From: Sphingomonas sp. Leaf22
GTDB taxonomy: Bacteria > Pseudomonadota > Alphaproteobacteria > Sphingomonadales > Sphingomonadaceae
Direction of reading: 5' to 3'
Length of the DNA: 64,000 bases
NCBI RefSeq assembly: GCF_001421715.1
Contig: NZ_LMKP01000012.1
Span: forward strand, 290,501 to 354,500
In this document: positions 1 to 64,000 of the stretch, piece by piece
Layout of the letters: the number at the start of each line of letters is the position of its first letter
Position numbering within the stretch: the stretch's first letter is position 1
Notes under the pieces: generated by a model
Database searches by the model: none
Seen by the model: only the letters and a program-made list of their open reading frames with translations
What the model was told of the DNA's origin: nothing
Position numbers and translations under genes: made by a program

Positions 1-1058
1 CCGGCGCGGTCGCGGCGCTGCTGCTGGCGCGGCATGGCGCGGCACCGGTCCTGCTGGAGCGGTCGCGCGGCACGCCCGACGCGCTGTGCGGCGGCTTCCT
101 GTCGTGGCGGACGCTGGCGTCGCTCCGCCAGATCGGGGTCGAACCGGACGGCCATGTCGTGCGGCGGGTGGTGCTGTTCGCGGGCGGTCGCCGGTCCGAA
201 TCCCCCTTGCCGGCACCCGCGATCGGCCTGTCGCGGCGACGGCTCGATGCGTTCCTGCTCGAAGCGGCGCAGGCGGCGGGGGCGGGCGTCGAGCGTGGCG
301 TGACGATCCGGTCGGCGGAGGGACGCACGCTGCACACCGGCGATGGTGCCACGGTCGTCGGCGAGACGCTGTTCCTCGCCACCGGCAAGCATGACCTGCG
401 CGGGGCGATGCGCGATGCCGATCCCGGTGCCGATCCGGCGATGGGGGTGCGGGTCCGGCTGGGACCGCATCCGGCGCTGACCCGGCTGGTCGGCGATGCG
501 ATCGAACTGCACGCCTTTGCCGGCGGCTATGGCGGGCTGGTCGCGCAGGAGGATGGCAGCGCCAATCTGTGCATGGCGCTGCGCCGGTCGCGGCTGCGCG
601 CGGCGGGCGATCTGCCGGCGTTGCTGCGGGTGCTGGCGGTCGAATGTCCGGCGCTCGGCGAACGGCTGGCCTATATCGGCGAAACTCCGACGATCGATGC
701 CATCGCCAACGTCCCCTATGGCTGGCGCGCGCGCGCGACCGAAACGGGCGTCTATCGGCTGGGCGATCAGGCGGGAGTGATCCCCTCGCTCGCCGGCGAA
801 GGCATGGGGATCGCTATCGCCAGCGCGATCCGCGCGGTGGCGGCGTGGCAGCGTCAGGGCGCGGCGGGGGCGATCGGCTATCAGCACGATCTGGCCCGTG
901 CGCTGCGCCGTCCGATCCTGCTGGCGGGGCTGCTCAGGACGCTGGCCGAGGACCGGCGGGGCAGCACGCTGTTACTGGCCGGAGGGCGGGTGCCATGGCT
1001 GGTCGGCCGGGCGGCGGCATGGACCCGCGTCGATCAGATGCCGGCATACCAGTCGTAA
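1..1058 (+). CDS. FAD-dependent oxidoreductase, 5' truncated
   Basis: The gene enters from the left edge, with codons in phase from base 3, and ends at TAA 1056-1058. The visible part, about 351 residues, begins inside a Rossmann FAD-binding fold: the segment GAVAALLLARHG follows where the missing GxGPAG would be, and LLERS ends the second strand with an acidic residue. A second conserved stretch near the middle contains GDQAGVIPSLAGEGMG, the GD...P box that contacts the flavin in UbiH and geranylgeranyl-reductase type enzymes. The CGGFLSWRTL segment resembles oxidoreductases that sit beside type III polyketide synthases in sphingomonads; that link is inference because the neighbours lie outside the window. 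Its last 25 bases overlap the convergent molybdoenzyme gene. Confidence 0.8.
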   Translation, partial: GAVAALLLARHGAAPVLLERSRGTPDALCGGFLSWRTLASLRQIGVEPDGHVVRRVVLFAGGRRSESPLPAPAIGLSRRRLDAFLLEAAQAAGAGVERGVTIRSAEGRTLHTGDGATVVGETLFLATGKHDLRGAMRDADPGADPAMGVRVRLGPHPALTRLVGDAIELHAFAGGYGGLVAQEDGSANLCMALRRSRLRAAGDLPALLRVLAVECPALGERLAYIGETPTIDAIANVPYGWRARATETGVYRLGDQAGVIPSLAGEGMGIAIASAIRAVAAWQRQGAAGAIGYQHDLARALRRPILLAGLLRTLAEDRRGSTLLLAGGRVPWLVGRAAAWTRVDQMPAYQS

Positions 1059-1786
1059 CCGGCGACATCCTCCCAGAACCCGCCCTTGCCACCCGCAATC
1101 GGGTTCAGCGCGGCGACCGCCTCGATCCGCTCGACATATTTGGCGTGTTTATAGCCCAGTTGCCGCTCGACCCGCAGCCGGAGCGGCGCGCCGTTCGGCA
1201 CCCCCAGCAGCCGGTCGTTGAGCGCCCAAGCCAGGATCGTCTGTGGGTGAAACGCGTCGATCAGGTCGATCGATTCGTAATAGCGTCGCCCGCCGATCGC
1301 ATCGGCGCAGTGAAACACCAGATAGCGGGCATCGGGCCGCAGCCCCGCGAGGTCGAGAATGCGCGACAGCCGCGGCCCGGTCCATTTGCCGATCGCGCTC
1401 CACCCCTCGACACAATCATGGCGCGTGATCTGCTGGCGCGACGGCATCGACCGGATCTGGTCGAGGCGGAGCGACAGCGGCCGCGCGACCAGCCCGTCGA
1501 CCGTCACCCGCCAATCGGCGAAGCGGTTCGCGGCATGGGCGTTATAGTCGGGCGTGTTGGGATTGTTGGTGCCATTGGCGCGAAACACCGGCGACCGCTG
1601 ATCCGGCCGATATTCGACCGCCAGCGCGTCACGCGCGGTGATCGCGCGTTGCAGCCCGCGATGCGCGACCTCCGCTCCGCCGAGCAGTGTCTGGGCGGCG
1701 GGTAGCTGCGCCACCCGGTCGCACGCCGCCACCAGCCCGCCGGCACCGACCACCAGCGCGGATCGCCGCGACAAGATCCGGCTCAT
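1034..1786 (-). CDS. Molybdopterin-dependent oxidoreductase (sulfite oxidase/MsrP-like), Tat lipoprotein
   Basis: The 250-residue product has a sulfite-oxidase-type molybdopterin domain. Cys125 in TRHDCVEGWS is the expected molybdenum ligand. The N-terminus combines a twin-arginine pair (SRRS) with a short hydrophobic stretch and a lipobox ending at Cys22 (GGLVAAC), so a Tat-exported periplasmic lipoprotein is predicted. The start at 1786 was chosen because it opens exactly at this signal and overlaps the upstream cytochrome b stop as ATGA; longer in-frame extensions read as low-complexity Arg-rich sequence. The substrate is unknown: MsrP repairs methionine sulfoxide, but the lipobox and the distinct cytochrome b partner make this a relative rather than a clear MsrP. 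Confidence 0.85.
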   Translation of the reverse strand: MSRILSRRSALVVGAGGLVAACDRVAQLPAAQTLLGGAEVAHRGLQRAITARDALAVEYRPDQRSPVFRANGTNNPNTPDYNAHAANRFADWRVTVDGLVARPLSLRLDQIRSMPSRQQITRHDCVEGWSAIGKWTGPRLSRILDLAGLRPDARYLVFHCADAIGGRRYYESIDLIDAFHPQTILAWALNDRLLGVPNGAPLRLRVERQLGYKHAKYVERIEAVAALNPIAGGKGGFWEDVAGYDWYAGI

Positions 1787-2475
1787 TCGGGCACCCGCCA
1801 GCGACCGGTGACCATCGACCGCACCTCGTTCACCGCTCCGGCCAGGATCACCAGCACCAGATGGACGATGACGAACAGGGTGATGCCGCTGGCCGCAAGG
1901 AAATGGACCGACCGCGCCGACTGTCGCCCGCCGAGCAGGTCCAACACCCACGGAAACGCCGCGTTCAGCCCCGGCGACATCGCGATCCCGGTCAGGATCG
2001 CGAGCGGCAACAGGCCGAAGATCACCAGCACATAGCTGAGTTTCTGGAGCACGTTATAGTCACCCGGCGCTTCCGGATCATGGAAGCGGAACGCCAGATG
2101 CGCGCGGATATCGGCAGCCACATGCCGCCGCGACAATTCGCCCCGCCGGATCGCCAGGTCGCGCTGGAAATGGCGGTTGATCAGGCTGACGATCATATAG
2201 GCCAGCAACCCGAAGCCCAGCACCAGCGCAAAGGTCAGATGCCAGTTACGCGCCAGCGCCAGATTATAGGTCTGCGGAATCGTGACCCACCCCGGAAACC
2301 GGTCGAAGGTCAGCCAGGCGGCATCGAAGTTCGCGCCATAGCGTCCCCAATAAAGCCGGGGATGCGCGTTCAGGATCATCAGCCCGCTGCCGATCAGGAT
2401 GATGACCGCCACCGCATTGACCCAATGCCACAGCCGTGTGGCCAGCCGGTGGCGATAGATGTTCTGCGCCGTCAT
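1783..2475 (-). CDS. Cytochrome b561-like membrane subunit
   Basis: This 230-residue integral membrane protein has hydrophobic segments near residues 18-36, 78-98, 148-168 and 192-214. His17, His79, His191 and His205 lie in or at the ends of these segments and match the paired haem ligands of the Ni/Fe-hydrogenase-type cytochrome b family. It is translationally coupled to the downstream molybdoenzyme by an ATGA overlap (1783-1786). The likely role is to pass quinol electrons to the periplasmic molybdoenzyme, or the reverse. It is larger than the MsrQ family expected for a standard MsrPQ pair. The start is an ATG at 2475, 78 bases from the divergent flavin reductase, so both promoters must lie in that gap. 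Confidence 0.85.
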   Translation of the reverse strand: MTAQNIYRHRLATRLWHWVNAVAVIILIGSGLMILNAHPRLYWGRYGANFDAAWLTFDRFPGWVTIPQTYNLALARNWHLTFALVLGFGLLAYMIVSLINRHFQRDLAIRRGELSRRHVAADIRAHLAFRFHDPEAPGDYNVLQKLSYVLVIFGLLPLAILTGIAMSPGLNAAFPWVLDLLGGRQSARSVHFLAASGITLFVIVHLVLVILAGAVNEVRSMVTGRWRVPE

Positions 2476-2553
2476 GACCCGACCCTAGGCCCGATCGCCG
2501 CCGATGCGAAGCACGCTTGCGTCGATGGTGCGCATCGTGCGTTGGGGACGGGC

Positions 2554-3159
2554 ATGACCGATTTCCATTCCTATGCGCCGGCCGACGGCCATCGCCTGCC
2601 CCATGATCCGTTCAACGCGATCGTCGCGCCGCGCCCGATCGGCTGGATCGCCAGCGTGTCGGAGCAGGGAAAACGCAATCTCGCCCCCTACAGTTTCTTC
2701 AACGCCTTCAACTATCATCCGCCGATCATCGGCTTCGCATCGACCGGGGCCAAGGACACGCTCGCCAATGTCCGCGCGACCGGTGAGTTTGTCTGGAACC
2801 TCGCGACGCGGGCGCAGGCGGAGGCGATGAACGCGACGTCGGCAATGACCGAAGCCGACGAATTCACGCTCGCCGGCCTCGACACCGTGCCGTCGCTGAC
2901 CGTCGCCCCGCCGCGCGTCGCCGGATCGCCGGTCCAGTTCGAATGCCGCAAGACGCAGATCGTCCGCCTGACCGATCATGCGGGCGATGAGATCGATACG
3001 TGGCTGGTGCTCGGCGAAGTGGTGCAGGTCCATATCGACCCGGCGCTGCTGGAGGACGGCATCTACCGCACCGAACGCGCGCATCCGATCCTGCGCGGCG
3101 GCGGGGCGGGGGATTATTTCGAACCCGGCGAACGCTTCGACATGCGCCGGCCGCGCTGA
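2554..3159 (+). CDS. Flavin reductase family protein
   Basis: The 201-residue protein is a single flavin-reductase-like (split-barrel FMN-binding) domain. The N-terminal motif PFNAIVAPRPIGWIASV and the later NLAPYSFFNAFNYHPP are the typical FMN-contacting signatures of this family. The ATG at 2554 is chosen because the family homology begins within ten residues of it, while the reading frame upstream runs antisense to the cytochrome b gene. Members supply reduced flavin to a partner monooxygenase or act on unknown substrates; no partner monooxygenase is adjacent. The stop lies three bases from the end of the convergent TauE-type gene. Confidence 0.88.
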   Translation: MTDFHSYAPADGHRLPHDPFNAIVAPRPIGWIASVSEQGKRNLAPYSFFNAFNYHPPIIGFASTGAKDTLANVRATGEFVWNLATRAQAEAMNATSAMTEADEFTLAGLDTVPSLTVAPPRVAGSPVQFECRKTQIVRLTDHAGDEIDTWLVLGEVVQVHIDPALLEDGIYRTERAHPILRGGGAGDYFEPGERFDMRRPR

Positions 3160-3162
3160 GGT

Positions 3163-3921
3163 TCAGCGATAGGCGCGGACGAAGAAGACTACCGTCACGC
3201 TGAACGTCACCAGCAGCGTCCACGCCCGGATCTGCCCCGGCGTCAGCCGCGCGCCCAGCTTCGCGCCCAGCCATCCGCCGAGGATGCCGCCGAGGATCAT
3301 CGGAATGCAGGCCGCCCACATGACCATCCCGCAGGCGACGAACACGATCGCCGCCGCGCTGTTGGCGGTGGCCAGCATCAGCGTGCGCGGCGCGGCCATC
3401 GACTGGACGCTCTGCCCGGCCAGCAGGCCATAGGTCGCGGTGACCATCATGCCGACGCCGCCGCCGAAATAGCCGCCATAGATCCCCAGCAGCACTTGCG
3501 CGACGACCAGCGTCGCCGGCCCGATCGTGACCCGGTCATGCAGCCAGTCCGCCGCCCGCCGCCCGACCGCAATGGCGAGGAACGCGACCAGCAACAGCCA
3601 TGGCACGATCACGTCGAACAGGCTGCTGGGCGTCCACACCAGCAACAGGCTGCCGAGCAGCCCGGAGACGAAGGTAATGCTGGCAAGCAACCGGATCGGC
3701 AGCCCGCCGAGCGGCCCTAGACCCCGGCGATAGGCCCATGCGCTGGCGATCGCGCCGGGTTGCAGCGCGACGTTGGAGGTCGCGTTGGCGATCGATCCGG
3801 GCAGGCCCAGCCCGATCAGCGCCGGCATCGTCGCAAAGGTACCGCCCCCGGCCAGCGCATTCATCGCGCCGCCGAGCACACCGGCACCGGCGGCAAGGGC
3901 AAGGGAGGTCACGTCCAGCAT
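3163..3921 (-). CDS. TauE/SafE-family sulfite/anion exporter-like permease
   Basis: The 252-residue protein is almost entirely hydrophobic, with seven to eight predicted membrane segments. The N-terminal signature GVLGGAMNALAGGGTF and its internal echo GIYGGYFGGGVGMM are the two Gly-rich half-motifs of the TauE/SafE (DUF81) family. Such permeases export sulfite, sulfoacetate or other small anions across the inner membrane. Proximity to a sulfite-oxidase-like gene is suggestive, but the two are on separate transcripts and the substrate cannot be told from sequence. Length is normal for the family. Confidence 0.87.
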   Translation of the reverse strand: MLDVTSLALAAGAGVLGGAMNALAGGGTFATMPALIGLGLPGSIANATSNVALQPGAIASAWAYRRGLGPLGGLPIRLLASITFVSGLLGSLLLVWTPSSLFDVIVPWLLLVAFLAIAVGRRAADWLHDRVTIGPATLVVAQVLLGIYGGYFGGGVGMMVTATYGLLAGQSVQSMAAPRTLMLATANSAAAIVFVACGMVMWAACIPMILGGILGGWLGAKLGARLTPGQIRAWTLLVTFSVTVVFFVRAYR

Positions 3922-3990
3922 CGTCGCGCTAGATACGATCGGGCCGGCGTTGTCGAGCGGGGCGATCAGGGCGACCGCCGCCCCGCCCGA

Positions 3991-5232
3991 TCAATCCGCT
4001 CCGAGCGCGTCCGCTTCCTCGCGGTCGCGCTCGGCACGGCTCTTCTTCTCCGCCGCCGTCTTCAACTGGCCGCAGGCCGCGCCGATATCCTGCCCGCGCG
4101 TCCGGCGTACGGGCGCGGAGATGCCGCCTTCGAACACGATGTCGCTGAATGCCCGGATGCGTTCCGGCGTCGAGCATTCGTAGAAGGTGCCCGGCCATGG
4201 GTTGAACGGGATCAGGTTGACCTTGGCCGGCAGCTGGTACTTGCGCAGCAACCGCACCAGTTCGCGCGCATCGGCGTCGCTGTCGTTCTTGTCCTTCAGC
4301 ATCACATATTCGAACGTGATGCGCCGGGCATTGTTGGCACCGGGATAATCGGCGCACGCCTGCAACAATTCCTCGATGCCGTATTTGCGGTTGAGCGGCA
4401 CGATCTCGTCGCGGACTTCCTTGGTTACCGCGTGCAGCGATACGGCGAGGTTCACGCCGATCTCGGCACCCGCGCGTGCCATCATCGGGACGACGCCCGA
4501 CGTGCTGAGCGTGATCCGCCGTTTGCTGAGCGCAAGGCCGTCGCCGTCCATCACGACGCTCAGCGCATCGCGCACCGCATCGAAATTATACAGCGGTTCG
4601 CCCATGCCCATCATCACGATGTTGGTGAGCATCCGCCCCTCGGGCTGGCTCGGCCATTCGCCCAACGCATCGCGCGCCAGCATCACCTGTCCCACGATCT
4701 CGCCCGGGGTCAGGTTGCGCACCAGCCGCATCGTGCCGGTGTGGCAGAAGGTGCAATTGAGCGTACAGCCGACCTGGCTCGACACGCACAGCGTTCCCCG
4801 ATCGGCATCGGGGATAAACACCATCTCGTAATCCTGCCCGTCGGGCGAGGTCAGCAGCCATTTGCGCGTGCCGTCGTTCGACACCTGCGCCTCCTTTACA
4901 TCGGGGCGACCGATGACGAAGTGACGTTCGAGCGTCGGGTGCTGCGCCTTGGCGATATCGGTCATCGCCGAAAATTCGGTCGCGCCGCGATTATAGATCC
5001 AGTGCCAGATCTGCTTGGCACGCAGCTTCGCCTGTTTGGCGTCGAACCCGGCAGCTTCGAGCGCGGCGCGGATTTCCGGTTTCGACAGGCCGACCAGATC
5101 GGTCCGCCCATCGGGACGCGGGGCCAGCGGCCGCGGAACGGGCACGGGGTCGACATGGCCGGGAATCGGCATGGGGGGCGACGAGACTGTCAGCATCGGC
5201 GGGATATAGCCGATTTGCGGCAGGATTTCCAC
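3991..5232 (-). CDS. rlmN: Dual-specificity rRNA/tRNA adenine-C2 methyltransferase RlmN
   Basis: The 413-residue protein carries the radical-SAM cluster motif CX3CX2C at Cys156, Cys160 and Cys163 ([12 protein letters not shown]). The SAM-binding GMGEPL region and the SLHAVT segment follow, as in RlmN/Cfr enzymes. RlmN methylates C2 of A2503 in 23S rRNA and A37 in some tRNAs, using a methyl-cysteine relay. The first 40 residues are Pro-rich and not conserved; an alternative start at Met13 is possible. The gene appears monocistronic and is followed by the convergent-side intergenic gap before the TauE-type gene. Confidence 0.95.
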
Positions 5233-5257
5233 TGGCCGCTACGACCCGCCCACCAAC

Positions 5258-5412
5258 CGTCATCCCCGCGCGGGCGGAGTCCCTGCGTGATCGCTCTTTC
5301 ACGCATCAGCCGACGCCGTCATCCCCGCGCAGGCGGGGATCCATAAACGCAGCGGCAGCGACTCCGGCACGAACGTCGGCGGAAATGGATTCCCGCCTTC
5401 GCGGGCATGACG
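5258..5412. repeat. Cluster of three CGTCATCCCCGCG-type palindromic repeat units
   Basis: Three related units of 25-27 bases lie at 5258-5282, 5317-5343 and 5386-5412. The first two begin CGTCATCCCCGCGC on the plus strand; the third is the same unit inverted, ending GCGGGCATGACG. Units two and three can pair as a large stem. The cluster fills most of the gap between rlmN and the IalB-like gene. It looks like a REP-type dispersed element rather than a promoter. Confidence 0.75.
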
Positions 5413-5431
5413 ATGGATGCGCTCGGCTACC

Positions 5432-5875
5432 CTACAAACACCCCAGCGCCGCCGCATCGATCGCGGTCGCGGCACCCGCCAGCGCATAGACGTCGACGAA
5501 CGCAGCGCCGTTTTCGGCGACGCTTTCGATACTCATCGACCGCCCGCCGCGCATCGCCGCCACGATCGCGCGGTCGGTGGCAGTGTCGGGGCTCCATGCG
5601 TCGACCCGCCCGGCCTTCAGTTCGAACCGCCGCTCGCCGATCGCCAGCACCACGCGCGCGCTGTCGCTGCGCGCACGGCTCAACCGGACATGGACCTGAC
5701 CGCGCGCGCCCGCACCGGGCCAGTTGCCGATGCTGGCGAAGGATGTGCCGCTGCGCCCGCGCACCGGTCGGCTGATCGCATAGCAGCGGGTCGGCGCGTC
5801 GTCGCGAAACGCACCCCAACGCTGATGAATACCGATCGCCTGCGGTGCCGCCACCGCCAGCAACAGCGCAATCAA
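5432..5875 (-). CDS. IalB-like (invasion-associated locus B family) secreted protein
   Basis: The 147-residue product starts at a TTG whose bases overlap the stop of the histidine phosphatase gene (TTGA, 5872-5875). This start gives an immediate hydrophobic signal-like segment (IALLLAVAAPQAIG) and a mature protein beginning IHQRWGAF. The body has the spacing seen in IalB-family proteins: an early Cys in RCYAISRP, a FELKAGRVDAW strand, an IVAAMRGG helix and a final LGCL Cys that could pair with the first. IalB-family proteins are periplasmic and poorly understood. No ATG or GTG gives an equally sensible N-terminus, which makes the TTG call reasonable but not proven. Confidence 0.65.
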   Translation of the reverse strand: MIALLLAVAAPQAIGIHQRWGAFRDDAPTRCYAISRPVRGRSGTSFASIGNWPGAGARGQVHVRLSRARSDSARVVLAIGERRFELKAGRVDAWSPDTATDRAIVAAMRGGRSMSIESVAENGAAFVDVYALAGAATAIDAAALGCL

Positions 5876-6537
5876 GCCGGTGCCGCCATCGACGGCCCGC
5901 CGCTGCCCCGATGCGCGATCGTCTCGTGCCCGCCCTCGATCAGCGCGATCGATCCTTGCGGCAGATCGTCGGCGACCGGCGCGGCGAACCGCGGATCGAC
6001 CGGTATGCCGGTCAGGACGCCGCGCAGCACCCGGCTCGACATGCCGTGCATGATGACCAGCCGGTCGCCGGGATCGTCGTCGGTATCGCTGGCCCACGCG
6101 CCCACCCGCGCCGCGATCGCATCATACCATTCGCCGCCGGGGGCGGGGCGACGATACAGGCGCGCCTCGACGTCGAGGAAGTCGGCGTCCGGCCCGGTCA
6201 GTTCGCGATAATAGCGCCCCGACCAGTCGCCCATGCCGATTTCGACCAGCCGGTCGTCGCGCTGTGCCGCATGCCAGTCGAGTTCGAGATGCTCGGCGAT
6301 GATCGCCAGCGTCTGGAGTGCCCGCCCCGCGCTCGACGCCCATAGCGTCAGCTTCGGCTTGACCCCCAGCAGGTCGCGCAGCGCCGCGCCCATCGCATCG
6401 GCCTGGGCGAACCCCGCGCGGGTCAGCGGGGTGTGCGGGTGATCGCCCTGCATCCGCTGCGCGATATTGTACACGGTCTCGCCGTGGCGGGCGATGAAAT
6501 CGCGTCCCTTGCGGGCGGCGTGGGGGTGGATCGTCAT
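5872..6537 (-). CDS. Histidine phosphatase family protein
   Basis: The 221-residue protein has the phosphoglycerate-mutase-type RHGE motif at residues 17-20 (ARHGETVYN). The second catalytic histidine is in VIMHGMSSR, and conserved Arg and Glu lie between them. The Rossmann-like histidine phosphatase fold spans nearly the whole chain. The family includes cofactor-dependent phosphoglycerate mutases, cobalamin phosphatases and broad phosphomonoesterases, so the substrate is not decided. The downstream IalB-like gene overlaps the stop and is probably co-translated. Confidence 0.85.
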   Translation of the reverse strand: MTIHPHAARKGRDFIARHGETVYNIAQRMQGDHPHTPLTRAGFAQADAMGAALRDLLGVKPKLTLWASSAGRALQTLAIIAEHLELDWHAAQRDDRLVEIGMGDWSGRYYRELTGPDADFLDVEARLYRRPAPGGEWYDAIAARVGAWASDTDDDPGDRLVIMHGMSSRVLRGVLTGIPVDPRFAAPVADDLPQGSIALIEGGHETIAHRGSGGPSMAAPA

Positions 6538-6668
6538 GGTCCTGCTTTCAAGCCCGTGTTGCGCGAATGCAACGGTTTTCGCTGTTTAGGTGAGGTTCAT
6601 GCAACGCCCGGCGAATGCGTCCATTGAACCCCGGCGTCCATATGGACGGTGTTTATGGAGTTTTGACG

Positions 6669-7328
6669 ATGCGTACCCTCATCCTTGGTCTTGCCGCTGC
6701 CGGCACCGCCCTTTCCGCTACACCCGCCATGGCGCAGGACGTGAACCCGGCCTTCACCGGTTTCCGCGTCGGCGCGCTCGCCGGCTATGACGGCATCCGT
6801 CCGGGCAGTACCCAGGATACCGACCTCGACGGCGATAACCAGACGGTCAACGGCCTGCTCTATGGCGTCGATGCCGGATATGATTTCGCGCTGAGCAACT
6901 TCCTCGTCGGTGTCGAAGGCGAATATACCGGATCGACCGGCAAGGTCGAAACCGCGCGCACCGACCCGAACTTCTTCGGCTTCGGCAGCGTGTCGACAGG
7001 CCGCGACCTCTATGTTGGTGCCCGCGCCGGTCTGGTCGTCGCGCCGACCACGCTCGCCTATGTGAAGGGCGGCTATACCAACGCCCGCCTGAACGTGCTG
7101 GCCAGCGACGGCACCGTCGACAGCCGCGAGAATTTCGAACTGAACGGCTACCGCGTGGGTGCCGGCGTCGAGCAGGCGATCGGGTCGCGCGCCTATGCCA
7201 AGCTCGAATATCGTTATTCGAACTACAACAACGCCGATTTTCAGCGCGTGGATGGCAGCACCACGTCGCAGTTCGACATCGATACCGACCGGCATCAGGT
7301 CGTGGCGGGCGTCGGCATCCGGTTCTGA
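6669..7328 (+). CDS. Outer-membrane beta-barrel protein (opacity-type porin)
   Basis: The 219-residue precursor starts at the ATG at 6669, which opens a clear signal peptide ending in ATPAMAQ. The mature part alternates hydrophobic and polar residues in Gly/Tyr/Phe-rich strands and ends with VAGVGIRF, whose C-terminal Phe is the classic signal for BAM-dependent outer-membrane insertion. The pattern fits small eight-stranded barrels of the Omp25/OmpA-like opacity group. An in-frame start further upstream at 6615 would put the signal peptide inside the protein and is rejected. Its function is probably structural or host/surface related. Confidence 0.85.
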   Translation: MRTLILGLAAAGTALSATPAMAQDVNPAFTGFRVGALAGYDGIRPGSTQDTDLDGDNQTVNGLLYGVDAGYDFALSNFLVGVEGEYTGSTGKVETARTDPNFFGFGSVSTGRDLYVGARAGLVVAPTTLAYVKGGYTNARLNVLASDGTVDSRENFELNGYRVGAGVEQAIGSRAYAKLEYRYSNYNNADFQRVDGSTTSQFDIDTDRHQVVAGVGIRF

Positions 7329-7369
7329 TCGTCGACGGGAACGCCCCGATGCGCGTTCCCGCAGGCGGT

Positions 7370-7442
7370 GCCGGCTCGCTCCCCCGCCCCGCGACCCACG
7401 ACAGTATCCTGAATGGGTGGCGGGGCGGGGGAGCGGGCCGGC
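7370..7442. repeat. Large GC-rich inverted repeat downstream of the porin gene
   Basis: Arms at 7370-7392 and 7420-7442 are 23 bases each and differ at one position, with a 27-base spacer. There is no T-tract, so an intrinsic terminator is not obvious, although the stem could still protect the porin mRNA end. A second small perfect hairpin (GTCGCTC/GAGCGAC, 7450-7467) follows. The rest of the 7329-7627 gap should contain the dnaN promoter; I see no convincing -35/-10 pair. Confidence 0.75.
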
Positions 7443-7627
7443 ACCGCAAGTCGCTCGAGAGAGCGACCAGACCGTGTGCGTTTACATCCCGGTAACCAAG
7501 TTGCGCGAGGAGGGTCGGAGCAGTTTGCGCCGGCCCTTCTTTGCGCTAGACACGCTGCTCGGTTTTCTAAGGGGTCGGCACCGAATCCGCCGGCCCGAGT
7601 GCGAGCGCATCCGCGCGGGGGAACATC

Positions 7628-8740
7628 ATGAAGGCGACGATCGAACGCGCGACCCTGTTAAAGGGCCTCAGCCACGTCCAGTCGGTGGTCGAGCGGCGCA
7701 ATACCATCCCCATCCTGTCGAACGTGTTGATCGAGGCCGGCGAATCGACGCTGCGCCTGATGGCGACCGACCTCGATCTCCAGATCGACGAGACGATTTC
7801 GGCGGCGATCGATCAGCAGGGCGCGATCACCGTATCGGCGCACACGCTGTTCGACATCGCGCGCAAGCTGCCGGATGGCGCGCAGGTGCAATTGTCGGCA
7901 GCCGAAGGGCGGCTGACCGTGGTGGCCGGGCGCGCGCGCTTCAGCCTCGCGACGCTGCCGCGCGACGATTTCCCGGTGATCGCCGAAGGTGAGCTGCCGA
8001 CCCAGTTCGAACTACCCGCGACGACGCTGAAGGCGATCATCGACAAGACCCGGTTCGCGATCTCGACCGAGGAAACGCGCTATTACCTCAACGGCATCTT
8101 CCTGCACGTCGCCGAAAACGACGGCAAGCCGGTGCTGAAGGCTGCGGCGACCGACGGCCACCGCCTCGCCCGCATGACCGTGGACCGGCCGGAAGGCGCG
8201 GAAAAGATGCCCGACGTCATTGTGCCGCGCAAATGCGTCGCCGAACTGCGCAAGCTGTTGGACGAAGTCGACGGCTCGGTCGGCGTGTCGCTGTCGGGCA
8301 GCAAGATCCGCTTCGATCTGGGGCAGGCGATCCTGACCAGCAAGCTGATCGACGGCACCTTCCCCGATTATTCGCGCGTCATCCCGACTGCGAACGACAA
8401 GCTGCTGAAACTCGACCCGAAAAGCTTCATGGCCGGCGTCGACCGCGTGTCGACCATCGCCACTGAAAAGACCCGCGCGGTGAAGATGGCGCTCGACCGC
8501 GACAAGATCACCCTGTCGGTGACCAGCCCCGAAAACGGTGCGGCGGCGGAGGAAGTGCCTGGGGAATATACCGCGCTCCCCTTCGAAATCGGCTTCAACA
8601 GCCGCTATCTGCTCGACATTCTTGGGCAGATCGACAGCGACCTGTGCGAAGTCCATCTGTCGGACGCAGCCGCCCCGACGCTGATCCGTGAAAATGACGC
8701 GTCGCCCGCGCTCTATGTGCTGATGCCGATGCGCGTCTGA
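7628..8740 (+). CDS. dnaN: DNA polymerase III subunit beta (sliding clamp)
   Basis: The 370-residue protein has the full three-domain clamp architecture and normal length. Recognisable signatures are the N-terminal RRNTIPILSNVLIEA, the ISTEETRYYLNGIFLH segment at the start of the second domain, the TDGHRLA motif and the C-terminal PMRV that helps form the protein-binding pocket. The clamp encircles DNA and tethers polymerase III and repair polymerases, including the DinB encoded at about 30.5 kb. No dnaA, recF or gyrB is adjacent, so the gene has left the ancestral dnaA-dnaN origin cluster, as is usual in sphingomonads. Confidence 0.97.
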   Translation: MKATIERATLLKGLSHVQSVVERRNTIPILSNVLIEAGESTLRLMATDLDLQIDETISAAIDQQGAITVSAHTLFDIARKLPDGAQVQLSAAEGRLTVVAGRARFSLATLPRDDFPVIAEGELPTQFELPATTLKAIIDKTRFAISTEETRYYLNGIFLHVAENDGKPVLKAAATDGHRLARMTVDRPEGAEKMPDVIVPRKCVAELRKLLDEVDGSVGVSLSGSKIRFDLGQAILTSKLIDGTFPDYSRVIPTANDKLLKLDPKSFMAGVDRVSTIATEKTRAVKMALDRDKITLSVTSPENGAAAEEVPGEYTALPFEIGFNSRYLLDILGQIDSDLCEVHLSDAAAPTLIRENDASPALYVLMPMRV

Positions 8741-8765
8741 CGCAGCGTCTTTCTGCTGCCAAACA

Positions 8766-8848
8766 CGTCATCCCAGCGAAGGCTGGGATCTCCCCGTGAT
8801 GGCGCGGTCTGCTTGCCGCGGGAGATCCCAGCCTGCGCTGGGATGACG
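8766..8848. repeat. Palindromic CGTCATCCCAGC repeat downstream of dnaN
   Basis: Arms of 28 bases at 8766-8793 and 8821-8848 are complementary with one mismatch and flank a 27-base loop. A nearly identical half-unit lies alone at 28962-28989, so this is a dispersed family. The remaining gap (8849-8944) holds the sppA promoter region with a GAAGGA ribosome site at 8934-8939. Confidence 0.8.
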
Positions 8849-8944
8849 TTTATGGGGAAGACCGTTCGGGCATCCGTGCGGACTCCACTTTACTCGCCCG
8901 ACCATCCGGCTATTTATCGCTAGACGATAAATGAAGGAATTGCC

Positions 8945-10828
8945 GTGAAACTGGTCCGGGGTGCGTGGAAGCTGCTGGTCGGGATCAAGGACGCACTGGT
9001 CCTGTTCCTGCTGCTGCTGTTCTTCGGCAGTCTGTTCGCTGCCCTGTCCACCCGGCCCAATACCCGGGTGACCGATGGCGCGCTGCTGCTCGACCTGTCG
9101 GGATCGATCGTCGAGCAACCCGCCGAGACCGATCCGGTCGCGGTGCTGAGCGGCCAGCCGGTCGCCCAACAATTGCGGCTGCGCAACGTGGTTCGCGCGC
9201 TCGATGCGGCAAAGGGCGATGCGCGGGTCAAGGTCGTCGTGCTCGACCTCGACAAGTTCGCCGGCGGCTATCCGGCGGTACTGGCCGAGGTCGGCGATGC
9301 CGTCGCCCGTGTCCGAGCGTCGGGCAAACCGGTGCTGGCCTATGCCACGCTCTATACCGATGGCGGCTATCGCATCGCATCGAACGCCAGCGAGATCTGG
9401 CAGAATCCGTTCGGCGGCACGCTGTTCCGCGGCCCCGGCGGGTCGCAGCCCTATTACAAGGGGCTGATCGACAAGCTGGGCGTCAACGCCCATGTCTACC
9501 GCGTCGGCCAGTTCAAGTCGGCGGTCGAACCCTTTACCCGCGCCGACCAGTCCGAACCGGCCCGCGCCGCCAATCAGGCGCTGTACGGCGCGATCTTCGA
9601 CCAATGGCGCGCGGCGGTGCAAAAGGCGCGGCCCAAGGCGCAGCTCGACGCCTTCCTGACCCGCCCGGCGGAAACGGTGCAGGCGGCGGGCGGCGACATT
9701 GCCCAAGCCAATCTGCGCGGCGGGCTGATCGACCAGCTCGGCGACCGCATCGCCTTCGGCAAGCGCGTCGCGGCGCTGGCCGGTGAGGATGCGGGCAAGG
9801 CCGCGGGCAGTTTCCGTACGATCAAATATGCCAATTGGCTGGCGGCGAACCCGGTCCCGACCGGCGGCGACGCAGTCGGCGTCATCACCGTTGCCGGCAC
9901 GATCGTCGATGGCGAGGCGAAGGCCGGTACGGCGGGCGGCGACACCATCGCCAAGCTGCTGCTCGACGGGCTCGCGACCAAGAACCTGAAGGCACTGGTC
10001 GTCCGCGTCGATTCGCCGGGAGGATCGGTGCTCGCCTCCGAACGCATCCGTCAGGCGATCCTGCAGGCCAAGCAGGTCGCGAAGATCCCGGTCGTGGTAT
10101 CGATGGGCGGGCTTGCCGCATCAGGCGGCTATTGGGTGTCGACGCCGGGCGACGTGATCTTCGCCGAACCCAACACCATCACCGGATCGATCGGGGTGTT
10201 CGGGGTCATTCCGACCTTCGAAAACACGCTGGCGAAGATCGGCGTCACGTCCGACGGCGTCGCCACCACCCCCCTGAGCGGCCAGCCCGACGTGATGCGC
10301 GGCACCAGCCCGGCGTTCGACGCGATCATGCAGGGCAATGTCGAGGATATCTATCGCCGCTTTACCGGCCTCGTCGCCACCTCGCGCAAGCTGACGCCGC
10401 AGCGCGTCGACCAGATCGGGCAGGGCCGAGTGTGGGACGGCGGCACCGCGCGCCAGCTGGGGTTGGTCGACCGCTTCGGCAATCTGAACGATGCCGTCGC
10501 CGAGGCTGCCCGCCGCGCGAAGCTCGACCCGGCCAGCGCCCGTGCCGTCTATCTCGACCGCGAACCCAGCGCCTATGAAAAGCTGCTGAAGAGCTTTGCC
10601 GATCGCGAGAAGGGCGAGACGACCGAGGCCGCCACCGACCTGCTCGGGGCCGCCGCGATCGAACAGCGCGCGTTGATGGCGCAGGCGCTGGGCGATGCCC
10701 GCCGGATGCTGACCGCACGGACCGGCGTGCAGGCGCGCTGCCTCGAATGCGCCGGGCTGGGACCGGTGACGGTGTCGGCCGACGATGCGTCGCTGCTCGA
10801 CCTGATCGTGGCGCGGCTGTTCCGATGA
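8945..10828 (+). CDS. sppA: Signal peptide peptidase SppA, 67-kDa type
   Basis: The 627-residue protein starts at a GTG preceded by GAAGGA six bases upstream. An N-terminal membrane anchor (about residues 16-36) is followed by two tandem ClpP-like S49 protease domains, the long form of SppA. The Lys of YRVGQFKSAVEPF in the first half and the Ser of GGLAASGGYW in the second half match the Lys/Ser catalytic dyad shared between the two halves. The enzyme cuts up signal peptides left in the inner membrane. It overlaps the next gene as ATGA. The C-terminal CLECAG tail is unusual and its role is unknown. Confidence 0.95.
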   Translation: MKLVRGAWKLLVGIKDALVLFLLLLFFGSLFAALSTRPNTRVTDGALLLDLSGSIVEQPAETDPVAVLSGQPVAQQLRLRNVVRALDAAKGDARVKVVVLDLDKFAGGYPAVLAEVGDAVARVRASGKPVLAYATLYTDGGYRIASNASEIWQNPFGGTLFRGPGGSQPYYKGLIDKLGVNAHVYRVGQFKSAVEPFTRADQSEPARAANQALYGAIFDQWRAAVQKARPKAQLDAFLTRPAETVQAAGGDIAQANLRGGLIDQLGDRIAFGKRVAALAGEDAGKAAGSFRTIKYANWLAANPVPTGGDAVGVITVAGTIVDGEAKAGTAGGDTIAKLLLDGLATKNLKALVVRVDSPGGSVLASERIRQAILQAKQVAKIPVVVSMGGLAASGGYWVSTPGDVIFAEPNTITGSIGVFGVIPTFENTLAKIGVTSDGVATTPLSGQPDVMRGTSPAFDAIMQGNVEDIYRRFTGLVATSRKLTPQRVDQIGQGRVWDGGTARQLGLVDRFGNLNDAVAEAARRAKLDPASARAVYLDREPSAYEKLLKSFADREKGETTEAATDLLGAAAIEQRALMAQALGDARRMLTARTGVQARCLECAGLGPVTVSADDASLLDLIVARLFR

Positions 10829-11388
10829 TCGCGATCCGCGCCGCCCGGCCCGAGGACGCCGCCGCGATCGCCGCGATCTATGCGCCCTATGTGCTGGGCG
10901 GCACGGTGTCGTTCGAAACCGACGCCCCTGACACCCGCGCGATCCGCCACCGCATGGCCGCCAGCGACGGTTTCTATCCGTGGCTGGTCGCGACCACCGG
11001 GGAGGCGGGGGGCGATGCCGTGCTCGGCTATGCCTATGCGACGAAGTTTCGCGAGCGCCCGGCCTATCGCTACGTCGTCGAAACCTCGATCTACATGGCC
11101 GGCAGCGCGCAACAGCGCGGCACCGGACGGCTATTGTACGAAGCGTTGATCGACACCCTGCGCGCGCAGGGGTTCACGCAGGCGATCGGCGTGCTGTCGC
11201 TGCCCAACGACGCCTCGATCACGCTGCACGAGGCGGTCGGCTTCCGCCGTGCCGGGGTGTACCGCGGGGTCGGGTTCAAACAAGGGCGCTGGATCGATGT
11301 CGGCTTCTGGCAATGCCGGCTGAACGAAGGGACCGTCCCGCCGAAGGAACCGCGGGCGTTCAGTGCGGTCGGGGTGGTGCGGGGGTAA
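10825..11388 (+). CDS. GNAT N-acetyltransferase, phosphinothricin-acetyltransferase-like
   Basis: The 187-residue protein begins IRAARPEDAAAIAAIYAPYV and contains the acetyl-CoA pyrophosphate loop as QQRGTGRLLYE, then SLPNDASITLHEAVGF. This matches the PAT/Bar-like subgroup of the GNAT superfamily, which acetylates small amines such as phosphinothricin or methionine derivatives; the native substrate is uncertain. The ATG at 10825 overlaps the sppA stop (ATGA), so the two are co-translated. The last 15 or so residues extend past the normal domain end and look disordered. Confidence 0.88.
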   Translation: MIAIRAARPEDAAAIAAIYAPYVLGGTVSFETDAPDTRAIRHRMAASDGFYPWLVATTGEAGGDAVLGYAYATKFRERPAYRYVVETSIYMAGSAQQRGTGRLLYEALIDTLRAQGFTQAIGVLSLPNDASITLHEAVGFRRAGVYRGVGFKQGRWIDVGFWQCRLNEGTVPPKEPRAFSAVGVVRG

Positions 11389-11430
11389 ACCGCGCCTACC
11401 TTCTTGCTCGCATCCGTTTGCCCCCCCCAA

Positions 11431-11551
11431 CCGTTCGGTTCGAGCAGCTTCGAGCGAAGTCGAGAAGCGCCCGTCGAGAACGGGCCGCTTGAGGCACCCC
11501 CTTCTCGACTACGGTTCTCGACAGGCTCGAACCTCCGCTCGAAGCGAACGG
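11431..11551. repeat. Dispersed repeat family A, copy 1
   Basis: About 121 bases, starting CCGTTCGGTTCGAGCAGCTTC and ending near GCTCGAAGCGAACGGG. The element is an imperfect palindrome with TTCGAGC/GCTCGAA ends and an inner TCGAGAAG/CTTCTCGA pair. Copies 2 and 3 lie at 13230-13350 and 16589-16709. Between this copy and the next gene (11600-11705) is a weaker repeat with TATCGA and TTCGACAAGCTCGA segments that partly recurs at 13375-13460. No gene is seen in 11389-11720. Confidence 0.85.
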
Positions 11552-11720
11552 GGGAGGGGAGCGCCCGGCAGACGCAGACCGACAACGCCCGTGCCAAAAC
11601 CGTTCGTGCTGAGTAGGGGCCGAGCCTGTCCAAGACCCGTATCGAAGCACGGCCCCGTCGATACGCTGTTTCGACAAGCTCGACAGCGACGCAGGACGAA
11701 CGGCGTTCGACCGGCACCCC

Positions 11721-12350
11721 CTACCGCTTTCCCCGATACGCCGGCAGCGCGATCCGGAACCGGATCGCCGCCCCGCGCAGCGCGAAGCCCGCCGTCGCCG
11801 CCGGCAGCGCCGCCACGAACGGCGGCAGGCCCAGCGCGACCAGCACCACATGCAGCCCCGCCGCCAGCGCCGCCGCCGTCACATACAGTTCCGGCCGCAT
11901 CAGGATGGACGGTACGCCCGCCAGCACGTCGCGCAGGATGCCGCCGACGCACGCGGTCAGCACCCCCATCACCGCCGCCTGCAACGGTGGCACGCCATAG
12001 GTCAGCGCCTTGGCCGCGCCGAACACGCCGTACGCCGCCAACCCCGCCGCATCGAGCCAGTCGAGTGCCTTGTCGCGCCACCAATGTTCGGGGGTGATCC
12101 ATACCAGCATCGCCATGCCGACACAGATCGCCGCTACCGGCGATCCATGGACCCAGAAGACCGGTGCCCCGATCAACAGGTCGCGCACCGTGCCACCGCC
12201 GACTCCGGTGATCAGCGCGAAGAACGCCGCCGTGACGAACGTCTGCGCCGCCCGGGTCGCCGCCAGCGCCCCCGACGCCGCGAACACCGCGATACCGATC
12301 ATGTCGAGCGCCCCGAGCATCTGCCCCAGCGCCTGCGGAGAAGGAACCAT
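11721..12350 (-). CDS. Trimeric intracellular cation (TRIC) channel family protein (YicG/UPF0126-like)
   Basis: The 209-residue protein has six to seven membrane segments arranged as two inverted copies. Each half carries the family Gly-rich kink: ALITGVGGGTVRD in the first and TACVGGILRDVLAG in the second. These are the hallmarks of bacterial TRIC homologues, which form homotrimeric K+/Na+-permeable channels. Length is typical. The gene is divergent from the YoaK-like gene with a 177-base shared upstream region. Confidence 0.9.
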   Translation of the reverse strand: MVPSPQALGQMLGALDMIGIAVFAASGALAATRAAQTFVTAAFFALITGVGGGTVRDLLIGAPVFWVHGSPVAAICVGMAMLVWITPEHWWRDKALDWLDAAGLAAYGVFGAAKALTYGVPPLQAAVMGVLTACVGGILRDVLAGVPSILMRPELYVTAAALAAGLHVVLVALGLPPFVAALPAATAGFALRGAAIRFRIALPAYRGKR

Positions 12351-12527
12351 GGCGTCTCGCTAACGTACCGCAGGGGAAGAGTCCGTTCCAAAAACATGCG
12401 GGCCGGTCGGTTTTTCTCGATCGTTCCTTGGTCGCCACGCCGGCACCGGTGCGTAAAGCCGATGGAGGTCGAGTCGGCCGCGCCCCGCCCTTGCCGACCC
12501 ACCGCCCGATCGGGCAAAGGAACCGCC

Positions 12528-13184
12528 ATGCGACGCCTGTCCTCCGCCGCCACGCTCACCACCGTCCTGCTGGCCGCGCTGGCCGGTATCGTCGACGCGC
12601 TGGCGTTCAGCGGCCTTGGCGGGTTCTTCGCGTCGTTCATGAGCGGCAACTCGACGCGCTTGGGCGTCGGCCTCGCCCATGGCTGGGATTATGCCGCCGC
12701 GACGGCCGCCGCGCTGGTGCTGTCGTTCGTCGCCGGGGCGATGCTCGGCACCATCGCCGGCGCGGCCGCGGCCGAACGGCTGGGGCAGGGGCGTCGGGCG
12801 GAGGCGGTGATGGGGGTCGTCACCCTGCTGCTCGCGATCGGCGCGGCGATGGCCGCCTTCGCCCCACTGACGCTCGCCATGCTGCTGCTCGCCGCGGCGA
12901 TGGGTGCGCAGAACGGCGTCGTCGCCCCCGATGGCGAGGTGCGGGTCGGCCTCACCTACATGACCGGCACGCTGGTCCGCATCGGCCAGCGCGCCGCGCG
13001 GCGGCTGCTCGGCGACCGCTCGGCACCGGGGCTGCGTCGCGACGCGCTATTGTGGCTGGGCTTCGTGGCGGGGGTGACGATCGGCACGATCGGCTGGAAC
13101 TGGCTGGGGTTGGCGGCACTGTGGGTCGTTGCCGCGCTGTCGGCGCTGCTGACGATGCTGGTCGCGCGGGTCGACCTGCAATAG
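12528..13184 (+). CDS. YoaK family (DUF1275) membrane protein
   Basis: The 218-residue protein has about six membrane segments. It shows the DUF1275 features GIVDALAFSGLGGFFASFMSGN near the N-terminus (shown here to residue limits by GIVDALAF and FMSGNS), AAAMGAQNG in the middle and LTYMTGTLV after it. The start at 12528 is supported by AAAGG at 12516-12520 and by the position of the first helix; upstream frame extension is unconserved. DUF1275 proteins are inner-membrane proteins of unknown, possibly transport, function. The gene appears monocistronic. Confidence 0.88.
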   Translation: MRRLSSAATLTTVLLAALAGIVDALAFSGLGGFFASFMSGNSTRLGVGLAHGWDYAAATAAALVLSFVAGAMLGTIAGAAAAERLGQGRRAEAVMGVVTLLLAIGAAMAAFAPLTLAMLLLAAAMGAQNGVVAPDGEVRVGLTYMTGTLVRIGQRAARRLLGDRSAPGLRRDALLWLGFVAGVTIGTIGWNWLGLAALWVVAALSALLTMLVARVDLQ

Positions 13185-13229
13185 GTGCCGCAGATCTTTG
13201 CTCCTCGCCACCCGCTCAAATCCGTTATC

Positions 13230-13350
13230 CGTTTAGTTCGAGCAGCTTCGAGCTTGTCGAGAAGCGTCCGTCGAGAACTCGGTCGCTTGGGGCAACGCCT
13301 TCTCGACTTCGGTTCTCGACAGGCTCGAACCTGCGCTCGAAGCAAACGGG
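13230..13350. repeat. Dispersed repeat family A, copy 2
   Basis: Same element and same orientation as at 11431, with TTTAGTTCGAGCAGCTTCG at the left and GCGCTCGAAGCAAACGG at the right. The following 13375-13460 stretch shares TATCGA and CTTCG segments with the region after copy 1. The 13185-13484 gap holds no gene that I can support. Confidence 0.85.
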
Positions 13351-13484
13351 GAAGGGAATGTCCCCGTTCGTCCTGAATTGCTGTTGAGCTGGTCGAAATG
13401 GCGTATCGAAGGACTTAACAGGTGCTTCGAAACTTCGCTGAGCCCCCATCAGGCACGAACGGACCGGCTTCCGTACGACCGCCT

Positions 13485-13865
13485 TTAAACTTCCCCCTCC
13501 GCCGGCAACAACCCGCGCACTTCGCCGATGAACCGCACCACCGAAATCGGCTTGGTCACATAGGCATTGGCCCCCGCCCCGCGCACCCGGTCCTCGTCGT
13601 CGCGCCCCGAATAGGCGGTGACCGCCATGATCGGGATCGTCCGCAGCCGGCTATCGCCCTTCAGCATGGTGATGAGCTCGAGGCCAGTCATATGCGGCAG
13701 CTGGATATCGGTGATGATCAGGTCGGGCAGAAAGGCGCGCGCCCGCGTCACCGCCTCCCGCCCGTCGCGCACCGGTTCGGTGTCGTACCCGTGCGCGCGC
13801 AGCAGGTCGCAGAACAGTTTCAGGTTGAGTTCGTTGTCCTCGACAACGAGTACCCTTTTTGCCAC
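13485..13865 (-). CDS. divK: Single-domain response regulator, DivK
   Basis: The 126-residue product is a lone receiver domain. It begins KRVLVVEDNELNLKLF, has the phospho-acceptor Asp53 in LIITDIQLPHMTG, the conserved Thr in MAVTAYSG and Lys in VTKPIS. Sequence, length and Asp53 position all match DivK, the cell-cycle regulator that works with PleC, DivJ and DivL to control CtrA. The start is a GTG at 13865 with AGGGG about ten bases upstream. The divergent neighbour is a DUF3572 gene, an arrangement conserved around divK in alphaproteobacteria. PleD, which often follows divK, is absent here. Confidence 0.92.
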   Translation of the reverse strand: MAKRVLVVEDNELNLKLFCDLLRAHGYDTEPVRDGREAVTRARAFLPDLIITDIQLPHMTGLELITMLKGDSRLRTIPIMAVTAYSGRDDEDRVRGAGANAYVTKPISVVRFIGEVRGLLPAEGEV

Positions 13866-13906
13866 GCGCGTTGCATCCCCTGATAGTTCCAACGACGGTG
13901 TAAGCG

Positions 13907-14179
13907 ATGCGACAGCGCGAGACAAATCAAGACGCGGCAACCCTTGCGTTACAGGCACTTGGCTGGGTGATCGGCGATGAGACCCGCGCCTCGCGCTTCC
14001 TCGCGCTGACCGGCATCGACCCGGCCGATCTGCGCGCGCGGGCCGGTGAGCCGTCATTTCTGGCGCAGGTCGTCGCCCATCTCGAATCCCATGAACCCGA
14101 TCTGCTGGCCTGTGCCGATGCGCTGGCGGTGCCGCCCGCCGCGCTGGTGCAGGCCCGCGCCGAACTGGAGACTGCATGA
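13907..14179 (+). CDS. DUF3572 family protein
   Basis: The 90-residue protein contains the family core ALQALGWVIGDETRASRFLA followed by LTGIDPADLRARAGEPSFLA and a short helical tail. DUF3572 proteins are small, soluble, alphaproteobacterial and of unknown function; they are characteristically adjacent to divK. The gene starts 41 bases from the divK GTG on the opposite strand, so the two promoters overlap. It overlaps the next gene as ATGA. Confidence 0.88.
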   Translation: MRQRETNQDAATLALQALGWVIGDETRASRFLALTGIDPADLRARAGEPSFLAQVVAHLESHEPDLLACADALAVPPAALVQARAELETA

Positions 14180-14799
14180 AACCGCTGCTCATCACCGATT
14201 GCGACGAAGTCCTGCTGCACATGGTCCGCCATTTCGGCACCTGGCTGAAGGACGCGCACGCGATCGATTTCCGCCTGCACGGGGGTGGATTCGCCGAATC
14301 CATGACCCGCGCCGACGGTACGACGGTCGAACCGCTGGAGATGTGGGGGTTGCTCGACGGCTTCTTCCCCGCCGAAATGGCGCGGCAGACGCTGGTGCCG
14401 CATGCCCGCGATGCACTGGCGGCGCTGGCCGAACAGGCCGACATCGTCGTCCTCACCAACCTGCAGGATCATTGCCGCAGCCACCGCATCGACCAGCTGG
14501 CGACGCACGGCATCGTCCACCGCGTCGAATGCAATCAGGGCGGCAAGGGGCCACCGGTCGCGCGGCTGGTCGCCGAATATGCTCCCAGCGTTACCGTGTT
14601 CGTCGACGACCTCGCCGTGCATCACCAATCGGTCGCCGATACCGCGCCGGACGTGTTCCGGCTGCACATGGTGTCCGAACCCGACCTTGCGGTGCATGTC
14701 GCGCCGGCCCCCGCCGCCCATGCCCGTATCGATGACTGGGTGGAGGCCAGAGGCTGGATCGAGGCACGGTTTGCCGAAGGACGCCCGGCACAGGCTTGA
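14176..14799 (+). CDS. HAD-superfamily hydrolase
   Basis: The 207-residue protein begins KPLLITDCDEVLLHMVRHFG. The DxD of HAD motif I is present as DCDE, in which the second aspartate is followed by Glu. A Thr-Asn pair in VVLTNLQDH is motif II, a Lys in NQGGKGPPVA motif III, and VFVDDLAVHH motif IV with the metal-binding Asp pair. This supports a functional phosphohydrolase with a small cap after motif I. The substrate is unknown. It is coupled to the DUF3572 gene and followed by the RidA gene at 32 bases. Confidence 0.83.
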   Translation: MKPLLITDCDEVLLHMVRHFGTWLKDAHAIDFRLHGGGFAESMTRADGTTVEPLEMWGLLDGFFPAEMARQTLVPHARDALAALAEQADIVVLTNLQDHCRSHRIDQLATHGIVHRVECNQGGKGPPVARLVAEYAPSVTVFVDDLAVHHQSVADTAPDVFRLHMVSEPDLAVHVAPAPAAHARIDDWVEARGWIEARFAEGRPAQA

Positions 14800-14831
14800 C
14801 CTTGCCCCCGATCAACGAAAGGAACGCATCC

Positions 14832-15296
14832 ATGGCATATGACATCCCCGCAAAGCTGGCCGAACGCGGCCTTTCGCTCCCCGCCGCCGCCGCCCCGGTC
14901 GCCGCCTATGTTCCGGCCGTCGAGGCCGGCGGGCTGCTCCACCTCTCGGGCCAGCTGCCCTTCGAGGACGGCAATCTGATGACCGGCCGCGCCGGCGAGG
15001 ACCGCGATCTTGCCTATGCGACCAGCGCCGCGCAGAAATGTGCGCTGATGATCCTTGCGCAGGCCGAAAAGGCGCTCGGCAGCCTCGACCGTATCGAACG
15101 CGTCGTGAAGCTCGGCGTGTTCGTCAATTCGGCGGGCAGCTTCACCGACCAGCCGAAGGTCGCCAACGGCGCGTCCGAACTGATGGTCGAACTGTTCGGC
15201 GACGCCGGCCGTCACGCCCGCAGCGCGGTCGGCGTGCCGGTCCTGCCGCTGGGTGCCGTGGTGGAGATCGACGCGATCCTCGCCATCCGGCCGTAA
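14832..15296 (+). CDS. RidA family protein (enamine/imine deaminase-like, YjgF group)
   Basis: The 154-residue protein has the RidA fold signatures GLLHLSGQLPFEDG, a trimer-interface core and the C-terminal VGVPVLPLGAVVEIDAI. The extended N-terminal AYDIPAKLAERGLSLP places it in the longer subgroup rather than classical RidA, and a canonical catalytic Arg in the usual place is not obvious. The start at 14832 has AAAGGAA ten bases upstream. RidA hydrolyses reactive 2-aminoacrylate; members of the longer subgroup may have other substrates. It closes the DUF3572-HAD-RidA operon. Confidence 0.88.
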   Translation: MAYDIPAKLAERGLSLPAAAAPVAAYVPAVEAGGLLHLSGQLPFEDGNLMTGRAGEDRDLAYATSAAQKCALMILAQAEKALGSLDRIERVVKLGVFVNSAGSFTDQPKVANGASELMVELFGDAGRHARSAVGVPVLPLGAVVEIDAILAIRP

Positions 15297-15304
15297 GCCC
15301 TTCG

Positions 15305-15341
15305 GCACCGGCCCACTCTCTCGTCCGGAGCGGGCCGGTGC
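15305..15341. terminator. Perfect hairpin after ridA-like gene
   Basis: GCACCGGCCC at 15305-15314 pairs perfectly with GGGCCGGTGC at 15332-15341 across a 17-base loop, nine bases after the stop. There is no T-tract, so termination efficiency is uncertain. The rest of 15342-15563 contains no gene and probably carries the porin promoter, with GAAAGGG just before the next start. Confidence 0.55.
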
Positions 15342-15563
15342 CCTCCGTCGCGCGTATTCGCGTGGTTTACGAGCGGCGGGCTGTTGCGATCGCGCAACAG
15401 CCGGCGCGTCGTCTCTTGTCCACGCGCAATTCCGATTGTGCGGCGCGGTACGCTAAGACATATTCGATCGCAGAGCGTCAGACCGCACGGGCCAGCAGGC
15501 CCACCGAATCGCGGCGACGTTCGAACGCAGGAGAATCACCACGGAACCTAGAAAGGGTTTACG

Positions 15564-16397
15564 ATGCGATTCTCGATCATTCTCCCGGCCGCCATTCTGG
15601 CCGCCACCACCGCGATGCCCGCCATGGCGCAGGACGAAACCGCGCCGCCCGCACCGATCACGATCAGCGGCAGCGCCGGCGTCACCTCCGACTATCGTTT
15701 TCGCGGCGTGTCGCAGAGCGACAAGAACGTCGCCGTTCAGGGCGGCATTACCATCGCCCATGACAGCGGTCTCTATATCGGCACCTGGGGCTCGAACCTC
15801 GCCGGTTGGGGCACGTTCGGCGGCGCGAACCTCGAACTCGATCTGATCGCGGGCTACAAGAAGACCTTCGGCACCGCGACCGTCGATGCCGGCGTCACCT
15901 GGTACACCTATCCGGGCGGTGCCGACGAAACCGACGTCGTCGAATTCTATGGCAAGCTGTCGGGCACCGCCGGTCCCGCCACGCTGACCGGCGGCGTGTT
16001 CTACGCGCCCAAGCAGACGTCGCTCGGTTACTTCACCGCCTCGGCCACGCCGCTGGTGGCGGGCGACGGCAGCCGCCAGAAGAACCTGTACCTCTCGGGC
16101 GACGCCGCGGCCGGCGTGCCGTCGACGCCGGTCACCCTGAAGGCGCATATCGGCTATTCGGACGGCAACCCCGGCCTCGGCCCCAACGGCACCAGCCTTG
16201 CCCCGACCGGCAAATATTGGGACTGGCTGGTCGGCGCGGACTATACCTACAAGAATCTGACGCTGGGCGTCGCCTATGTCGATACCGACATTTCGCGGTC
16301 GGAATCGGCCTATATCCAGCCGAACTTCAGCAAGACCACCAATGGCAGCCCGATCGCCGCCAGCACGGTGGTGGTATCGCTGACCGCGGCGTTCTGA
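15564..16397 (+). CDS. TorF family putative porin
   Basis: The 277-residue precursor has a signal peptide ending AMPAMAQ. The mature chain starts with the TorF/Gcw_chp signature ISGSAGVTSDYRFRGVSQS, then repeats amphipathic strands, and ends VVVSLTAAF with a terminal Phe typical of outer-membrane barrels. TorF proteins are common in sphingomonads and other proteobacteria; one member is linked to flavin export or uptake, but a general substrate is not established. The gene stands alone. Confidence 0.9.
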   Translation: MRFSIILPAAILAATTAMPAMAQDETAPPAPITISGSAGVTSDYRFRGVSQSDKNVAVQGGITIAHDSGLYIGTWGSNLAGWGTFGGANLELDLIAGYKKTFGTATVDAGVTWYTYPGGADETDVVEFYGKLSGTAGPATLTGGVFYAPKQTSLGYFTASATPLVAGDGSRQKNLYLSGDAAAGVPSTPVTLKAHIGYSDGNPGLGPNGTSLAPTGKYWDWLVGADYTYKNLTLGVAYVDTDISRSESAYIQPNFSKTTNGSPIAASTVVVSLTAAF

Positions 16398-16588
16398 TCG
16401 GACGGCGGGCGGTACAACCGCCCGCCGACGGGACGGAGATTCACGACCATCGTCATGCCCACGCACGCCGGGATATTCCGTGGAACGGGCGACACCTTCG
16501 CCGCGAGAGACGCCAGTCTGCGCTGGGGGACGGTTGTGGTCGGGGTGTTAGCGTGACTGGCTGGGGCTGAAAGGTCACCCGCCCTATC

Positions 16589-16709
16589 CGTTCGGTTCGA
16601 GCAGCTTCGAGCTTGTCGAGAAGCGTCCGTCGAGAACGCCCCGTTTAGGGCACCGCCTTCTCGACTTCGGTTCTCGACAAGCTCGAACCTGCGCTCGAAG
16701 CAAGCGGAT
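16589..16709. repeat. Dispersed repeat family A, copy 3
   Basis: Third copy, same orientation, from CCGTTCGGTTCGAGCAGC to GCTCGAAGCAAGCGG. It is closest to copy 2 (shared AGCTTGTCGAGAAGCGTCCG). The wider gap 16398-16825 contains this element, a terminator at 16767-16803 and no gene that I can support. Confidence 0.85.
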
Positions 16710-16766
16710 GGGGAATGGGAGATGGGGTTGAGGCCCAGAGCCCAACCCCTAAGGTCATGCAACCAC

Positions 16767-16803
16767 AAAAAGGCCGGCCACCCGACAGGGCGACCGGCCT
16801 TTT
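16767..16803 (-). terminator. Bidirectional-looking intrinsic terminator of the ileS-lspA-DUF3035 operon
   Basis: AAAAAGGCCGG at 16767-16777 pairs with CCGGCCTTTT at 16794-16803. On the minus strand this gives a GC stem followed by a run of T, 22 bases after the DUF3035 stop. Confidence 0.8.
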
Positions 16804-16825
16804 CGCTTGTCCGAACCCGCAACCC

Positions 16826-17227
16826 TTACGGCGTGGTCGTCCGCGCGCTCTGTCCGTCGCCGGCAGGAGCGGCGATGATGTCGCGGGTCGTCGACCCCTT
16901 GTCGACGACGTTGGTGCCCGGATCGGCCACGGCCGAACGGATGCCGGTATCGGCGTCGGCATTGCCCGCCTGCTCCAGCGTCAGCCGCTCGGTGGCGCTG
17001 CGCGGGGCCGGGCCGCCGAACAGTGCCTGCATCGCCTGCGTCGACGCAGCGGTGTCCTGCGGACGGGCGGCACCCGGCTGCGGCGGTACCAGCGAATAAT
17101 CGGGCGGAATTACCAGCGGCGCTTGTCGCGCGACCGCGAATTCGTCGGGGCGCGATCGGTTGAGGGCATTGCCCTGACACCCGGCAAGGATCAGGCCCAG
17201 GCTGCCGAGAACGATGAACTTACGCAT
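16826..17227 (-). CDS. DUF3035 family lipoprotein
   Basis: The 133-residue precursor has a lipoprotein signal with Cys17 in LGLILAGCQG. The conserved block RPDEFAVARQAPLVIPPDYS is the hallmark of DUF3035, an alphaproteobacterial family of unknown function; the remainder is Ala/Pro-rich and probably unstructured. It overlaps the end of lspA by eight bases, so a substrate of the lipoprotein signal peptidase is made from the same transcript as the enzyme. Confidence 0.88.
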   Translation of the reverse strand: MRKFIVLGSLGLILAGCQGNALNRSRPDEFAVARQAPLVIPPDYSLVPPQPGAARPQDTAASTQAMQALFGGPAPRSATERLTLEQAGNADADTGIRSAVADPGTNVVDKGSTTRDIIAAPAGDGQSARTTTP

Positions 17228-17723
17228 TGGCCTTCTCCACAGGAACGTCGGTTTTCGGCTCTCGGGTGAACAATGCCCGGATGAGCAGGATCACGACGCC
17301 GATCGAAATCGCCGCATCGGCGAGGTTGAATACCATGAACAGGCTGTACCCGAAAACGTGCAGGTCGGCATAATCGACGACATAGCCGAACCGGATGCGG
17401 TCGACGATATTGCCCAGCGCCCCGCCGAGTACCAGCCCCAGCCCGATCAGCTCGGGCTTTTGCGTCTCGCGCCGGATCCACACCGCCACGCCGGTCGCGA
17501 TCAACGCGGTCATCGCCACCAGCGCCCAGCGCGCGGTATCGCTGCCCGCCTGCAACAGCCCCAGCGAGACGCCGAAATTCTGCACGAACCGCAGCGTGAA
17601 GATCGGCAGCACGTTCAGCTCGGCACCCGGATAGTCGATACCCATCGGCCCGGTGACCCAGTATTTCACCAGCTGGTCGAACGCGAAGACGGCCAGCGCG
17701 AGGACGATCGCGATCTTGCGCAT
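17220..17723 (-). CDS. lspA: Lipoprotein signal peptidase (signal peptidase II)
   Basis: The 167-residue inner-membrane aspartyl protease has four predicted membrane segments. The two catalytic aspartates are Asp108 in GNIVDRIRFG and Asp136 in FNLADAAIS; Asp16, Asn105 and Asn133 are also in conserved positions. The ATG at 17723 shares one base with the ileS stop (TGATG). LspA removes the signal peptides of diacylglyceryl-modified prolipoproteins, including several encoded in this window (1034, 16826, 37750 and 39148). The ileS-lspA order is widely conserved. Confidence 0.95.
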   Translation of the reverse strand: MRKIAIVLALAVFAFDQLVKYWVTGPMGIDYPGAELNVLPIFTLRFVQNFGVSLGLLQAGSDTARWALVAMTALIATGVAVWIRRETQKPELIGLGLVLGGALGNIVDRIRFGYVVDYADLHVFGYSLFMVFNLADAAISIGVVILLIRALFTREPKTDVPVEKANA

Positions 17724-20671
17724 CACGCCACCACCGCTGCACAGCGCCCGCACAGGTCGCCGTCGGTCGCCACGTCGGGCAGATGCCGCCAGCAGCGCCC
17801 GCACTTCGCTTCCTCGGTCCGGGTCACCGCGATCTCGCCATCGCCCGCCGCGACCTTCGCCACGATGAACAACTCGGCCAGTTCGTCCGCCGACAGCGGC
17901 AGCGCCGGCACGGTCACCTCCGCCTCCAGACTAGACCGCACGGTCTTGTTCCGGCGCAGCGGCTCGATCGCCTCGGTCACCTGGCTACGCAGGCGGCGCA
18001 CATCGGCCCATTCGGTGCCGAGCGGCTGATCGGCGGGCAGATGCGGCAATTCGGGCCATTCGAGCAGGTGGACCGACCCGTCCTCGCTCGGGAACCGCGC
18101 CTGCCACACCTCTTCGGCGGTGAACGCCAGGATCGGTGCGGCATAGCGGACCAGCGCGTGGAACAGTATGTCGAGCACCGTGCGATACGCCCGCCGCCGC
18201 ACGTCGTCCGCTGCATCGCAATAGAGCGAATCCTTGCGGATATCGAAAAAGAACGCCGACAGATCCTCGTTCGCGAAATCGGTCAGCGCACGGGCATAGC
18301 GGTTGAACTCGAACGCTTCCGCCGCGCTGCGCAATTCGGTGTCGAGCGACCCCAGCAGATGCAGGACATAGCGTTCCAGCCCTTGCATCGCCGCCACCGG
18401 CACCCGCTCGTCCTCGCTGAAACCGTCCAGCGCGCCCAGCATGTAGCGGAAGGTGTTGCGCAGCTTGCGATAGGTATCGCCGGTGCCGGCCAGCACTTCC
18501 TTGCCGATCCGCACATCCTCGAAATAATCGGTCTGCGCGACCCACAGCCGCAGGATGTCCGCGCCCGATTCGCCGATCACCTTCAACGGATCGACGACAT
18601 TGCCGAGCGACTTCGACATTTTCCGGCCATTGCCGTCCAGCGCGAAACCGTGGGTCAGCACCGTGTCGTACGGCGCCTGTCCCCGCGTTCCGCAGCTTTC
18701 GAGCAGCGACGACTGGAACCAGCCGCGATGCTGGTCCGACCCTTCGAGATACAGGTTCGCGCGGGTGCCCGCCCCGAACCGCTTTTCGATGGTGAAGACA
18801 TGGGTGCAGCCCGAATCGAACCACACGTCCAGAATGTCGGTCACGACCTCGTAATCGGCCAGCGCATAGTCCGGCCCCAGCAGCGCTTGATGTTCCGCCG
18901 CATACCACGCATCGGCCCCGCCCTCGCGGAAGGCGGTCAAGATGCGGTCGTTGACGGCGGGGTCGCGCAGATAGTCGCCGGTCGTCCGGTTGACGTACAG
19001 CGCGATCGGTACGCCCCATGCGCGCTGGCGGCTGATGACCCAGTCGGGCCGCCCCGACACCATCGCCCCGATCCGGTTGCGCCCCTTTTCGGGCACGAAC
19101 CGCGTCCGCTCGATCGCGTCTATCGCGATTTCGCGAAGGGTAGCACCGTTACTCTCCCTCTCCCCTTCAGGGGAGAGGGTTGGGGAGAGGGGAAGTGCGG
19201 TGAGGTTGGTTACATCGAGCAGCGGATCGCCACTGGCCGACGGCGCGGTTCCCGCGCCGATCTCCGCGCTGCGACCTGCCCCCGGCAGGTCGCTGTTCGC
19301 GCTCCGATCCATCGGAATAAACCACTGCGGCGTCGCCCGGAAAATGACCTTCGCCTTCGACCGCCAGCTATGCGGATAGCTGTGCGCAAAGTCGTCCGAC
19401 GCCGCCAGCAGCGCGCCCGCTTCGCGCAGGTCGCGACAGATCGGCCCTTCCTCCAGCTTGCCGCCATGCCCGGCGGCAACGAATTTCGGGTTGATGACGC
19501 TGCCTTCGCCGCCCAGCCACGCCCAGTCGTCGCGATACCGCCCATCGCCCTGCACCGCGAACACGGGTTCGATGCCATGCGCCTTGCACAGCTCGAAATC
19601 GTCCTCGCCATGGTCGGGCGCCATATGGACCAGCCCGGTACCGGCATCGGTCGTGACGAAATCGCCCGGCAGCAGCGGACGCGGCTTGGCGAAGAACCCG
19701 CCGCGCGCATGCATCGGATGGCGGGCGGTGGCTCCGGCGAGGTCGGTGCCCTTACCCGACCAGACAATCGTCCAGCCGGGACCTTCAGAAAGCCACGGGC
19801 TGCTGCCGTATCGACCTAGAGCCGATGCGATCAGTTCGGTCGCCAGCAGGTATACTCGATCCCCAACGCGGACGGCCGAATAATCAATCTCCGGCCCATA
19901 AGCCAAAGCCTGATTGACCGGAATCGTCCACGGCGTCGTTGTCCAGATCACCGCATGCGCGCCGACCAGTTCCGGCGCATTCGGCGCATCGACGATCTCG
20001 AACGCCACGTCGATCTGCGTCGACACGACGTCCTCATATTCGACCTCGGCCTCGGCCAGCGCGGTCTTTTCGACCGGCGACCACATCACCGGCTTGGCCC
20101 CGCGATACAGCTGGCCCGACATGGCGAACTTCAGCAATTCCTCGGCGATGGTCGCCTCGGCGTCGAACTTCATGGTCAGATAGGGGTCTTCCCAATCGCC
20201 CATGATGCCGAGCCGCTGGAACTGGCCCTTCTGCACATCGACCCATTTGGCGGCATAGGCGCGGCATTCGGCGCGGAACTCGGCCGGGGGGACCTCGTCC
20301 TTGTTGCGCTTCTTGGCGCGATAGGCTTCCTCGATCTTCCATTCGATCGGCAGGCCGTGACAGTCCCAGCCGGGGATGTACGGCGCATCCCTGCCCATCA
20401 GCGACTGGGTGCGGACGACGATGTCCTTCAGCACCTTGTTCATCGCATGGCCCATATGGATGTCGCCATTGGCGTAGGGCGGGCCATCGTGCAGCAGGAA
20501 GCGTTCGCGCCCGGCACGTGCCTGCCGCAGCCGCTCGTACAGCCCGATCTTCGCCCAGCGATCGAGGATCGCCGGTTCCTTGGCGGCAAGGCCGGCCTTC
20601 ATCGGGAAGTCGGTCTTCGGCAGGAAGACGGTGTCGCGCCAGTCGCGCGTGGGTTCGGGCGTATCGGTCAT
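17723..20671 (-). CDS. ileS: Isoleucyl-tRNA synthetase with an extra ~45-residue insert
   Basis: The 982-residue class I synthetase has HMGH at residues 72-75 (the HIGH motif), KMSKSLGN in the second half and a C-terminal zinc ribbon CGRCWRHLP...LCGRC. The start at 20671 opens the conserved N-terminus (DTPEPTRDWRDTVFLP). Between TPQWFIPMDR and LREIAIDAIERTRF, where homologues have roughly ten residues, this protein has 55 (residues 457-511, bases 19139-19303). The insert is polar and includes LPLSPTLSPEGERES, encoded by a palindromic repeat. The frame and all catalytic motifs are intact, so the protein is probably functional. Confidence 0.95.
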   Translation of the reverse strand: MTDTPEPTRDWRDTVFLPKTDFPMKAGLAAKEPAILDRWAKIGLYERLRQARAGRERFLLHDGPPYANGDIHMGHAMNKVLKDIVVRTQSLMGRDAPYIPGWDCHGLPIEWKIEEAYRAKKRNKDEVPPAEFRAECRAYAAKWVDVQKGQFQRLGIMGDWEDPYLTMKFDAEATIAEELLKFAMSGQLYRGAKPVMWSPVEKTALAEAEVEYEDVVSTQIDVAFEIVDAPNAPELVGAHAVIWTTTPWTIPVNQALAYGPEIDYSAVRVGDRVYLLATELIASALGRYGSSPWLSEGPGWTIVWSGKGTDLAGATARHPMHARGGFFAKPRPLLPGDFVTTDAGTGLVHMAPDHGEDDFELCKAHGIEPVFAVQGDGRYRDDWAWLGGEGSVINPKFVAAGHGGKLEEGPICRDLREAGALLAASDDFAHSYPHSWRSKAKVIFRATPQWFIPMDRSANSDLPGAGRSAEIGAGTAPSASGDPLLDVTNLTALPLSPTLSPEGERESNGATLREIAIDAIERTRFVPEKGRNRIGAMVSGRPDWVISRQRAWGVPIALYVNRTTGDYLRDPAVNDRILTAFREGGADAWYAAEHQALLGPDYALADYEVVTDILDVWFDSGCTHVFTIEKRFGAGTRANLYLEGSDQHRGWFQSSLLESCGTRGQAPYDTVLTHGFALDGNGRKMSKSLGNVVDPLKVIGESGADILRLWVAQTDYFEDVRIGKEVLAGTGDTYRKLRNTFRYMLGALDGFSEDERVPVAAMQGLERYVLHLLGSLDTELRSAAEAFEFNRYARALTDFANEDLSAFFFDIRKDSLYCDAADDVRRRAYRTVLDILFHALVRYAAPILAFTAEEVWQARFPSEDGSVHLLEWPELPHLPADQPLGTEWADVRRLRSQVTEAIEPLRRNKTVRSSLEAEVTVPALPLSADELAELFIVAKVAAGDGEIAVTRTEEAKCGRCWRHLPDVATDGDLCGRCAAVVA
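19152..19193. repeat. Palindromic repeat inserted in frame within ileS
   Basis: CTCTCCCTCTCCCC is followed after TTCA by GGGGAGAGGG and then TTGGGGAGAGGGGA, giving overlapping inverted and direct copies of one unit. This unit is a well-known intergenic repeat in many proteobacteria. Here it lies wholly inside the insert of the ileS reading frame and is read as LPLSPTLSPEGERE. Confidence 0.85.
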
Positions 20672-20752
20672 AGGAATGCCCGCGATTAGCCGATGCCGCG
20701 TCGCTACGCCAGCGGGTGGTTTTCTGTCGGGGGCGTTGGTTGAAAAGAAGCA

Positions 20753-20924
20753 GAATTGGTTCGCGCAAAGGCGCGGAGGCGCAGAGGAGGTTGCGCATAT
20801 GGCGCCCGCCCGGAGATCGGGAGACCCGACGCCGGTTGCAGCGGGAATAAAGGCCGCTGGCGCGGATGCGGTCGCGCCGAGCGAACCCCCTCCGCGCCTC
20901 CGCGCCTCTGCGCGAACCAATTTC
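20753..20924. repeat. Dispersed repeat family B, copy 1
   Basis: The left arm at 20753-20789 (GAATTGGTTCGCGCAAAGGC onward) pairs imperfectly with the right arm at 20886-20924, which ends GCGCGAACCAATTTC. The inner part carries a GGCCGCTGGCGCGG core. The element ends three bases before the ribF stop codon and fills almost all of the ribF-ileS gap. Related copies are at 24403-24590 and 54964-55186. Confidence 0.8.
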
Positions 20925-20926
20925 TT

Positions 20927-21856
20927 CTAGGCCGCCAGCACCGCCCGTGCCCGCTCACAATCCGCCGCCATCTGCACCTTCAGCGCATCGAGCGACTCGA
21001 ACTTCGCCTCCGCGCGCAGAAACTCGATCAACGCGACCTCAATCACCTGCCCGTACAGATCGCCCGAGAAATCGAAGAAATACGGCTCCAGCAACTCGAT
21101 CGGCTCGCCCGCGATCGTCGGCCGGATGCCCAGATTCGCCGCGCCCTGCAACACCCGCCCATCGGGCAGCCGCCCGGTCACCGCATAGATGCCATAGGCC
21201 GGGCGCAGATACTTGCCCATCGACAGGTTGGCGGTCGGATAGCCGAGTTGCCGCCCCAGTTGCGCGCCCGGCTCGACCACCCCCTCGACCGCGAACGGCC
21301 GGGTCAGCATCGCCGCCGCCTCGCGCGGCCGTCCTTCGCGTAGGCAATCGCGGATGCGCGACGACGACACCACCGCCTGTCCGTCGCCGACCGGCGCGAC
21401 CGTTTCGGCGACGAAGCCGTATTGCTCGCCCAAGGCCCGTAGCACGCCGACGGTACCGCCGCGCCCCTTGCCGAAGGTGAAGTCGGTCCCGGTCACCACG
21501 CCCGCCGCCCCGGTCATCGCCGCCAGCCGTTCGGCCGCGAACGCTTCGGCCGACAGCCCGGCCAGCGCCGCATCGAACGCGAAGACCAGCATCGCATCGG
21601 CCCCGGCGGCGGCGAACAACCGCTCGCGCTGGTCGAGATTGGTCAGCCGGAACGGCGGCAGATGCGGCTGGAAATAGCGGCGCGGATGCGGGTCGAACGT
21701 CGCGACGATCGCCGGTCGTCCCTCGGCCCGCGCGCGTGCGACGACGCGGGCGACCACCGCCTGGTGCCCGGCATGAAAGCCGTCGAAATTGCCGAGCGCG
21801 ACGATCCCCCCGCGCATCGCCGCCGGAATCGCCGCGCCTCCGTCGAGACGCTGCAT
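20927..21856 (-). CDS. ribF: Bifunctional riboflavin kinase/FAD synthetase
   Basis: The 309-residue protein joins an N-terminal FMN adenylyltransferase domain, with GNFDGFHAGH at residues 22-31 and SSSRIRDCLREG, to a C-terminal riboflavin kinase domain with GYPTANL and YGIYAV. It converts riboflavin to FMN and then FAD, feeding the many flavoenzymes in the window. It lies upstream of ileS in the same orientation, the usual ribF-ileS-lspA neighbourhood, but a 254-base repeat-filled gap separates them. The extra N-terminal residues before GGIVALGNFDG are Met-rich and the start could be Met14. Confidence 0.95.
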   Translation of the reverse strand: MQRLDGGAAIPAAMRGGIVALGNFDGFHAGHQAVVARVVARARAEGRPAIVATFDPHPRRYFQPHLPPFRLTNLDQRERLFAAAGADAMLVFAFDAALAGLSAEAFAAERLAAMTGAAGVVTGTDFTFGKGRGGTVGVLRALGEQYGFVAETVAPVGDGQAVVSSSRIRDCLREGRPREAAAMLTRPFAVEGVVEPGAQLGRQLGYPTANLSMGKYLRPAYGIYAVTGRLPDGRVLQGAANLGIRPTIAGEPIELLEPYFFDFSGDLYGQVIEVALIEFLRAEAKFESLDALKVQMAADCERARAVLAA

Positions 21857-21865
21857 CGCCGCCCC

Positions 21866-23062
21866 CTAGCGTCCAGCGGCTTCGTGCGAAAGGGGCTGCA
21901 TGCCGGCGCGCAGCACGCGCAGCGCATTTCCGCCCATGACCTTGTCGATCTCGCTTTGGTGCAACCCCGCCTGCCGCAGCGCCTCGGCGACCAACCCGAC
22001 CCATGCGGTGTCGAACCCGGTCGTCACCGCCCCGTCGAAATCGGACCCCAGCGCGACATGGTCGATCCCGGCAATGTCACGGACATGGACGATGGCGCGG
22101 GCGATCGCGGCCGGATCTGTCGAACACGCCGCGCCCGGCCAATATCCGATGCCGACGATCCCGCCGGTCCGCGCGATGCCCCGCACCTCGGCATCGGTCA
22201 GGTTGCGATTGATGTTGCAGGTCGCCTGCACCCCGCCATGGCTCGACACCACCGGCCGGCGCGCGACCGTCAGCACATCGGCCAGCGCGGCATGGCTGGC
22301 ATGGGCGACGTCGACGATCATCCCCATCGCCTCCATCCGCGCGACCACCTGCCGCCCGAACGGGGTCAGCCCGCGCTTCGCCTCGCCGTGCATCGACCCG
22401 GCGACCTCGTTGTCGTAGAAATGGGTCAGCCCCGCCATCCGGAACCCGCTTCGATACAGCCGGTCGAGATTGCCGAGATCCCCCGCCAGCCCGTTCAGCC
22501 CCTCGACCGACAGCATCCCCCCGACCGGCCGCACCGGCCCGCCCGCCGCGCGTGCCGCCAGCAGTGCGTCGAGTCCGGCCGGCGTGGTCACCACCCGCAA
22601 CTGCCCGCCCGACGCCCGCGCCGCCCGCCGCAGCCGCGTGGCATGCCAGAGCGACCGGTTGAGCAGCGATCCCCAGGTCCGCACCGGCTGCAACTGCGCG
22701 ATCACCAGCGGGGTGATATTGTCGCTGTCGCCGTCATTGGCCTCGTAATTCTGCCCACGCGGCGTCTTCGTCACCGACGAAAAGATCTGGAGCGCGACAT
22801 TGCCCTCCTGCAATCGCGGCAGATCGACCTGCCCCCGCGTCGCCCGCGTCAGCAGGTCGCGCGACCATAGCAGCGTGTCGGCATGCAGGTCGACGATCGG
22901 CCCGGCAAAGCTCGGGCGCGGCGGGGTTGCGATCCGTCTGGCCAGCGCCGTCGACGGCTCGACCTTGTTCATCGATCGCTCGACGATGCCCGGCACCAGC
23001 GCGAAAAAGGCAGCCGCCAGCACCGCCAGCAACGCGACGCCCCACCAAACCGCCTTGCGCAT
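21866..23062 (-). CDS. Membrane-anchored dipeptidase (renal dipeptidase family, M19)
   Basis: The 398-residue protein starts with an uncleaved or signal-anchor helix (MRKAVWWGVALLAVLAAAFF). The M19 zinc ligands are visible as VDLHADT near residue 60, the bridging Glu in GMLSVEGLNGL, DVAHAS and SSHGGVQA, with the final Asp in LGSDFDG. M19 enzymes hydrolyse L-D or D-containing dipeptides in the periplasm. The start at 23062 was chosen because it begins the membrane helix; upstream frame is low-quality. The gene sits nine bases from ribF, probably one operon. Confidence 0.9.
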   Translation of the reverse strand: MRKAVWWGVALLAVLAAAFFALVPGIVERSMNKVEPSTALARRIATPPRPSFAGPIVDLHADTLLWSRDLLTRATRGQVDLPRLQEGNVALQIFSSVTKTPRGQNYEANDGDSDNITPLVIAQLQPVRTWGSLLNRSLWHATRLRRAARASGGQLRVVTTPAGLDALLAARAAGGPVRPVGGMLSVEGLNGLAGDLGNLDRLYRSGFRMAGLTHFYDNEVAGSMHGEAKRGLTPFGRQVVARMEAMGMIVDVAHASHAALADVLTVARRPVVSSHGGVQATCNINRNLTDAEVRGIARTGGIVGIGYWPGAACSTDPAAIARAIVHVRDIAGIDHVALGSDFDGAVTTGFDTAWVGLVAEALRQAGLHQSEIDKVMGGNALRVLRAGMQPLSHEAAGR

Positions 23063-23108
23063 CCGTCGTTTAACCCCTGCGGTGCTGGATTCGGCACCGA
23101 CCAGTCCC

Positions 23109-23588
23109 TTACGCGGTCGGGGCCGGGCGGAGCAATGTGACGAAGCTGTAGGCCGGACGATCTCCCGCGGCACTGTGGTCCTCGCGCCACGCTTCGCGCC
23201 AGCCGGTAAATGGCGGCACGACAGCATCGCCCGCGGGTGTCGCATGGACTTCGGTCAATTCGATCCGTTCGATCCGCGGCAGCAGCAGCGCGAGGATCTC
23301 CGCGCCGCCGATTACCGCGGCGTCCGGCCCGGCCAGCGCCAGCGCCGCGTCGGGATCGTGCGCGACTTCCGCCCCCGCCGCCTGCCACCCCGACGCGCGG
23401 GTCAGCACGATATGGCGGCGGCCGGGCAGCGGCGATGGAAAACTCTCGAACGTCTTGCGGCCCATCACCATCGCGCGGCCCATCGTCAGCGCCTTGAACC
23501 GCTTCAGGTCGGCGGGCAAATGCCATGGCAGGGTGCCATCGACCCCGATCACGCCATTGTCGGCACGGGCGAGGATCGCGTCGATCAT
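23109..23588 (-). CDS. folA: Dihydrofolate reductase
   Basis: The 159-residue protein shows the DHFR signatures [31 protein letters not shown] and the NADPH-site [14 protein letters not shown]. Length and motif spacing are typical of bacterial chromosomal FolA. It regenerates tetrahydrofolate from the dihydrofolate produced by ThyA, whose gene precedes it and overlaps by four bases (ATGA, 23585-23588). Confidence 0.95.
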
Positions 23589-24379
23589 ATCGCCACCGCC
23601 GCCTTGATATGCGGTTGCGCGACATAATCGTGCAGCACGAAATCCTCGATCGCGTAGCCGTCGATCGCATCCGGCCGCCGCGCAATCTCCAGCCGGGACA
23701 GAGGGCCGGGCGTGCGGGTCAGCTGCTCACGTGCCTGATCCAGATGGTTCTCGTACAGATGGCAATCGCCGCCGGTCCAGATGAACTCACCTACGCCCAA
23801 ATCGCATTGCTGCGCGAGCATATGGGTCAGCAGCGCGTAGCTGGCGATATTGAACGGCACGCCGAGAAAGATGTCGGCGCTGCGCTGATACAGTTGCAAC
23901 GACAGCTTGCCATTGGCGACATGAGTCTGGAACAGGCAGTGGCATGGGCTGAGCGCCATCGCCTGCAACTCGCCCGGATTCCACGCGGTCACGATCTGCC
24001 GGCGCGAGGCGGGGTTGGTGCGGATGGTCGCGATCAGTTCCGCGATCTGGTCGATATGCCGCCCGTCCGCCGCCGCCCAGTCGCGCCACTGCTTGCCGTA
24101 GACCGGGCCGAGATCGCCGTTCGCATCGGCCCATTCGTCCCAGATGCTGACCCGCTGCTCCTGCAACCACCGCACATTGGTGTCGCCGCGCAGGAACCAC
24201 AGCAGCTCGATGATGATCGAGCGCAGATGCAGCTTCTTGGTCGTCAGCACCGGAAAGCCGGCGGACAGGTCGAAGCGCATCTGGTGCCCGAACACCGACC
24301 GGGTGCCGACCCCGGTGCGATCGTCGGTCGGAACGCCGTGGTTCAAGGCGCGCTGCATCAGGTCGAGGTAAGGCGTCAT
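23585..24379 (-). CDS. thyA: Thymidylate synthase
   Basis: The 264-residue enzyme matches the classical ThyA length. Catalytic Cys146 sits in [10 protein letters not shown], the folate-binding [11 protein letters not shown] is near the N-terminus and the dUMP phosphate-binding Arg pair is in NPASRRQIV. It methylates dUMP to dTMP using methylenetetrahydrofolate. It forms a tight operon with folA. No promoter is clear in the upstream repeat-rich gap. Confidence 0.97.
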
Positions 24380-24402
24380 GGCGTCGTCTTAGTCCGCAAA
24401 GC

Positions 24403-24590
24403 AGAAGAAGCAAAAGAGGTTCGCGCGGAGGCGCGGAGGCGCGGAGGTGGCGCTTGCGGCAACGTCCCCCACGCCAGCGGCCTGATCCCGCGTCGCAACC
24501 GGGCAAGGCGATAGCGCTGACGCGCGACATGTCCCCCAGCGCAACCCCTCCGCGCCTCTGCGCCTCCGCGTGAACCCCCTACTTCTTCTT
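24403..24590. repeat. Dispersed repeat family B, copy 2 (inverted relative to copies 1 and 3)
   Basis: Left arm 24403-24447 contains GGTTCGCGCGGAGGCGCGG; right arm 24543-24590 contains CCTCCGCGCCTCTGCGCCTC and ends in CTTCTTCTT, complementary to the GAAGAAG at the left end. The inner CCAGCGGCCTGATCCCGC core is the reverse complement of the core in copy 1. Together with the terminator that follows it fills the 24380-24713 gap; no gene is present. Confidence 0.8.
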
Positions 24591-24603
24591 CCCCCACTCG
24601 CCC

Positions 24604-24641
24604 AAAAACAAAAAAGGGCCGATGCGTTTCCGCACCGGCCC
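24604..24641 (-). terminator. Intrinsic terminator of glnK-amtB
   Basis: On the minus strand, GGGCCGGTGCG pairs with CGCATCGGCCC around a short loop (stem 24616-24641, one G-T pair) and is followed by a T-rich run at 24604-24615. It lies 73 bases after the amtB stop. Confidence 0.85.
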
Positions 24642-24713
24642 AGGGGTTTTCCGCAGGAGGAAAGTGGTGACCGGACGGCAGGGGACTAGGCCGCCGCCCG
24701 GAAGAGGAGAAAC

Positions 24714-26078
24714 TCAGTAGTTGTAGGCGCGCTCGCCATGCTCGCCGAGGTCGAGACCTTCCAGTTCGACTTCCTTCGACACCCGGCCACCGGTCAGCGC
24801 CTTGGCGATAACCCAAGCGATCGCGGTACCGACCGACGCCCAGACGATGGTCACGATCACCGCGAACACCTGCACGCCGAGCTTGGCACCCATGTCGTAA
24901 TCGGCCGCACCCGGACCGCCCAGCGACGGGGCATAGACCACCGCCGTACCGATCGCGCCGATGATGCCGCCGACGCCGTGGATGCCGAACGCGTCGAGCG
25001 AATCGTCATAGCCGAGCTTGGGCTTGAGCACCGTCACCGCGAAGAAGCAGACGACCGAGGCGATGGCACCCAGCACGATCGCACCGAACGGACCCGAGTT
25101 GCCGGCGGCCGGCGTCACCGCGACCAGCCCGGCGATGATACCCGAGCAGAAGCCGAGCGCCGAACCCTTATGCCCCGAGAACTTCTCGGCCAGCATCCAG
25201 AACAGCCCGGCCGAGGCGGTGGCGACGAAGGTGTTGATCATGGCGAGGCCGGCGGTGCCGTTGGCTTCGAGTGCCGAGCCGGCGTTGAAGCCGAACCAGC
25301 CCACCCACAGCAGCCCGGTGCCGACCATGGTCAGCGTCAGCGAATGCGGCGCCATGCGCTCGGTCGGGAAGCCGATCCGCTTGCCCAGCAGCAGGGCGAG
25401 CACCAGCGACGACACGCCGGCATTGATGTGGACCACGGTGCCGCCCGCAAAGTCGAGCGCGCCCGCCTTGAAGAAATAGCCGCTGGTCGCCCACACCATG
25501 TGCGCGATCGGGAAATAGGTGATCGTCAGCCAGACGATGGCGAAGACCATGACCGCGGCGAACTTGATGCGTTCGACCACCGATCCCAGCACCAGCGCGA
25601 TCGTGATCGCGGCAAAGGTCATCTGGAAGCAGATGAAGACATATTCCGGGATTTCGACGCCGACGGTGAAGGTCGCCGCCTGCGACGCGGCGGTGACGCC
25701 CGACAGGAACGCCTTGCCCGGGCTGGCGATGAAGCCCGACAGCGTCGTGTTCGCGACGTCGGGACCGAAGGCCAGCGAATAGCCGTACATCACCCAGATG
25801 AGCATCGCGAGCGACGCGACCGCGCCGATCTGCGTCATCACCGACAGCATGTTCTTGGTGCGGGTCAGACCGCCATAGAACAGCGCGAGGCCGGGGACGA
25901 TCATCATCAGCACGAGGACGGTCGACACCATCATCCATGCCGTGTCGCCCTTGTTCACCGTCGCGACGGGCGCGGCGGCGGCGGCCGGGGCCTGCAGCGC
26001 CACGTCCTGCGCCCAAGCGGGCAGCGCGGCGAACAGGCCGAGTGCGGCACCCGCCATCAATGTCTTCGGATGTTGCAT
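24714..26078 (-). CDS. amtB: Ammonium transporter AmtB
   Basis: The 454-residue precursor has a cleavable signal ending ALPAWAQ and then eleven membrane segments. Family motifs include GLALFYGGLTRTKNMLS in the first helices, the DFAGGTVVHINAGVSSL stretch with the first pore histidine, and LDAFGIHGVGGIIGAIGTA with the second. A typical insertion between signal and first helix is Ala-rich. The start at 26078 follows a GGGGGG ribosome site; a start four codons earlier at 26090 would share a base with the glnK stop (TGATG) and is an alternative. AmtB takes up ammonium and is gated by GlnK. Confidence 0.95.
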   Translation of the reverse strand: MQHPKTLMAGAALGLFAALPAWAQDVALQAPAAAAAPVATVNKGDTAWMMVSTVLVLMMIVPGLALFYGGLTRTKNMLSVMTQIGAVASLAMLIWVMYGYSLAFGPDVANTTLSGFIASPGKAFLSGVTAASQAATFTVGVEIPEYVFICFQMTFAAITIALVLGSVVERIKFAAVMVFAIVWLTITYFPIAHMVWATSGYFFKAGALDFAGGTVVHINAGVSSLVLALLLGKRIGFPTERMAPHSLTLTMVGTGLLWVGWFGFNAGSALEANGTAGLAMINTFVATASAGLFWMLAEKFSGHKGSALGFCSGIIAGLVAVTPAAGNSGPFGAIVLGAIASVVCFFAVTVLKPKLGYDDSLDAFGIHGVGGIIGAIGTAVVYAPSLGGPGAADYDMGAKLGVQVFAVIVTIVWASVGTAIAWVIAKALTGGRVSKEVELEGLDLGEHGERAYNY

Positions 26079-26089
26079 GATGCCCCCCA

Positions 26090-26530
<441 letters not shown>

Positions 26531-26575
26531 TTACCGCGCGGTTAATTTGTGCAATGCCGCACGACTGCCCGTTTT

Positions 26576-26779
26576 TCAGGCAGCTTGATCGACGATCCGG
26601 CGGGCATCGGACAGGTCGTCGGCATCGACCATCACCCGCACCGGGATCAACAGCCAGCTGCCGTCGCCGATGCTCGCCTCGCCATCGAACGCCACCGCCG
26701 GGATGCCTTCGCTCGTCAACCGCCCGACGATGATCTGCGCCTCGACGCGCGGAAAGCGGCCGAGTTCCGCAAGCGCCAT
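26576..26779 (-). CDS. DUF2007 family protein
   Basis: The 67-residue protein has the DUF2007 pattern FPRVEAQIIVGRLTSEGIP, then a short hydrophobic strand (WLLIPVRVMV) and an acidic C-terminal helix (DADDLSDARRIVDQ). The family is related to small signal-transducing PII-like folds, but no function is established. The ATG at 26779 shares a base with the tldD stop, so it is co-translated with the protease; family members commonly follow tldD. Confidence 0.8.
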   Translation of the reverse strand: MALAELGRFPRVEAQIIVGRLTSEGIPAVAFDGEASIGDGSWLLIPVRVMVDADDLSDARRIVDQAA

Positions 26780-28200
26780 CAGGCGGTGCCGCCGACGGTC
26801 AGCCCGTCGATCAGCAAGGTCGGCTGTCCGACGCCCGCCGGCACCGACTGCCCGGATTTGCCGCACATGCCGACGCCCTCGTCCAGCGCGAAGTCGTTGC
26901 CGATGCCGCGCACCTGCTTCAACACCTCCGGCCCGTCGCCGATCAGCGTCGCGCCCTTGATCGGGGCCCCGATCCGGCCATTCTCGACGCGGTACGCCTC
27001 GGTGCACGAAAACACGAACTTGCCCGACACGATATCGACCTGCCCGCCGCCGAAGGATTTGGCGAAGATGCCGTTCTTCACCCGCGACAGCAGCTCGGCC
27101 GGATCGTCCTTGCCGCCCGACAGAAAGGTGTTGGTCATGCGCGGCATCGGCGCATGCGAAAAATCCTGCCGCCGGCCGTTGCCGGTCGGCGCAACGCCCA
27201 TCAGCCGCGCGTTGAGCCGGTCGTGGATATAGCCTTTCAGGATGCCGTCCTCGATCAGGATATTCTCCTGGGTCGGCGTGCCCTCGTCATCGATCGACAG
27301 CGATCCGCGCCGGTCGGCGATCGATCCGTCGTCGATCACCGTCACGCCGGGCGCGGCGACCCGCTCCCCGATCCGCCCCGAAAAGGCGCTGGTGCCCTTG
27401 CGGTTGAAATCGCCCTCCAGCCCGTGGCCGATCGCCTCGTGCAGCAGGATGCCGGGCCAGCCATTGCCGAGCAGCACCGTCATCTCGCCCGCCGGCGCGT
27501 CGACCGCCTCCAGATTGATCAGGGCCTGCGCCAGCGCGACGTCGATCGCGCGGTTCCACGTCTCGGGCGCGAACAGCGAGTCGTACAGATAGCGCCCGCC
27601 AATGCCGTAGCTGCCCGTTTCGCGCCGTCCGTTCAATTCGACCACGATCGACACGTTCATTCGCACCAGCGGGCGGACGTCGGTGGCGACGAAGCCGTCG
27701 GGACGGACGATCTCGACCACCGTCCACGACCCGAGCAGGCTGGCCGACACCTGGCAGACGCGCGGATCGCGCGCGCGGGCAGCGGCGTCGATCGACTGGC
27801 ATAGCGCCACCTTGTCGGCAAAGGGGATCAGGTCGAGCGGATCGGCGGCGGTATAGAGATGTCGGTTGTTGCCGCGCGGCGGCGGTGCCTTGGCCCCCTT
27901 GGCCGGATCGATCAGCGCCATCGTCTCGCCCGCGCGGCGGATGGCCGCTTCGGACAGTTCGTTGGCATGGGCGAACGCGGTCGTCTCCCCCGACACGGCG
28001 CGCAGGCCGAAGCCGGCATGGGTGTCGTACGACGCGGTCTTCAACCGGCCGTCGTCGAACCCGAACGCCTCGGAGCGGCGATACTGGAGATAGAGTTCGC
28101 CATCCTCGGCATGTCGCAGCGTCTCCTGCGTGGCGCGAAGGGCGGCGGCGGGGTCGAGGTCGCCGGCATAGAGGTACGAGCGGGGATCGGTCGGGGTCAT
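26779..28200 (-). CDS. tldD: Metalloprotease TldD
   Basis: The 473-residue protein is of normal TldD length. The zinc-binding HExxxH motif is at residues 254-259 (LLHEAIGHGLEGD) and the third ligand Cys lies in the C-terminal region (VFSCTEAYRVENG). TldD works with TldE (PmbA) as a heterodimer that cleaves unfolded or partly unfolded peptides and matures some ribosomal peptides. No pmbA is in the window. The gene starts divergently from the small protein gene at 28354, with a 153-base gap. Confidence 0.95.
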   Translation of the reverse strand: MTPTDPRSYLYAGDLDPAAALRATQETLRHAEDGELYLQYRRSEAFGFDDGRLKTASYDTHAGFGLRAVSGETTAFAHANELSEAAIRRAGETMALIDPAKGAKAPPPRGNNRHLYTAADPLDLIPFADKVALCQSIDAAARARDPRVCQVSASLLGSWTVVEIVRPDGFVATDVRPLVRMNVSIVVELNGRRETGSYGIGGRYLYDSLFAPETWNRAIDVALAQALINLEAVDAPAGEMTVLLGNGWPGILLHEAIGHGLEGDFNRKGTSAFSGRIGERVAAPGVTVIDDGSIADRRGSLSIDDEGTPTQENILIEDGILKGYIHDRLNARLMGVAPTGNGRRQDFSHAPMPRMTNTFLSGGKDDPAELLSRVKNGIFAKSFGGGQVDIVSGKFVFSCTEAYRVENGRIGAPIKGATLIGDGPEVLKQVRGIGNDFALDEGVGMCGKSGQSVPAGVGQPTLLIDGLTVGGTA

Positions 28201-28353
28201 TGGTGGAATATAGGGTGGCGGCGGCGTGGGGGAATGGGGAACAGAGTTGGCGCAGAATGCGCAGGACGTGCGACACGGCGCACATCAGCGACCCAGATGA
28301 CTCTTCGTATCTATTTGGGCATTGCAGGAAACCATCGATAGGCGGAGTGCCAT

Positions 28354-28815
28354 GTGACCACTGTTCTGCTGAACGCTTATGGTGAGCCATTCGACCCCGG
28401 TCCACTGATCGAGGCATGGCCTGAAAGCGCGGCTTCTGAGGTCGTCCGCGAGCTGTGGGACAATCTATACCATCAAGGCTCGGTAAACTCGGCGTCCTAT
28501 GCCGCCGTCCCCGGGATTGTGCGGATGCTGGAACAGGCGGAATTGCCCGATTGGAACGGCTATGCGTTGATTGCTTCGATCGAAGAGGCGCGTCTGGCGG
28601 GAGGCAGTGTGCCAATGCCGGTCGAACTCGCTGGTGATTACGAAACCGCTTGGAAATCTGCATTGCCGTTGGCGTTGCGCGATCTGCGGGAGGCACAGGA
28701 CGACAGCTTGGTGCGCAGTTTGATAACGGTAATAGCGCTGGCGAAGGGACAGCGAACGCTAGCCGCGATCGCGCTATGCACTGAGCACGAGCGGATCGAA
28801 ATGCTCGGCGGATAA
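28354..28815 (+). CDS. Hypothetical protein, helical, HEAT-like
   Basis: I do not recognise a named family with certainty. The 153-residue product starts at a GTG, with GGCGGAG seven bases upstream; an ATG two bases earlier is out of frame and closes at once. The segment LWDNLYHQGSVNSASYAAVP is of a kind seen in small helical proteins scattered as single genes in many bacteria, some near toxin-immunity loci. The rest is predicted helical and acidic (pI low), with no signal peptide. Base composition is visibly less GC-rich than the neighbours, suggesting transfer. An immunity-type role is only a guess. Confidence 0.6.
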   Translation: MTTVLLNAYGEPFDPGPLIEAWPESAASEVVRELWDNLYHQGSVNSASYAAVPGIVRMLEQAELPDWNGYALIASIEEARLAGGSVPMPVELAGDYETAWKSALPLALRDLREAQDDSLVRSLITVIALAKGQRTLAAIALCTEHERIEMLGG

Positions 28816-28910
28816 GGCGTTGCGCGGCTACGCCGTTCAACGTGCGTGCTTATGCCGGTCCGACCGGGGACGTTCGAAAGAACGTATTGTCAGCGACCGG
28901 ATAAACCTTC

Positions 28911-28989
28911 GCCCCAGCCTAGGCTGGGGCCTTCAGCGGCTCCTGTCACGCGTCATCATCGGGAGATCCCAGCCTTCGCTGGAATGACG
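28911..28989. repeat. 20-bp palindrome and a half-unit of the dnaN-linked repeat
   Basis: A perfect 20-base palindrome (GCCCCAGCCT/AGGCTGGGGC) spans 28911-28930. At 28962-28989 lies a 28-base unit differing by a single base from the reverse complement of the left arm of the dnaN downstream repeat (8766-8793). The remainder of 28816-29116 contains no gene that I can support. Confidence 0.7.
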
Positions 28990-29116
28990 TTCGGAGAGAC
29001 GGGAGGGAGTTCAGCACCGCCGCGGCAAAGCCGCGTCGTCGGTCGGCGGGCAATGCCGAGCCTGCCCGCCGCCGGCCGGGCGCGGGCCTGCTGGTTCGTC
29101 CGAACTGCGTTCGGCC

Positions 29117-29344
29117 TTACCGGCCCGCGCCGTCCCCATGATCCTTCAGCTTGCTCTGGTCCGCCCCATCGGCCGGGCCACCGATCAGCACGAAGCGCCG
29201 GTCGCAATAGCCGCAATCGACGTAGCCCGTGTCGTCGATCTGCAACCACACGCGCGGGTGGCCCAGTGCGGCGGCGATTTCGCCGGAGCCGTCGCAGGCG
29301 ACGCGAGGGGTGGAGACGCGGAGGAGTTCGGGCGGGGGCAGCAT
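29117..29344 (-). CDS. Zinc-finger (zf-CHCC) protein
   Basis: The 75-residue protein has the zf-CHCC arrangement Cys17, His29, Cys44 and Cys47 ([26 protein letters not shown]), the fold of the mitochondrial complex I NDUFS6 subunit. Alphaproteobacterial homologues are associated with respiratory complex I biogenesis or are of unknown role. The ATG at 29344 is chosen because conserved sequence begins close to it; twelve more in-frame codons upstream are unconserved. No nuo genes are near. Confidence 0.83.
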
Positions 29345-29430
29345 GGTTCCTGCGATAGCAATGCCGCGATGGCTCGACAAGTTGGATCGGTGCTTGGCTT
29401 GGGGCCGGGGCGGGCGTATCGGCGGACGCT

Positions 29431-30366
29431 ATGGAAACCCAAGCCGCCATTTCGATCCGCGACCTGTGCAAGACCTATGCCGCCGGAAAGGGCGGGGCAC
29501 CGGCCAAGGTCGCACTCGACGGCGTGTCGTTCGATGTACCGCGCGGCCAAATCTTCGGGCTGCTCGGCCCCAATGGTGCGGGCAAGTCGACGCTCATCAA
29601 TACGCTGGCGGGACTCGTCAACAAGACCAGCGGCACCGCGTCGATCTGGGGCTTCGACATCGACCAGCATCCGCGCAATGCCAAGGCGTCGATCGGCATC
29701 GTCAATCAGGAGATCCTGTTCGACCCGTTCTTCACCCCTGCCGAGACGCTGGAGATCCAGGCTGGCCTGTACGGCGTGCCGAAGGCGAAGCGCCGCACGA
29801 TGGACCTGCTGCGCGCGGTGCATCTGGAGGACAAGGCCAACGCCTATGCCCGCACCCTGTCGGGCGGCATGAAGCGGCGGTTGATGGTGGCCAAGGCGAT
29901 GGTCCATTCGCCGCCGGTGCTGGTGCTCGACGAACCGACCGCCGGCGTCGATATCCAGCTTCGCCAGCAGCTCTGGGACTATGTCCGCGAACTGAACGCC
30001 GACGGCGTGACGGTGGTGCTGACGACCCATTATCTGGAAGAGGCGGAGCAGTTGTGCGACCGCATCGCCATCATCAACCATGGCCGCGTCGTCGCCAACC
30101 AGCCGACCCGCGAACTGCTGGGCATGGCGCAGGAAAAGGCCGTCGAACTGACGCTCGACCGCGACCTGACCGACCTGCCCGCCGCCGGGGTCTTCGAAAA
30201 GGTCGAGCGCAAGGGCGACCGGCTGCTGGCGATCACCTATCGCAAGGATGTCGCGAATGCGGGTGAGGTGCTGGCGGCGGTGGCGGCGCAAGGATACGGC
30301 ATCGTCGACGTGGTGACGCGCGAGGCCGATCTGGAGGATGTGTTCCTCAACCTGACGAACAACTGA
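29431..30366 (+). CDS. ABC transporter ATP-binding protein (YadG-like)
   Basis: The 311-residue protein is a complete ABC ATPase: Walker A GPNGAGKST at residues 46-54, Q-loop IVNQEIL, signature LSGGMKRRL, Walker B VLVLDEPTAGVD and the H-loop TTHYLEEAE. A C-terminal extension of about 90 residues resembles the regulatory tail of YadG/DrrA-type drug or lipid exporters (ending EDVFLNLT). No permease gene is adjacent; dinB follows in the same direction. The transported compound is unknown. Confidence 0.88.
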   Translation: METQAAISIRDLCKTYAAGKGGAPAKVALDGVSFDVPRGQIFGLLGPNGAGKSTLINTLAGLVNKTSGTASIWGFDIDQHPRNAKASIGIVNQEILFDPFFTPAETLEIQAGLYGVPKAKRRTMDLLRAVHLEDKANAYARTLSGGMKRRLMVAKAMVHSPPVLVLDEPTAGVDIQLRQQLWDYVRELNADGVTVVLTTHYLEEAEQLCDRIAIINHGRVVANQPTRELLGMAQEKAVELTLDRDLTDLPAAGVFEKVERKGDRLLAITYRKDVANAGEVLAAVAAQGYGIVDVVTREADLEDVFLNLTNN

Positions 30367-30483
30367 GTTCTACCGATAAGTATGCGACGTCACGCCGGCC
30401 TTGAGCCGGGGCTGACGAGAGAGTACGCATTCGCCTTTTGTTCTTGCGCGGGCCGCTACCGCAGGCCATTGTAAACCCGCGAG

Positions 30484-31554
<1,071 letters not shown>

Positions 31555-31577
31555 TGTGAACGGACCCTACCCCCATC

Positions 31578-31661
31578 CGTCACCCCGGACTTGATCCGGG
31601 GTCCCGCTCCTTCTTGTGCGGTCGTGAGAAAGCGGGACCCCGGATCAAGTCCGGGGTGACG
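31578..31661. repeat. Perfect 31-bp inverted repeat between dinB and thiC
   Basis: Arms 31578-31608 (CGTCACCCCGGACTTGATCC...) and 31631-31661 are exact reverse complements, separated by 22 bases. This is a REP-like element common in sphingomonads. As RNA it would form a very stable stem downstream of dinB; no T-run follows. Confidence 0.85.
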
Positions 31662-31712
31662 AAGGGGACACCAACACTTTGACGCCCGCCCGCAACGCGC
31701 CTACAACCGCAC

Positions 31713-33741
<2,029 letters not shown>

Positions 33742-33748
33742 GGCGTTA

Positions 33749-33784
33749 CGAACGGCTCCTCGCATCGCAGGGAGGAGCCGTTCG
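33749..33784. terminator. Perfect hairpin after thiC
   Basis: CGAACGGCTCCT (33749-33760) pairs exactly with AGGAGCCGTTCG (33773-33784), seven bases after the thiC stop. It marks the left edge of the AT-rich islet. A T-tract is missing on either strand, so it may work as an mRNA-stabilising stem or a weak terminator. Confidence 0.6.
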
Positions 33785-33835
33785 AAAGGTTGTATTGAAT
33801 TAAACCTCAATCATTCGAAAGTCTTTGAGGGTAAT

Positions 33836-35080
33836 CTAATTTTTAAAGGCATACTTCATGTAAAATAGAAGGAATGGATCGGTGATGATTAGATCGTCAT
33901 CATCTCTGACCCATTCGAGAGGTGGTTCGCCTTTAATATCTTTTCTGGCGATATTGCTCATATGATTAAGGGCCGAAGTAATCTCATTCTTCTGAGGCAT
34001 CTTCGCCCCGTCAGCGAGGACTTCTTTGACAGAGGCTCTTATGTCGTCGTAAGAAGTTTTGGCTTTTGGGCCGCTCGCTGCGATAGCTATCATGATGGTT
34101 GAATAAATATCTTCCTCAGTTCCATTGGCCAGCGAGCGGGGTTGTCGCGCCTTTCTAGCTTGTGGGCCCTTCTTCAATTTCTCGAATTTAGGAAAACCCT
34201 TACTCCTTGCAATCTCAGAAAAGGCTGCTTCCAACCGAGAGCCATCTATATTCTTCAAAGTTTTTTGCGTTTCTTCTATATCATTTTCGAGGCACAACTC
34301 AGAGCAAGCCTCCTGCACAAGCAACGGGTTTCCGAAAGCTTCCCTGCAAATATTTTCCTGAACTGAAGTTGGGCAATTTACATTCAGTGCTGGAAATCCG
34401 CGATGGGGTATCAATAGAAGGTCGTCGATTGACCAAGGGGGAATTTCAATATGCTTGAAACGTCCCTCAACCTCATTTTCGACAGTCACTGGATCGAAGG
34501 CCCGATGCGGTACCGCTAGCAAAAATACCGTCAGCCCGGACATTACTGGGCCTTTGACGGCTTGGATAATAGACTTCTGGACGTTCTGGGATATGTAGTG
34601 AAAATCATCCACTAGTAGAACAGCTTTGCTATTGATAAGGCTGTCAATGCAGGCAATTTTTAATGATTTTACAAGAGTTTTCTCGGAAGTCTTGCTGTCG
34701 TTAGCTTCAAGGGAGCTGCCAAGTGTCAAAAGTGCAGCAAGCTTCCAACCTACGTTGCCGGATACAGTTGCTTTAGAACCTTCAGTGTTAGAAGTCTTTT
34801 CGCTTGCTGCAACTTGCATCTTATGCGCGACTAACTGCCAGAACTCGTCTTCCGACTGTATTTGCCCACCTTCAATAGCCACTAAATTAACAGTACCAAG
34901 AACCCGGTGGCATAAAACGGATTTACCTGATTTGGTAGGACCAGTGACAACGTTTATCGCATAGCCACGAGTGACGGCTCTTTTGATTTTTCGTTCAAGG
35001 TCAAGATGTTCTCGGTCGACGTATGTTACCGATGGAAGGCCGCCCGGAGTAAAAACCTCTTTCAGGGAGTAGTGTTTCAT
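33836..35080 (-). CDS. AAA+/STAND-like P-loop ATPase, AT-rich isolated gene
   Basis: The 414-residue protein has Walker A GPTKSGKS at residues 47-54, Walker B AVLLVDD at 153-159, and a sensor-like LLAVPHRAF at about 188. A helical middle part leads to a C-terminal winged-helix-like region ending ITDPFLLFYMKYAF, a tail resembling that of DUF234/MNS-type ATPases. The start at 35080 is favoured by GGAGAGG eight bases upstream; twelve more in-frame codons are possible. The gene is far more AT-rich than its surroundings and uses many AT-ending codons, which indicates recent transfer. No effector, nuclease or toxin domain is visible. Function is unknown; a mobile-element or defence role is inference. 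Confidence 0.75.
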   Translation of the reverse strand: MKHYSLKEVFTPGGLPSVTYVDREHLDLERKIKRAVTRGYAINVVTGPTKSGKSVLCHRVLGTVNLVAIEGGQIQSEDEFWQLVAHKMQVAASEKTSNTEGSKATVSGNVGWKLAALLTLGSSLEANDSKTSEKTLVKSLKIACIDSLINSKAVLLVDDFHYISQNVQKSIIQAVKGPVMSGLTVFLLAVPHRAFDPVTVENEVEGRFKHIEIPPWSIDDLLLIPHRGFPALNVNCPTSVQENICREAFGNPLLVQEACSELCLENDIEETQKTLKNIDGSRLEAAFSEIARSKGFPKFEKLKKGPQARKARQPRSLANGTEEDIYSTIMIAIAASGPKAKTSYDDIRASVKEVLADGAKMPQKNEITSALNHMSNIARKDIKGEPPLEWVRDDDDLIITDPFLLFYMKYAFKN

Positions 35081-35236
35081 TACAGCGACCTCTCCAGACG
35101 GATGATCCATCGGCACAGAAGCGCCAAGCGTTCGGATGGCGAAGACTATGGCTTTTCGTCGTTAGCAAAGCCAGCATCATTAATCCGAAGCAAAAACCAC
35201 TGTCCTACAAGTTCCCAATATGTTCCCCTCCCGCCC

Positions 35237-36157
35237 ATGCGCAACCAAAGCCAGCTCTCCGAGCATTCGCCCGCGCCCGTCCCGGCGCACGCCCCCTCGA
35301 ACCTGACCGTTCCGTCCGAGACACCCTATCTCGACGCCAACGGCTATGACCCCGCCGACTATCAATGGGTCCCCGTCCGCCGCAAACCGCGCAGCGACGG
35401 CTGGTCCGATAAGAAACAGCGCGATTTCATCGAAACGCTCGCCGATGGCGGGTCGGTCGCCGATGCGGCGCGCGCGGTCGGCATGTCGCCCAGCACCGCC
35501 TATCGCCTGCGCCGTTCACCCGGTGGCGAGGCCTTCGCGCGCGCGTGGGATGCCGCCGTCGCGCAAGCCGTGGGGATGCTGGTCGATGTCGCGTTCGACC
35601 GGGCGATCAACGGCACTGTCGAACCGGTGCTCGATGCCAATGGGCGGCGGGTCGGGTCGCGGCATCGCCCCGGCGACCGGATGCTGATGTTCCTGCTCGC
35701 CGCCCATTATCCCGACCGCTACGGCAAACAGCAGCGCCGCCGGCCGGCGCGCGGCGAGGCGGAGGCACCGGCCCCAACCCCGACGCCCAGCGTCGCCGAG
35801 GCGCTCGACGCGCTCACCCCCGTGCCGCCCGCCGAGCCCGAAAAGCTGATGGCCCCCGCCGATCTCGACGTTGCGATCGAGGTCGCCGATCTGAACGATG
35901 GCGCACTGCCCGGTTGGCTCGACCCCGATCGCCGTCCCGAACCGGTCGCGGCACCGATCGAGCCGCAGTTGTCCGCGGAACTGGCGATGGCATGGGCCGC
36001 GCAGGACGACCGGTATATTCCCGAACCCGGGCCGCTGGGCGAGGCGTTCGAGATCGAACTGGAACTGGCCAAGCGCGGCATCACCGTTCCCCGCCCCAAA
36101 CGCCCGCGGCCCAAAACCACGCATCCACGCGCGGGTTGCGCCACGCGGCGAGTGTGA
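35237..36157 (+). CDS. Helix-turn-helix protein with long Pro/Ala-rich tail
   Basis: I do not recognise a named family. The 306-residue protein has an N-terminal low-complexity part, then a conserved YDPADYQWVPVRRKPRSDGW block and a helix-turn-helix at about residues 73-92 (SVADAARAVGMSPSTAYRLR), as in phage small-terminase or transposase-like DNA-binding modules. A helical region follows to about residue 150, then a Pro/Ala-rich disordered tail and a basic end. Similar standalone genes are frequent in sphingomonads. The ATG at 35237 has no clear ribosome site. Composition here is GC-rich again, so it is not part of the AT-rich islet itself. Confidence 0.7.
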   Translation: MRNQSQLSEHSPAPVPAHAPSNLTVPSETPYLDANGYDPADYQWVPVRRKPRSDGWSDKKQRDFIETLADGGSVADAARAVGMSPSTAYRLRRSPGGEAFARAWDAAVAQAVGMLVDVAFDRAINGTVEPVLDANGRRVGSRHRPGDRMLMFLLAAHYPDRYGKQQRRRPARGEAEAPAPTPTPSVAEALDALTPVPPAEPEKLMAPADLDVAIEVADLNDGALPGWLDPDRRPEPVAAPIEPQLSAELAMAWAAQDDRYIPEPGPLGEAFEIELELAKRGITVPRPKRPRPKTTHPRAGCATRRV

Positions 36158-36453
36158 CTTTTGTGACCTTTGGACGGGACGGCGGCTCCGCCTGACTCCG
36201 GCGTCCCGTTCGAAGGCCGGTCGATCCTCGAAGGAGGATGTGCCGGAAACGGTTGTTTTGCGTGGCCCGGCGCGCGGCATCTTGTCGGAACGTGCGCAGT
36301 GGAAGCGCGCGAAACCGCCATTTGCAGGCTGTCGGGACCGAAGGTCGATCGACCAACCTGTCGTTGCCCTGCGCCTGCCCGCTTTCCTGATCCGGATACG
36401 ATGCTATCGTCCCGTCGACCGGCCTCGGGGGCGAGCGCCGGCAGGGGGGTAAG
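36158..36453. other. Intergenic region without a recognisable gene
   Basis: The 296 bases contain no supported reading frame on either strand and no strong hairpin or repeat of the families seen elsewhere. GGGGGG just before the ATG at 36454 could serve as a ribosome site. The promoter of the following gene should lie here, but no clear -35/-10 is visible. Confidence 0.5.
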
Positions 36454-37701
36454 ATGAAACGTTCGATCCTGATCGCGGGAATGGCGGCGATGCTGCCTGG
36501 GCAGGTGCTGGCGCAGGCGGTGCAGACGATGCAGGGCGGGGCGGTGACGCCCGTCGCGCAGGACGCGGTCGAGCCCGTCGACGATCCCAAGGAGATCGCC
36601 GAGGATGCCGCGCGCGACCTGACGCCGTCGCGCTTCTACAACCGGCCCGGCGCGACGCGGGCCGACTATGATCTGGCGTGGCAGCAATGCCGGCTGATCG
36701 CGCGCGGATCGCGCACCCCGGCGGGGACGGTGCCGATGGTCTATAACCCGGCGGTGATCTCCCCGATCGCGGCGGGGGCCGGTGGCCTGCTCGGCGGGCT
36801 GATCGCCGGCGCGATCGCGCAGGGGCAGCAGCGGCGGGCGAACCGGCAAAGCTGTTTGCTGATCCGTGGCTGGCGGCTGGTCGAGCGCGACGATGCCGCC
36901 GCCGCGAAGATCACGGCGATGCCCGAGGCCGATCGGATCGCCTATCTCGACCGGCAGATCGGCGAGGCGGAGGTCGCCGGCAAGGTGACCGAGCGCACCG
37001 GCTTCACCACCCCGGTCGATCCGTCGTGGCGGATCGATGCGCCGCTGACGCTGCCGGGGACGGTGTTCCTCGGCAAGAAGGTCGATGCCGCCGCGCCGTT
37101 CGTGCTGGCACCGGGCGAGGCGGCGATCGTCGTCGCCTTCCGCCGGCTCGACGCGGCCAGCGCCGGCCGCTCGACGCAGTTGCAGCTGCTGCGCTACGAT
37201 GCGGGCAAGCACGACGCGCTGTACCGCCCGCGCGACTGGAAGGCGAAGAACGACCTGACCACCTATGGCGTGACGGTCAACAGCGGCGACCGGAAGTCAC
37301 CCTATGAGGTGCAGGTGCTGCGTGTGACGCCGGGCGACTATGTGCTGAACGCGATGTCGGTCGCGAACCTGCCGGTCACCACCACCAACTGCTTCGGCGC
37401 GCCCATGGTGCATGTCGAACCCGGACAGGTCGCCTATCTCGGCGACTTCGTACCCTATGTGAATGCGCGGCAGGCCGATGGGAAGCGGTTCGACGGTGTG
37501 CTGTTTGCGGGGCAGGGCGACGATGCGGCCAGGACGCTGGCGACGCGGCAACCCGCACTGGCGGCGAAGCTGACCAGGGCGCAGTGGCAAAACAGGGCGA
37601 CCTATGGCTGCGCCGGGGTCAGCATGGATCGCTACGACCTGCCGGGCATGCCCGATCTGCCACCGGTGGTGGCGACACCGGACGCATCGCTCGCCGGATA
37701 G
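36454..37701 (+). CDS. Secreted or envelope protein of unknown function with glycine-zipper segment
   Basis: The 415-residue precursor has a signal peptide ending GQVLAQA (residues 15-22). Residues 103-123 form a Gly/Ala-rich hydrophobic segment (AAGAGGLLGGLIAGAIAQG) like a glycine zipper, followed at once by basic residues and RQSCLLIRGWRLVE. The remaining 260 residues look like mixed beta domain with conserved-looking Cys and ATP-independent motifs; I find no catalytic signature. It could be an outer-membrane or periplasmic protein anchored by the zipper. It is monocistronic, bounded by a terminator-like hairpin. Confidence 0.7.
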   Translation: MKRSILIAGMAAMLPGQVLAQAVQTMQGGAVTPVAQDAVEPVDDPKEIAEDAARDLTPSRFYNRPGATRADYDLAWQQCRLIARGSRTPAGTVPMVYNPAVISPIAAGAGGLLGGLIAGAIAQGQQRRANRQSCLLIRGWRLVERDDAAAAKITAMPEADRIAYLDRQIGEAEVAGKVTERTGFTTPVDPSWRIDAPLTLPGTVFLGKKVDAAAPFVLAPGEAAIVVAFRRLDAASAGRSTQLQLLRYDAGKHDALYRPRDWKAKNDLTTYGVTVNSGDRKSPYEVQVLRVTPGDYVLNAMSVANLPVTTTNCFGAPMVHVEPGQVAYLGDFVPYVNARQADGKRFDGVLFAGQGDDAARTLATRQPALAAKLTRAQWQNRATYGCAGVSMDRYDLPGMPDLPPVVATPDASLAG

Positions 37702-37713
37702 GGGGGCAACGGT

Positions 37714-37741
37714 GCCGCACCCCCGCGATCGGGGGTGCGGC
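37714..37741. terminator. Perfect 11-bp hairpin between convergent genes
   Basis: GCCGCACCCCC (37714-37724) pairs with GGGGGTGCGGC (37731-37741) across a six-base loop. It lies in the 48-base gap between the plus gene at 36454 and the minus lipoprotein at 37750, so it can serve both transcripts. No long T-run follows. Confidence 0.65.
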
Positions 37742-37749
37742 GGTTCCGC

Positions 37750-38028
37750 TTACATCCGGTTGCGGACGGCCTGTTCGACCTGCGCATTGTCGTCGTCGTC
37801 GGCCTTGTCGGCGGCGTCCTCGCCCATGTCGCGGACGTTCTCGGCCTGCGCTTCCAGTGCGTCCTCGACCTGCTCGTTGCTGGTCAGGTCGGCCTGGTCT
37901 TCCAGCGCGTCCGCCCTGTTCTCGGTCATCGCCTCGATATTGTCGGCGGCCTTGTCGTCGGCATTGCCGCCGCAGGCACCCAGCAGCATCAACGTGGCCA
38001 GGCCGGTCGCCGTCATCATCTTCTTCAT
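37750..38028 (-). CDS. Small acidic lipoprotein
   Basis: The 92-residue precursor has a lipobox with Cys19 in LMLLGACGG. The mature 74 residues are strongly acidic, Ala/Glu/Asp/Asn-rich and predicted as a continuous helix, with repeated DxADxADD-like spacing near the end. The start at 38028 is preceded by AGGGG. No family is recognised; the shape recalls small outer-membrane or periplasmic spacer lipoproteins. LspA of this window should process it. It is separated from ung by 46 bases on the same strand. Confidence 0.7.
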   Translation of the reverse strand: MKKMMTATGLATLMLLGACGGNADDKAADNIEAMTENRADALEDQADLTSNEQVEDALEAQAENVRDMGEDAADKADDDDNAQVEQAVRNRM

Positions 38029-38074
38029 CTGTAACCCCTTGAAGTCGGTCCCGCCGGGCTGGCGGTCGGCCGCA

Positions 38075-38803
38075 TCAATCGTCGACGGGGACGGATGGTT
38101 CCGGCATCGTATCGAGTTCGGGCAGCGACCAGTCGATCGTCCCCCGGCCATGCTCGGCCAGAAACGCATTGGCCTGGCTGAACGGACGACTGCCGAACCA
38201 GCCGCTATGCGCCGACAACGGGGAGGGGTGACGGGCGCGCAGCACGAGGTGGCGACCCCCTGCGCCCACGTCGCGGACGAACGCGGCCTTCTTCTGGGCA
38301 TGTGCGCCCCATAGCAGGAACACGGTCGGTTCCGCCCGGTCGGCGACGGCATGGACGACGGCGTCGGTGAACGCCTCCCACCCGCGCCCGGCATGCGATG
38401 CAGCGCGGTGCTGCTCTACGGTCAGCACGGTGTTGAGCAGCAGCACCCCCTGCCGCGCCCAATGCTCGAGAAACCCATGGGCGGGCGGCGTCAGGCCCAG
38501 ATCGGTCTGCAATTCCTTGAAGATGTTGCGCAGCGACGGCGGCACCGCGACGCCCGGTCGGACCGAAAAGGACAGGCCATGCGCCTGTCCCGGCCCGTGA
38601 TACGGGTCCTGCCCCAGAATGACGACCCGCACCTGATCCAGCGGCGTCAGCGCCAGCGCCGCGAACCAGTCGCGCGAATGCGGCAGGATGCGCTTGCCCG
38701 CCGCCTTCTCGCCCTTCAGGAAATCGCGCAGGCGCGCCATCGTGTCGCTGGCCAGCAGGGGCCCAAGCGCCGGCTCCCAACTGGGATCGATCCCGGCGAT
38801 CAT
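38075..38803 (-). CDS. ung: Uracil-DNA glycosylase
   Basis: The 242-residue protein has the family-1 UDG motifs: GQDPYHG at residues 64-70 with catalytic Asp66, the VLLLNTVLTV uracil-recognition strand and HPSPLSAH with catalytic His. It removes uracil from DNA as the first step of base excision repair. The C-terminal ten residues extend slightly past the usual end. The ATG overlaps the stop of the PhnA gene (ATGA, 38800-38803). Confidence 0.95.
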   Translation of the reverse strand: MIAGIDPSWEPALGPLLASDTMARLRDFLKGEKAAGKRILPHSRDWFAALALTPLDQVRVVILGQDPYHGPGQAHGLSFSVRPGVAVPPSLRNIFKELQTDLGLTPPAHGFLEHWARQGVLLLNTVLTVEQHRAASHAGRGWEAFTDAVVHAVADRAEPTVFLLWGAHAQKKAAFVRDVGAGGRHLVLRARHPSPLSAHSGWFGSRPFSQANAFLAEHGRGTIDWSLPELDTMPEPSVPVDD

Positions 38804-39105
38804 GTCCGCTTGCGGACGAACTCGGCGCGCAGCACCAACCCCTTGATCCCGTCGAACTTGCAGTCGATCTCCTGCGCATCGCCAGTCAGGCGGATCGACT
38901 TGATGAGTGTGCCGCGCTTCAGCGTCTGGCCTGCGCCCTTGACGGTCAGGTCCTTGATGAGCGTCACCTGATCGCCATCGGCCAGCACGTTGCCGACCGC
39001 GTCACGCACCACGACCGCGTCGTCGTCGGTCGCGGGTCCCGCCGCCTGCGACGCGGGTACCCATTCGCCGGTCGCCTCGTCATAGATATAGTCGTCGTCG
39101 CCCAT
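38800..39105 (-). CDS. PhnA-like (YjdM C-terminal domain) protein
   Basis: The 101-residue protein corresponds to the C-terminal PhnA domain: VVRDAVGNVLADGDQVTLIK, then GTLIKSIRLTGDAQEIDCKF and ending GLVLRAEFVRK. The N-terminal zinc ribbon of full-length YjdM is replaced by an acidic IYDEATGEWVP segment, so the protein is a short version. Despite the name, no role in phosphonate use has been confirmed for the family. It is coupled to ung. Confidence 0.83.
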   Translation of the reverse strand: MGDDDYIYDEATGEWVPASQAAGPATDDDAVVVRDAVGNVLADGDQVTLIKDLTVKGAGQTLKRGTLIKSIRLTGDAQEIDCKFDGIKGLVLRAEFVRKRT

Positions 39106-39147
39106 GCCGTCCCCCTTGCCGCCGCCGGGGTAGCCGAGCGGGCCGGG

Positions 39148-40641
39148 TCAGAACAAGCCCGGGACCTCGCGCTGCACGGTCGACGGGCGGGCGGGTTGCA
39201 GCAGCGTCCGTCCCTCGACCCCGTCGCCGGCGACGCGCAAGCCTTCGCGGGCCGCTGCGGTCGCCGCCGCCGATCCGATCCGCGAACAGCTGCGCCCGGC
39301 AAGGAAGTCGAGCGCGCGGGCGACCGATTGCTCGCGCGGGTCGCCCAGCGGATAGTTGATGTCGTCGGTCGCCGAACAGGTGTTGGGCACCACCGATGCG
39401 AGGCCATCGAAATAGGCCGCCGAGCGCGCCGAATTCTGCACCGACAGGGCGACGATGCGCAGCCGGTCGTCGCACGCTGCCTGATCGACCGCGATCTGCC
39501 CGACCGGCTTGCCATAGGTGTTGGTGCCGATCAGCGCCATGTTGTTGCCGAGATAGGGGACGAAGGCGTTGATGACCAATTCACTGGCCGATGCGGTGCG
39601 GCCGGTGCCGATGAACGCGATCTTGGTCGGCGTCACCGACTGTGCGGTCGGCGCGAAGTATTTCGTTTCGTTCTCCGACGATTTCTCGGGACGGAAGGTC
39701 GTGTAGCTATAAACCTGGCTGGTCGATTTGCCGCCGCCCAACAGGTCGCCCATCAGATCGGCGACCGAGATCAGCCCGCCGCCATTGTAGCGGAAATCGA
39801 TGACGAACTCGGTGATCCCCTGCGCCCGGAAACTGGCGAAGGCATCGCGCAGCGGCTGGTTGGCGGTGGTGATGAACGTGCGCAGGTTGATATACCCGAC
39901 CTTCTTGCCGCCATCGGTCAGCACCTTGGCACCATAGCGGGTCGATACCGGCAGCAGCGCATAGTCGGCCTTGGCGACGGTCTCGGTGCGGGTCGTGCCC
40001 TCGGCGGTGCGGAACTCGAACGTGCGCGCGGTGCCGACCGTATCGGGGCCCAGCGCATCGTTCAGGCCGTCGATACCGGTCGCATCGATGATCGCCGATA
40101 CGCTGCGCAGGCTGCCGCCGCTGGTGCCGATCTGCAGGATCTCGGTCCCGCGATCGATACCGGCGTTCAGCGCCGGCGTCCCTTCGAACGATTCGATCAC
40201 GAACAGGCGGCGGCCGGTCGTGTCGAGCGCGAAGCGGGTGCCGAAGCCGGCGGTCTCGCCCGCGTCGTAATAGGCGTTTTCCTCGGCGATCGACGTCAGA
40301 TAGGTGAAGTACCGGTCGCGCCCCTGCGCCCGCGCGGTCGCGGTCAGCGCGTCGACATAGGCGTCGACCGTGGCATAGGGCGCGGGGCTGAGGCTCGTCG
40401 GCAGCGTTTCGGGGAACAGATACCATTCGCGCAGCTGGGCCAGTGCCCAGTCCTGCCGCTCGCGCAGCGAACAGCCCGCCGTGGTGGTAGGGGTCGGTGT
40501 CGGCGTGGCGGAGGGCGTCGGGGAAACCCCGCCGCTGCTGCCGCCACCCAGGACGCTGCCGCTTCCGCCCCCGCCTCCGCAGGCCGATAGCATCGCCAAT
40601 ACGCCCAACGCCGCACCGAATCCTGCCCGCACTACGCGCAC
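39148..40641 (-). CDS. S41 family peptidase lipoprotein
   Basis: The 497-residue precursor has a lipobox at Cys21 (VLAMLSACGG) followed by a Gly/Ser/Thr/Pro linker to about residue 60. A PDZ-like domain and the C-terminal tail-specific protease (S41) domain follow. The nucleophile Ser is in GTGRTASASELVIN and the Lys of the dyad is expected shortly after, although it is not an obvious canonical AEAD...K motif. Such lipoproteins act in the periplasm or on the outer surface. Members in sphingomonads are annotated as secreted proteases of unknown substrate. Confidence 0.85.
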   Translation of the reverse strand: MRVVRAGFGAALGVLAMLSACGGGGGSGSVLGGGSSGGVSPTPSATPTPTPTTTAGCSLRERQDWALAQLREWYLFPETLPTSLSPAPYATVDAYVDALTATARAQGRDRYFTYLTSIAEENAYYDAGETAGFGTRFALDTTGRRLFVIESFEGTPALNAGIDRGTEILQIGTSGGSLRSVSAIIDATGIDGLNDALGPDTVGTARTFEFRTAEGTTRTETVAKADYALLPVSTRYGAKVLTDGGKKVGYINLRTFITTANQPLRDAFASFRAQGITEFVIDFRYNGGGLISVADLMGDLLGGGKSTSQVYSYTTFRPEKSSENETKYFAPTAQSVTPTKIAFIGTGRTASASELVINAFVPYLGNNMALIGTNTYGKPVGQIAVDQAACDDRLRIVALSVQNSARSAAYFDGLASVVPNTCSATDDINYPLGDPREQSVARALDFLAGRSCSRIGSAAATAAAREGLRVAGDGVEGRTLLQPARPSTVQREVPGLF

Positions 40642-40721
40642 TCCATACTGTCGCGACAGCCTAGGCTACGTACCGGCGAAGGGAAGGGGGTTTCGCCGGT
40701 GCGCTAACGTACTGGTTCGGT

Positions 40722-41777
40722 TCAGTTCCCCTTCATCGCCTCCAGCAGGCGCTTGACCTCCTGCGAACGTCCGCGCGGCAGGATCATGACGTCGTTGCCG
40801 CTGGCGACGACGATCAGGTCGCTGACCCCGACCATCGCGATCCGCACCCCGTCCGACCGGACGAGGCAGCCGCTGGTGTCGACCAGCGTCACGTCGCCGC
40901 CGGTGGCATTGTGCGCATCGTCGCGGTCGCTGATCGCGTGCAGCGCGTCCCAACTGCCGACATCGCTCCATCCCATCGCCACCGGCGCCACCGCCACCCG
41001 GTCATCGCGTTCCATCACCGCATAGTCGATCGAGTCGGACGGGCTGGCGGCGAACGCCTCGGCTTCGGGGCGGATGCAGATGCCGTCGCGCTGCGCCCGG
41101 TCCATCGATCCCTGCGCCGCTTCCAGCATCGTCGGCACAAACCGGCCGATCGCGTCAAGGAACCGGTCGGCGCGGAACAGGAAGATGCCGCCGTTCCACG
41201 CATGGTCGCCCGACGCCAGCATCGCCTCCGCCGCATCCAGCGGCGGCTTCTCGACGAAGCGGTCGACGCGGTGCACGCCATGCGCCAACGGCGCGCCGAC
41301 CTTGATCCAGCCATAGCCGGTCTCGGGCGCGTCGGGGGCGATGCCGAACGTCACCATCCAGCCATCCTCGACCAGCGGCAGTGCGCGGTCGATCGCGGCG
41401 CGAAATGCTTCGAGGTCGAGGATGACATGGTCCGACGGCATCACCAGCAACGGTGCATCGCCGCTGCCCGCCGCGATCGCCGCCAGCGCGATGGCGGGCG
41501 CGGTGTTGCGGCCCATCGGTTCGAGGATGATCGCCTGCGGGGTCGAGCCGATGGCCGACAGCTGGTCGGCGACCGCATCGGCATGGGCGGCGTTGGCGAC
41601 CACGATCGGCGCGGCATAGCCTTCGCCGGCGGCCCGGCGCGCGGTCAGCTGCAACATCGTCTCGGCGGCGGTCAGCGCGAGGAACTGCTTGGGCCGTTCG
41701 GGCCGCGACATCGGCCACAGGCGGGTGCCCGCCCCCCCGGACAGAATGACGGGGACGATGGCGGACGAAACGGGCAT
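40722..41777 (-). CDS. Mannose-1-phosphate guanylyltransferase
   Basis: The 351-residue protein has the nucleotidyltransferase signature ILSGGAGTRLWPMSRPERPK near the N-terminus, the GRNTAPAIALAA block and the sugar-binding VEKPPLDAAEAML. It stops after the beta-helix domain, so it lacks the mannose-6-phosphate isomerase cupin found in bifunctional ManC. It makes GDP-mannose for polysaccharide. It is divergent from the sugar transferase at 41957, with 179 bases between, in keeping with a common exopolysaccharide role. Confidence 0.9.
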   Translation of the reverse strand: MPVSSAIVPVILSGGAGTRLWPMSRPERPKQFLALTAAETMLQLTARRAAGEGYAAPIVVANAAHADAVADQLSAIGSTPQAIILEPMGRNTAPAIALAAIAAGSGDAPLLVMPSDHVILDLEAFRAAIDRALPLVEDGWMVTFGIAPDAPETGYGWIKVGAPLAHGVHRVDRFVEKPPLDAAEAMLASGDHAWNGGIFLFRADRFLDAIGRFVPTMLEAAQGSMDRAQRDGICIRPEAEAFAASPSDSIDYAVMERDDRVAVAPVAMGWSDVGSWDALHAISDRDDAHNATGGDVTLVDTSGCLVRSDGVRIAMVGVSDLIVVASGNDVMILPRGRSQEVKRLLEAMKGN

Positions 41778-41956
41778 GGATCGGATCTCCGAACAGGATC
41801 AGGCAGGCAAAAAGGGCCCGCCCGGAAGGGCAAGCGACTGTTGCGATACAACAACGATGTGACGATGCGTATCCGTCGCGTTCAGTATTTCTTTGCGCTT
41901 TCGCGCGATACGGGGTGGGTGTCGGACTGGCTTACACCTGTATCGAGAGCCCGGCG

Positions 41957-43345
41957 ATGATTCGGCTGTTCAAACATTATATTCCGCACGCCGTCTTGCT
42001 GCTGGGTCTGCTCGACTTTCTCGTCCTGCTGGTGGCGGCCGAACTCGGCTGGGTCACGCGGGCGATGCAGATCGACATGGCGGTCGAGCCGATCCACACC
42101 CGCATCCCGCAATTGCTCAGCTTCGCCGTCTGTCTCGAAACGGCACTGGTCGCGGTCGGCATCTATGGCACCGATGCGCTGCAATCGATCAAGTTCGCCG
42201 CGGCGCGGCTGATCGTCGCGGTCGCGGTGGGGGCGATCTTCCTCGCGGTCGTCTTTTTCCTCGCGCCGTCGATCACCTTCTGGCGGTCGAACCTTGCCTA
42301 TGGGCTGGGCTTCGCGGCGGTGCTGCTGCTGACCTTGCGCATCCTGACCGGTACGCTGTTCGGGGGGCAGGCGTTCAAGCGGCGGGTGATCGTGCTGGGA
42401 GCCGGCCCGCGCGCGCAGCGGCTGAAGGATCTCGGCCGGACGCCCGGTGCCGGTTTCGTCGTCGTCGGCTATGTCGCGATGAGCGAGGCGAACCGGGTGA
42501 TCCCCGAAGCGATCGCCCGCGACGCCATCTACAACCTTGCCGATCACGTCGTGCTGCTCGGCGCGTCGGAGGTCGTGCTGGCGCTGGAGGAGCGGCGCAA
42601 CGCCCTGCCGCTGAAGGACTTGCTGCGCATCCGCACCACCGGCGTCCATGTCAACGAGATCTCGACCTTCCTCGAACGCGAAACGGGTCGCGTCGACCTC
42701 GACAGCGTCAGCCCGTCATGGCTGATTTTTTCCGACGGCTTCTCGTCGGGACGGATGGTGTCGAGCGTGTTCAAGCGGATGTTCGACATCGCCGCCAGCC
42801 TGTTGCTGCTGACGCTGACGCTGCCGGTCCTGCTGGTCGCGGCGATCGCGGTGAAGCTCGACAGCCGCGGCCCGGTCTTCTACCGCCAGCGCCGCGTCGG
42901 GCTGTACAGCAGCGGCTTCGACATTCCGAAGCTGCGGTCGATGCGCACCGATGCCGAAGCGGCCGGGACCGCGGTCTGGGCCGAAAAGAACGATTCCCGC
43001 ATCACCCGCATCGGCCGCATCCTGCGCAAGACGCGGATCGACGAGCTGCCGCAGTGCTGGAGCGTGCTGGTCGGCGAGATGAGCTTCGTCGGCCCCCGCC
43101 CGGAACGCCCGGAGTTCGTGTCCGCGCTGGAGGACAAGCTGCCTTATTATGCCGAACGGCATATGGTGAAGCCCGGCATCACCGGCTGGGCACAGATCAA
43201 CTATCCCTATGGCGCATCGATCGACGATGCCCGGCAGAAGCTGGAATACGACCTGTATTATGCCAAGAACTATTCGCCGTTCCTCGACCTGCTGATCCTG
43301 TTGCAGACGCTGCGCGTCGTGATCTGGTCGGGCGGGGCGCGGTGA
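41957..43345 (+). CDS. XrtA/PEP-CTERM-associated sugar transferase (EpsB-like)
   Basis: The 462-residue protein has four or more N-terminal membrane segments, a Rossmann-like cytosolic CoA-binding-like domain (RVIVLGAGPRAQRLKDL) and, from about residue 271, a bacterial sugar-transferase domain with YRQRRVGLY, RTRIDELPQ-like RIDELPQCWS and VGPRPERPEF. This is the polyisoprenyl-phosphate hexose-1-phosphate transferase that starts repeat-unit assembly. The overall architecture matches the TIGR03013 family linked to exosortase XrtA loci. The start at 41957 begins the first helix. The prsK stop-start gap is five bases. Confidence 0.9.
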   Translation: MIRLFKHYIPHAVLLLGLLDFLVLLVAAELGWVTRAMQIDMAVEPIHTRIPQLLSFAVCLETALVAVGIYGTDALQSIKFAAARLIVAVAVGAIFLAVVFFLAPSITFWRSNLAYGLGFAAVLLLTLRILTGTLFGGQAFKRRVIVLGAGPRAQRLKDLGRTPGAGFVVVGYVAMSEANRVIPEAIARDAIYNLADHVVLLGASEVVLALEERRNALPLKDLLRIRTTGVHVNEISTFLERETGRVDLDSVSPSWLIFSDGFSSGRMVSSVFKRMFDIAASLLLLTLTLPVLLVAAIAVKLDSRGPVFYRQRRVGLYSSGFDIPKLRSMRTDAEAAGTAVWAEKNDSRITRIGRILRKTRIDELPQCWSVLVGEMSFVGPRPERPEFVSALEDKLPYYAERHMVKPGITGWAQINYPYGASIDDARQKLEYDLYYAKNYSPFLDLLILLQTLRVVIWSGGAR

Positions 43346-43349
43346 TCGC

Positions 43350-45394
43350 ATGCTGATCGGGATCATCGTCTGGGGACATGCGATCGCGGCGCTGCTGTTC
43401 GGCGCGCTCGCGTTCTGGACGGTCCGGCGCGGTGCGGTCGATACGGCGCTGCCGGGCGGCTGGCTGGCGCTGGCGCTGGGACTGACCGCGCTGTGGACCT
43501 TGTCGGTGGCGGGGATCGGCGATGCGCAGGCGGTATCGCATCTGTTCGCCGGTGCCCGCACGCTCGGCTGGCTGGTGCTGCTGATGGTCGTCCAGCGTCG
43601 CGCCGGCCAAGACGATGCGGGGCTGGGCCGCATTCTCGCCTATGCCGCCGTCGCCGCCGTCGATATCGCGCAGCTCGTGCTCGACCTGGCCGGCGCGACC
43701 ATGCCGGGGTCGCAGGCGGCGGCGATGATCGGCGCGGTATCGACGGTGCTCGGCGCACTGGCGGCCCTCGGCGCGCTGCTGCTGCTCCATGATCTCTTCC
43801 CGATGGCGGCATCGGCGGCGACGCGGATGGTGCTGGTCGCGGCCGGCGCATTCTGGCTGATCGACGTCAATCTGTGCATCGCCGCCTATCTGGTCGGGCA
43901 GGCCCCGGCCGAACTGATCGCGGCGCGCGGCGTCGCCCTGGCGGCGATGGCGCTGCTGGTCGCACTGGCGCTGTCGCGGCCGGGGAGTGGCGGGGTGCAA
44001 CTGTCGCGCGTCGCGACCTTCCACACCCTGTCGGTGCTGGGGCTGATGGCGTATTTCGCGGTGACGATCATGGCGATCAGCCTGATCGCGGCGCTGGGTG
44101 GCGACCATGTCCGGATCGGCCAGACCGCATTCGTGTTCGGATCGACCGTCGCGGTGCTGACCGCCGCCTCGTCGGGTTGGCTGCGGGCATGGATCAAGGT
44201 CAAGCTGGTCAAGCACCTGTTTACTCACCGCTACGACTATCGTTCCGAATGGACCCGCTTCACCGAAACGCTGGGCGAGCCCAAGGGTGGCGCGCCGCTC
44301 GACGAACGGCTGGTGAAGGCGGTGGCCGACCTGACCGACTCGCCCGCCGGCCTGCTGCTGGTCGCGGAAGGCGACGGGCTGGCGGTCGGCGCATCGTGGC
44401 GTTGGGAGGGTGACGCGCTGGGCACCGCCACCGACGGCATGGCGCTTGCCGGGCATCTGCGCGCGACCGGCCGCATCCTCGAACTCGATCCGCTGCGCGA
44501 CCAGCCCGATTGCGCGGACGGGGCGGCCGTGCCCGGGGCAATGCTGGTGCATGGCGACGCGTGGGTGGTCGTTCCCCTGCCGCATCTCGGCCGGCTGACC
44601 GGCGCGATCCTGCTCGCGCGGCCGCTGCTTGCCCGCGCGCTCGATTGGGAGGATTTCGACCTGCTGCGCATCGCCGGGCGACAGGTGGCAAGCTATCTGG
44701 CCGAGGAGCGCGCCCAGTCGGCACTGGCCGAAGCGCGCCGGTTCGAGGAGTTCAACCGCCGCTTCGCCTTCATCCTGCACGACGTGAAGAACATCGTCAG
44801 CCAGCTGAGCCTCGTCGCGCGCAACGCCGTCCGTCATGCCGACAATCCCGATTTCCGAGCCGACATGGTCGCGACGCTGAACGAATCCGCCACGCGGATG
44901 AACGACCTGCTCGCCCGCCTGTCCGAACGCGAACCCGCGCGTGGCGAGGCGCTGCGCCCGGTCGCGCTGGCCAGCATCGCGGCGGGATCGGCCGCGCGCT
45001 TCCGTGCGCGCGGGGCAGTCGCGGTCGAGGGGCCGGCGACGCTGTGCGCCTCGGCCGATCCGGCACGGTTGCAGCAGGTGATCGACCATCTGGTCCACAA
45101 TGCCCTCGACGCAGGCGGCAGCGATCCGGTCCGCATCGTGCTGGGCGATGCGGGCGACCGGGTGTGGGTCGACGTGATCGACACCGGCATCGGCATGACC
45201 CGGCAGTTCATTCGCGACGAACTCTTCCGTCCGTTCGTCTCGTCGAAGCCGTCGGGCTTCGGCATCGGTGCGTTCGAGGCGCGCCAACTCGCGGTCGCGA
45301 TGGGCGGCCATATCGCTGTCGACAGCCAGCCGGGACGGGGATCGCGCTTTCGCGTCACCCTGGCGGCGGCGCATCCGATGCTGGAGCAAGCGGC

Positions 45395-45398
<4 letters not shown>
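43350..45398 (+). CDS. prsK: XrtA/PEP-CTERM system histidine kinase PrsK
   Basis: The 682-residue kinase has about eight membrane segments in the first 280 residues, a GAF-like sensory part and a kinase core. The phospho-acceptor is His477 in FAFILHDVKNIVSQLSL, followed by the N, D and G boxes (HLVHNALDA, DTGIGM, GFGIGAFEARQL). Length and arrangement match PrsK of exopolysaccharide/PEP-CTERM loci. It overlaps prsR as ATGA (45395-45398). Its ligand is unknown. Confidence 0.93.
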
Positions 45399-46733
<1,335 letters not shown>

Positions 46734-46750
<17 letters not shown>

Positions 46751-48788
46751 TCGATCGATCCGCGCGCTGCTCGGCATGGGCGGGCTGGCAATCGTGGCGG
46801 GGATGCTCGCCACGATCGGCGGGGCGCTGCCCGCCCGCGCCGATGCCGCCGATGCCCGGACCCGACTGGCGCAGGCGCTGACGCACTATGAAGCCGGGCA
46901 CTGGACGCAGGCGCGTGAAGCGGCACAGGCGGCGACGGCCGCCGACCCGAAATGGGGACTGGCGCAGGCGGTGCTGGCGCGCACCCATCTGGTGCTGGGC
47001 GAGGGCGTCGCGGCACAGGGTGCGATCGACCGGGCGGTGGCCGACGGCTTCGATCCCCAGCGCATCCATCAGCTGCGCGCCCATGCCCGGCTGCTACAGG
47101 GCGATGCGGCCGGCGCGGTGACCGAGGCGGACAAGACTCCGGCGCGCTATCGCCCCTATGCCGACCGCATCCGTGCACAGGCGGTCGCGGCGGGCGGGAA
47201 CGTCGCCGCCGGGCTGAACGCGCTGGAGGCGATCGTCGCGCGCGCGCCGCAGGACGCGGCTGCATGGGTCGCGCTCGGACAGATACGGATGAGCGCGGGC
47301 GACATGGTCGGCGCGGTCAACGCCGCTGCGGCGGCAGTTCGCGCCGAACCCTCGTCGCCCGACGCGCTGCGCTTGCGCGCCGAAACGGTGCGCGTCCAAT
47401 ATGGACTGGTCGCGGCACTGCCCTGGTTCGAAGCGGCGCTGAAGCGCGATCCCTATGGTTATGACACGCTGATCGAATATGCCGCGACGCTCGGCGATGC
47501 CGGCCGCGCGAGCGCGATGCTGGACGCGGTGCGGCGGGCGATGGCGGTCCGGCCGGGCAGCGCACAGGGCTATTATCTGCAGGCGGTGCTGGCGGCGCGG
47601 GCAGGCGATTACGACACCGCGCGCAGCATCCTCGACAAGACCGGGCGCGGTGTCGCCGGCGTGCCCGGCGCATTGCTGCTGAGCGGCTCGATCGATCTGG
47701 CGCAGGGCAATGAGGGGCAGGCGGCGGTCGCGCTGCGCGAACTGGTCGCGCGGCAGCCGACCAACGTCACCGCGCGCAAGCTGCTGGCGCTGGCACTGCT
47801 CAAGAGCAATGCCGCACAGGACGCGCTCGACTATATCCGACCGGCAGCGGTGCGGGGCGATGCCGACAGCTATACGCTGACGCTGGCGGTGCGGGCGATG
47901 GAGCGGCTGGGCGACCGCGCCGGGGCGGCGGCGATGCTCGATCGCGCCGCGTCGCCGGGACGCGGCCGCTCGACCGCCTTCGTCCCCGACGAGGATCTGG
48001 CGATGCTGGCGGAGGATGCGCGGCTGACGCCCGGCGATCCGGCGGCGGCGGTCCCCTATATCCGGGCGCTGGCGGCGGCCGGCAGGAACGTTGAAGCGGT
48101 CGCGTCGGCGCAGCGGGTGGCGGTGGCCAATCCCGGCGCGCCCGCCGCGCAACTGGTGCTGGGCGATACGCTGTCCGCCGCCGGGCGGATGGGCGAGGCG
48201 GCCGATGCCTATGCGCGCGCCGCCGCGACCCGGTTCGACGAAGCGACGATGCTGCGGCTGGTCGATGCCCGCGACCGCGCCGGACAGCGCCCGCAGGCCA
48301 GCGCCACACTGTCGCTCTATCTGGCGCAGAACCCCGCAAGCGTCGCCGCACTCCGGCTGGCGGGGCAGTGGCAGGCGGCCGCCGGGGACGACGACGCGGC
48401 GATCGAAACGCTCGAACGGTTGCGCGCGCTGGTCGGTGACGGTGATGCGGCGGTGCTGGCGGAACTGGCTAATGCCTATGCCGGTGCCGGGCAGGCGGGG
48501 ATCGCGCAGGACTATGCCGCCGCCGCCTATCGCATCGCGCCGGCCAATCCGCTGGTGGCGGATGCACTCGGCTGGGCATTGTTCGCGAACGACAATATCG
48601 GTGCGGCGATCCCGGTAATGGCAAAGGCGGTGCGGATCGCACCGGCCCATGCCGGCATCCGGTGGCACATGGCACAGATCGCCGCCGCCGCCGGGGATCG
48701 CGCCGTCGCAGCCGCCAATGCGCGCGCGGCGCTGGCGGACAGGGGCTTTGCCGATCGTGCGGCGGCACAGGCGTTGATCGCGCCCTAG
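46734..48788 (+). CDS. prsT: TPR-repeat protein, PrsT-like
   Basis: The 684-residue precursor starts 17 bases inside the end of prsR, on a different frame; a start at 46776 is an alternative. A signal or anchor segment (GGLAIVAGMLATIGGALPARADA) precedes some fourteen tetratricopeptide-like helical hairpins covering residues 40-680. Position next to prsK-prsR fits PrsT, the TPR protein of XrtA systems, though it is shorter than many PrsT proteins of about 900 residues. It probably scaffolds periplasmic export or assembly of the polysaccharide. Confidence 0.8.
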
Positions 48789-48808
48789 TCGCTGGCTAGG
48801 GCGGCGAC

Positions 48809-49618
48809 ATGACCGATCCGCTCCTTCGCATCGCCGCCGCGCTCGAACGCCTGTCGCCACCGCCGCCGCCCGCCGCCGATCCGCTGGCGCATCCGGCCTA
48901 TGGCTGGGACGGCGCGGTGCTGTCGGCGGCGCGAGGGTTCCGCCCCTTGCCGATCGAGCGGCTGGTCGGGATCGAGGCGCAACGCGACGCGCTGACCGCC
49001 AATCTCGACCGACTGGCGAGGAGGGCGGCGGCGCATGACGTGCTGCTATGGGGTGCGCGCGGCACCGGCAAGTCGGCGCTGGTCAAGGCGGCGGTCGGGC
49101 AGGTGCAGGCGGCCGGTGGTCGGCTGGCGCTGGTCGAGGCACCGGCGACCGCGCTTGCCAAACTGCCCGCGCTGTTCGCGCTGTTGGCATCGGTCGAGCG
49201 CGCGTTCGTGGTGTTCGTCGATGATCTCGGCTTCGACACGCCTGCCGATGGCCGTGCGCTGCGATCGTTACTGGAGGGTGGCGCGGAAGGGCGGCCGTCC
49301 AATGTCCGGCTGATCGTCACCGCCAACCGCCGTCATTTGGTGCCCCGCGATTTGAAGGAGCAGGATAGCGCGATCAACCCGCGCGATGGCATCGACGATG
49401 CGCTGGCGCTGGCCGACCGGTTCGGCCTGTCGCTCGGCTTCCATGTCGTCGATCAGGACCATTATGTCGCGATCGTCGAGCGGTACTGCGCGGCGTACGA
49501 CCTGCCGTTCGACGGGCAGGAAGCGATCAACTGGGCGACGAAGCGCGGGAGCCGGTCGGGGAGGGTCGCATGGCAATATGTGACGGAGCTGGCCGGGCGG
49601 CACGGGAAGGCCGTCTAG
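48809..49618 (+). CDS. DUF815 family ATP-binding protein
   Basis: The 269-residue AAA-type ATPase has Walker A GARGTGKSALVKA, Walker B VVFVDDLGFD and sensor-like RLIVTANRRHLVPRD. This pattern is characteristic of DUF815, widespread in proteobacteria and of unknown function. The first 40 residues are Pro-rich and precede a short helical cap (LVGIEAQRDALTANLDRLA). It follows the TPR gene after 20 bases, so it may be on the same transcript. Confidence 0.9.
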   Translation: MTDPLLRIAAALERLSPPPPPAADPLAHPAYGWDGAVLSAARGFRPLPIERLVGIEAQRDALTANLDRLARRAAAHDVLLWGARGTGKSALVKAAVGQVQAAGGRLALVEAPATALAKLPALFALLASVERAFVVFVDDLGFDTPADGRALRSLLEGGAEGRPSNVRLIVTANRRHLVPRDLKEQDSAINPRDGIDDALALADRFGLSLGFHVVDQDHYVAIVERYCAAYDLPFDGQEAINWATKRGSRSGRVAWQYVTELAGRHGKAV

Positions 49619-49641
49619 ATCCTCCCCGTGCCGAGGAGGAG

Positions 49642-51411
49642 TTAAGCCTCCGCCATTTCCGCCAGCGCCAGCCAACGCTCCTCCGCCGCATCCTTTTCCG
49701 CCCGCGCCTTGTCGATCTGCGCGTTCAGCGCCGCGAACCGCTTCGGGTCCTTGGTGTACAGCGCCGGATCAGCCAGCAGCGCTTCGTCGCGTTCGATCGC
49801 CGCTTCCAGTTCCTCGATCCGCTTGGGCAGGATGTCGAGGTCGCGCTGGTCCTTGTAGCTCATCTTGGACGATTTCGGCTTGGCCGGCGCGGCCTCGACC
49901 GGCTTCGCCTTGGCCTTCGCCGCGCTCCGTTCGCGGCGCTTGGCGACCCAGTCGGCATAGCCGCCCGGCACGACATCGACATGCCCGCTGCCGTCCATGC
50001 CCAGCGTCACCGTCACCGTCCGGTCGAGAAAGTCGCGGTCGTGGCTGACGATCAGCACGGTCCCGGCATAGTCGCCGATCACCTCCTGCAACAGATCGAG
50101 CGTTTCGAGGTCGAGATCGTTGGTCGGTTCGTCGAGCACCAGCAGGTTCGACGGCCGCGCGAATTCGCGCGCCAGCAGCAGCCGCGACCGCTCGCCACCC
50201 GACAGCGTGCCGATCCGCGCCTCGGCAATCGACGGATCGAACAGGAATTCTTTCAGATAGCCATGGACGTGCTTCTTGGACCCATTGACCTCGATCCAGT
50301 CGCCACCATCGGCCAGCACGTCGCGGACACGTTTTTCCGGAGCCATGAGCTTGCGCTGCTGATCGATCACGATCCCCTCCAGCGTCTGTGCCCGCATGAT
50401 CTTGCCCGAATCGGGGTCGAGGTCGCCGGTCAACAGCCGCAGCAACGTGGTCTTGCCCGCACCGTTGCCGCCGACGATGCCGATCCGGTCGCCGCGCCGG
50501 ACGCGGAGCGAAAAGTCCTTCAGCACCGTGCGGTCGCCGAACGCCTTGGTCACATGCTCGGCGTCGATCACCACCTTGGTCTTGGTATCGTCAGCCTCGA
50601 CCTGCAGCTTGGCGGTGCCCTGCGGCCCCTGCATCGCCGCGCGCTGCGCCCGCAATTCATGCAGCTTTTCGAGGCGACCCATGTTGCGCTTGCGCCGCGC
50701 GGTGACGCCGCGGTGGAGCCAATGCTCCTCGATCTTCAGCTTGGCGTCGAGCCGCTGCGCCGCGCGTTCCTCTTCGGCGGCGGCCTGTTCCATCCACGCT
50801 TCGAACCCGCCGAACCCGATCTCCGCCCGGCGGATGCCGCCGCGATCGAGCCACAGCGTCGACTTGGTCAGCCGCGTCAGGAAGGTCCGGTCGTGGCTGA
50901 TCACGATGAACGCGCCGTTGAAACGGTTCAGCCATTCCTCCAGCCATTCGATCGCCGACAGGTCGAGATGGTTGGTCGGTTCGTCGAGCAGCAGCACATC
51001 CGGGTTCTCGGCCAGCGCGCGCGCGATCGCCGCCCGCCGCCGCTCGCCGCCCGATGCGGTCGCCGCCTCGCGGTTCAGGTCGATACCGAGCTGGTCGGCG
51101 ATCGCGTCGACCTCATGCTCGGCCGGCGCACGCGGTCCGCGCAGCGCGAAATCGCGCAGCGTCGCATAGCCGTCGACCTGCGGGTCCTGTTCCAGCAGCA
51201 CGACATGCGTACCCGGCACGATCGTCCGCCGGCCCTCATCGGCATCGACCGCACCGGCGATCAGCTTCAGCAGCGTCGTCTTGCCGGCCCCGTTGCGCCC
51301 GATTAGCGCCAGCCGGTCCCGGGTGCCGACATGGATGTCGAGGCCGCGAAACAGCCAGCCATTGCCCTGGATCAATCCAAGGCCCTCATAGGACAATATC
51401 GGTGCAGCCAT
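49642..51411 (-). CDS. ABC-F family ATPase (Uup-like)
   Basis: The 589-residue protein has two ABC cassettes without membrane domains. Walker A sequences are GRNGAGKTTLLKLI and GGNGAGKTTLLRLL, the signatures LSGGERSRL-like in each half, and the PtIM-type linker in between. A Lys/Ala-rich linker and a C-terminal coiled coil (about residues 525-589) match Uup rather than EttA. ABC-F proteins act on ribosomes or, for Uup, on DNA branch structures. It is convergent with the DUF815 gene. Confidence 0.9.
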   Translation of the reverse strand: MAAPILSYEGLGLIQGNGWLFRGLDIHVGTRDRLALIGRNGAGKTTLLKLIAGAVDADEGRRTIVPGTHVVLLEQDPQVDGYATLRDFALRGPRAPAEHEVDAIADQLGIDLNREAATASGGERRRAAIARALAENPDVLLLDEPTNHLDLSAIEWLEEWLNRFNGAFIVISHDRTFLTRLTKSTLWLDRGGIRRAEIGFGGFEAWMEQAAAEEERAAQRLDAKLKIEEHWLHRGVTARRKRNMGRLEKLHELRAQRAAMQGPQGTAKLQVEADDTKTKVVIDAEHVTKAFGDRTVLKDFSLRVRRGDRIGIVGGNGAGKTTLLRLLTGDLDPDSGKIMRAQTLEGIVIDQQRKLMAPEKRVRDVLADGGDWIEVNGSKKHVHGYLKEFLFDPSIAEARIGTLSGGERSRLLLAREFARPSNLLVLDEPTNDLDLETLDLLQEVIGDYAGTVLIVSHDRDFLDRTVTVTLGMDGSGHVDVVPGGYADWVAKRRERSAAKAKAKPVEAAPAKPKSSKMSYKDQRDLDILPKRIEELEAAIERDEALLADPALYTKDPKRFAALNAQIDKARAEKDAAEERWLALAEMAEA

Positions 51412-51497
51412 GTGTGGCAGGTAAGCCGCAGTTGCGAACGAAGCAAGTTACGCCAGCCTGTCTGCCCTATTCACGGGCTGTTCAAGGCGTTGCCCCT

Positions 51498-51812
51498 ATG
51501 CCACGCCCCATGGTGATGGTCGTTCGGTTCCTTGCCCTGGGATTGCTGGCGGTGTCGGGTGTCGCGCAGGCGACGGCCGACCAGCGGCTGCGCGATCACC
51601 GCGCGGCGCAGGCTGCCCGCGAAGAGGGGCGCATCCTGCCGATGCGCGAGATCGAACGCCGGGTCGTGCCGCAGATGCGCGGCGCGCAATATCTCGGTTT
51701 CGACTATGATCCGGCGACCGGCATTTACACGCTCAAATTCCTGCGCGATGGCGCGGTGATCTGGGTCGATGTCGATGCCCGTACCGGTCAGATCACCGGC
51801 CGTAGTCGTTAA
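51498..51812 (+). CDS. PepSY domain protein
   Basis: The 104-residue precursor has a hydrophobic signal segment (VVRFLALGLLAVSGVAQA) and a small PepSY domain (LPMREIERRVVPQMRGAQYL, ending VDVDARTGQITGRS). PepSY proteins of this type are periplasmic inhibitors or sensors. Position 24 bases before a response regulator and histidine kinase is the common PepSY-RR-HK arrangement, so it probably modulates the kinase. Start candidates are 51498, 51510 and 51516; the first has a weak AAGG. Confidence 0.85.
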   Translation: MPRPMVMVVRFLALGLLAVSGVAQATADQRLRDHRAAQAAREEGRILPMREIERRVVPQMRGAQYLGFDYDPATGIYTLKFLRDGAVIWVDVDARTGQITGRSR

Positions 51813-51835
51813 ATCAAAAAAGGGGAGAGAAGCCG

Positions 51836-52525
51836 ATGCGCGTCCTGATCGTCGAGGACGAACCCAATCTCGGCCGCCAGCTGCGTAGCACGCTGGAGGG
51901 TGCGGGCTATGCCGTCGACCTCGCCACCGATGGCGAGGAGGGACATTTCCTCGGGTCGACCGAGACATATGACGCGATCATCCTCGACCTTGGCCTGCCC
52001 GAGATCGACGGGCTGACCGTGCTCGATCGCTGGCGCAAGGAAGGCCGCAGCGCGCCGGTGCTGGTGCTGACCGCGCGCGACAGCTGGTCGGACAAGGTCG
52101 CCGGGCTGGACGCGGGGGCCGACGATTATGTCGCCAAGCCGTTCCAGACCGAGGAACTGATCGCCCGGCTGCGCGCGCTGATCCGGCGCGCGTCGGGCAA
52201 TGCATCGGCCGAACTGACCGCGGGCGACATCCGTCTCGACACCCGGTCGGGCAAGGTCACGCGCGCCGGCGAACCGGTGAAGCTGACCGCGCAGGAATAC
52301 AAGCTGCTCAGCTACCTGCTCCATCACAAGGGCAAGGTGGTCAGCCGCACCGAATTGATCGAGCATATCTACGATCAGGATTTCGATCGCGATTCGAACA
52401 CGATCGAAGTGTTCGTGACGCGTATTCGAAAGAAGCTGGGGGCCGACGTCATCACGACGATCCGCGGGCTCGGCTACAGCCTCGACGAACCGGGCGCGCC
52501 GAAGCCGGCGGGCGCGGAGGACTAA
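51836..52525 (+). CDS. OmpR/PhoB-type response regulator
   Basis: The 229-residue regulator has a receiver domain with Asp51 in IILDLGLPEIDG and a C-terminal winged-helix DNA-binding domain with TAQEYKLLSYLLHH and FVTRIRKKLG. The combination is standard for the OmpR/PhoP group, with highest resemblance to PhoP/QseB-like regulators. AGGGGAGAG lies before the start. It is followed by its kinase after 12 bases. Confidence 0.95.
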   Translation: MRVLIVEDEPNLGRQLRSTLEGAGYAVDLATDGEEGHFLGSTETYDAIILDLGLPEIDGLTVLDRWRKEGRSAPVLVLTARDSWSDKVAGLDAGADDYVAKPFQTEELIARLRALIRRASGNASAELTAGDIRLDTRSGKVTRAGEPVKLTAQEYKLLSYLLHHKGKVVSRTELIEHIYDQDFDRDSNTIEVFVTRIRKKLGADVITTIRGLGYSLDEPGAPKPAGAED

Positions 52526-52536
52526 AGGCACACGCG

Positions 52537-53922
52537 ATGGCGACCGGTGCCGACCCTGCCCCCCGCGCGCCGGCACCGCGTCCCTATGTCCGGGTGACGG
52601 GGTCGCTGTCGCGGCGGATGATCGTCGTCGCGGCGCTGTGGATCATGCTGCTGCTCGCCGGCGGCGGCTTCGCGCTCGACCGGGTGCTGGTATCGGCGGT
52701 GACCAGCAACACCGACGATGGTCTGGAATATCTGCTCAATTCGCTGATCGTGTCGGCGGAGATCGACACCAGCGGAGAGGTGACGTTCAACCGGCAATTG
52801 TCCGATCAGCGTTTCCTCGAACCCTATTCTGGGCTGTATTGGCAGGTGAGCGGACCGGGGCACGAGACGTGGCCGTCGCGCTCGCTATGGGATCGCAAGC
52901 TGCCGGTCGACCGCAGCCACCGCTATACCGATATCCGGGTGTACGACGCCAAACCGTTCCCGGAACAGGAACTGCGGATCGTCGAGCGTGACCTGACGCT
53001 ACCCGGATCGCCGACCGTCTGGCGGTTTCAGGTCGCCGAGTCGCGCGACGTGCTGAACGACCTGATCGCCGCGCTGCGCAAGACGCTGGTGCGGTCGTTC
53101 GCGTTGCTGGGGCTGGGGCTGATCGTCATGGCGGCGCTCCAGACCTGGTATGGTCTGCTCCCCCTGCGATCGGTGCGCGACGCGATCGCGCGGCTGCGTG
53201 CGGGACAATCAGCACGGGTCGAGGGTTCGATGCCCGCCGAGGTCGCGCCGCTGGTCGAGGAACTGAACGCGCTGGTCGAACATAACGACCGGCAGGCGGA
53301 GGAAGCGCGGCGACACGCCGGCAACCTCGCCCATGCGCTGAAAACGCCGCTGACCGTCATCATGAACGCTGCGGCCGCCGGGCAGGACGATCTGGCCGAC
53401 ACCGTCATCCGCGAGGCGCGGACGATGCGGCGACAGGTCGATCATCACCTCGCCCGTGCCCGCGCGGTCGGGCGGCGCGGATCGGCGCATAGCCGCGCGG
53501 AAGTATGGACGTCGGTCGAGGCGGTCGAGCGTGCCGTCGCCCGGCTCTATCCCAATGTCCGCATCGATATCGACGGGCAGAAGGATCTGGTCGCGCGGAT
53601 CGAGCGGCAGGATCTCGACGAGATCCTCGGCAATCTGGTCGAGAACGCCGCCAAATATGGCGGGGGCAGCGTGTTCATGACGGTGCGCGCCGATGCCGGC
53701 TTCGTCGAGCTTCTGGTCGAGGACGACGGGCGCGGCATCCCGGAAGCGGACCGGCTGCGCATCTTCGATCGCGGCGTCCGGCTTGATTCGGGCAAACCGG
53801 GCACCGGCCTCGGCCTCGCCATCGTCCGCGACGTGGCCGAGATCTACGAGGGCACCGCTTCCCTCGAAGAGAGCGAGGATCTGGGCGGGCTGCTGGTCAG
53901 GTTGCGGCTGCCCGCGGCCTGA
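52537..53922 (+). CDS. Sensor histidine kinase of the PepSY-RR-HK operon
   Basis: The 461-residue protein has a short cytosolic N-terminus, two membrane segments (about residues 28-48 and 185-210) flanking a periplasmic sensor domain, a HAMP linker and the kinase core. The phospho-acceptor is His266 in [12 protein letters not shown], with [18 protein letters not shown] and TGLGLAIV boxes. The last 79 bases overlap the convergent LLM gene on the other strand. The stimulus is unknown; envelope stress or cations are typical for PhoQ-like members. Confidence 0.93.
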
Positions 53923-54905
53923 AGGGCGCGCATCGCTTCTGCCGCGATCGTCACGCTGCGCCTGCGCGCCGCCGGTTCGAACATCGCGCCGGTGATGACG
54001 ACCTCATCGACCTGCGTCCGATCGAGGAACCTGGCCAGCCCGGCACGCACCGTTTCCGGCCCACCGATCGCCGAGCATTCGAGCACATGGTCGAGGATCG
54101 CATTGCCCTGCGCGCCGATCCGCTCGCGATAGCCGGCGACGGGCGGCGGCAGTTCGATCGGCTGGCCGGTACGGATCGCCACGAACATCTGTTCGGTCGA
54201 ACTGGCGAGCAACCGCGCCTCGTCGTCAGTATCGGCCGCCAGCACGTTAAACGCCGCCGCGGCATAGGGCTTGTCGAGCACTGCCGACGGCCGGAAGTTG
54301 CGGCGATAGGCGTCGAGTGCCTGATCGAGTGCGGCCGGTGCGAAGTGCGAGGCAAAGGCATAGGGCAGGCCGAGCATCGCCGCGAGTTGTGCCCCGAACA
54401 GCGACGAGCCCAGTATCCAAAGGTAGACCTTCGCCCCGGCACCCGGCACCGCGCGGATACCGCCCCGGGCGTCATCGGCGAAATAGCGCTGCAACTCGAC
54501 CACGTCCTGCGGAAAGGCGTTGGGATCGCTGTCGAGCGTCCGGCGCAGCGCCCGTGCGACGATCTGGTCCGATCCCGGTGCGCGGCCGAGGCCAAGGTCA
54601 ATCCGCCCCGGATGGAGCGCATCCAGCGTGCCGAACTGCTCGGCGATGGTCAGCGGCGCGTGATTGGGCAGCATGATCCCGCCCGCACCGACGCGGATCG
54701 CCTTCGTCGCGGCGGCGATATGGCCGATCACCACCGCCGTCGCCGCGCTGGCAATGCCGGGCATGCCGTGATGTTCGGCCACCCAATAGCGGTGATAGCC
54801 TTCCGCCTCGGCATGGGCGGCAAGGGCGGCGGCAGCGGCCAGCGCTTCGCCGGGGGTGCCGCCCTGACGGACGGGGACAAGGTCGAGCATCGAATAGCGG
54901 GTCAT
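53844..54905 (-). CDS. LLM-class flavin-dependent oxidoreductase (luciferase-like)
   Basis: The 353-residue TIM-barrel protein has the luciferase-like signatures [15 protein letters not shown] and [16 protein letters not shown], and the [14 protein letters not shown] flavin/sulfate loop. It resembles the MsnO8/YhbW-type subgroup. Such monooxygenases need reduced flavin from a separate reductase. The last roughly 20 residues ([16 protein letters not shown]) are low complexity and encoded antisense to the kinase C-terminus, so the stop may have drifted downstream. Confidence 0.9.
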
Positions 54906-54963
54906 GGGAGATAAATGGGCACTCGGTTGCGGATTGCTACCGAAGCGTTGCTTGGGGCGTGCG

Positions 54964-55186
54964 GGGAAGAAATTGGTTCGCGCGAAGGCGCGAAGGACGC
55001 CGAGGAGTTACGCTCTGGTTCGGCCAATCGCGATTGCGAGACTTTTCGTCTTAAGCATCCATGGAATGAGGCCGCTGGAGCGGGAATGATCGCGCTGCGC
55101 GCAACCCCTTTGCGCCCTTAGCGCCCTTTGCGCCTTTGCGCGCATAACCCCTTCTCTTCGTACCTCCGCGCCTTCGCGTGAACAAT
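54964..55186. repeat. Dispersed repeat family B, copy 3
   Basis: Left part near 54964-55005 contains AATTGGTTCGCGCGAAGGCG; right part 55100-55186 contains several GCGCC(T/C)TTGCGC units and ends CGCCTTCGCGTGAACAATC. The central GAGGCCGCTGGAGCGGGA matches the core of copy 1. Copy 3 is the most degenerate. It fills nearly all of 54906-55189 and abuts the phzF stop. Confidence 0.75.
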
Positions 55187-55189
55187 CAA

Positions 55190-55972
55190 TCAGAGCAACA
55201 GTTCGCCCTGCATCACCGTAACGCACTGCCCGCCCAGCACCGCACGTTCGCCGCGAAGCGTACAGGTCAGATGCCCGCCGCGCGGACTCGCCTGATACGC
55301 CGTGAAGCGGTCGCGACCCAATTGTTCGGCCCAGAAGGGCGCGAGCGCGGCATGCGCCGATCCGGTAACGGGGTCTTCGTCGACGCCCCAGGCGGGCACG
55401 AATACCCGGCTGACGATATCGGCGACGTCGCCCGGCGCGGTGACGATCGCCATCACTTCGCAGGCCGCCAGCGCGGCCATGTCGGGCGCGCAGGTCCGAA
55501 CGGCGGCGGCATCGGCCAGCAGGATGATGCTGGTCTGCTGCGCGCCGGAGACGCTGGCGAACACCTCCCCCTCGCACCGCAGCGCCGCCAGCAACGCCGC
55601 ATCGGGCGCTGGCGCGACGCGGGTCACCGGCAGGTCGAGCGTATAGCCATCGCCATCGCGCCCGACGGTCAGCACCCCGGCCTTGCGCGTGGCGAAGCGG
55701 ACGGTATCCCGGTCGCCCAGCACGACATGGCCGCTTGCCAGCGTCGCATGACCGCACATCGCGATCTCGACGGTCGGAGTGAACCAGCGAAGCTCGTAAT
55801 CCGCCTCACCGCTTGTCGGCACCGCGAACGCCGTTTCCGACAGGTTATGCTCCAGCGCGATCGACTGAAGCAGTGCGTCGTCGGGCCATGCGTCGAGCAG
55901 CATCACCGCTGCCGGATTGCCCGCGAACGGCCGATCGGTGAAGGCGTCGACGACGGTGAACGGCATTGCCAT
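55190..55972 (-). CDS. PhzF family phenazine-biosynthesis-like isomerase
   Basis: The 260-residue protein has the PhzF N-terminal signature VVDAFTDRPFAGNPAAV and NLSETAFAV with the catalytic Glu, plus GHATLASGHV and the second-half DPVTGSAHAALAPFW. The family isomerises or epimerises small substrates; only some are linked to phenazines. Two mirror-image domains of about 130 residues are visible. It is co-translated with the CDF gene, which ends at the same base where it starts. Confidence 0.9.
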   Translation of the reverse strand: MAMPFTVVDAFTDRPFAGNPAAVMLLDAWPDDALLQSIALEHNLSETAFAVPTSGEADYELRWFTPTVEIAMCGHATLASGHVVLGDRDTVRFATRKAGVLTVGRDGDGYTLDLPVTRVAPAPDAALLAALRCEGEVFASVSGAQQTSIILLADAAAVRTCAPDMAALAACEVMAIVTAPGDVADIVSRVFVPAWGVDEDPVTGSAHAALAPFWAEQLGRDRFTAYQASPRGGHLTCTLRGERAVLGGQCVTVMQGELLL

Positions 55973-56928
55973 CAGTAACTTCCCACGCGCTTGCCGAACC
56001 AGTGCGGGGTCACATCGGCCTCGACCAGCGGATTGTCGGTGTCGACATGGCCTTCGGGATCGAGATGGATCAGCACCTCCACCTTGGGGAAGGCGCTGCG
56101 CAGCGCGCGTTCGACGCCCTCGACCACGTCATGCGCGTCGGCGACGGTCATGTCGCGCGCGACCTCCATATGGAACTGCGCGAAATCGTGGCTGCCCGAA
56201 CGGCGCGTGCGGAAGTCGTGAATGCCGCGCAAGCCATCCTGCCGGGCGGCGACGTCGAGGAACGCCCGACGCTCGTCCTCCGGCCATTCCTTGTCCATCA
56301 ACTGGTCGATCGCCTGACTCGACGCCTGAAACGCGCCCCAGCCAAGCCAGAGCGCGATCAGGATCCCCATCACCGGGTCGGCACCGCGGATGTGGAAGAC
56401 CTGATCGAGCACCATCGCGACGATCACCGCGAGGTTGAGCAGCAAGTCGCTCTGATAATGGACATTGTCGGCACGGATCGCGACCGATCCGGTGCGGTCG
56501 ATGATCGATTTCTGATAGGCAAGCAATGCGAAGGTCGCGACCATCGCGATCACCGACACGCCGATGCCGAATTCGACGTCCTGCGTCTCCCCCGGCGCAC
56601 CGAAGGCGGCAATGGCGCGCCAGGCAATGCCGGCGGCCGACGCGGTGATGAGCATGACCTGAAACAACGCCGCCAGCGCCTCCGCCTTGCCATGGCCGAA
56701 GCGGTGGTCATGATCGGCCGGCGTTGCCGCCAGGCGTACGCCGTACAGCGTGACGAGGCTGGCGAGTAGATCGAGCGCGGTGTCGGCAAGGCTGCCGAGC
56801 ATCGCCACCGATCCGGTATGCCACGCGGCAAAGCCCTTCAGCCCCAGCAGGAACAGCGCCATCGTCACCGACGCGATGGCGGCGCGGGTGGCGAGCGGGA
56901 TCACCCGCTTGCGTTCGGTCTCCGTCAT
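55972..56928 (-). CDS. Cation diffusion facilitator family transporter
   Basis: The 318-residue protein has six membrane segments and a cytosolic C-terminal domain. The first metal site is in SLADTALDLLASL and HDHRFGHGKAEA, the second in NVHYQSDLLLNLAV. These match FieF-type CDF exporters for Zn2+, Fe2+ or Cd2+ driven by proton exchange. The ATG at 56928 overlaps the pdxH stop by ATGA. The order pdxH-CDF-phzF forms a single tight operon. Confidence 0.92.
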   Translation of the reverse strand: MTETERKRVIPLATRAAIASVTMALFLLGLKGFAAWHTGSVAMLGSLADTALDLLASLVTLYGVRLAATPADHDHRFGHGKAEALAALFQVMLITASAAGIAWRAIAAFGAPGETQDVEFGIGVSVIAMVATFALLAYQKSIIDRTGSVAIRADNVHYQSDLLLNLAVIVAMVLDQVFHIRGADPVMGILIALWLGWGAFQASSQAIDQLMDKEWPEDERRAFLDVAARQDGLRGIHDFRTRRSGSHDFAQFHMEVARDMTVADAHDVVEGVERALRSAFPKVEVLIHLDPEGHVDTDNPLVEADVTPHWFGKRVGSY

Positions 56929-57500
56929 GGGAACAACAGTCCTTCGCTCCAGCCGCCATCGACCGCCGTAAAGACGCGACGTTCGTGGAGCCGGTGGGCG
57001 CGGTCCTGCCAGAACTCGATCGATACCGGCGTCACGCGGTAGCCGCCCCAGAAGGGCGGGCGGGGCACGGCCTGCCCCTCGAACCGATCCGCCATTTCGG
57101 CAAAGCGCGCTTCGAACGTTTCCCGGTCGGCGAGCGGCCGCGACTGGTCCGATGCCCATGCCCCCAGCTGCGAATCGCGACCGCGCGATGCGAAATATCC
57201 ATCCGATTCGGCGTCGGTCGCCAGCGTCACCGGCCCCTCGATCCGGATCTGCCGCCGCAACGATTTCCAATGGAACAGCAGCGCGGCGTGGGGATTGGCG
57301 GCCAGGTCGGCGGCCTTGCGCCCCTCGCGATTGGTGTAGAACATGAAGCCGTCGGGGCCGTGCCCTTTCAACAGCACCATCCGCACCGACGGACGTCCGG
57401 CGGCATCGGCGGTGGCGAGCGCCATCGCATTGGGATCGTTCGGCTCGCTGGTTTTGGCTTCGGCGAACCATTGATCGAACAGGGAGAAGGGATCGGTCAT
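56925..57500 (-). CDS. pdxH: Pyridoxamine 5'-phosphate oxidase
   Basis: The 191-residue enzyme shows the PdxH signatures RPSVRMVLLKGHGPDGFMFY, KSLRRQIRIEGPV and the C-terminal FWGGYRVTPVSIEFWQDR. FMN-binding residues are in RMVLLK and SxxK-like contexts. The start at 57500 is used; a longer MWRD start at 57512 exists. It makes pyridoxal phosphate from PNP or PMP and uses FMN, supplied by RibF. Confidence 0.95.
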   Translation of the reverse strand: MTDPFSLFDQWFAEAKTSEPNDPNAMALATADAAGRPSVRMVLLKGHGPDGFMFYTNREGRKAADLAANPHAALLFHWKSLRRQIRIEGPVTLATDAESDGYFASRGRDSQLGAWASDQSRPLADRETFEARFAEMADRFEGQAVPRPPFWGGYRVTPVSIEFWQDRAHRLHERRVFTAVDGGWSEGLLFP

Positions 57501-57614
57501 GTCCCGCCACATACGCAATTCCGGCGGCGATTTCACCCCGCGCGGACCGGTGGTGCGGAACGAGTCATTCCCCTGTGAATTGAATCGGTTGGGTAACAAT
57601 CCGGGAACTCCGAC

Positions 57615-58514
57615 ATGGCGGCACGTGCATATTGGCAGGGGCAGATCCGCCTCGCTCTCGTATCGATCCCGGTCGAAATCTATGCCGCGACGAAATCGGG
57701 GGCGAGCATCAGCTTTCGCCAGATCCACGAACCCAGTGGCAAGCCGATCCATTACGAAAAATCGGTCACGGGCATCGGCCCGGTCGATCCGGACGAAATC
57801 ATGAAGGGGTACCAGATCGAGAAGGGCGAATATGTCCTGCTCGATCAGGAGGAGATCGATGCGGTCAAGCTGGAGTCGAAGAAAACGCTGGAGCTGACCC
57901 AGTTCGTCGACGCGCACGAGATCGACGTTATCTATTACGAAAAACCCTATTTCGTTGTGCCCGCCGACGACCTGGCCGAAGAGGCGTTCATCGTCCTGCG
58001 TGAAGCGTTGAAGCGCACGAAGAAGGTCGGGCTGGGCCAATTGGCGCTGCGGGGACGCGAATATGTCGTCAGCCTGAAACCCTGCGGGCGCGGGCTGGTG
58101 CTCGAAACGCTGCGCTATGCCGACGAGGTCAACCGCGCGCAGGGCTATTTTCGCGACATTCCCGATGCCAAGCCCGACGACGATCTGCTTGACCTTGCCG
58201 AGACGCTGATAGCAAAGAAGACCGCGAAGTTCGATCCGCAGGAGTTTCACGACCGCTATGTCGATGCGCTGAAGGATCTGGTCGAACGCAAGGTGAAGGC
58301 GAAAGGCCGCAAGATCGTCGACACCACCGAGGAGGAACGGCCGAGCGGCGGCAATGTCGTCGACCTGATGGCCGCGCTCAAGAAGTCGCTCGAAAAGGGA
58401 GGCGCGGCGAAGACCGGTGACGACAAGCCTGCGCCCAAGAAACGCGCCGCTCCGAAGGCCAAGCCGGCTGCCAAGACGACCGCGCGCAAGCCGGCGGCCG
58501 CCAAGCGCGCCTGA
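57615..58514 (+). CDS. ku: Ku protein (non-homologous end joining)
   Basis: The 299-residue protein is a bacterial Ku. It begins ARAYWQGQIRLALVSIPVEI and contains the beta-barrel ring core with YVLLDQEEIDAVKLESKKT and YYEKPYFVVP. The C-terminus from about residue 255 is Lys/Ala/Pro-rich and resembles the basic tail that tunes DNA threading and LigD binding in many bacterial Ku. It binds DNA ends as a homodimer and recruits LigD, encoded one base downstream. Confidence 0.96.
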   Translation: MAARAYWQGQIRLALVSIPVEIYAATKSGASISFRQIHEPSGKPIHYEKSVTGIGPVDPDEIMKGYQIEKGEYVLLDQEEIDAVKLESKKTLELTQFVDAHEIDVIYYEKPYFVVPADDLAEEAFIVLREALKRTKKVGLGQLALRGREYVVSLKPCGRGLVLETLRYADEVNRAQGYFRDIPDAKPDDDLLDLAETLIAKKTAKFDPQEFHDRYVDALKDLVERKVKAKGRKIVDTTEEERPSGGNVVDLMAALKKSLEKGGAAKTGDDKPAPKKRAAPKAKPAAKTTARKPAAAKRA

Positions 58515-58515
58515 C

Positions 58516-60945
58516 ATGGCGGCGAAACCGGACCCGCTGGCAGGCTATAACGCGAAGCGCGATTTCGCGCGCACCGCCGAACCGGCGGGGACGCTGGCCA
58601 AGGGCAAGGGCAATCGCTTCATCGTCCAGAAGCATGACGCGACCCGGCTGCATTATGATTTCCGGCTGGAAATCGATGGCGTGCTCAAAAGCTGGGCGGT
58701 GACGCGCGGTCCCAGCATCGATCCCGACCAGAAGCGGCTGGCGGTCCGCACCGAGGATCACCCGCTATCCTATGCCGAGTTCGAAGGGGTGATCCCGGCG
58801 GGCGAATATGGCGGCGGCACGGTGATGCTATGGGATACCGGCACCTGGTTGCCGATCGCCGGCAAATCGGCAAAGGATCTGGACAAGGGCCATCTTCACT
58901 TCGTGCTGGCGGGCAAGCGGATGCGTGGCGAATGGCTGCTGGTCCGGCTGAAGCCGCGCGGAAACGAAAAACGCGAGAACTGGCTGTTGCGCAAGGTCGC
59001 CGACCCGCACGCGGGGGGCACCGACCTGCTGACCGATACGCTGTTGACCAGCGTCGAGACCGGGCGGACGATGGAGGAGATCGCCGCCGGCAAGCCATCG
59101 GTGAAGCCTACGAGGCCGACGAAGCCGACGAAACGGGGAAAGGGGAAGGTCGCGCGACCGGCCTTCGTCGATCCGCAACTGGCGACGTTGGTCGATAGCG
59201 TGCCGGCGGGCAGCAACTGGCTGCACGAGGTCAAATATGACGGCTATCGCATCCTGATCGCGACCGGCGGCGACGGACCGCGCCTCTATACGCGGACCGG
59301 GCTGGACTGGACGAGCAGGTTTCCGGACGTTGCCGAGGCTGCGCGGAGCCTGCCGCCGGGGCTGTTGCTGGATGGCGAGGTAGTGGCGCTCCGCGACGGC
59401 AAGCCCGATTTCTCGTCGTTGCAGGCGGCGATCAAGGACGGCGGCGATATGCGCTGTTTCCTGTTCGACCTGCTGCACGATGCCGGCGGCGACCTGCGCG
59501 ACGAACCGCTGGTGCGGCGCAAGGAACGGTTACGGGGGGTGCTGGCCGATGTCGATCCCCGGCTGGCCTATTCCGACCATGTGACCGGATCGGGCGAGCA
59601 ACTGTTCGCGGCGATGTGCCGGGAGGGGTATGAAGGGATCGTGTCGAAACAGGCCGACGCCCCCTATCGCGGCACCCGGACCAAGGGGTGGGTGAAGGTC
59701 AAATGTACCCACCGGCAGGAGTTCATCCTTGTCGGCTGGGTGCCGAGCGAGGCACGCGGCCGGCCGTTCAAGTCGCTGTTGCTGGCGGTGCAGGGCGAGG
59801 ATGGCTTGCGCTATGCCGGCCGGGTCGGAACCGGGTTCGATGCCGCGACGATGGCGCAACTGCGCGATGCGCTGGCGCCGCTGGAGCGCAAGACCCCGCC
59901 GCTCGATCTGCCCGCCGCCGTCCGGCGGGGGGCGCGGTTCGTGACGCCGACGCTGGTCGCCGAGGTCGCCTTTGCTGAATTCACCGCCGACGACATCGTC
60001 CGTCATGCCAGCTTTCTGGGCCTGCGCGGCGACAAGGCAGCCAAGGATGTCGTGCGCGAGACGCCGGCACCGGTCGAACGGGCATCGAAGGCGCGCATCA
60101 CCAGCGCCGGCCGGGTGATCTTTCCCGGCGATCGGCTGACCAAGGGCGATCTGGCCGACTATGTCGAGGCGGTCGCGCCGCTGTTGCTGCCATGGGCGGC
60201 GAACCGGCCGATCAGTCTGGTGCGCTGTCCGCAGGGGCGGGCCAAGGCGTGTTTCTTCCAGAAGCATCATGCTGGCAGCTTCGGCGATGCGGTCTTGTCG
60301 GTCGAGATCGCCGAGAAGGATGGCGGGCGCGAACCCTATCTGTTCGTGCGCGACGCCGCCGGGTTGCTGGCCTGTGTGCAGATGGGGACGATCGAGTTTC
60401 ACGGCTGGGGCGCGGGGGTCGAGGATGTCGAGCGGCCCGACCGGATGGTGTTCGACCTCGATCCCGATGAGAGCCTCGATTTCGACGATGTGAAGCGCGC
60501 CGCGCACGACCTGCACCGCCATCTCGCCGACCTCGGACTGGCGAGCTTCGCGATGCTGTCGGGGGGCAAGGGGGTGCATGTCGTCGTGCCGCTGACCCCC
60601 GATGCGCAGTGGCCGGCGGTCAAGGATTTTGCCGATCGCTTCTCCCGGGCGCTGGCGCAGGCCGAACCCGACCGCTTCGTGGCGACGATGGCGAAGGCGA
60701 AGCGGAAGGGGCGCATCTTCATCGACTGGCTGCGCAACCAGCGCGGAAGCACCGCCGTGCTCCCCTATTCGGCGCGGGCGCGGGCCGGCGCGCCGGTCGC
60801 GGCCCCGGTCGCATGGCGGGAACTCGATGATATCGACAGCCCGGCGCGCTGGACGATCCGCGACGCCGGGGAATTGCTGAAGCGTGCCGACAGCCGGCTT
60901 TTGGCCGGCTGGGGTGTCGCCGATCAGGTGTTGCCCGATCGGTGA
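58516..60945 (+). CDS. ligD: Multifunctional DNA ligase D (PE-ligase-polymerase)
   Basis: The 809-residue enzyme has the three-domain order typical of Pseudomonas-type LigD. The N-terminal 3'-phosphoesterase starts FIVQKHDATRLHYDFRLE; the ATP-dependent ligase has the adenylated Lys240 in HEVKYDGYRI; and the C-terminal primase-polymerase has metal Asp residues 647 and 649 in FDLDPDE. A Lys/Thr/Pro/Ala-rich linker (KPTRPTKPTKRGKG) joins the first two. It acts with Ku to repair double-strand breaks. The stop meets the convergent galE stop with no gap. Confidence 0.96.
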   Translation: MAAKPDPLAGYNAKRDFARTAEPAGTLAKGKGNRFIVQKHDATRLHYDFRLEIDGVLKSWAVTRGPSIDPDQKRLAVRTEDHPLSYAEFEGVIPAGEYGGGTVMLWDTGTWLPIAGKSAKDLDKGHLHFVLAGKRMRGEWLLVRLKPRGNEKRENWLLRKVADPHAGGTDLLTDTLLTSVETGRTMEEIAAGKPSVKPTRPTKPTKRGKGKVARPAFVDPQLATLVDSVPAGSNWLHEVKYDGYRILIATGGDGPRLYTRTGLDWTSRFPDVAEAARSLPPGLLLDGEVVALRDGKPDFSSLQAAIKDGGDMRCFLFDLLHDAGGDLRDEPLVRRKERLRGVLADVDPRLAYSDHVTGSGEQLFAAMCREGYEGIVSKQADAPYRGTRTKGWVKVKCTHRQEFILVGWVPSEARGRPFKSLLLAVQGEDGLRYAGRVGTGFDAATMAQLRDALAPLERKTPPLDLPAAVRRGARFVTPTLVAEVAFAEFTADDIVRHASFLGLRGDKAAKDVVRETPAPVERASKARITSAGRVIFPGDRLTKGDLADYVEAVAPLLLPWAANRPISLVRCPQGRAKACFFQKHHAGSFGDAVLSVEIAEKDGGREPYLFVRDAAGLLACVQMGTIEFHGWGAGVEDVERPDRMVFDLDPDESLDFDDVKRAAHDLHRHLADLGLASFAMLSGGKGVHVVVPLTPDAQWPAVKDFADRFSRALAQAEPDRFVATMAKAKRKGRIFIDWLRNQRGSTAVLPYSARARAGAPVAAPVAWRELDDIDSPARWTIRDAGELLKRADSRLLAGWGVADQVLPDR

Positions 60946-61947
60946 TTACTGCGCGTTGCGCTCCGCTAATGCGCGTTCCCATCCCAATGCGTCGCGGACG
61001 ATCTGGTCGAGATCGGCATGTTGCGGCCGCCACGGCAGCGTCGACAGGATCGTGCTGTTGTCGGCGACCAGCGCGTCGGGATCGCCGGCGCGGCGACCTT
61101 CCAGCCGGCGGTCGATGGTCAGGTTGGTGACCCGGTCGACGGCGTCGAGCACTTCGAGCACCGAATAGCCGCGGCCATAGCCGGCGTTCATCGTGTGGTT
61201 GCTGGTCGGATCGGCCATCAGCAGGTCGAGCGCATGGACATGCGCGTCGGCCAGATCGCTGACATGGATATAGTCGCGCACGCCGGTGCCGTCGGGCGTG
61301 GCGAAATCGGTGCCGTAGACGCCGACATGGCTGCGCTTGCCGATCGCCGCCTCGACCGCGACCTTGATGAGGTGGGTGGCACCGGCCGTCGACTGGCCCG
61401 AGCGGCCCTTGGGATCGGCCCCGGCGACGTTGAAATAGCGCAGCGCGGCATAGTTGATCGGATGCGCGGCGGCGACATCGGCCAGCATGATCTCGGTCAT
61501 CAGCTTTGACATGCCGTACGGATTGATCGGCTGTTTCGGGCTGTCCTCGCGCACCGGCACGACCTCCGGGATACCATAGGTCGCGGCGGTCGAGGAGAAG
61601 ATGAAGTGCTTCACCCCCTCGGCGACCGCGCTTTCGATCAGGCTGCGCGAGGCGGCGGTATTGTTGCGATAATATTTCAGCGGGTTCTCGACCGATTCGG
61701 GCACCACCACCGATCCGGCGAAGTGCAGGATCGCATGGACCTTGTGCTCGCGAAGCGCGGCGCGGACGGCATTGTCGTCGGCGATGTCGGCGACGACCAG
61801 CGCGGCACGCGAATCGACCGCCCAGTCGAAGCCGGTGACCAGATTGTCGACGACGACGACGTCATGCCCCGCATCGAGCAGCGCCAGCACCGCATGGCTG
61901 CCGATATACCCCGCCCCGCCCGTAACCAGAACCTTGCCGTCGCTCAT
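60946..61947 (-). CDS. galE: UDP-glucose 4-epimerase
   Basis: The 333-residue enzyme starts with the NAD-binding GGAGYIGSH and has the YGMSK active-site Tyr/Lys and the NVAGADP segment. Length and motifs fit GalE, an NAD-dependent epimerase that interconverts UDP-glucose and UDP-galactose. The substrate might alternatively be an N-acetylated or arabinose derivative, as family members cannot be separated here. It likely feeds exopolysaccharide or lipopolysaccharide synthesis. Confidence 0.92.
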   Translation of the reverse strand: MSDGKVLVTGGAGYIGSHAVLALLDAGHDVVVVDNLVTGFDWAVDSRAALVVADIADDNAVRAALREHKVHAILHFAGSVVVPESVENPLKYYRNNTAASRSLIESAVAEGVKHFIFSSTAATYGIPEVVPVREDSPKQPINPYGMSKLMTEIMLADVAAAHPINYAALRYFNVAGADPKGRSGQSTAGATHLIKVAVEAAIGKRSHVGVYGTDFATPDGTGVRDYIHVSDLADAHVHALDLLMADPTSNHTMNAGYGRGYSVLEVLDAVDRVTNLTIDRRLEGRRAGDPDALVADNSTILSTLPWRPQHADLDQIVRDALGWERALAERNAQ

Positions 61948-62012
61948 CTTGTCTGTCCCCGATTGTACCGCCGCAGCGCGCGCCTATCTCCCTGACAGAA
62001 GGAGATTACGCA

Positions 62013-62555
62013 ATGGCTACCGAACAGGCGATATTCGCCGGCGGATGTTTTTGGTGCACCGAAGCGGTGTTTCGCGATGTGATCGGGGTCGAACAGGTCG
62101 AAAGCGGCTATATCGGCGGCACGACCGAACATCCGACCTACAAACAGGTCTGCGGCGGGAATACCGGCCATGCCGAGGCGATCCGGGTTACCTATGATCC
62201 GGCGGTGATCGGCTATGACGACATGCTCGACATCTTCTTTGCGACGCATGATCCGACGCAATTGAACCGGCAGGGCAACGACGTCGGCACCCAGTATCGC
62301 TCGGCGATCTTCCCGATGTCGCCCGAACAGGAAGCGGCGGCGCGCGCCGGGATCGAACGGGCGGGCGAAGGACGCGGCAGGATCGTGACCACGATCGAAC
62401 CGCTGTCGACCTGGTATCCTGCCGAGGACTATCATCAGGAATATTGGGACGGCGAGGGGCAGCGTAATCCCTATTGCCTAGCGATCATTCCGCCCAAGCT
62501 GCAAAAGCTGCGCAAGAGCTTCGCGGCGCGGACGCGGAGCGCCGAAACCGCCTGA
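62013..62555 (+). CDS. msrA: Peptide methionine sulfoxide reductase MsrA
   Basis: The 180-residue enzyme has the catalytic motif GGCFWCTE, with nucleophile Cys12, near the N-terminus. The family blocks YIGG(T)TEHPTYKQVCGGNTGHAE and HDPTQLNRQGNDVGTQYRS follow. It reduces methionine-S-sulfoxide in proteins. Cys15 in the motif could help resolve the intermediate; there is no obvious C-terminal Cys pair. AAGGAG six to nine bases upstream supports the start at 62013. Confidence 0.96.
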   Translation: MATEQAIFAGGCFWCTEAVFRDVIGVEQVESGYIGGTTEHPTYKQVCGGNTGHAEAIRVTYDPAVIGYDDMLDIFFATHDPTQLNRQGNDVGTQYRSAIFPMSPEQEAAARAGIERAGEGRGRIVTTIEPLSTWYPAEDYHQEYWDGEGQRNPYCLAIIPPKLQKLRKSFAARTRSAETA

Positions 62556-62616
62556 TCCAGGCCGGACGCCACCGGAACCGATGGGATTTCGGTTGAGCGG
62601 CGGGAGCTGAATGGTG

Positions 62617-62648
62617 CAAGGGCCGTGCCAACCATGGTGCGGCCCTTG
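62617..62648. terminator. Possible hairpin between msrA and the sensor gene
   Basis: CAAGGGCCG (62617-62625) pairs with CGGCCCTTG (62640-62648), giving a nine-base stem around a 14-base loop, 61 bases after the msrA stop. It lacks a T-tract. It may stop or stabilise msrA mRNA. Confidence 0.5.
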
Positions 62649-62700
62649 TGCTGTGTACGCAGAATTGCTATTCAGAACATGGCCTTGGGGGGCAGAGGAC

Positions 62701-64000
62701 ATGGGGGCGACGGATGACCCCGCGACGGCGGAACGGCTGGCGGCGATACGCGACTATCGCTTGATACAACCGACCGGCGATGCGGCGCAGGACGATCTGG
62801 TACGGCTGGCCGCACAGATATGTGCAGCGCCGGTGGCGCTCGTCACGATCATCGATACCGGTTGGCAATGGTTTTCGGCACGGGTCGGCACCGATGCGCC
62901 GGGCACGTCGCTCGACGACGCGATCTGCATCCATGCGCTGGATGCCGACGACATGCTGGTCATTCCCGACCTGTCGATCGACCCGCGGACGCGCGATAGC
63001 GGGATCGTTACGGCCGGCCCCAAAGTCCGCTTCTATGCCGGGGTCCCGTTGCGTCTGAACGGCGTGGCGACCGGTACGCTGTGCGTACTCGACGTCGTTC
63101 CCCGGCCGGACGGATTGAGCGACATCCAGCGCGAGATGATGCGCAGCCTGGCACGGCAGGTGGTGGCGATGCTGGAAATGCGGCGGTTGCTGGCCGAACG
63201 CGACGTTACGCTGGCGCGGATCGCCGATGCCGAAACCGCGCTGAGCGGCAACGAGCAACGCTGGCAGGGCCTGTTCCAGAATCTCGGCGACGGTTTTGCG
63301 CTGGGCAAGGCATTGCGGGACGACGATGGCCGAGTCGTCGACTGGCAGTTTTTCGACGCCAATCCATCCTGGTATGCGCTGTGGGGGATCGATCGCGCGA
63401 CGATGCTGTCGAGGACCGGACGCATATTGGACGCGGCTGCTCCGGGAAGCTGGGCTGACGATCTGCACGGATTGCTGCACGACGGCACGCCGGTCGGGTT
63501 CGTCCATCATATCCCGACGCTGCGCCGCTGGTTTCGCGGACATTGTTTTCGCATCGACGGCGAACGGTTCGGTGCGATCCTGCAGGATATCACTGACGAG
63601 CGCGGTGCCGAAGGGCGACAGAGCGCCCTGATCGAACTCGGCGACGTGTTGCGCGACTGCCATGATGCCGCCGCCGTGGCGCAGGTGGCATCGGCGTTGG
63701 TCGGGAAGGCAATGGGCGTCGGCGGTGCCGGATTCGGCCGGATCGATGCGATGACGACACAGATCGACATTGGGCCAGACTGGACGACGGGCGACGGCTC
63801 CTCGCTCGCCGGGCAGCACGATCTCGCCACGTTCGGAACGCTGCAGGACGAAATCGAACGGGGAGAAGCGGTGGTCGTGCGCGACGTACAGACCGATCCG
63901 CGCACGCTGCATCGGGCCGATGCCTTGCTGGCGATGTCGGTCGCCGCGTTCGTGATCGTCCCCGTGCGGCGGGACGGACGCATCGTTTCGGCCTTCGTGG
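62701..64000 (+). CDS. GAF-PAS-GAF sensory protein, 3' truncated (probable sensor kinase or cyclase)
   Basis: The frame is open to the right edge, with no stop in 433 codons. The start at 62701 has GAGG (62695-62698). A GAF domain spans about residues 20-160 (DDAICIHAL, FYAGVPLRLNG). A PAS domain follows at about 180-300 (GLFQNLGDGFALGKA, FFDANPSWYALWG). A second GAF begins near 310 and continues past the edge (AFVIVPVRR). The output domain lies outside the window; histidine kinase of the HWE/HisKA_2 group is likely from the architecture, but a diguanylate cyclase cannot be excluded. Confidence 0.85.
   Translation, partial: MGATDDPATAERLAAIRDYRLIQPTGDAAQDDLVRLAAQICAAPVALVTIIDTGWQWFSARVGTDAPGTSLDDAICIHALDADDMLVIPDLSIDPRTRDSGIVTAGPKVRFYAGVPLRLNGVATGTLCVLDVVPRPDGLSDIQREMMRSLARQVVAMLEMRRLLAERDVTLARIADAETALSGNEQRWQGLFQNLGDGFALGKALRDDDGRVVDWQFFDANPSWYALWGIDRATMLSRTGRILDAAAPGSWADDLHGLLHDGTPVGFVHHIPTLRRWFRGHCFRIDGERFGAILQDITDERGAEGRQSALIELGDVLRDCHDAAAVAQVASALVGKAMGVGGAGFGRIDAMTTQIDIGPDWTTGDGSSLAGQHDLATFGTLQDEIERGEAVVVRDVQTDPRTLHRADALLAMSVAAFVIVPVRRDGRIVSAFV

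Follow-up and report, generated by a model that had tools for sequence, protein, structure and literature searches.

In-frame palindromic repeats at a recurrent linker of isoleucyl-tRNA synthetase and in other conserved proteins of Sphingomonadaceae

How does an essential enzyme come to be translated through a palindrome of a kind that elsewhere in its genome stands mostly between genes? The question is raised by ileS, the isoleucyl-tRNA synthetase gene (17726..20671, reverse strand; stop codon 17723-17725) of the window, the whole 64,000-nucleotide stretch of DNA analysed here. The product, IleS, of 982 residues, was identified from its open reading frame with Pfam domains PF00133, PF08264 and PF06827, and scores 776.8 bits against the NCBIfam ileS model TIGR00392 (cut-off 621.4). 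The genome that holds it, of 4.2 Mb, is called G000 below. Among the best 80 of at least 592 named loci, the nearest ileS relatives are those of Sphingomonas sp. Leaf10 and Leaf9, at 88% in the best segment.

The expanded linker and its palindromic repeat

Between the conserved stretches TPQWFIPMD, which ends at residue 455, and LREIAIDAIE, which starts at residue 512, the window IleS has about 55 additional residues (457-511; 19139..19303, reverse strand), just where the first-pass annotation had placed them. In the solved S. aureus IleRS (1ffy), residues 454 and 512 of our protein correspond to 416 and 419, and two residues are found there. A structure predicted for the window IleS with 42 relatives had a mean pLDDT of 65.8, low across residues 418-512 and over a large part of the catalytic core, and so says nothing on exposure. 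The expanded loop may be exposed.

Within the linker lies a dispersed palindromic repeat, a single REP-like unit (19151..19196, reverse strand) that encodes residues 493-507, LPLSPTLSPEGERES, in codons 19151-19195. Its core is a perfect 11-bp stem with a 2-nt loop (19156..19179), formed by arms at 19156-19166/19169-19179; the outer 15-nt arms, 19151-19165/19182-19196, agree at 87%. When 19130-19320 was folded as single-stranded DNA, it did better than its shuffles by 5.2 s.d., and 0 of 200 shuffles folded as well. The first-pass annotation had described the insert as containing a stretch coded by a repeat of this sort, and while the repeat is real, palindromic and dispersed, it codes for only 15 of the 55 residues. 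For the remaining 40 residues BLAST found no other strong match in G000 (best E 0.004), and on that result the candidate reading of the left half of the insert as a dispersed repeat too was dropped. Two other inverted repeats in the linker are likewise not multi-copy in G000: a perfect 8-bp palindrome in the non-repeat part (19241..19259) and a perfect 10-bp palindrome coding DLPGAGRS (19271..19293), the peptide of which has its like in a few relatives. Outside the gene, the gap between ribF and ileS holds a 39-nt inverted repeat (92%; 20754-20792/20884-20922, 91 nt between), which by its sequence looks like another dispersed inverted pair.

The motif CTCTCCC..GGGAGAG has 52 matches per strand in G000, nested ones counted, against 2 for the reversed control. 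A BLAST search of G000 with the insert gave at least 15 further strong loci, namely 11 inverted pairs and four single units, the grouping of matches into loci being our own and 40 of 98 candidates having been scored. REP-like copies in G000 are thus many, mostly intergenic and often in inverted pairs; the window copy, by contrast, is single and genic. In the Leaf9 IleS a full pair, KPSPLQGRGLGEG..LPLSPALSPEGERE, stands at the same linker, and a spacer, GDPLL..., is common to the window and Leaf9 linkers. The window ileS therefore most likely keeps, within its insert and translated in frame, half of an inverted pair of the REPIN-like kind.

Ten ORFs around the copies outside ileS, picked by length, were scanned for Pfam domains in G000. 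One had a domain spanning the repeat: the GlyS beta chain, which holds a full pair in frame (G000:C41:446937-447047, L010). In the TrpA and Mur ligase ORFs the domains lie downstream of the repeat, which is thus probably outside those genes, and seven of the ten ORFs had no Pfam match. By this domain-span criterion IleS and GlyS are the in-frame hosts found in G000 for the window repeat.

The IleS linker in relatives

We read the linker in 141 ileS loci, comprising G000, 60 other genomes of the genus and the 80 closest among at least 592 named loci; 128 of these genes are distinct, 13 rows duplicating another. It is in frame in all 141, and its length ranges from 8 to 99 residues. Peptides of a repeat family are present in 72 of the 141 linkers (28/61 genus genomes and 44/80 named loci), or in 63 of the 128 distinct ones, the other 65 being free of any family peptide; this assignment by peptide motif is approximate, and L064, L145 and L100 may be chance matches or remnants. 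As controls, the same motifs gave 3 matches in 3375 same-length segments elsewhere in the IleS proteins and 11 in 2560 shuffled linkers.

Four peptide pairs make up the A type: PSPSGEG..PSPEGEG (A1), PLRGEG..GERE, RLREG..PASGRG and PLVGEG..PTRGEG. The B type (AKAGAS..AFAGVT) is of the CGTC type, the C type reads EPVEAR..RQAQGER, and the D type STSLSTNG..SEVEG. Between A, B and C/D there is no evident sequence kinship, making at least three kinds, with C and D perhaps related. In 51 of the 141 loci no same-length segment of the gene has a hairpin stem as long as that of the linker; in C and D linkers the stem does not stand out in this comparison. The 99-residue linker of Sphingomonas sp. CFBP 13720 (L099) consists of a family B insert followed by short SGAGVTSGAG-like repeats.

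The linker is accordingly a recurrent site, used by several families and occupied in roughly half of the distinct genes, and not the scene of the single absorption that the first-pass annotation had proposed; the full pair of the window repeat in GlyS of G000 contradicts that singularity as well. Nor do most sphingomonad IleS proteins carry the same insert, a finding that would have undone the original idea: in the alignment the relatives have other inserts at this linker, or none. The core of that idea has held: an essential enzyme has taken into its reading frame a palindromic repeat that is dispersed and for the most part intergenic, as is on record for Rickettsia.

Elsewhere in IleS, the variable stretch 267-307 showed no repeats across the 141 loci except one weak motif (L139). 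Near residue 322 there is a minor site, with A-type repeats in two of the 141 (L070, L071); L083 and L170 have there, by eye, something like family B in another frame.

The families of the linker are themselves dispersed. Matches to the A1 (PSPSGEG) linker were found in 48 of 61 genomes (E 1e-5) and to the B (CGTC-type) linker in 34 of 61, while the C (VRAEPVEAR-type) linker has 40 matches in its own genome, the D linker 15, in its right arm (SEVEG), and an additional type derived from GlyS 70 in its own genome; palindromes match both strands, so repeat places are fewer than these counts. The searches took in A1, B, C, D, the GlyS type and the window repeat.

Outgroups have a short linker: for other families of the order it was computed in 20 genomes and has 3-5 residues in all 20. 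For 16 genomes of other genera of the family, the computed length was 5-8 residues in ten and 25-36 in six. Both sets consist of genomes with a match split at the linker, a choice that favours short linkers. Full reading of 19 loci of other genera showed, by eye, clear repeat-like peptides in seven and doubtful ones in two. One linker of 34 residues is conserved among eight relatives, and conserved non-repeat linkers such as this one could point to function.

A FastTree tree was built from IleS with the linker removed; support is below 80 at 37 of its 125 inner branches, and the 13 duplicate rows are included. On it the state of the linker changes at least 42 times when eight states are used, 33 times once A1-A4 are pooled and 26 times when only presence and absence are counted. 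Close pairs differ: L159 is plain and L151 A1, L174 is plain and L171 D, L095 is A1 and L057 A2, and the window and Leaf9 have A2 where Leaf10 has B.

Our preferred explanation, to which we give a probability of about three in four, is that mobile palindromic repeats land often, and that copies in frame persist in a small number of permissive loops, where they replace one another. The best of its competitors would have ileS segments with different linkers exchanged between species by recombination, insertions being rare. Close relatives do swap linkers often, and the A3 linker peptides of L045 and L059 are identical, with L059 sitting on a branch of 0.11. Sequence divergence around the linker could likewise be taken as a trace of exchange: 4 of 26 pairs compared have just 72-83% identity across the 60 nt directly downstream, and 18 of the 26 fall below 75% at 360-600 nt upstream, although the variable stretch 267-307 lies there and is probably the reason. 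Against this, identity in the swapped pairs named above is 85-100% over 60 nt to each side of the linker, close to the level in the remaining gene (100% upstream and 95% downstream for L159/L151), which makes exchange an improbable account. In most pairs compared the edges of the inserts are sharp. Repeated landing of mobile repeats, as we prefer it, is still not the same as simple insertion: in several close pairs the older linker is gone, so that loss follows or accompanies insertion, and simple insertion is not the whole story of the linker swaps.

Other in-frame hosts and the choice of site

For ValS, 50 of 61 genomes were covered, and 48 loci were readable once L348 (frameshifted) and L364 (cut) were set aside. 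The loop after FATLGW has 6-9 residues in 36 of the 48 and is filled, with 40-47 residues, in the other 12, by an A-type repeat in 11 and a D-type repeat in one. Arms of at least 9 nt are present at this loop in 12/12 filled and 0/36 empty cases. As for the 11 other genomes, ValS has six residues at the site in ten, and that of G012 is without its left part. The frameshift in ValS of G024 (L348; L437, G024:C9:288900-292100) coincides exactly with a repeat, here shortened, in the FATLGW loop and reflects either an assembly collapse or a real break.

In the GlyS beta chain, the loop after WLVEEGIV holds a repeat peptide in 27 of 28 readable loci among the best 30, which, as best matches to a repeat-bearing query, favour filled sites; L186 and L203, with the right-hand motif unmatched and repeat peptides visible, were left out. 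Among 18 further genomes with GlyS in two pieces the site has 4-6 residues in 13, 11-13 in three and 64-65 in two; of the remaining genomes, ten have pieces that either span the site or are missing a side, and three of the 61 yielded no match. Many species thus have the GlyS site filled, and many have it empty. At a second GlyS site, after NILKKE, the motif matched in 7 of 29 readable loci (L181 left out), with more by eye. Two other highly variable stretches, at about 584-612 of GlyS (L180-L209) and about 437-457 of ValS (L355-L366), have no repeat peptides by eye.

To these we add two samples of repeat copies. The first takes 80 of the listed copies, 68 of A1 from six genomes and 12 of B from two, tested for frame, stops and GC3 on both sides. 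In frame within conserved proteins were 19 of the 80, or 17 of 78 without the queries, and eight of these 17 are in synthetases; the queries came from IleS, which may bias the sample towards in-frame copies, and copies in orthologues are non-independent by descent. The hosts are ValS (3), GlyS (3) and IleS (4, two being the queries), with GlyS and IleS assigned by genome place, and further a biotin-carboxylase-type acyl-CoA carboxylase (2), UvrA (2), CarA, MutL, MetH, PutA and a phage terminase. The second sample, of a third family in G021, gave 2 of 38 in frame in conserved proteins and none in synthetases; some of its matches are of 40-51 nt and the L428 stretch spans two matches, so its genic count may be low. 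Its hosts are a dehydrogenase E2, between the lipoyl and E3-binding domains, and TruB, between the N and C domains (L421, G021:C1:1582163-1586273). ORFs with no Pfam match (L221, L222, L230 and L280 in the first sample, L404 and L419 in the second) were not counted as genic. The synthetase bias of the first sample (8/17) is not what tolerance alone predicts; in the second sample the figure is 0/2.

That bias, together with the repeated use of the same residue by different families, is what one would see if a mobilising enzyme favoured structures or sequences at these sites, the hotspots then being hotspots of insertion and not of survival. Such a target preference would have to be the same in different repeat families, however, and 61 of 80 and 36 of 38 sampled copies lie outside conserved genes, with natural inter-domain stretches (E2, TruB) among the in-frame sites. 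We consider it unlikely, slightly more so than exchange between species; the sites would rather be chosen by survival.

A third possibility is that the repeats have been recruited, either as a useful mRNA hairpin that slows translation or transcription of synthetases, or as a flexible Pro/Ser/Gly peptide within them. The hairpins are strong, and three synthetases are affected, often across many species. Yet the families swap often, many sites are empty or plain, and the copies are unremarkable in translatability, with 2.7 of six frames open in intergenic and 3.6 in genic copies against 3.0 in shuffles, figures on which we dropped special translatability as a property of the repeats. Recruitment is for these reasons doubtful, a little more so than target preference, and the peptide probably has no selected function. 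An artefact, through assembly error or through low-complexity Pro/Ser/Gly linkers that resemble repeats, is very improbable: palindromes do assemble poorly, and G024 ValS is frameshifted exactly at its repeat, but in-frame inserts are carried by many separate assemblies (those at the same residue in relatives make an error in the window unlikely), nucleotide copies in the same genome extend over about 80-130 nt at about 75-90% identity, and the motif controls given above are low.

Under recurrent landing with survival in permissive loops, then, several families of short palindromic mobile repeats would keep inserting genome-wide in Sphingomonadaceae. Copies that landed elsewhere in essential enzymes would mostly be lost, and tolerant loops would keep those in frame: the IleS linker after TPQWFxPMD, the ValS loop after FATLGW and the GlyS-beta loop after WLVEEGIV, with further tolerant places in TruB, UvrA, the E2 linker and others. 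Surviving copies would decay and then be replaced by later insertions of other families, and loops with 35-60 extra residues would be the survivors' sites. More speculatively, and with no better prospects than we give to recombination, the synthetase loops might be docking sites at which families compete, moved by something other than RAYT, with the enzymes of translation targeted or their output tuned.

What began as one repeat in one gene may so be viewed as a natural insertion-scanning experiment, in which positions of essential enzymes have accepted many peptides in the history of the family. It maps permissive loops, and offers many gains and swaps for testing how mobile palindromes enter proteins.

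Comparison with known systems

The window repeat is dispersed, in frame in a conserved protein and absent from homologues, and so falls under the definition of a protein-coding palindrome. Rickettsia palindromic elements are read in frame inside unrelated conserved proteins, and the Gmk product of one such gene stays active (PMC2229807, in part); RPE-1 is found within the TruB gene, TruB being an intragenic host in several genera (PMC3733652, in part). We liken our repeats to these by kind, from descriptions in parts of those papers: both are palindromic repeats in frame in unrelated conserved proteins. Ours differ in their host group, and in that a given residue of a given enzyme holds several different families in different species. 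The protein-coding palindromes of Wolbachia are, to judge from a title, of the same kind. The in-frame repeat in TruB of G021 parallels the use of TruB as a host in Rickettsia and others (PMC3733652, in part).

The closest precedent is that of Di Nocera et al. (2013; PMC3733652, as are the statements of this paragraph, from parts of the paper), who describe REPs of the GTAG and CGTC families in ORFs, among them synthetase ORFs in X. oryzae, E. litoralis and S. alaskensis. The recB genes of two Xanthomonas have different REPs at about the same site, while REPs in same-category genes elsewhere stand at different sites. The term 'IleRS' is absent from the main text; the synthetases reported may include IleS. 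By eye, a family B linker (L044), with CGTC, an 8-bp stem and a 4-nt loop, resembles CGTC-1 of that paper.

The window repeat belongs to neither of the REP types with which it was compared. Neither GTAG nor CGTC occurs, on either strand, in any of 26 matched copies or in the window repeat at 19151-19196. From the GTAG (RAYT) type it differs in having no GTAG head and no RAYT gene in G000, and from the CGTC family in lacking its combination of a CGTC end, an 8-9 bp stem and a 4-5 nt loop. In forming inverted pairs of short palindromes, many per genome, it is like REPINs (PMC3116915, in part). The RAYT-mobilised REPINs of that source differ: a search for the Y1/RAYT transposase (PF01797) came up empty in G000 and, G000 included, in 57 of 61 genus genomes, the other four being positive. 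REPIN-like dispersal where the usual transposase is not found implies some other mobiliser.

Apart from PMC3733652, recurrent palindrome insertion in synthetases is unreported in the literature covered, most subscription papers lying outside it. Protein-coding palindromes as such are known; what appears to be new is the occupation of the same sites by different families, in three synthetases of one bacterial family.
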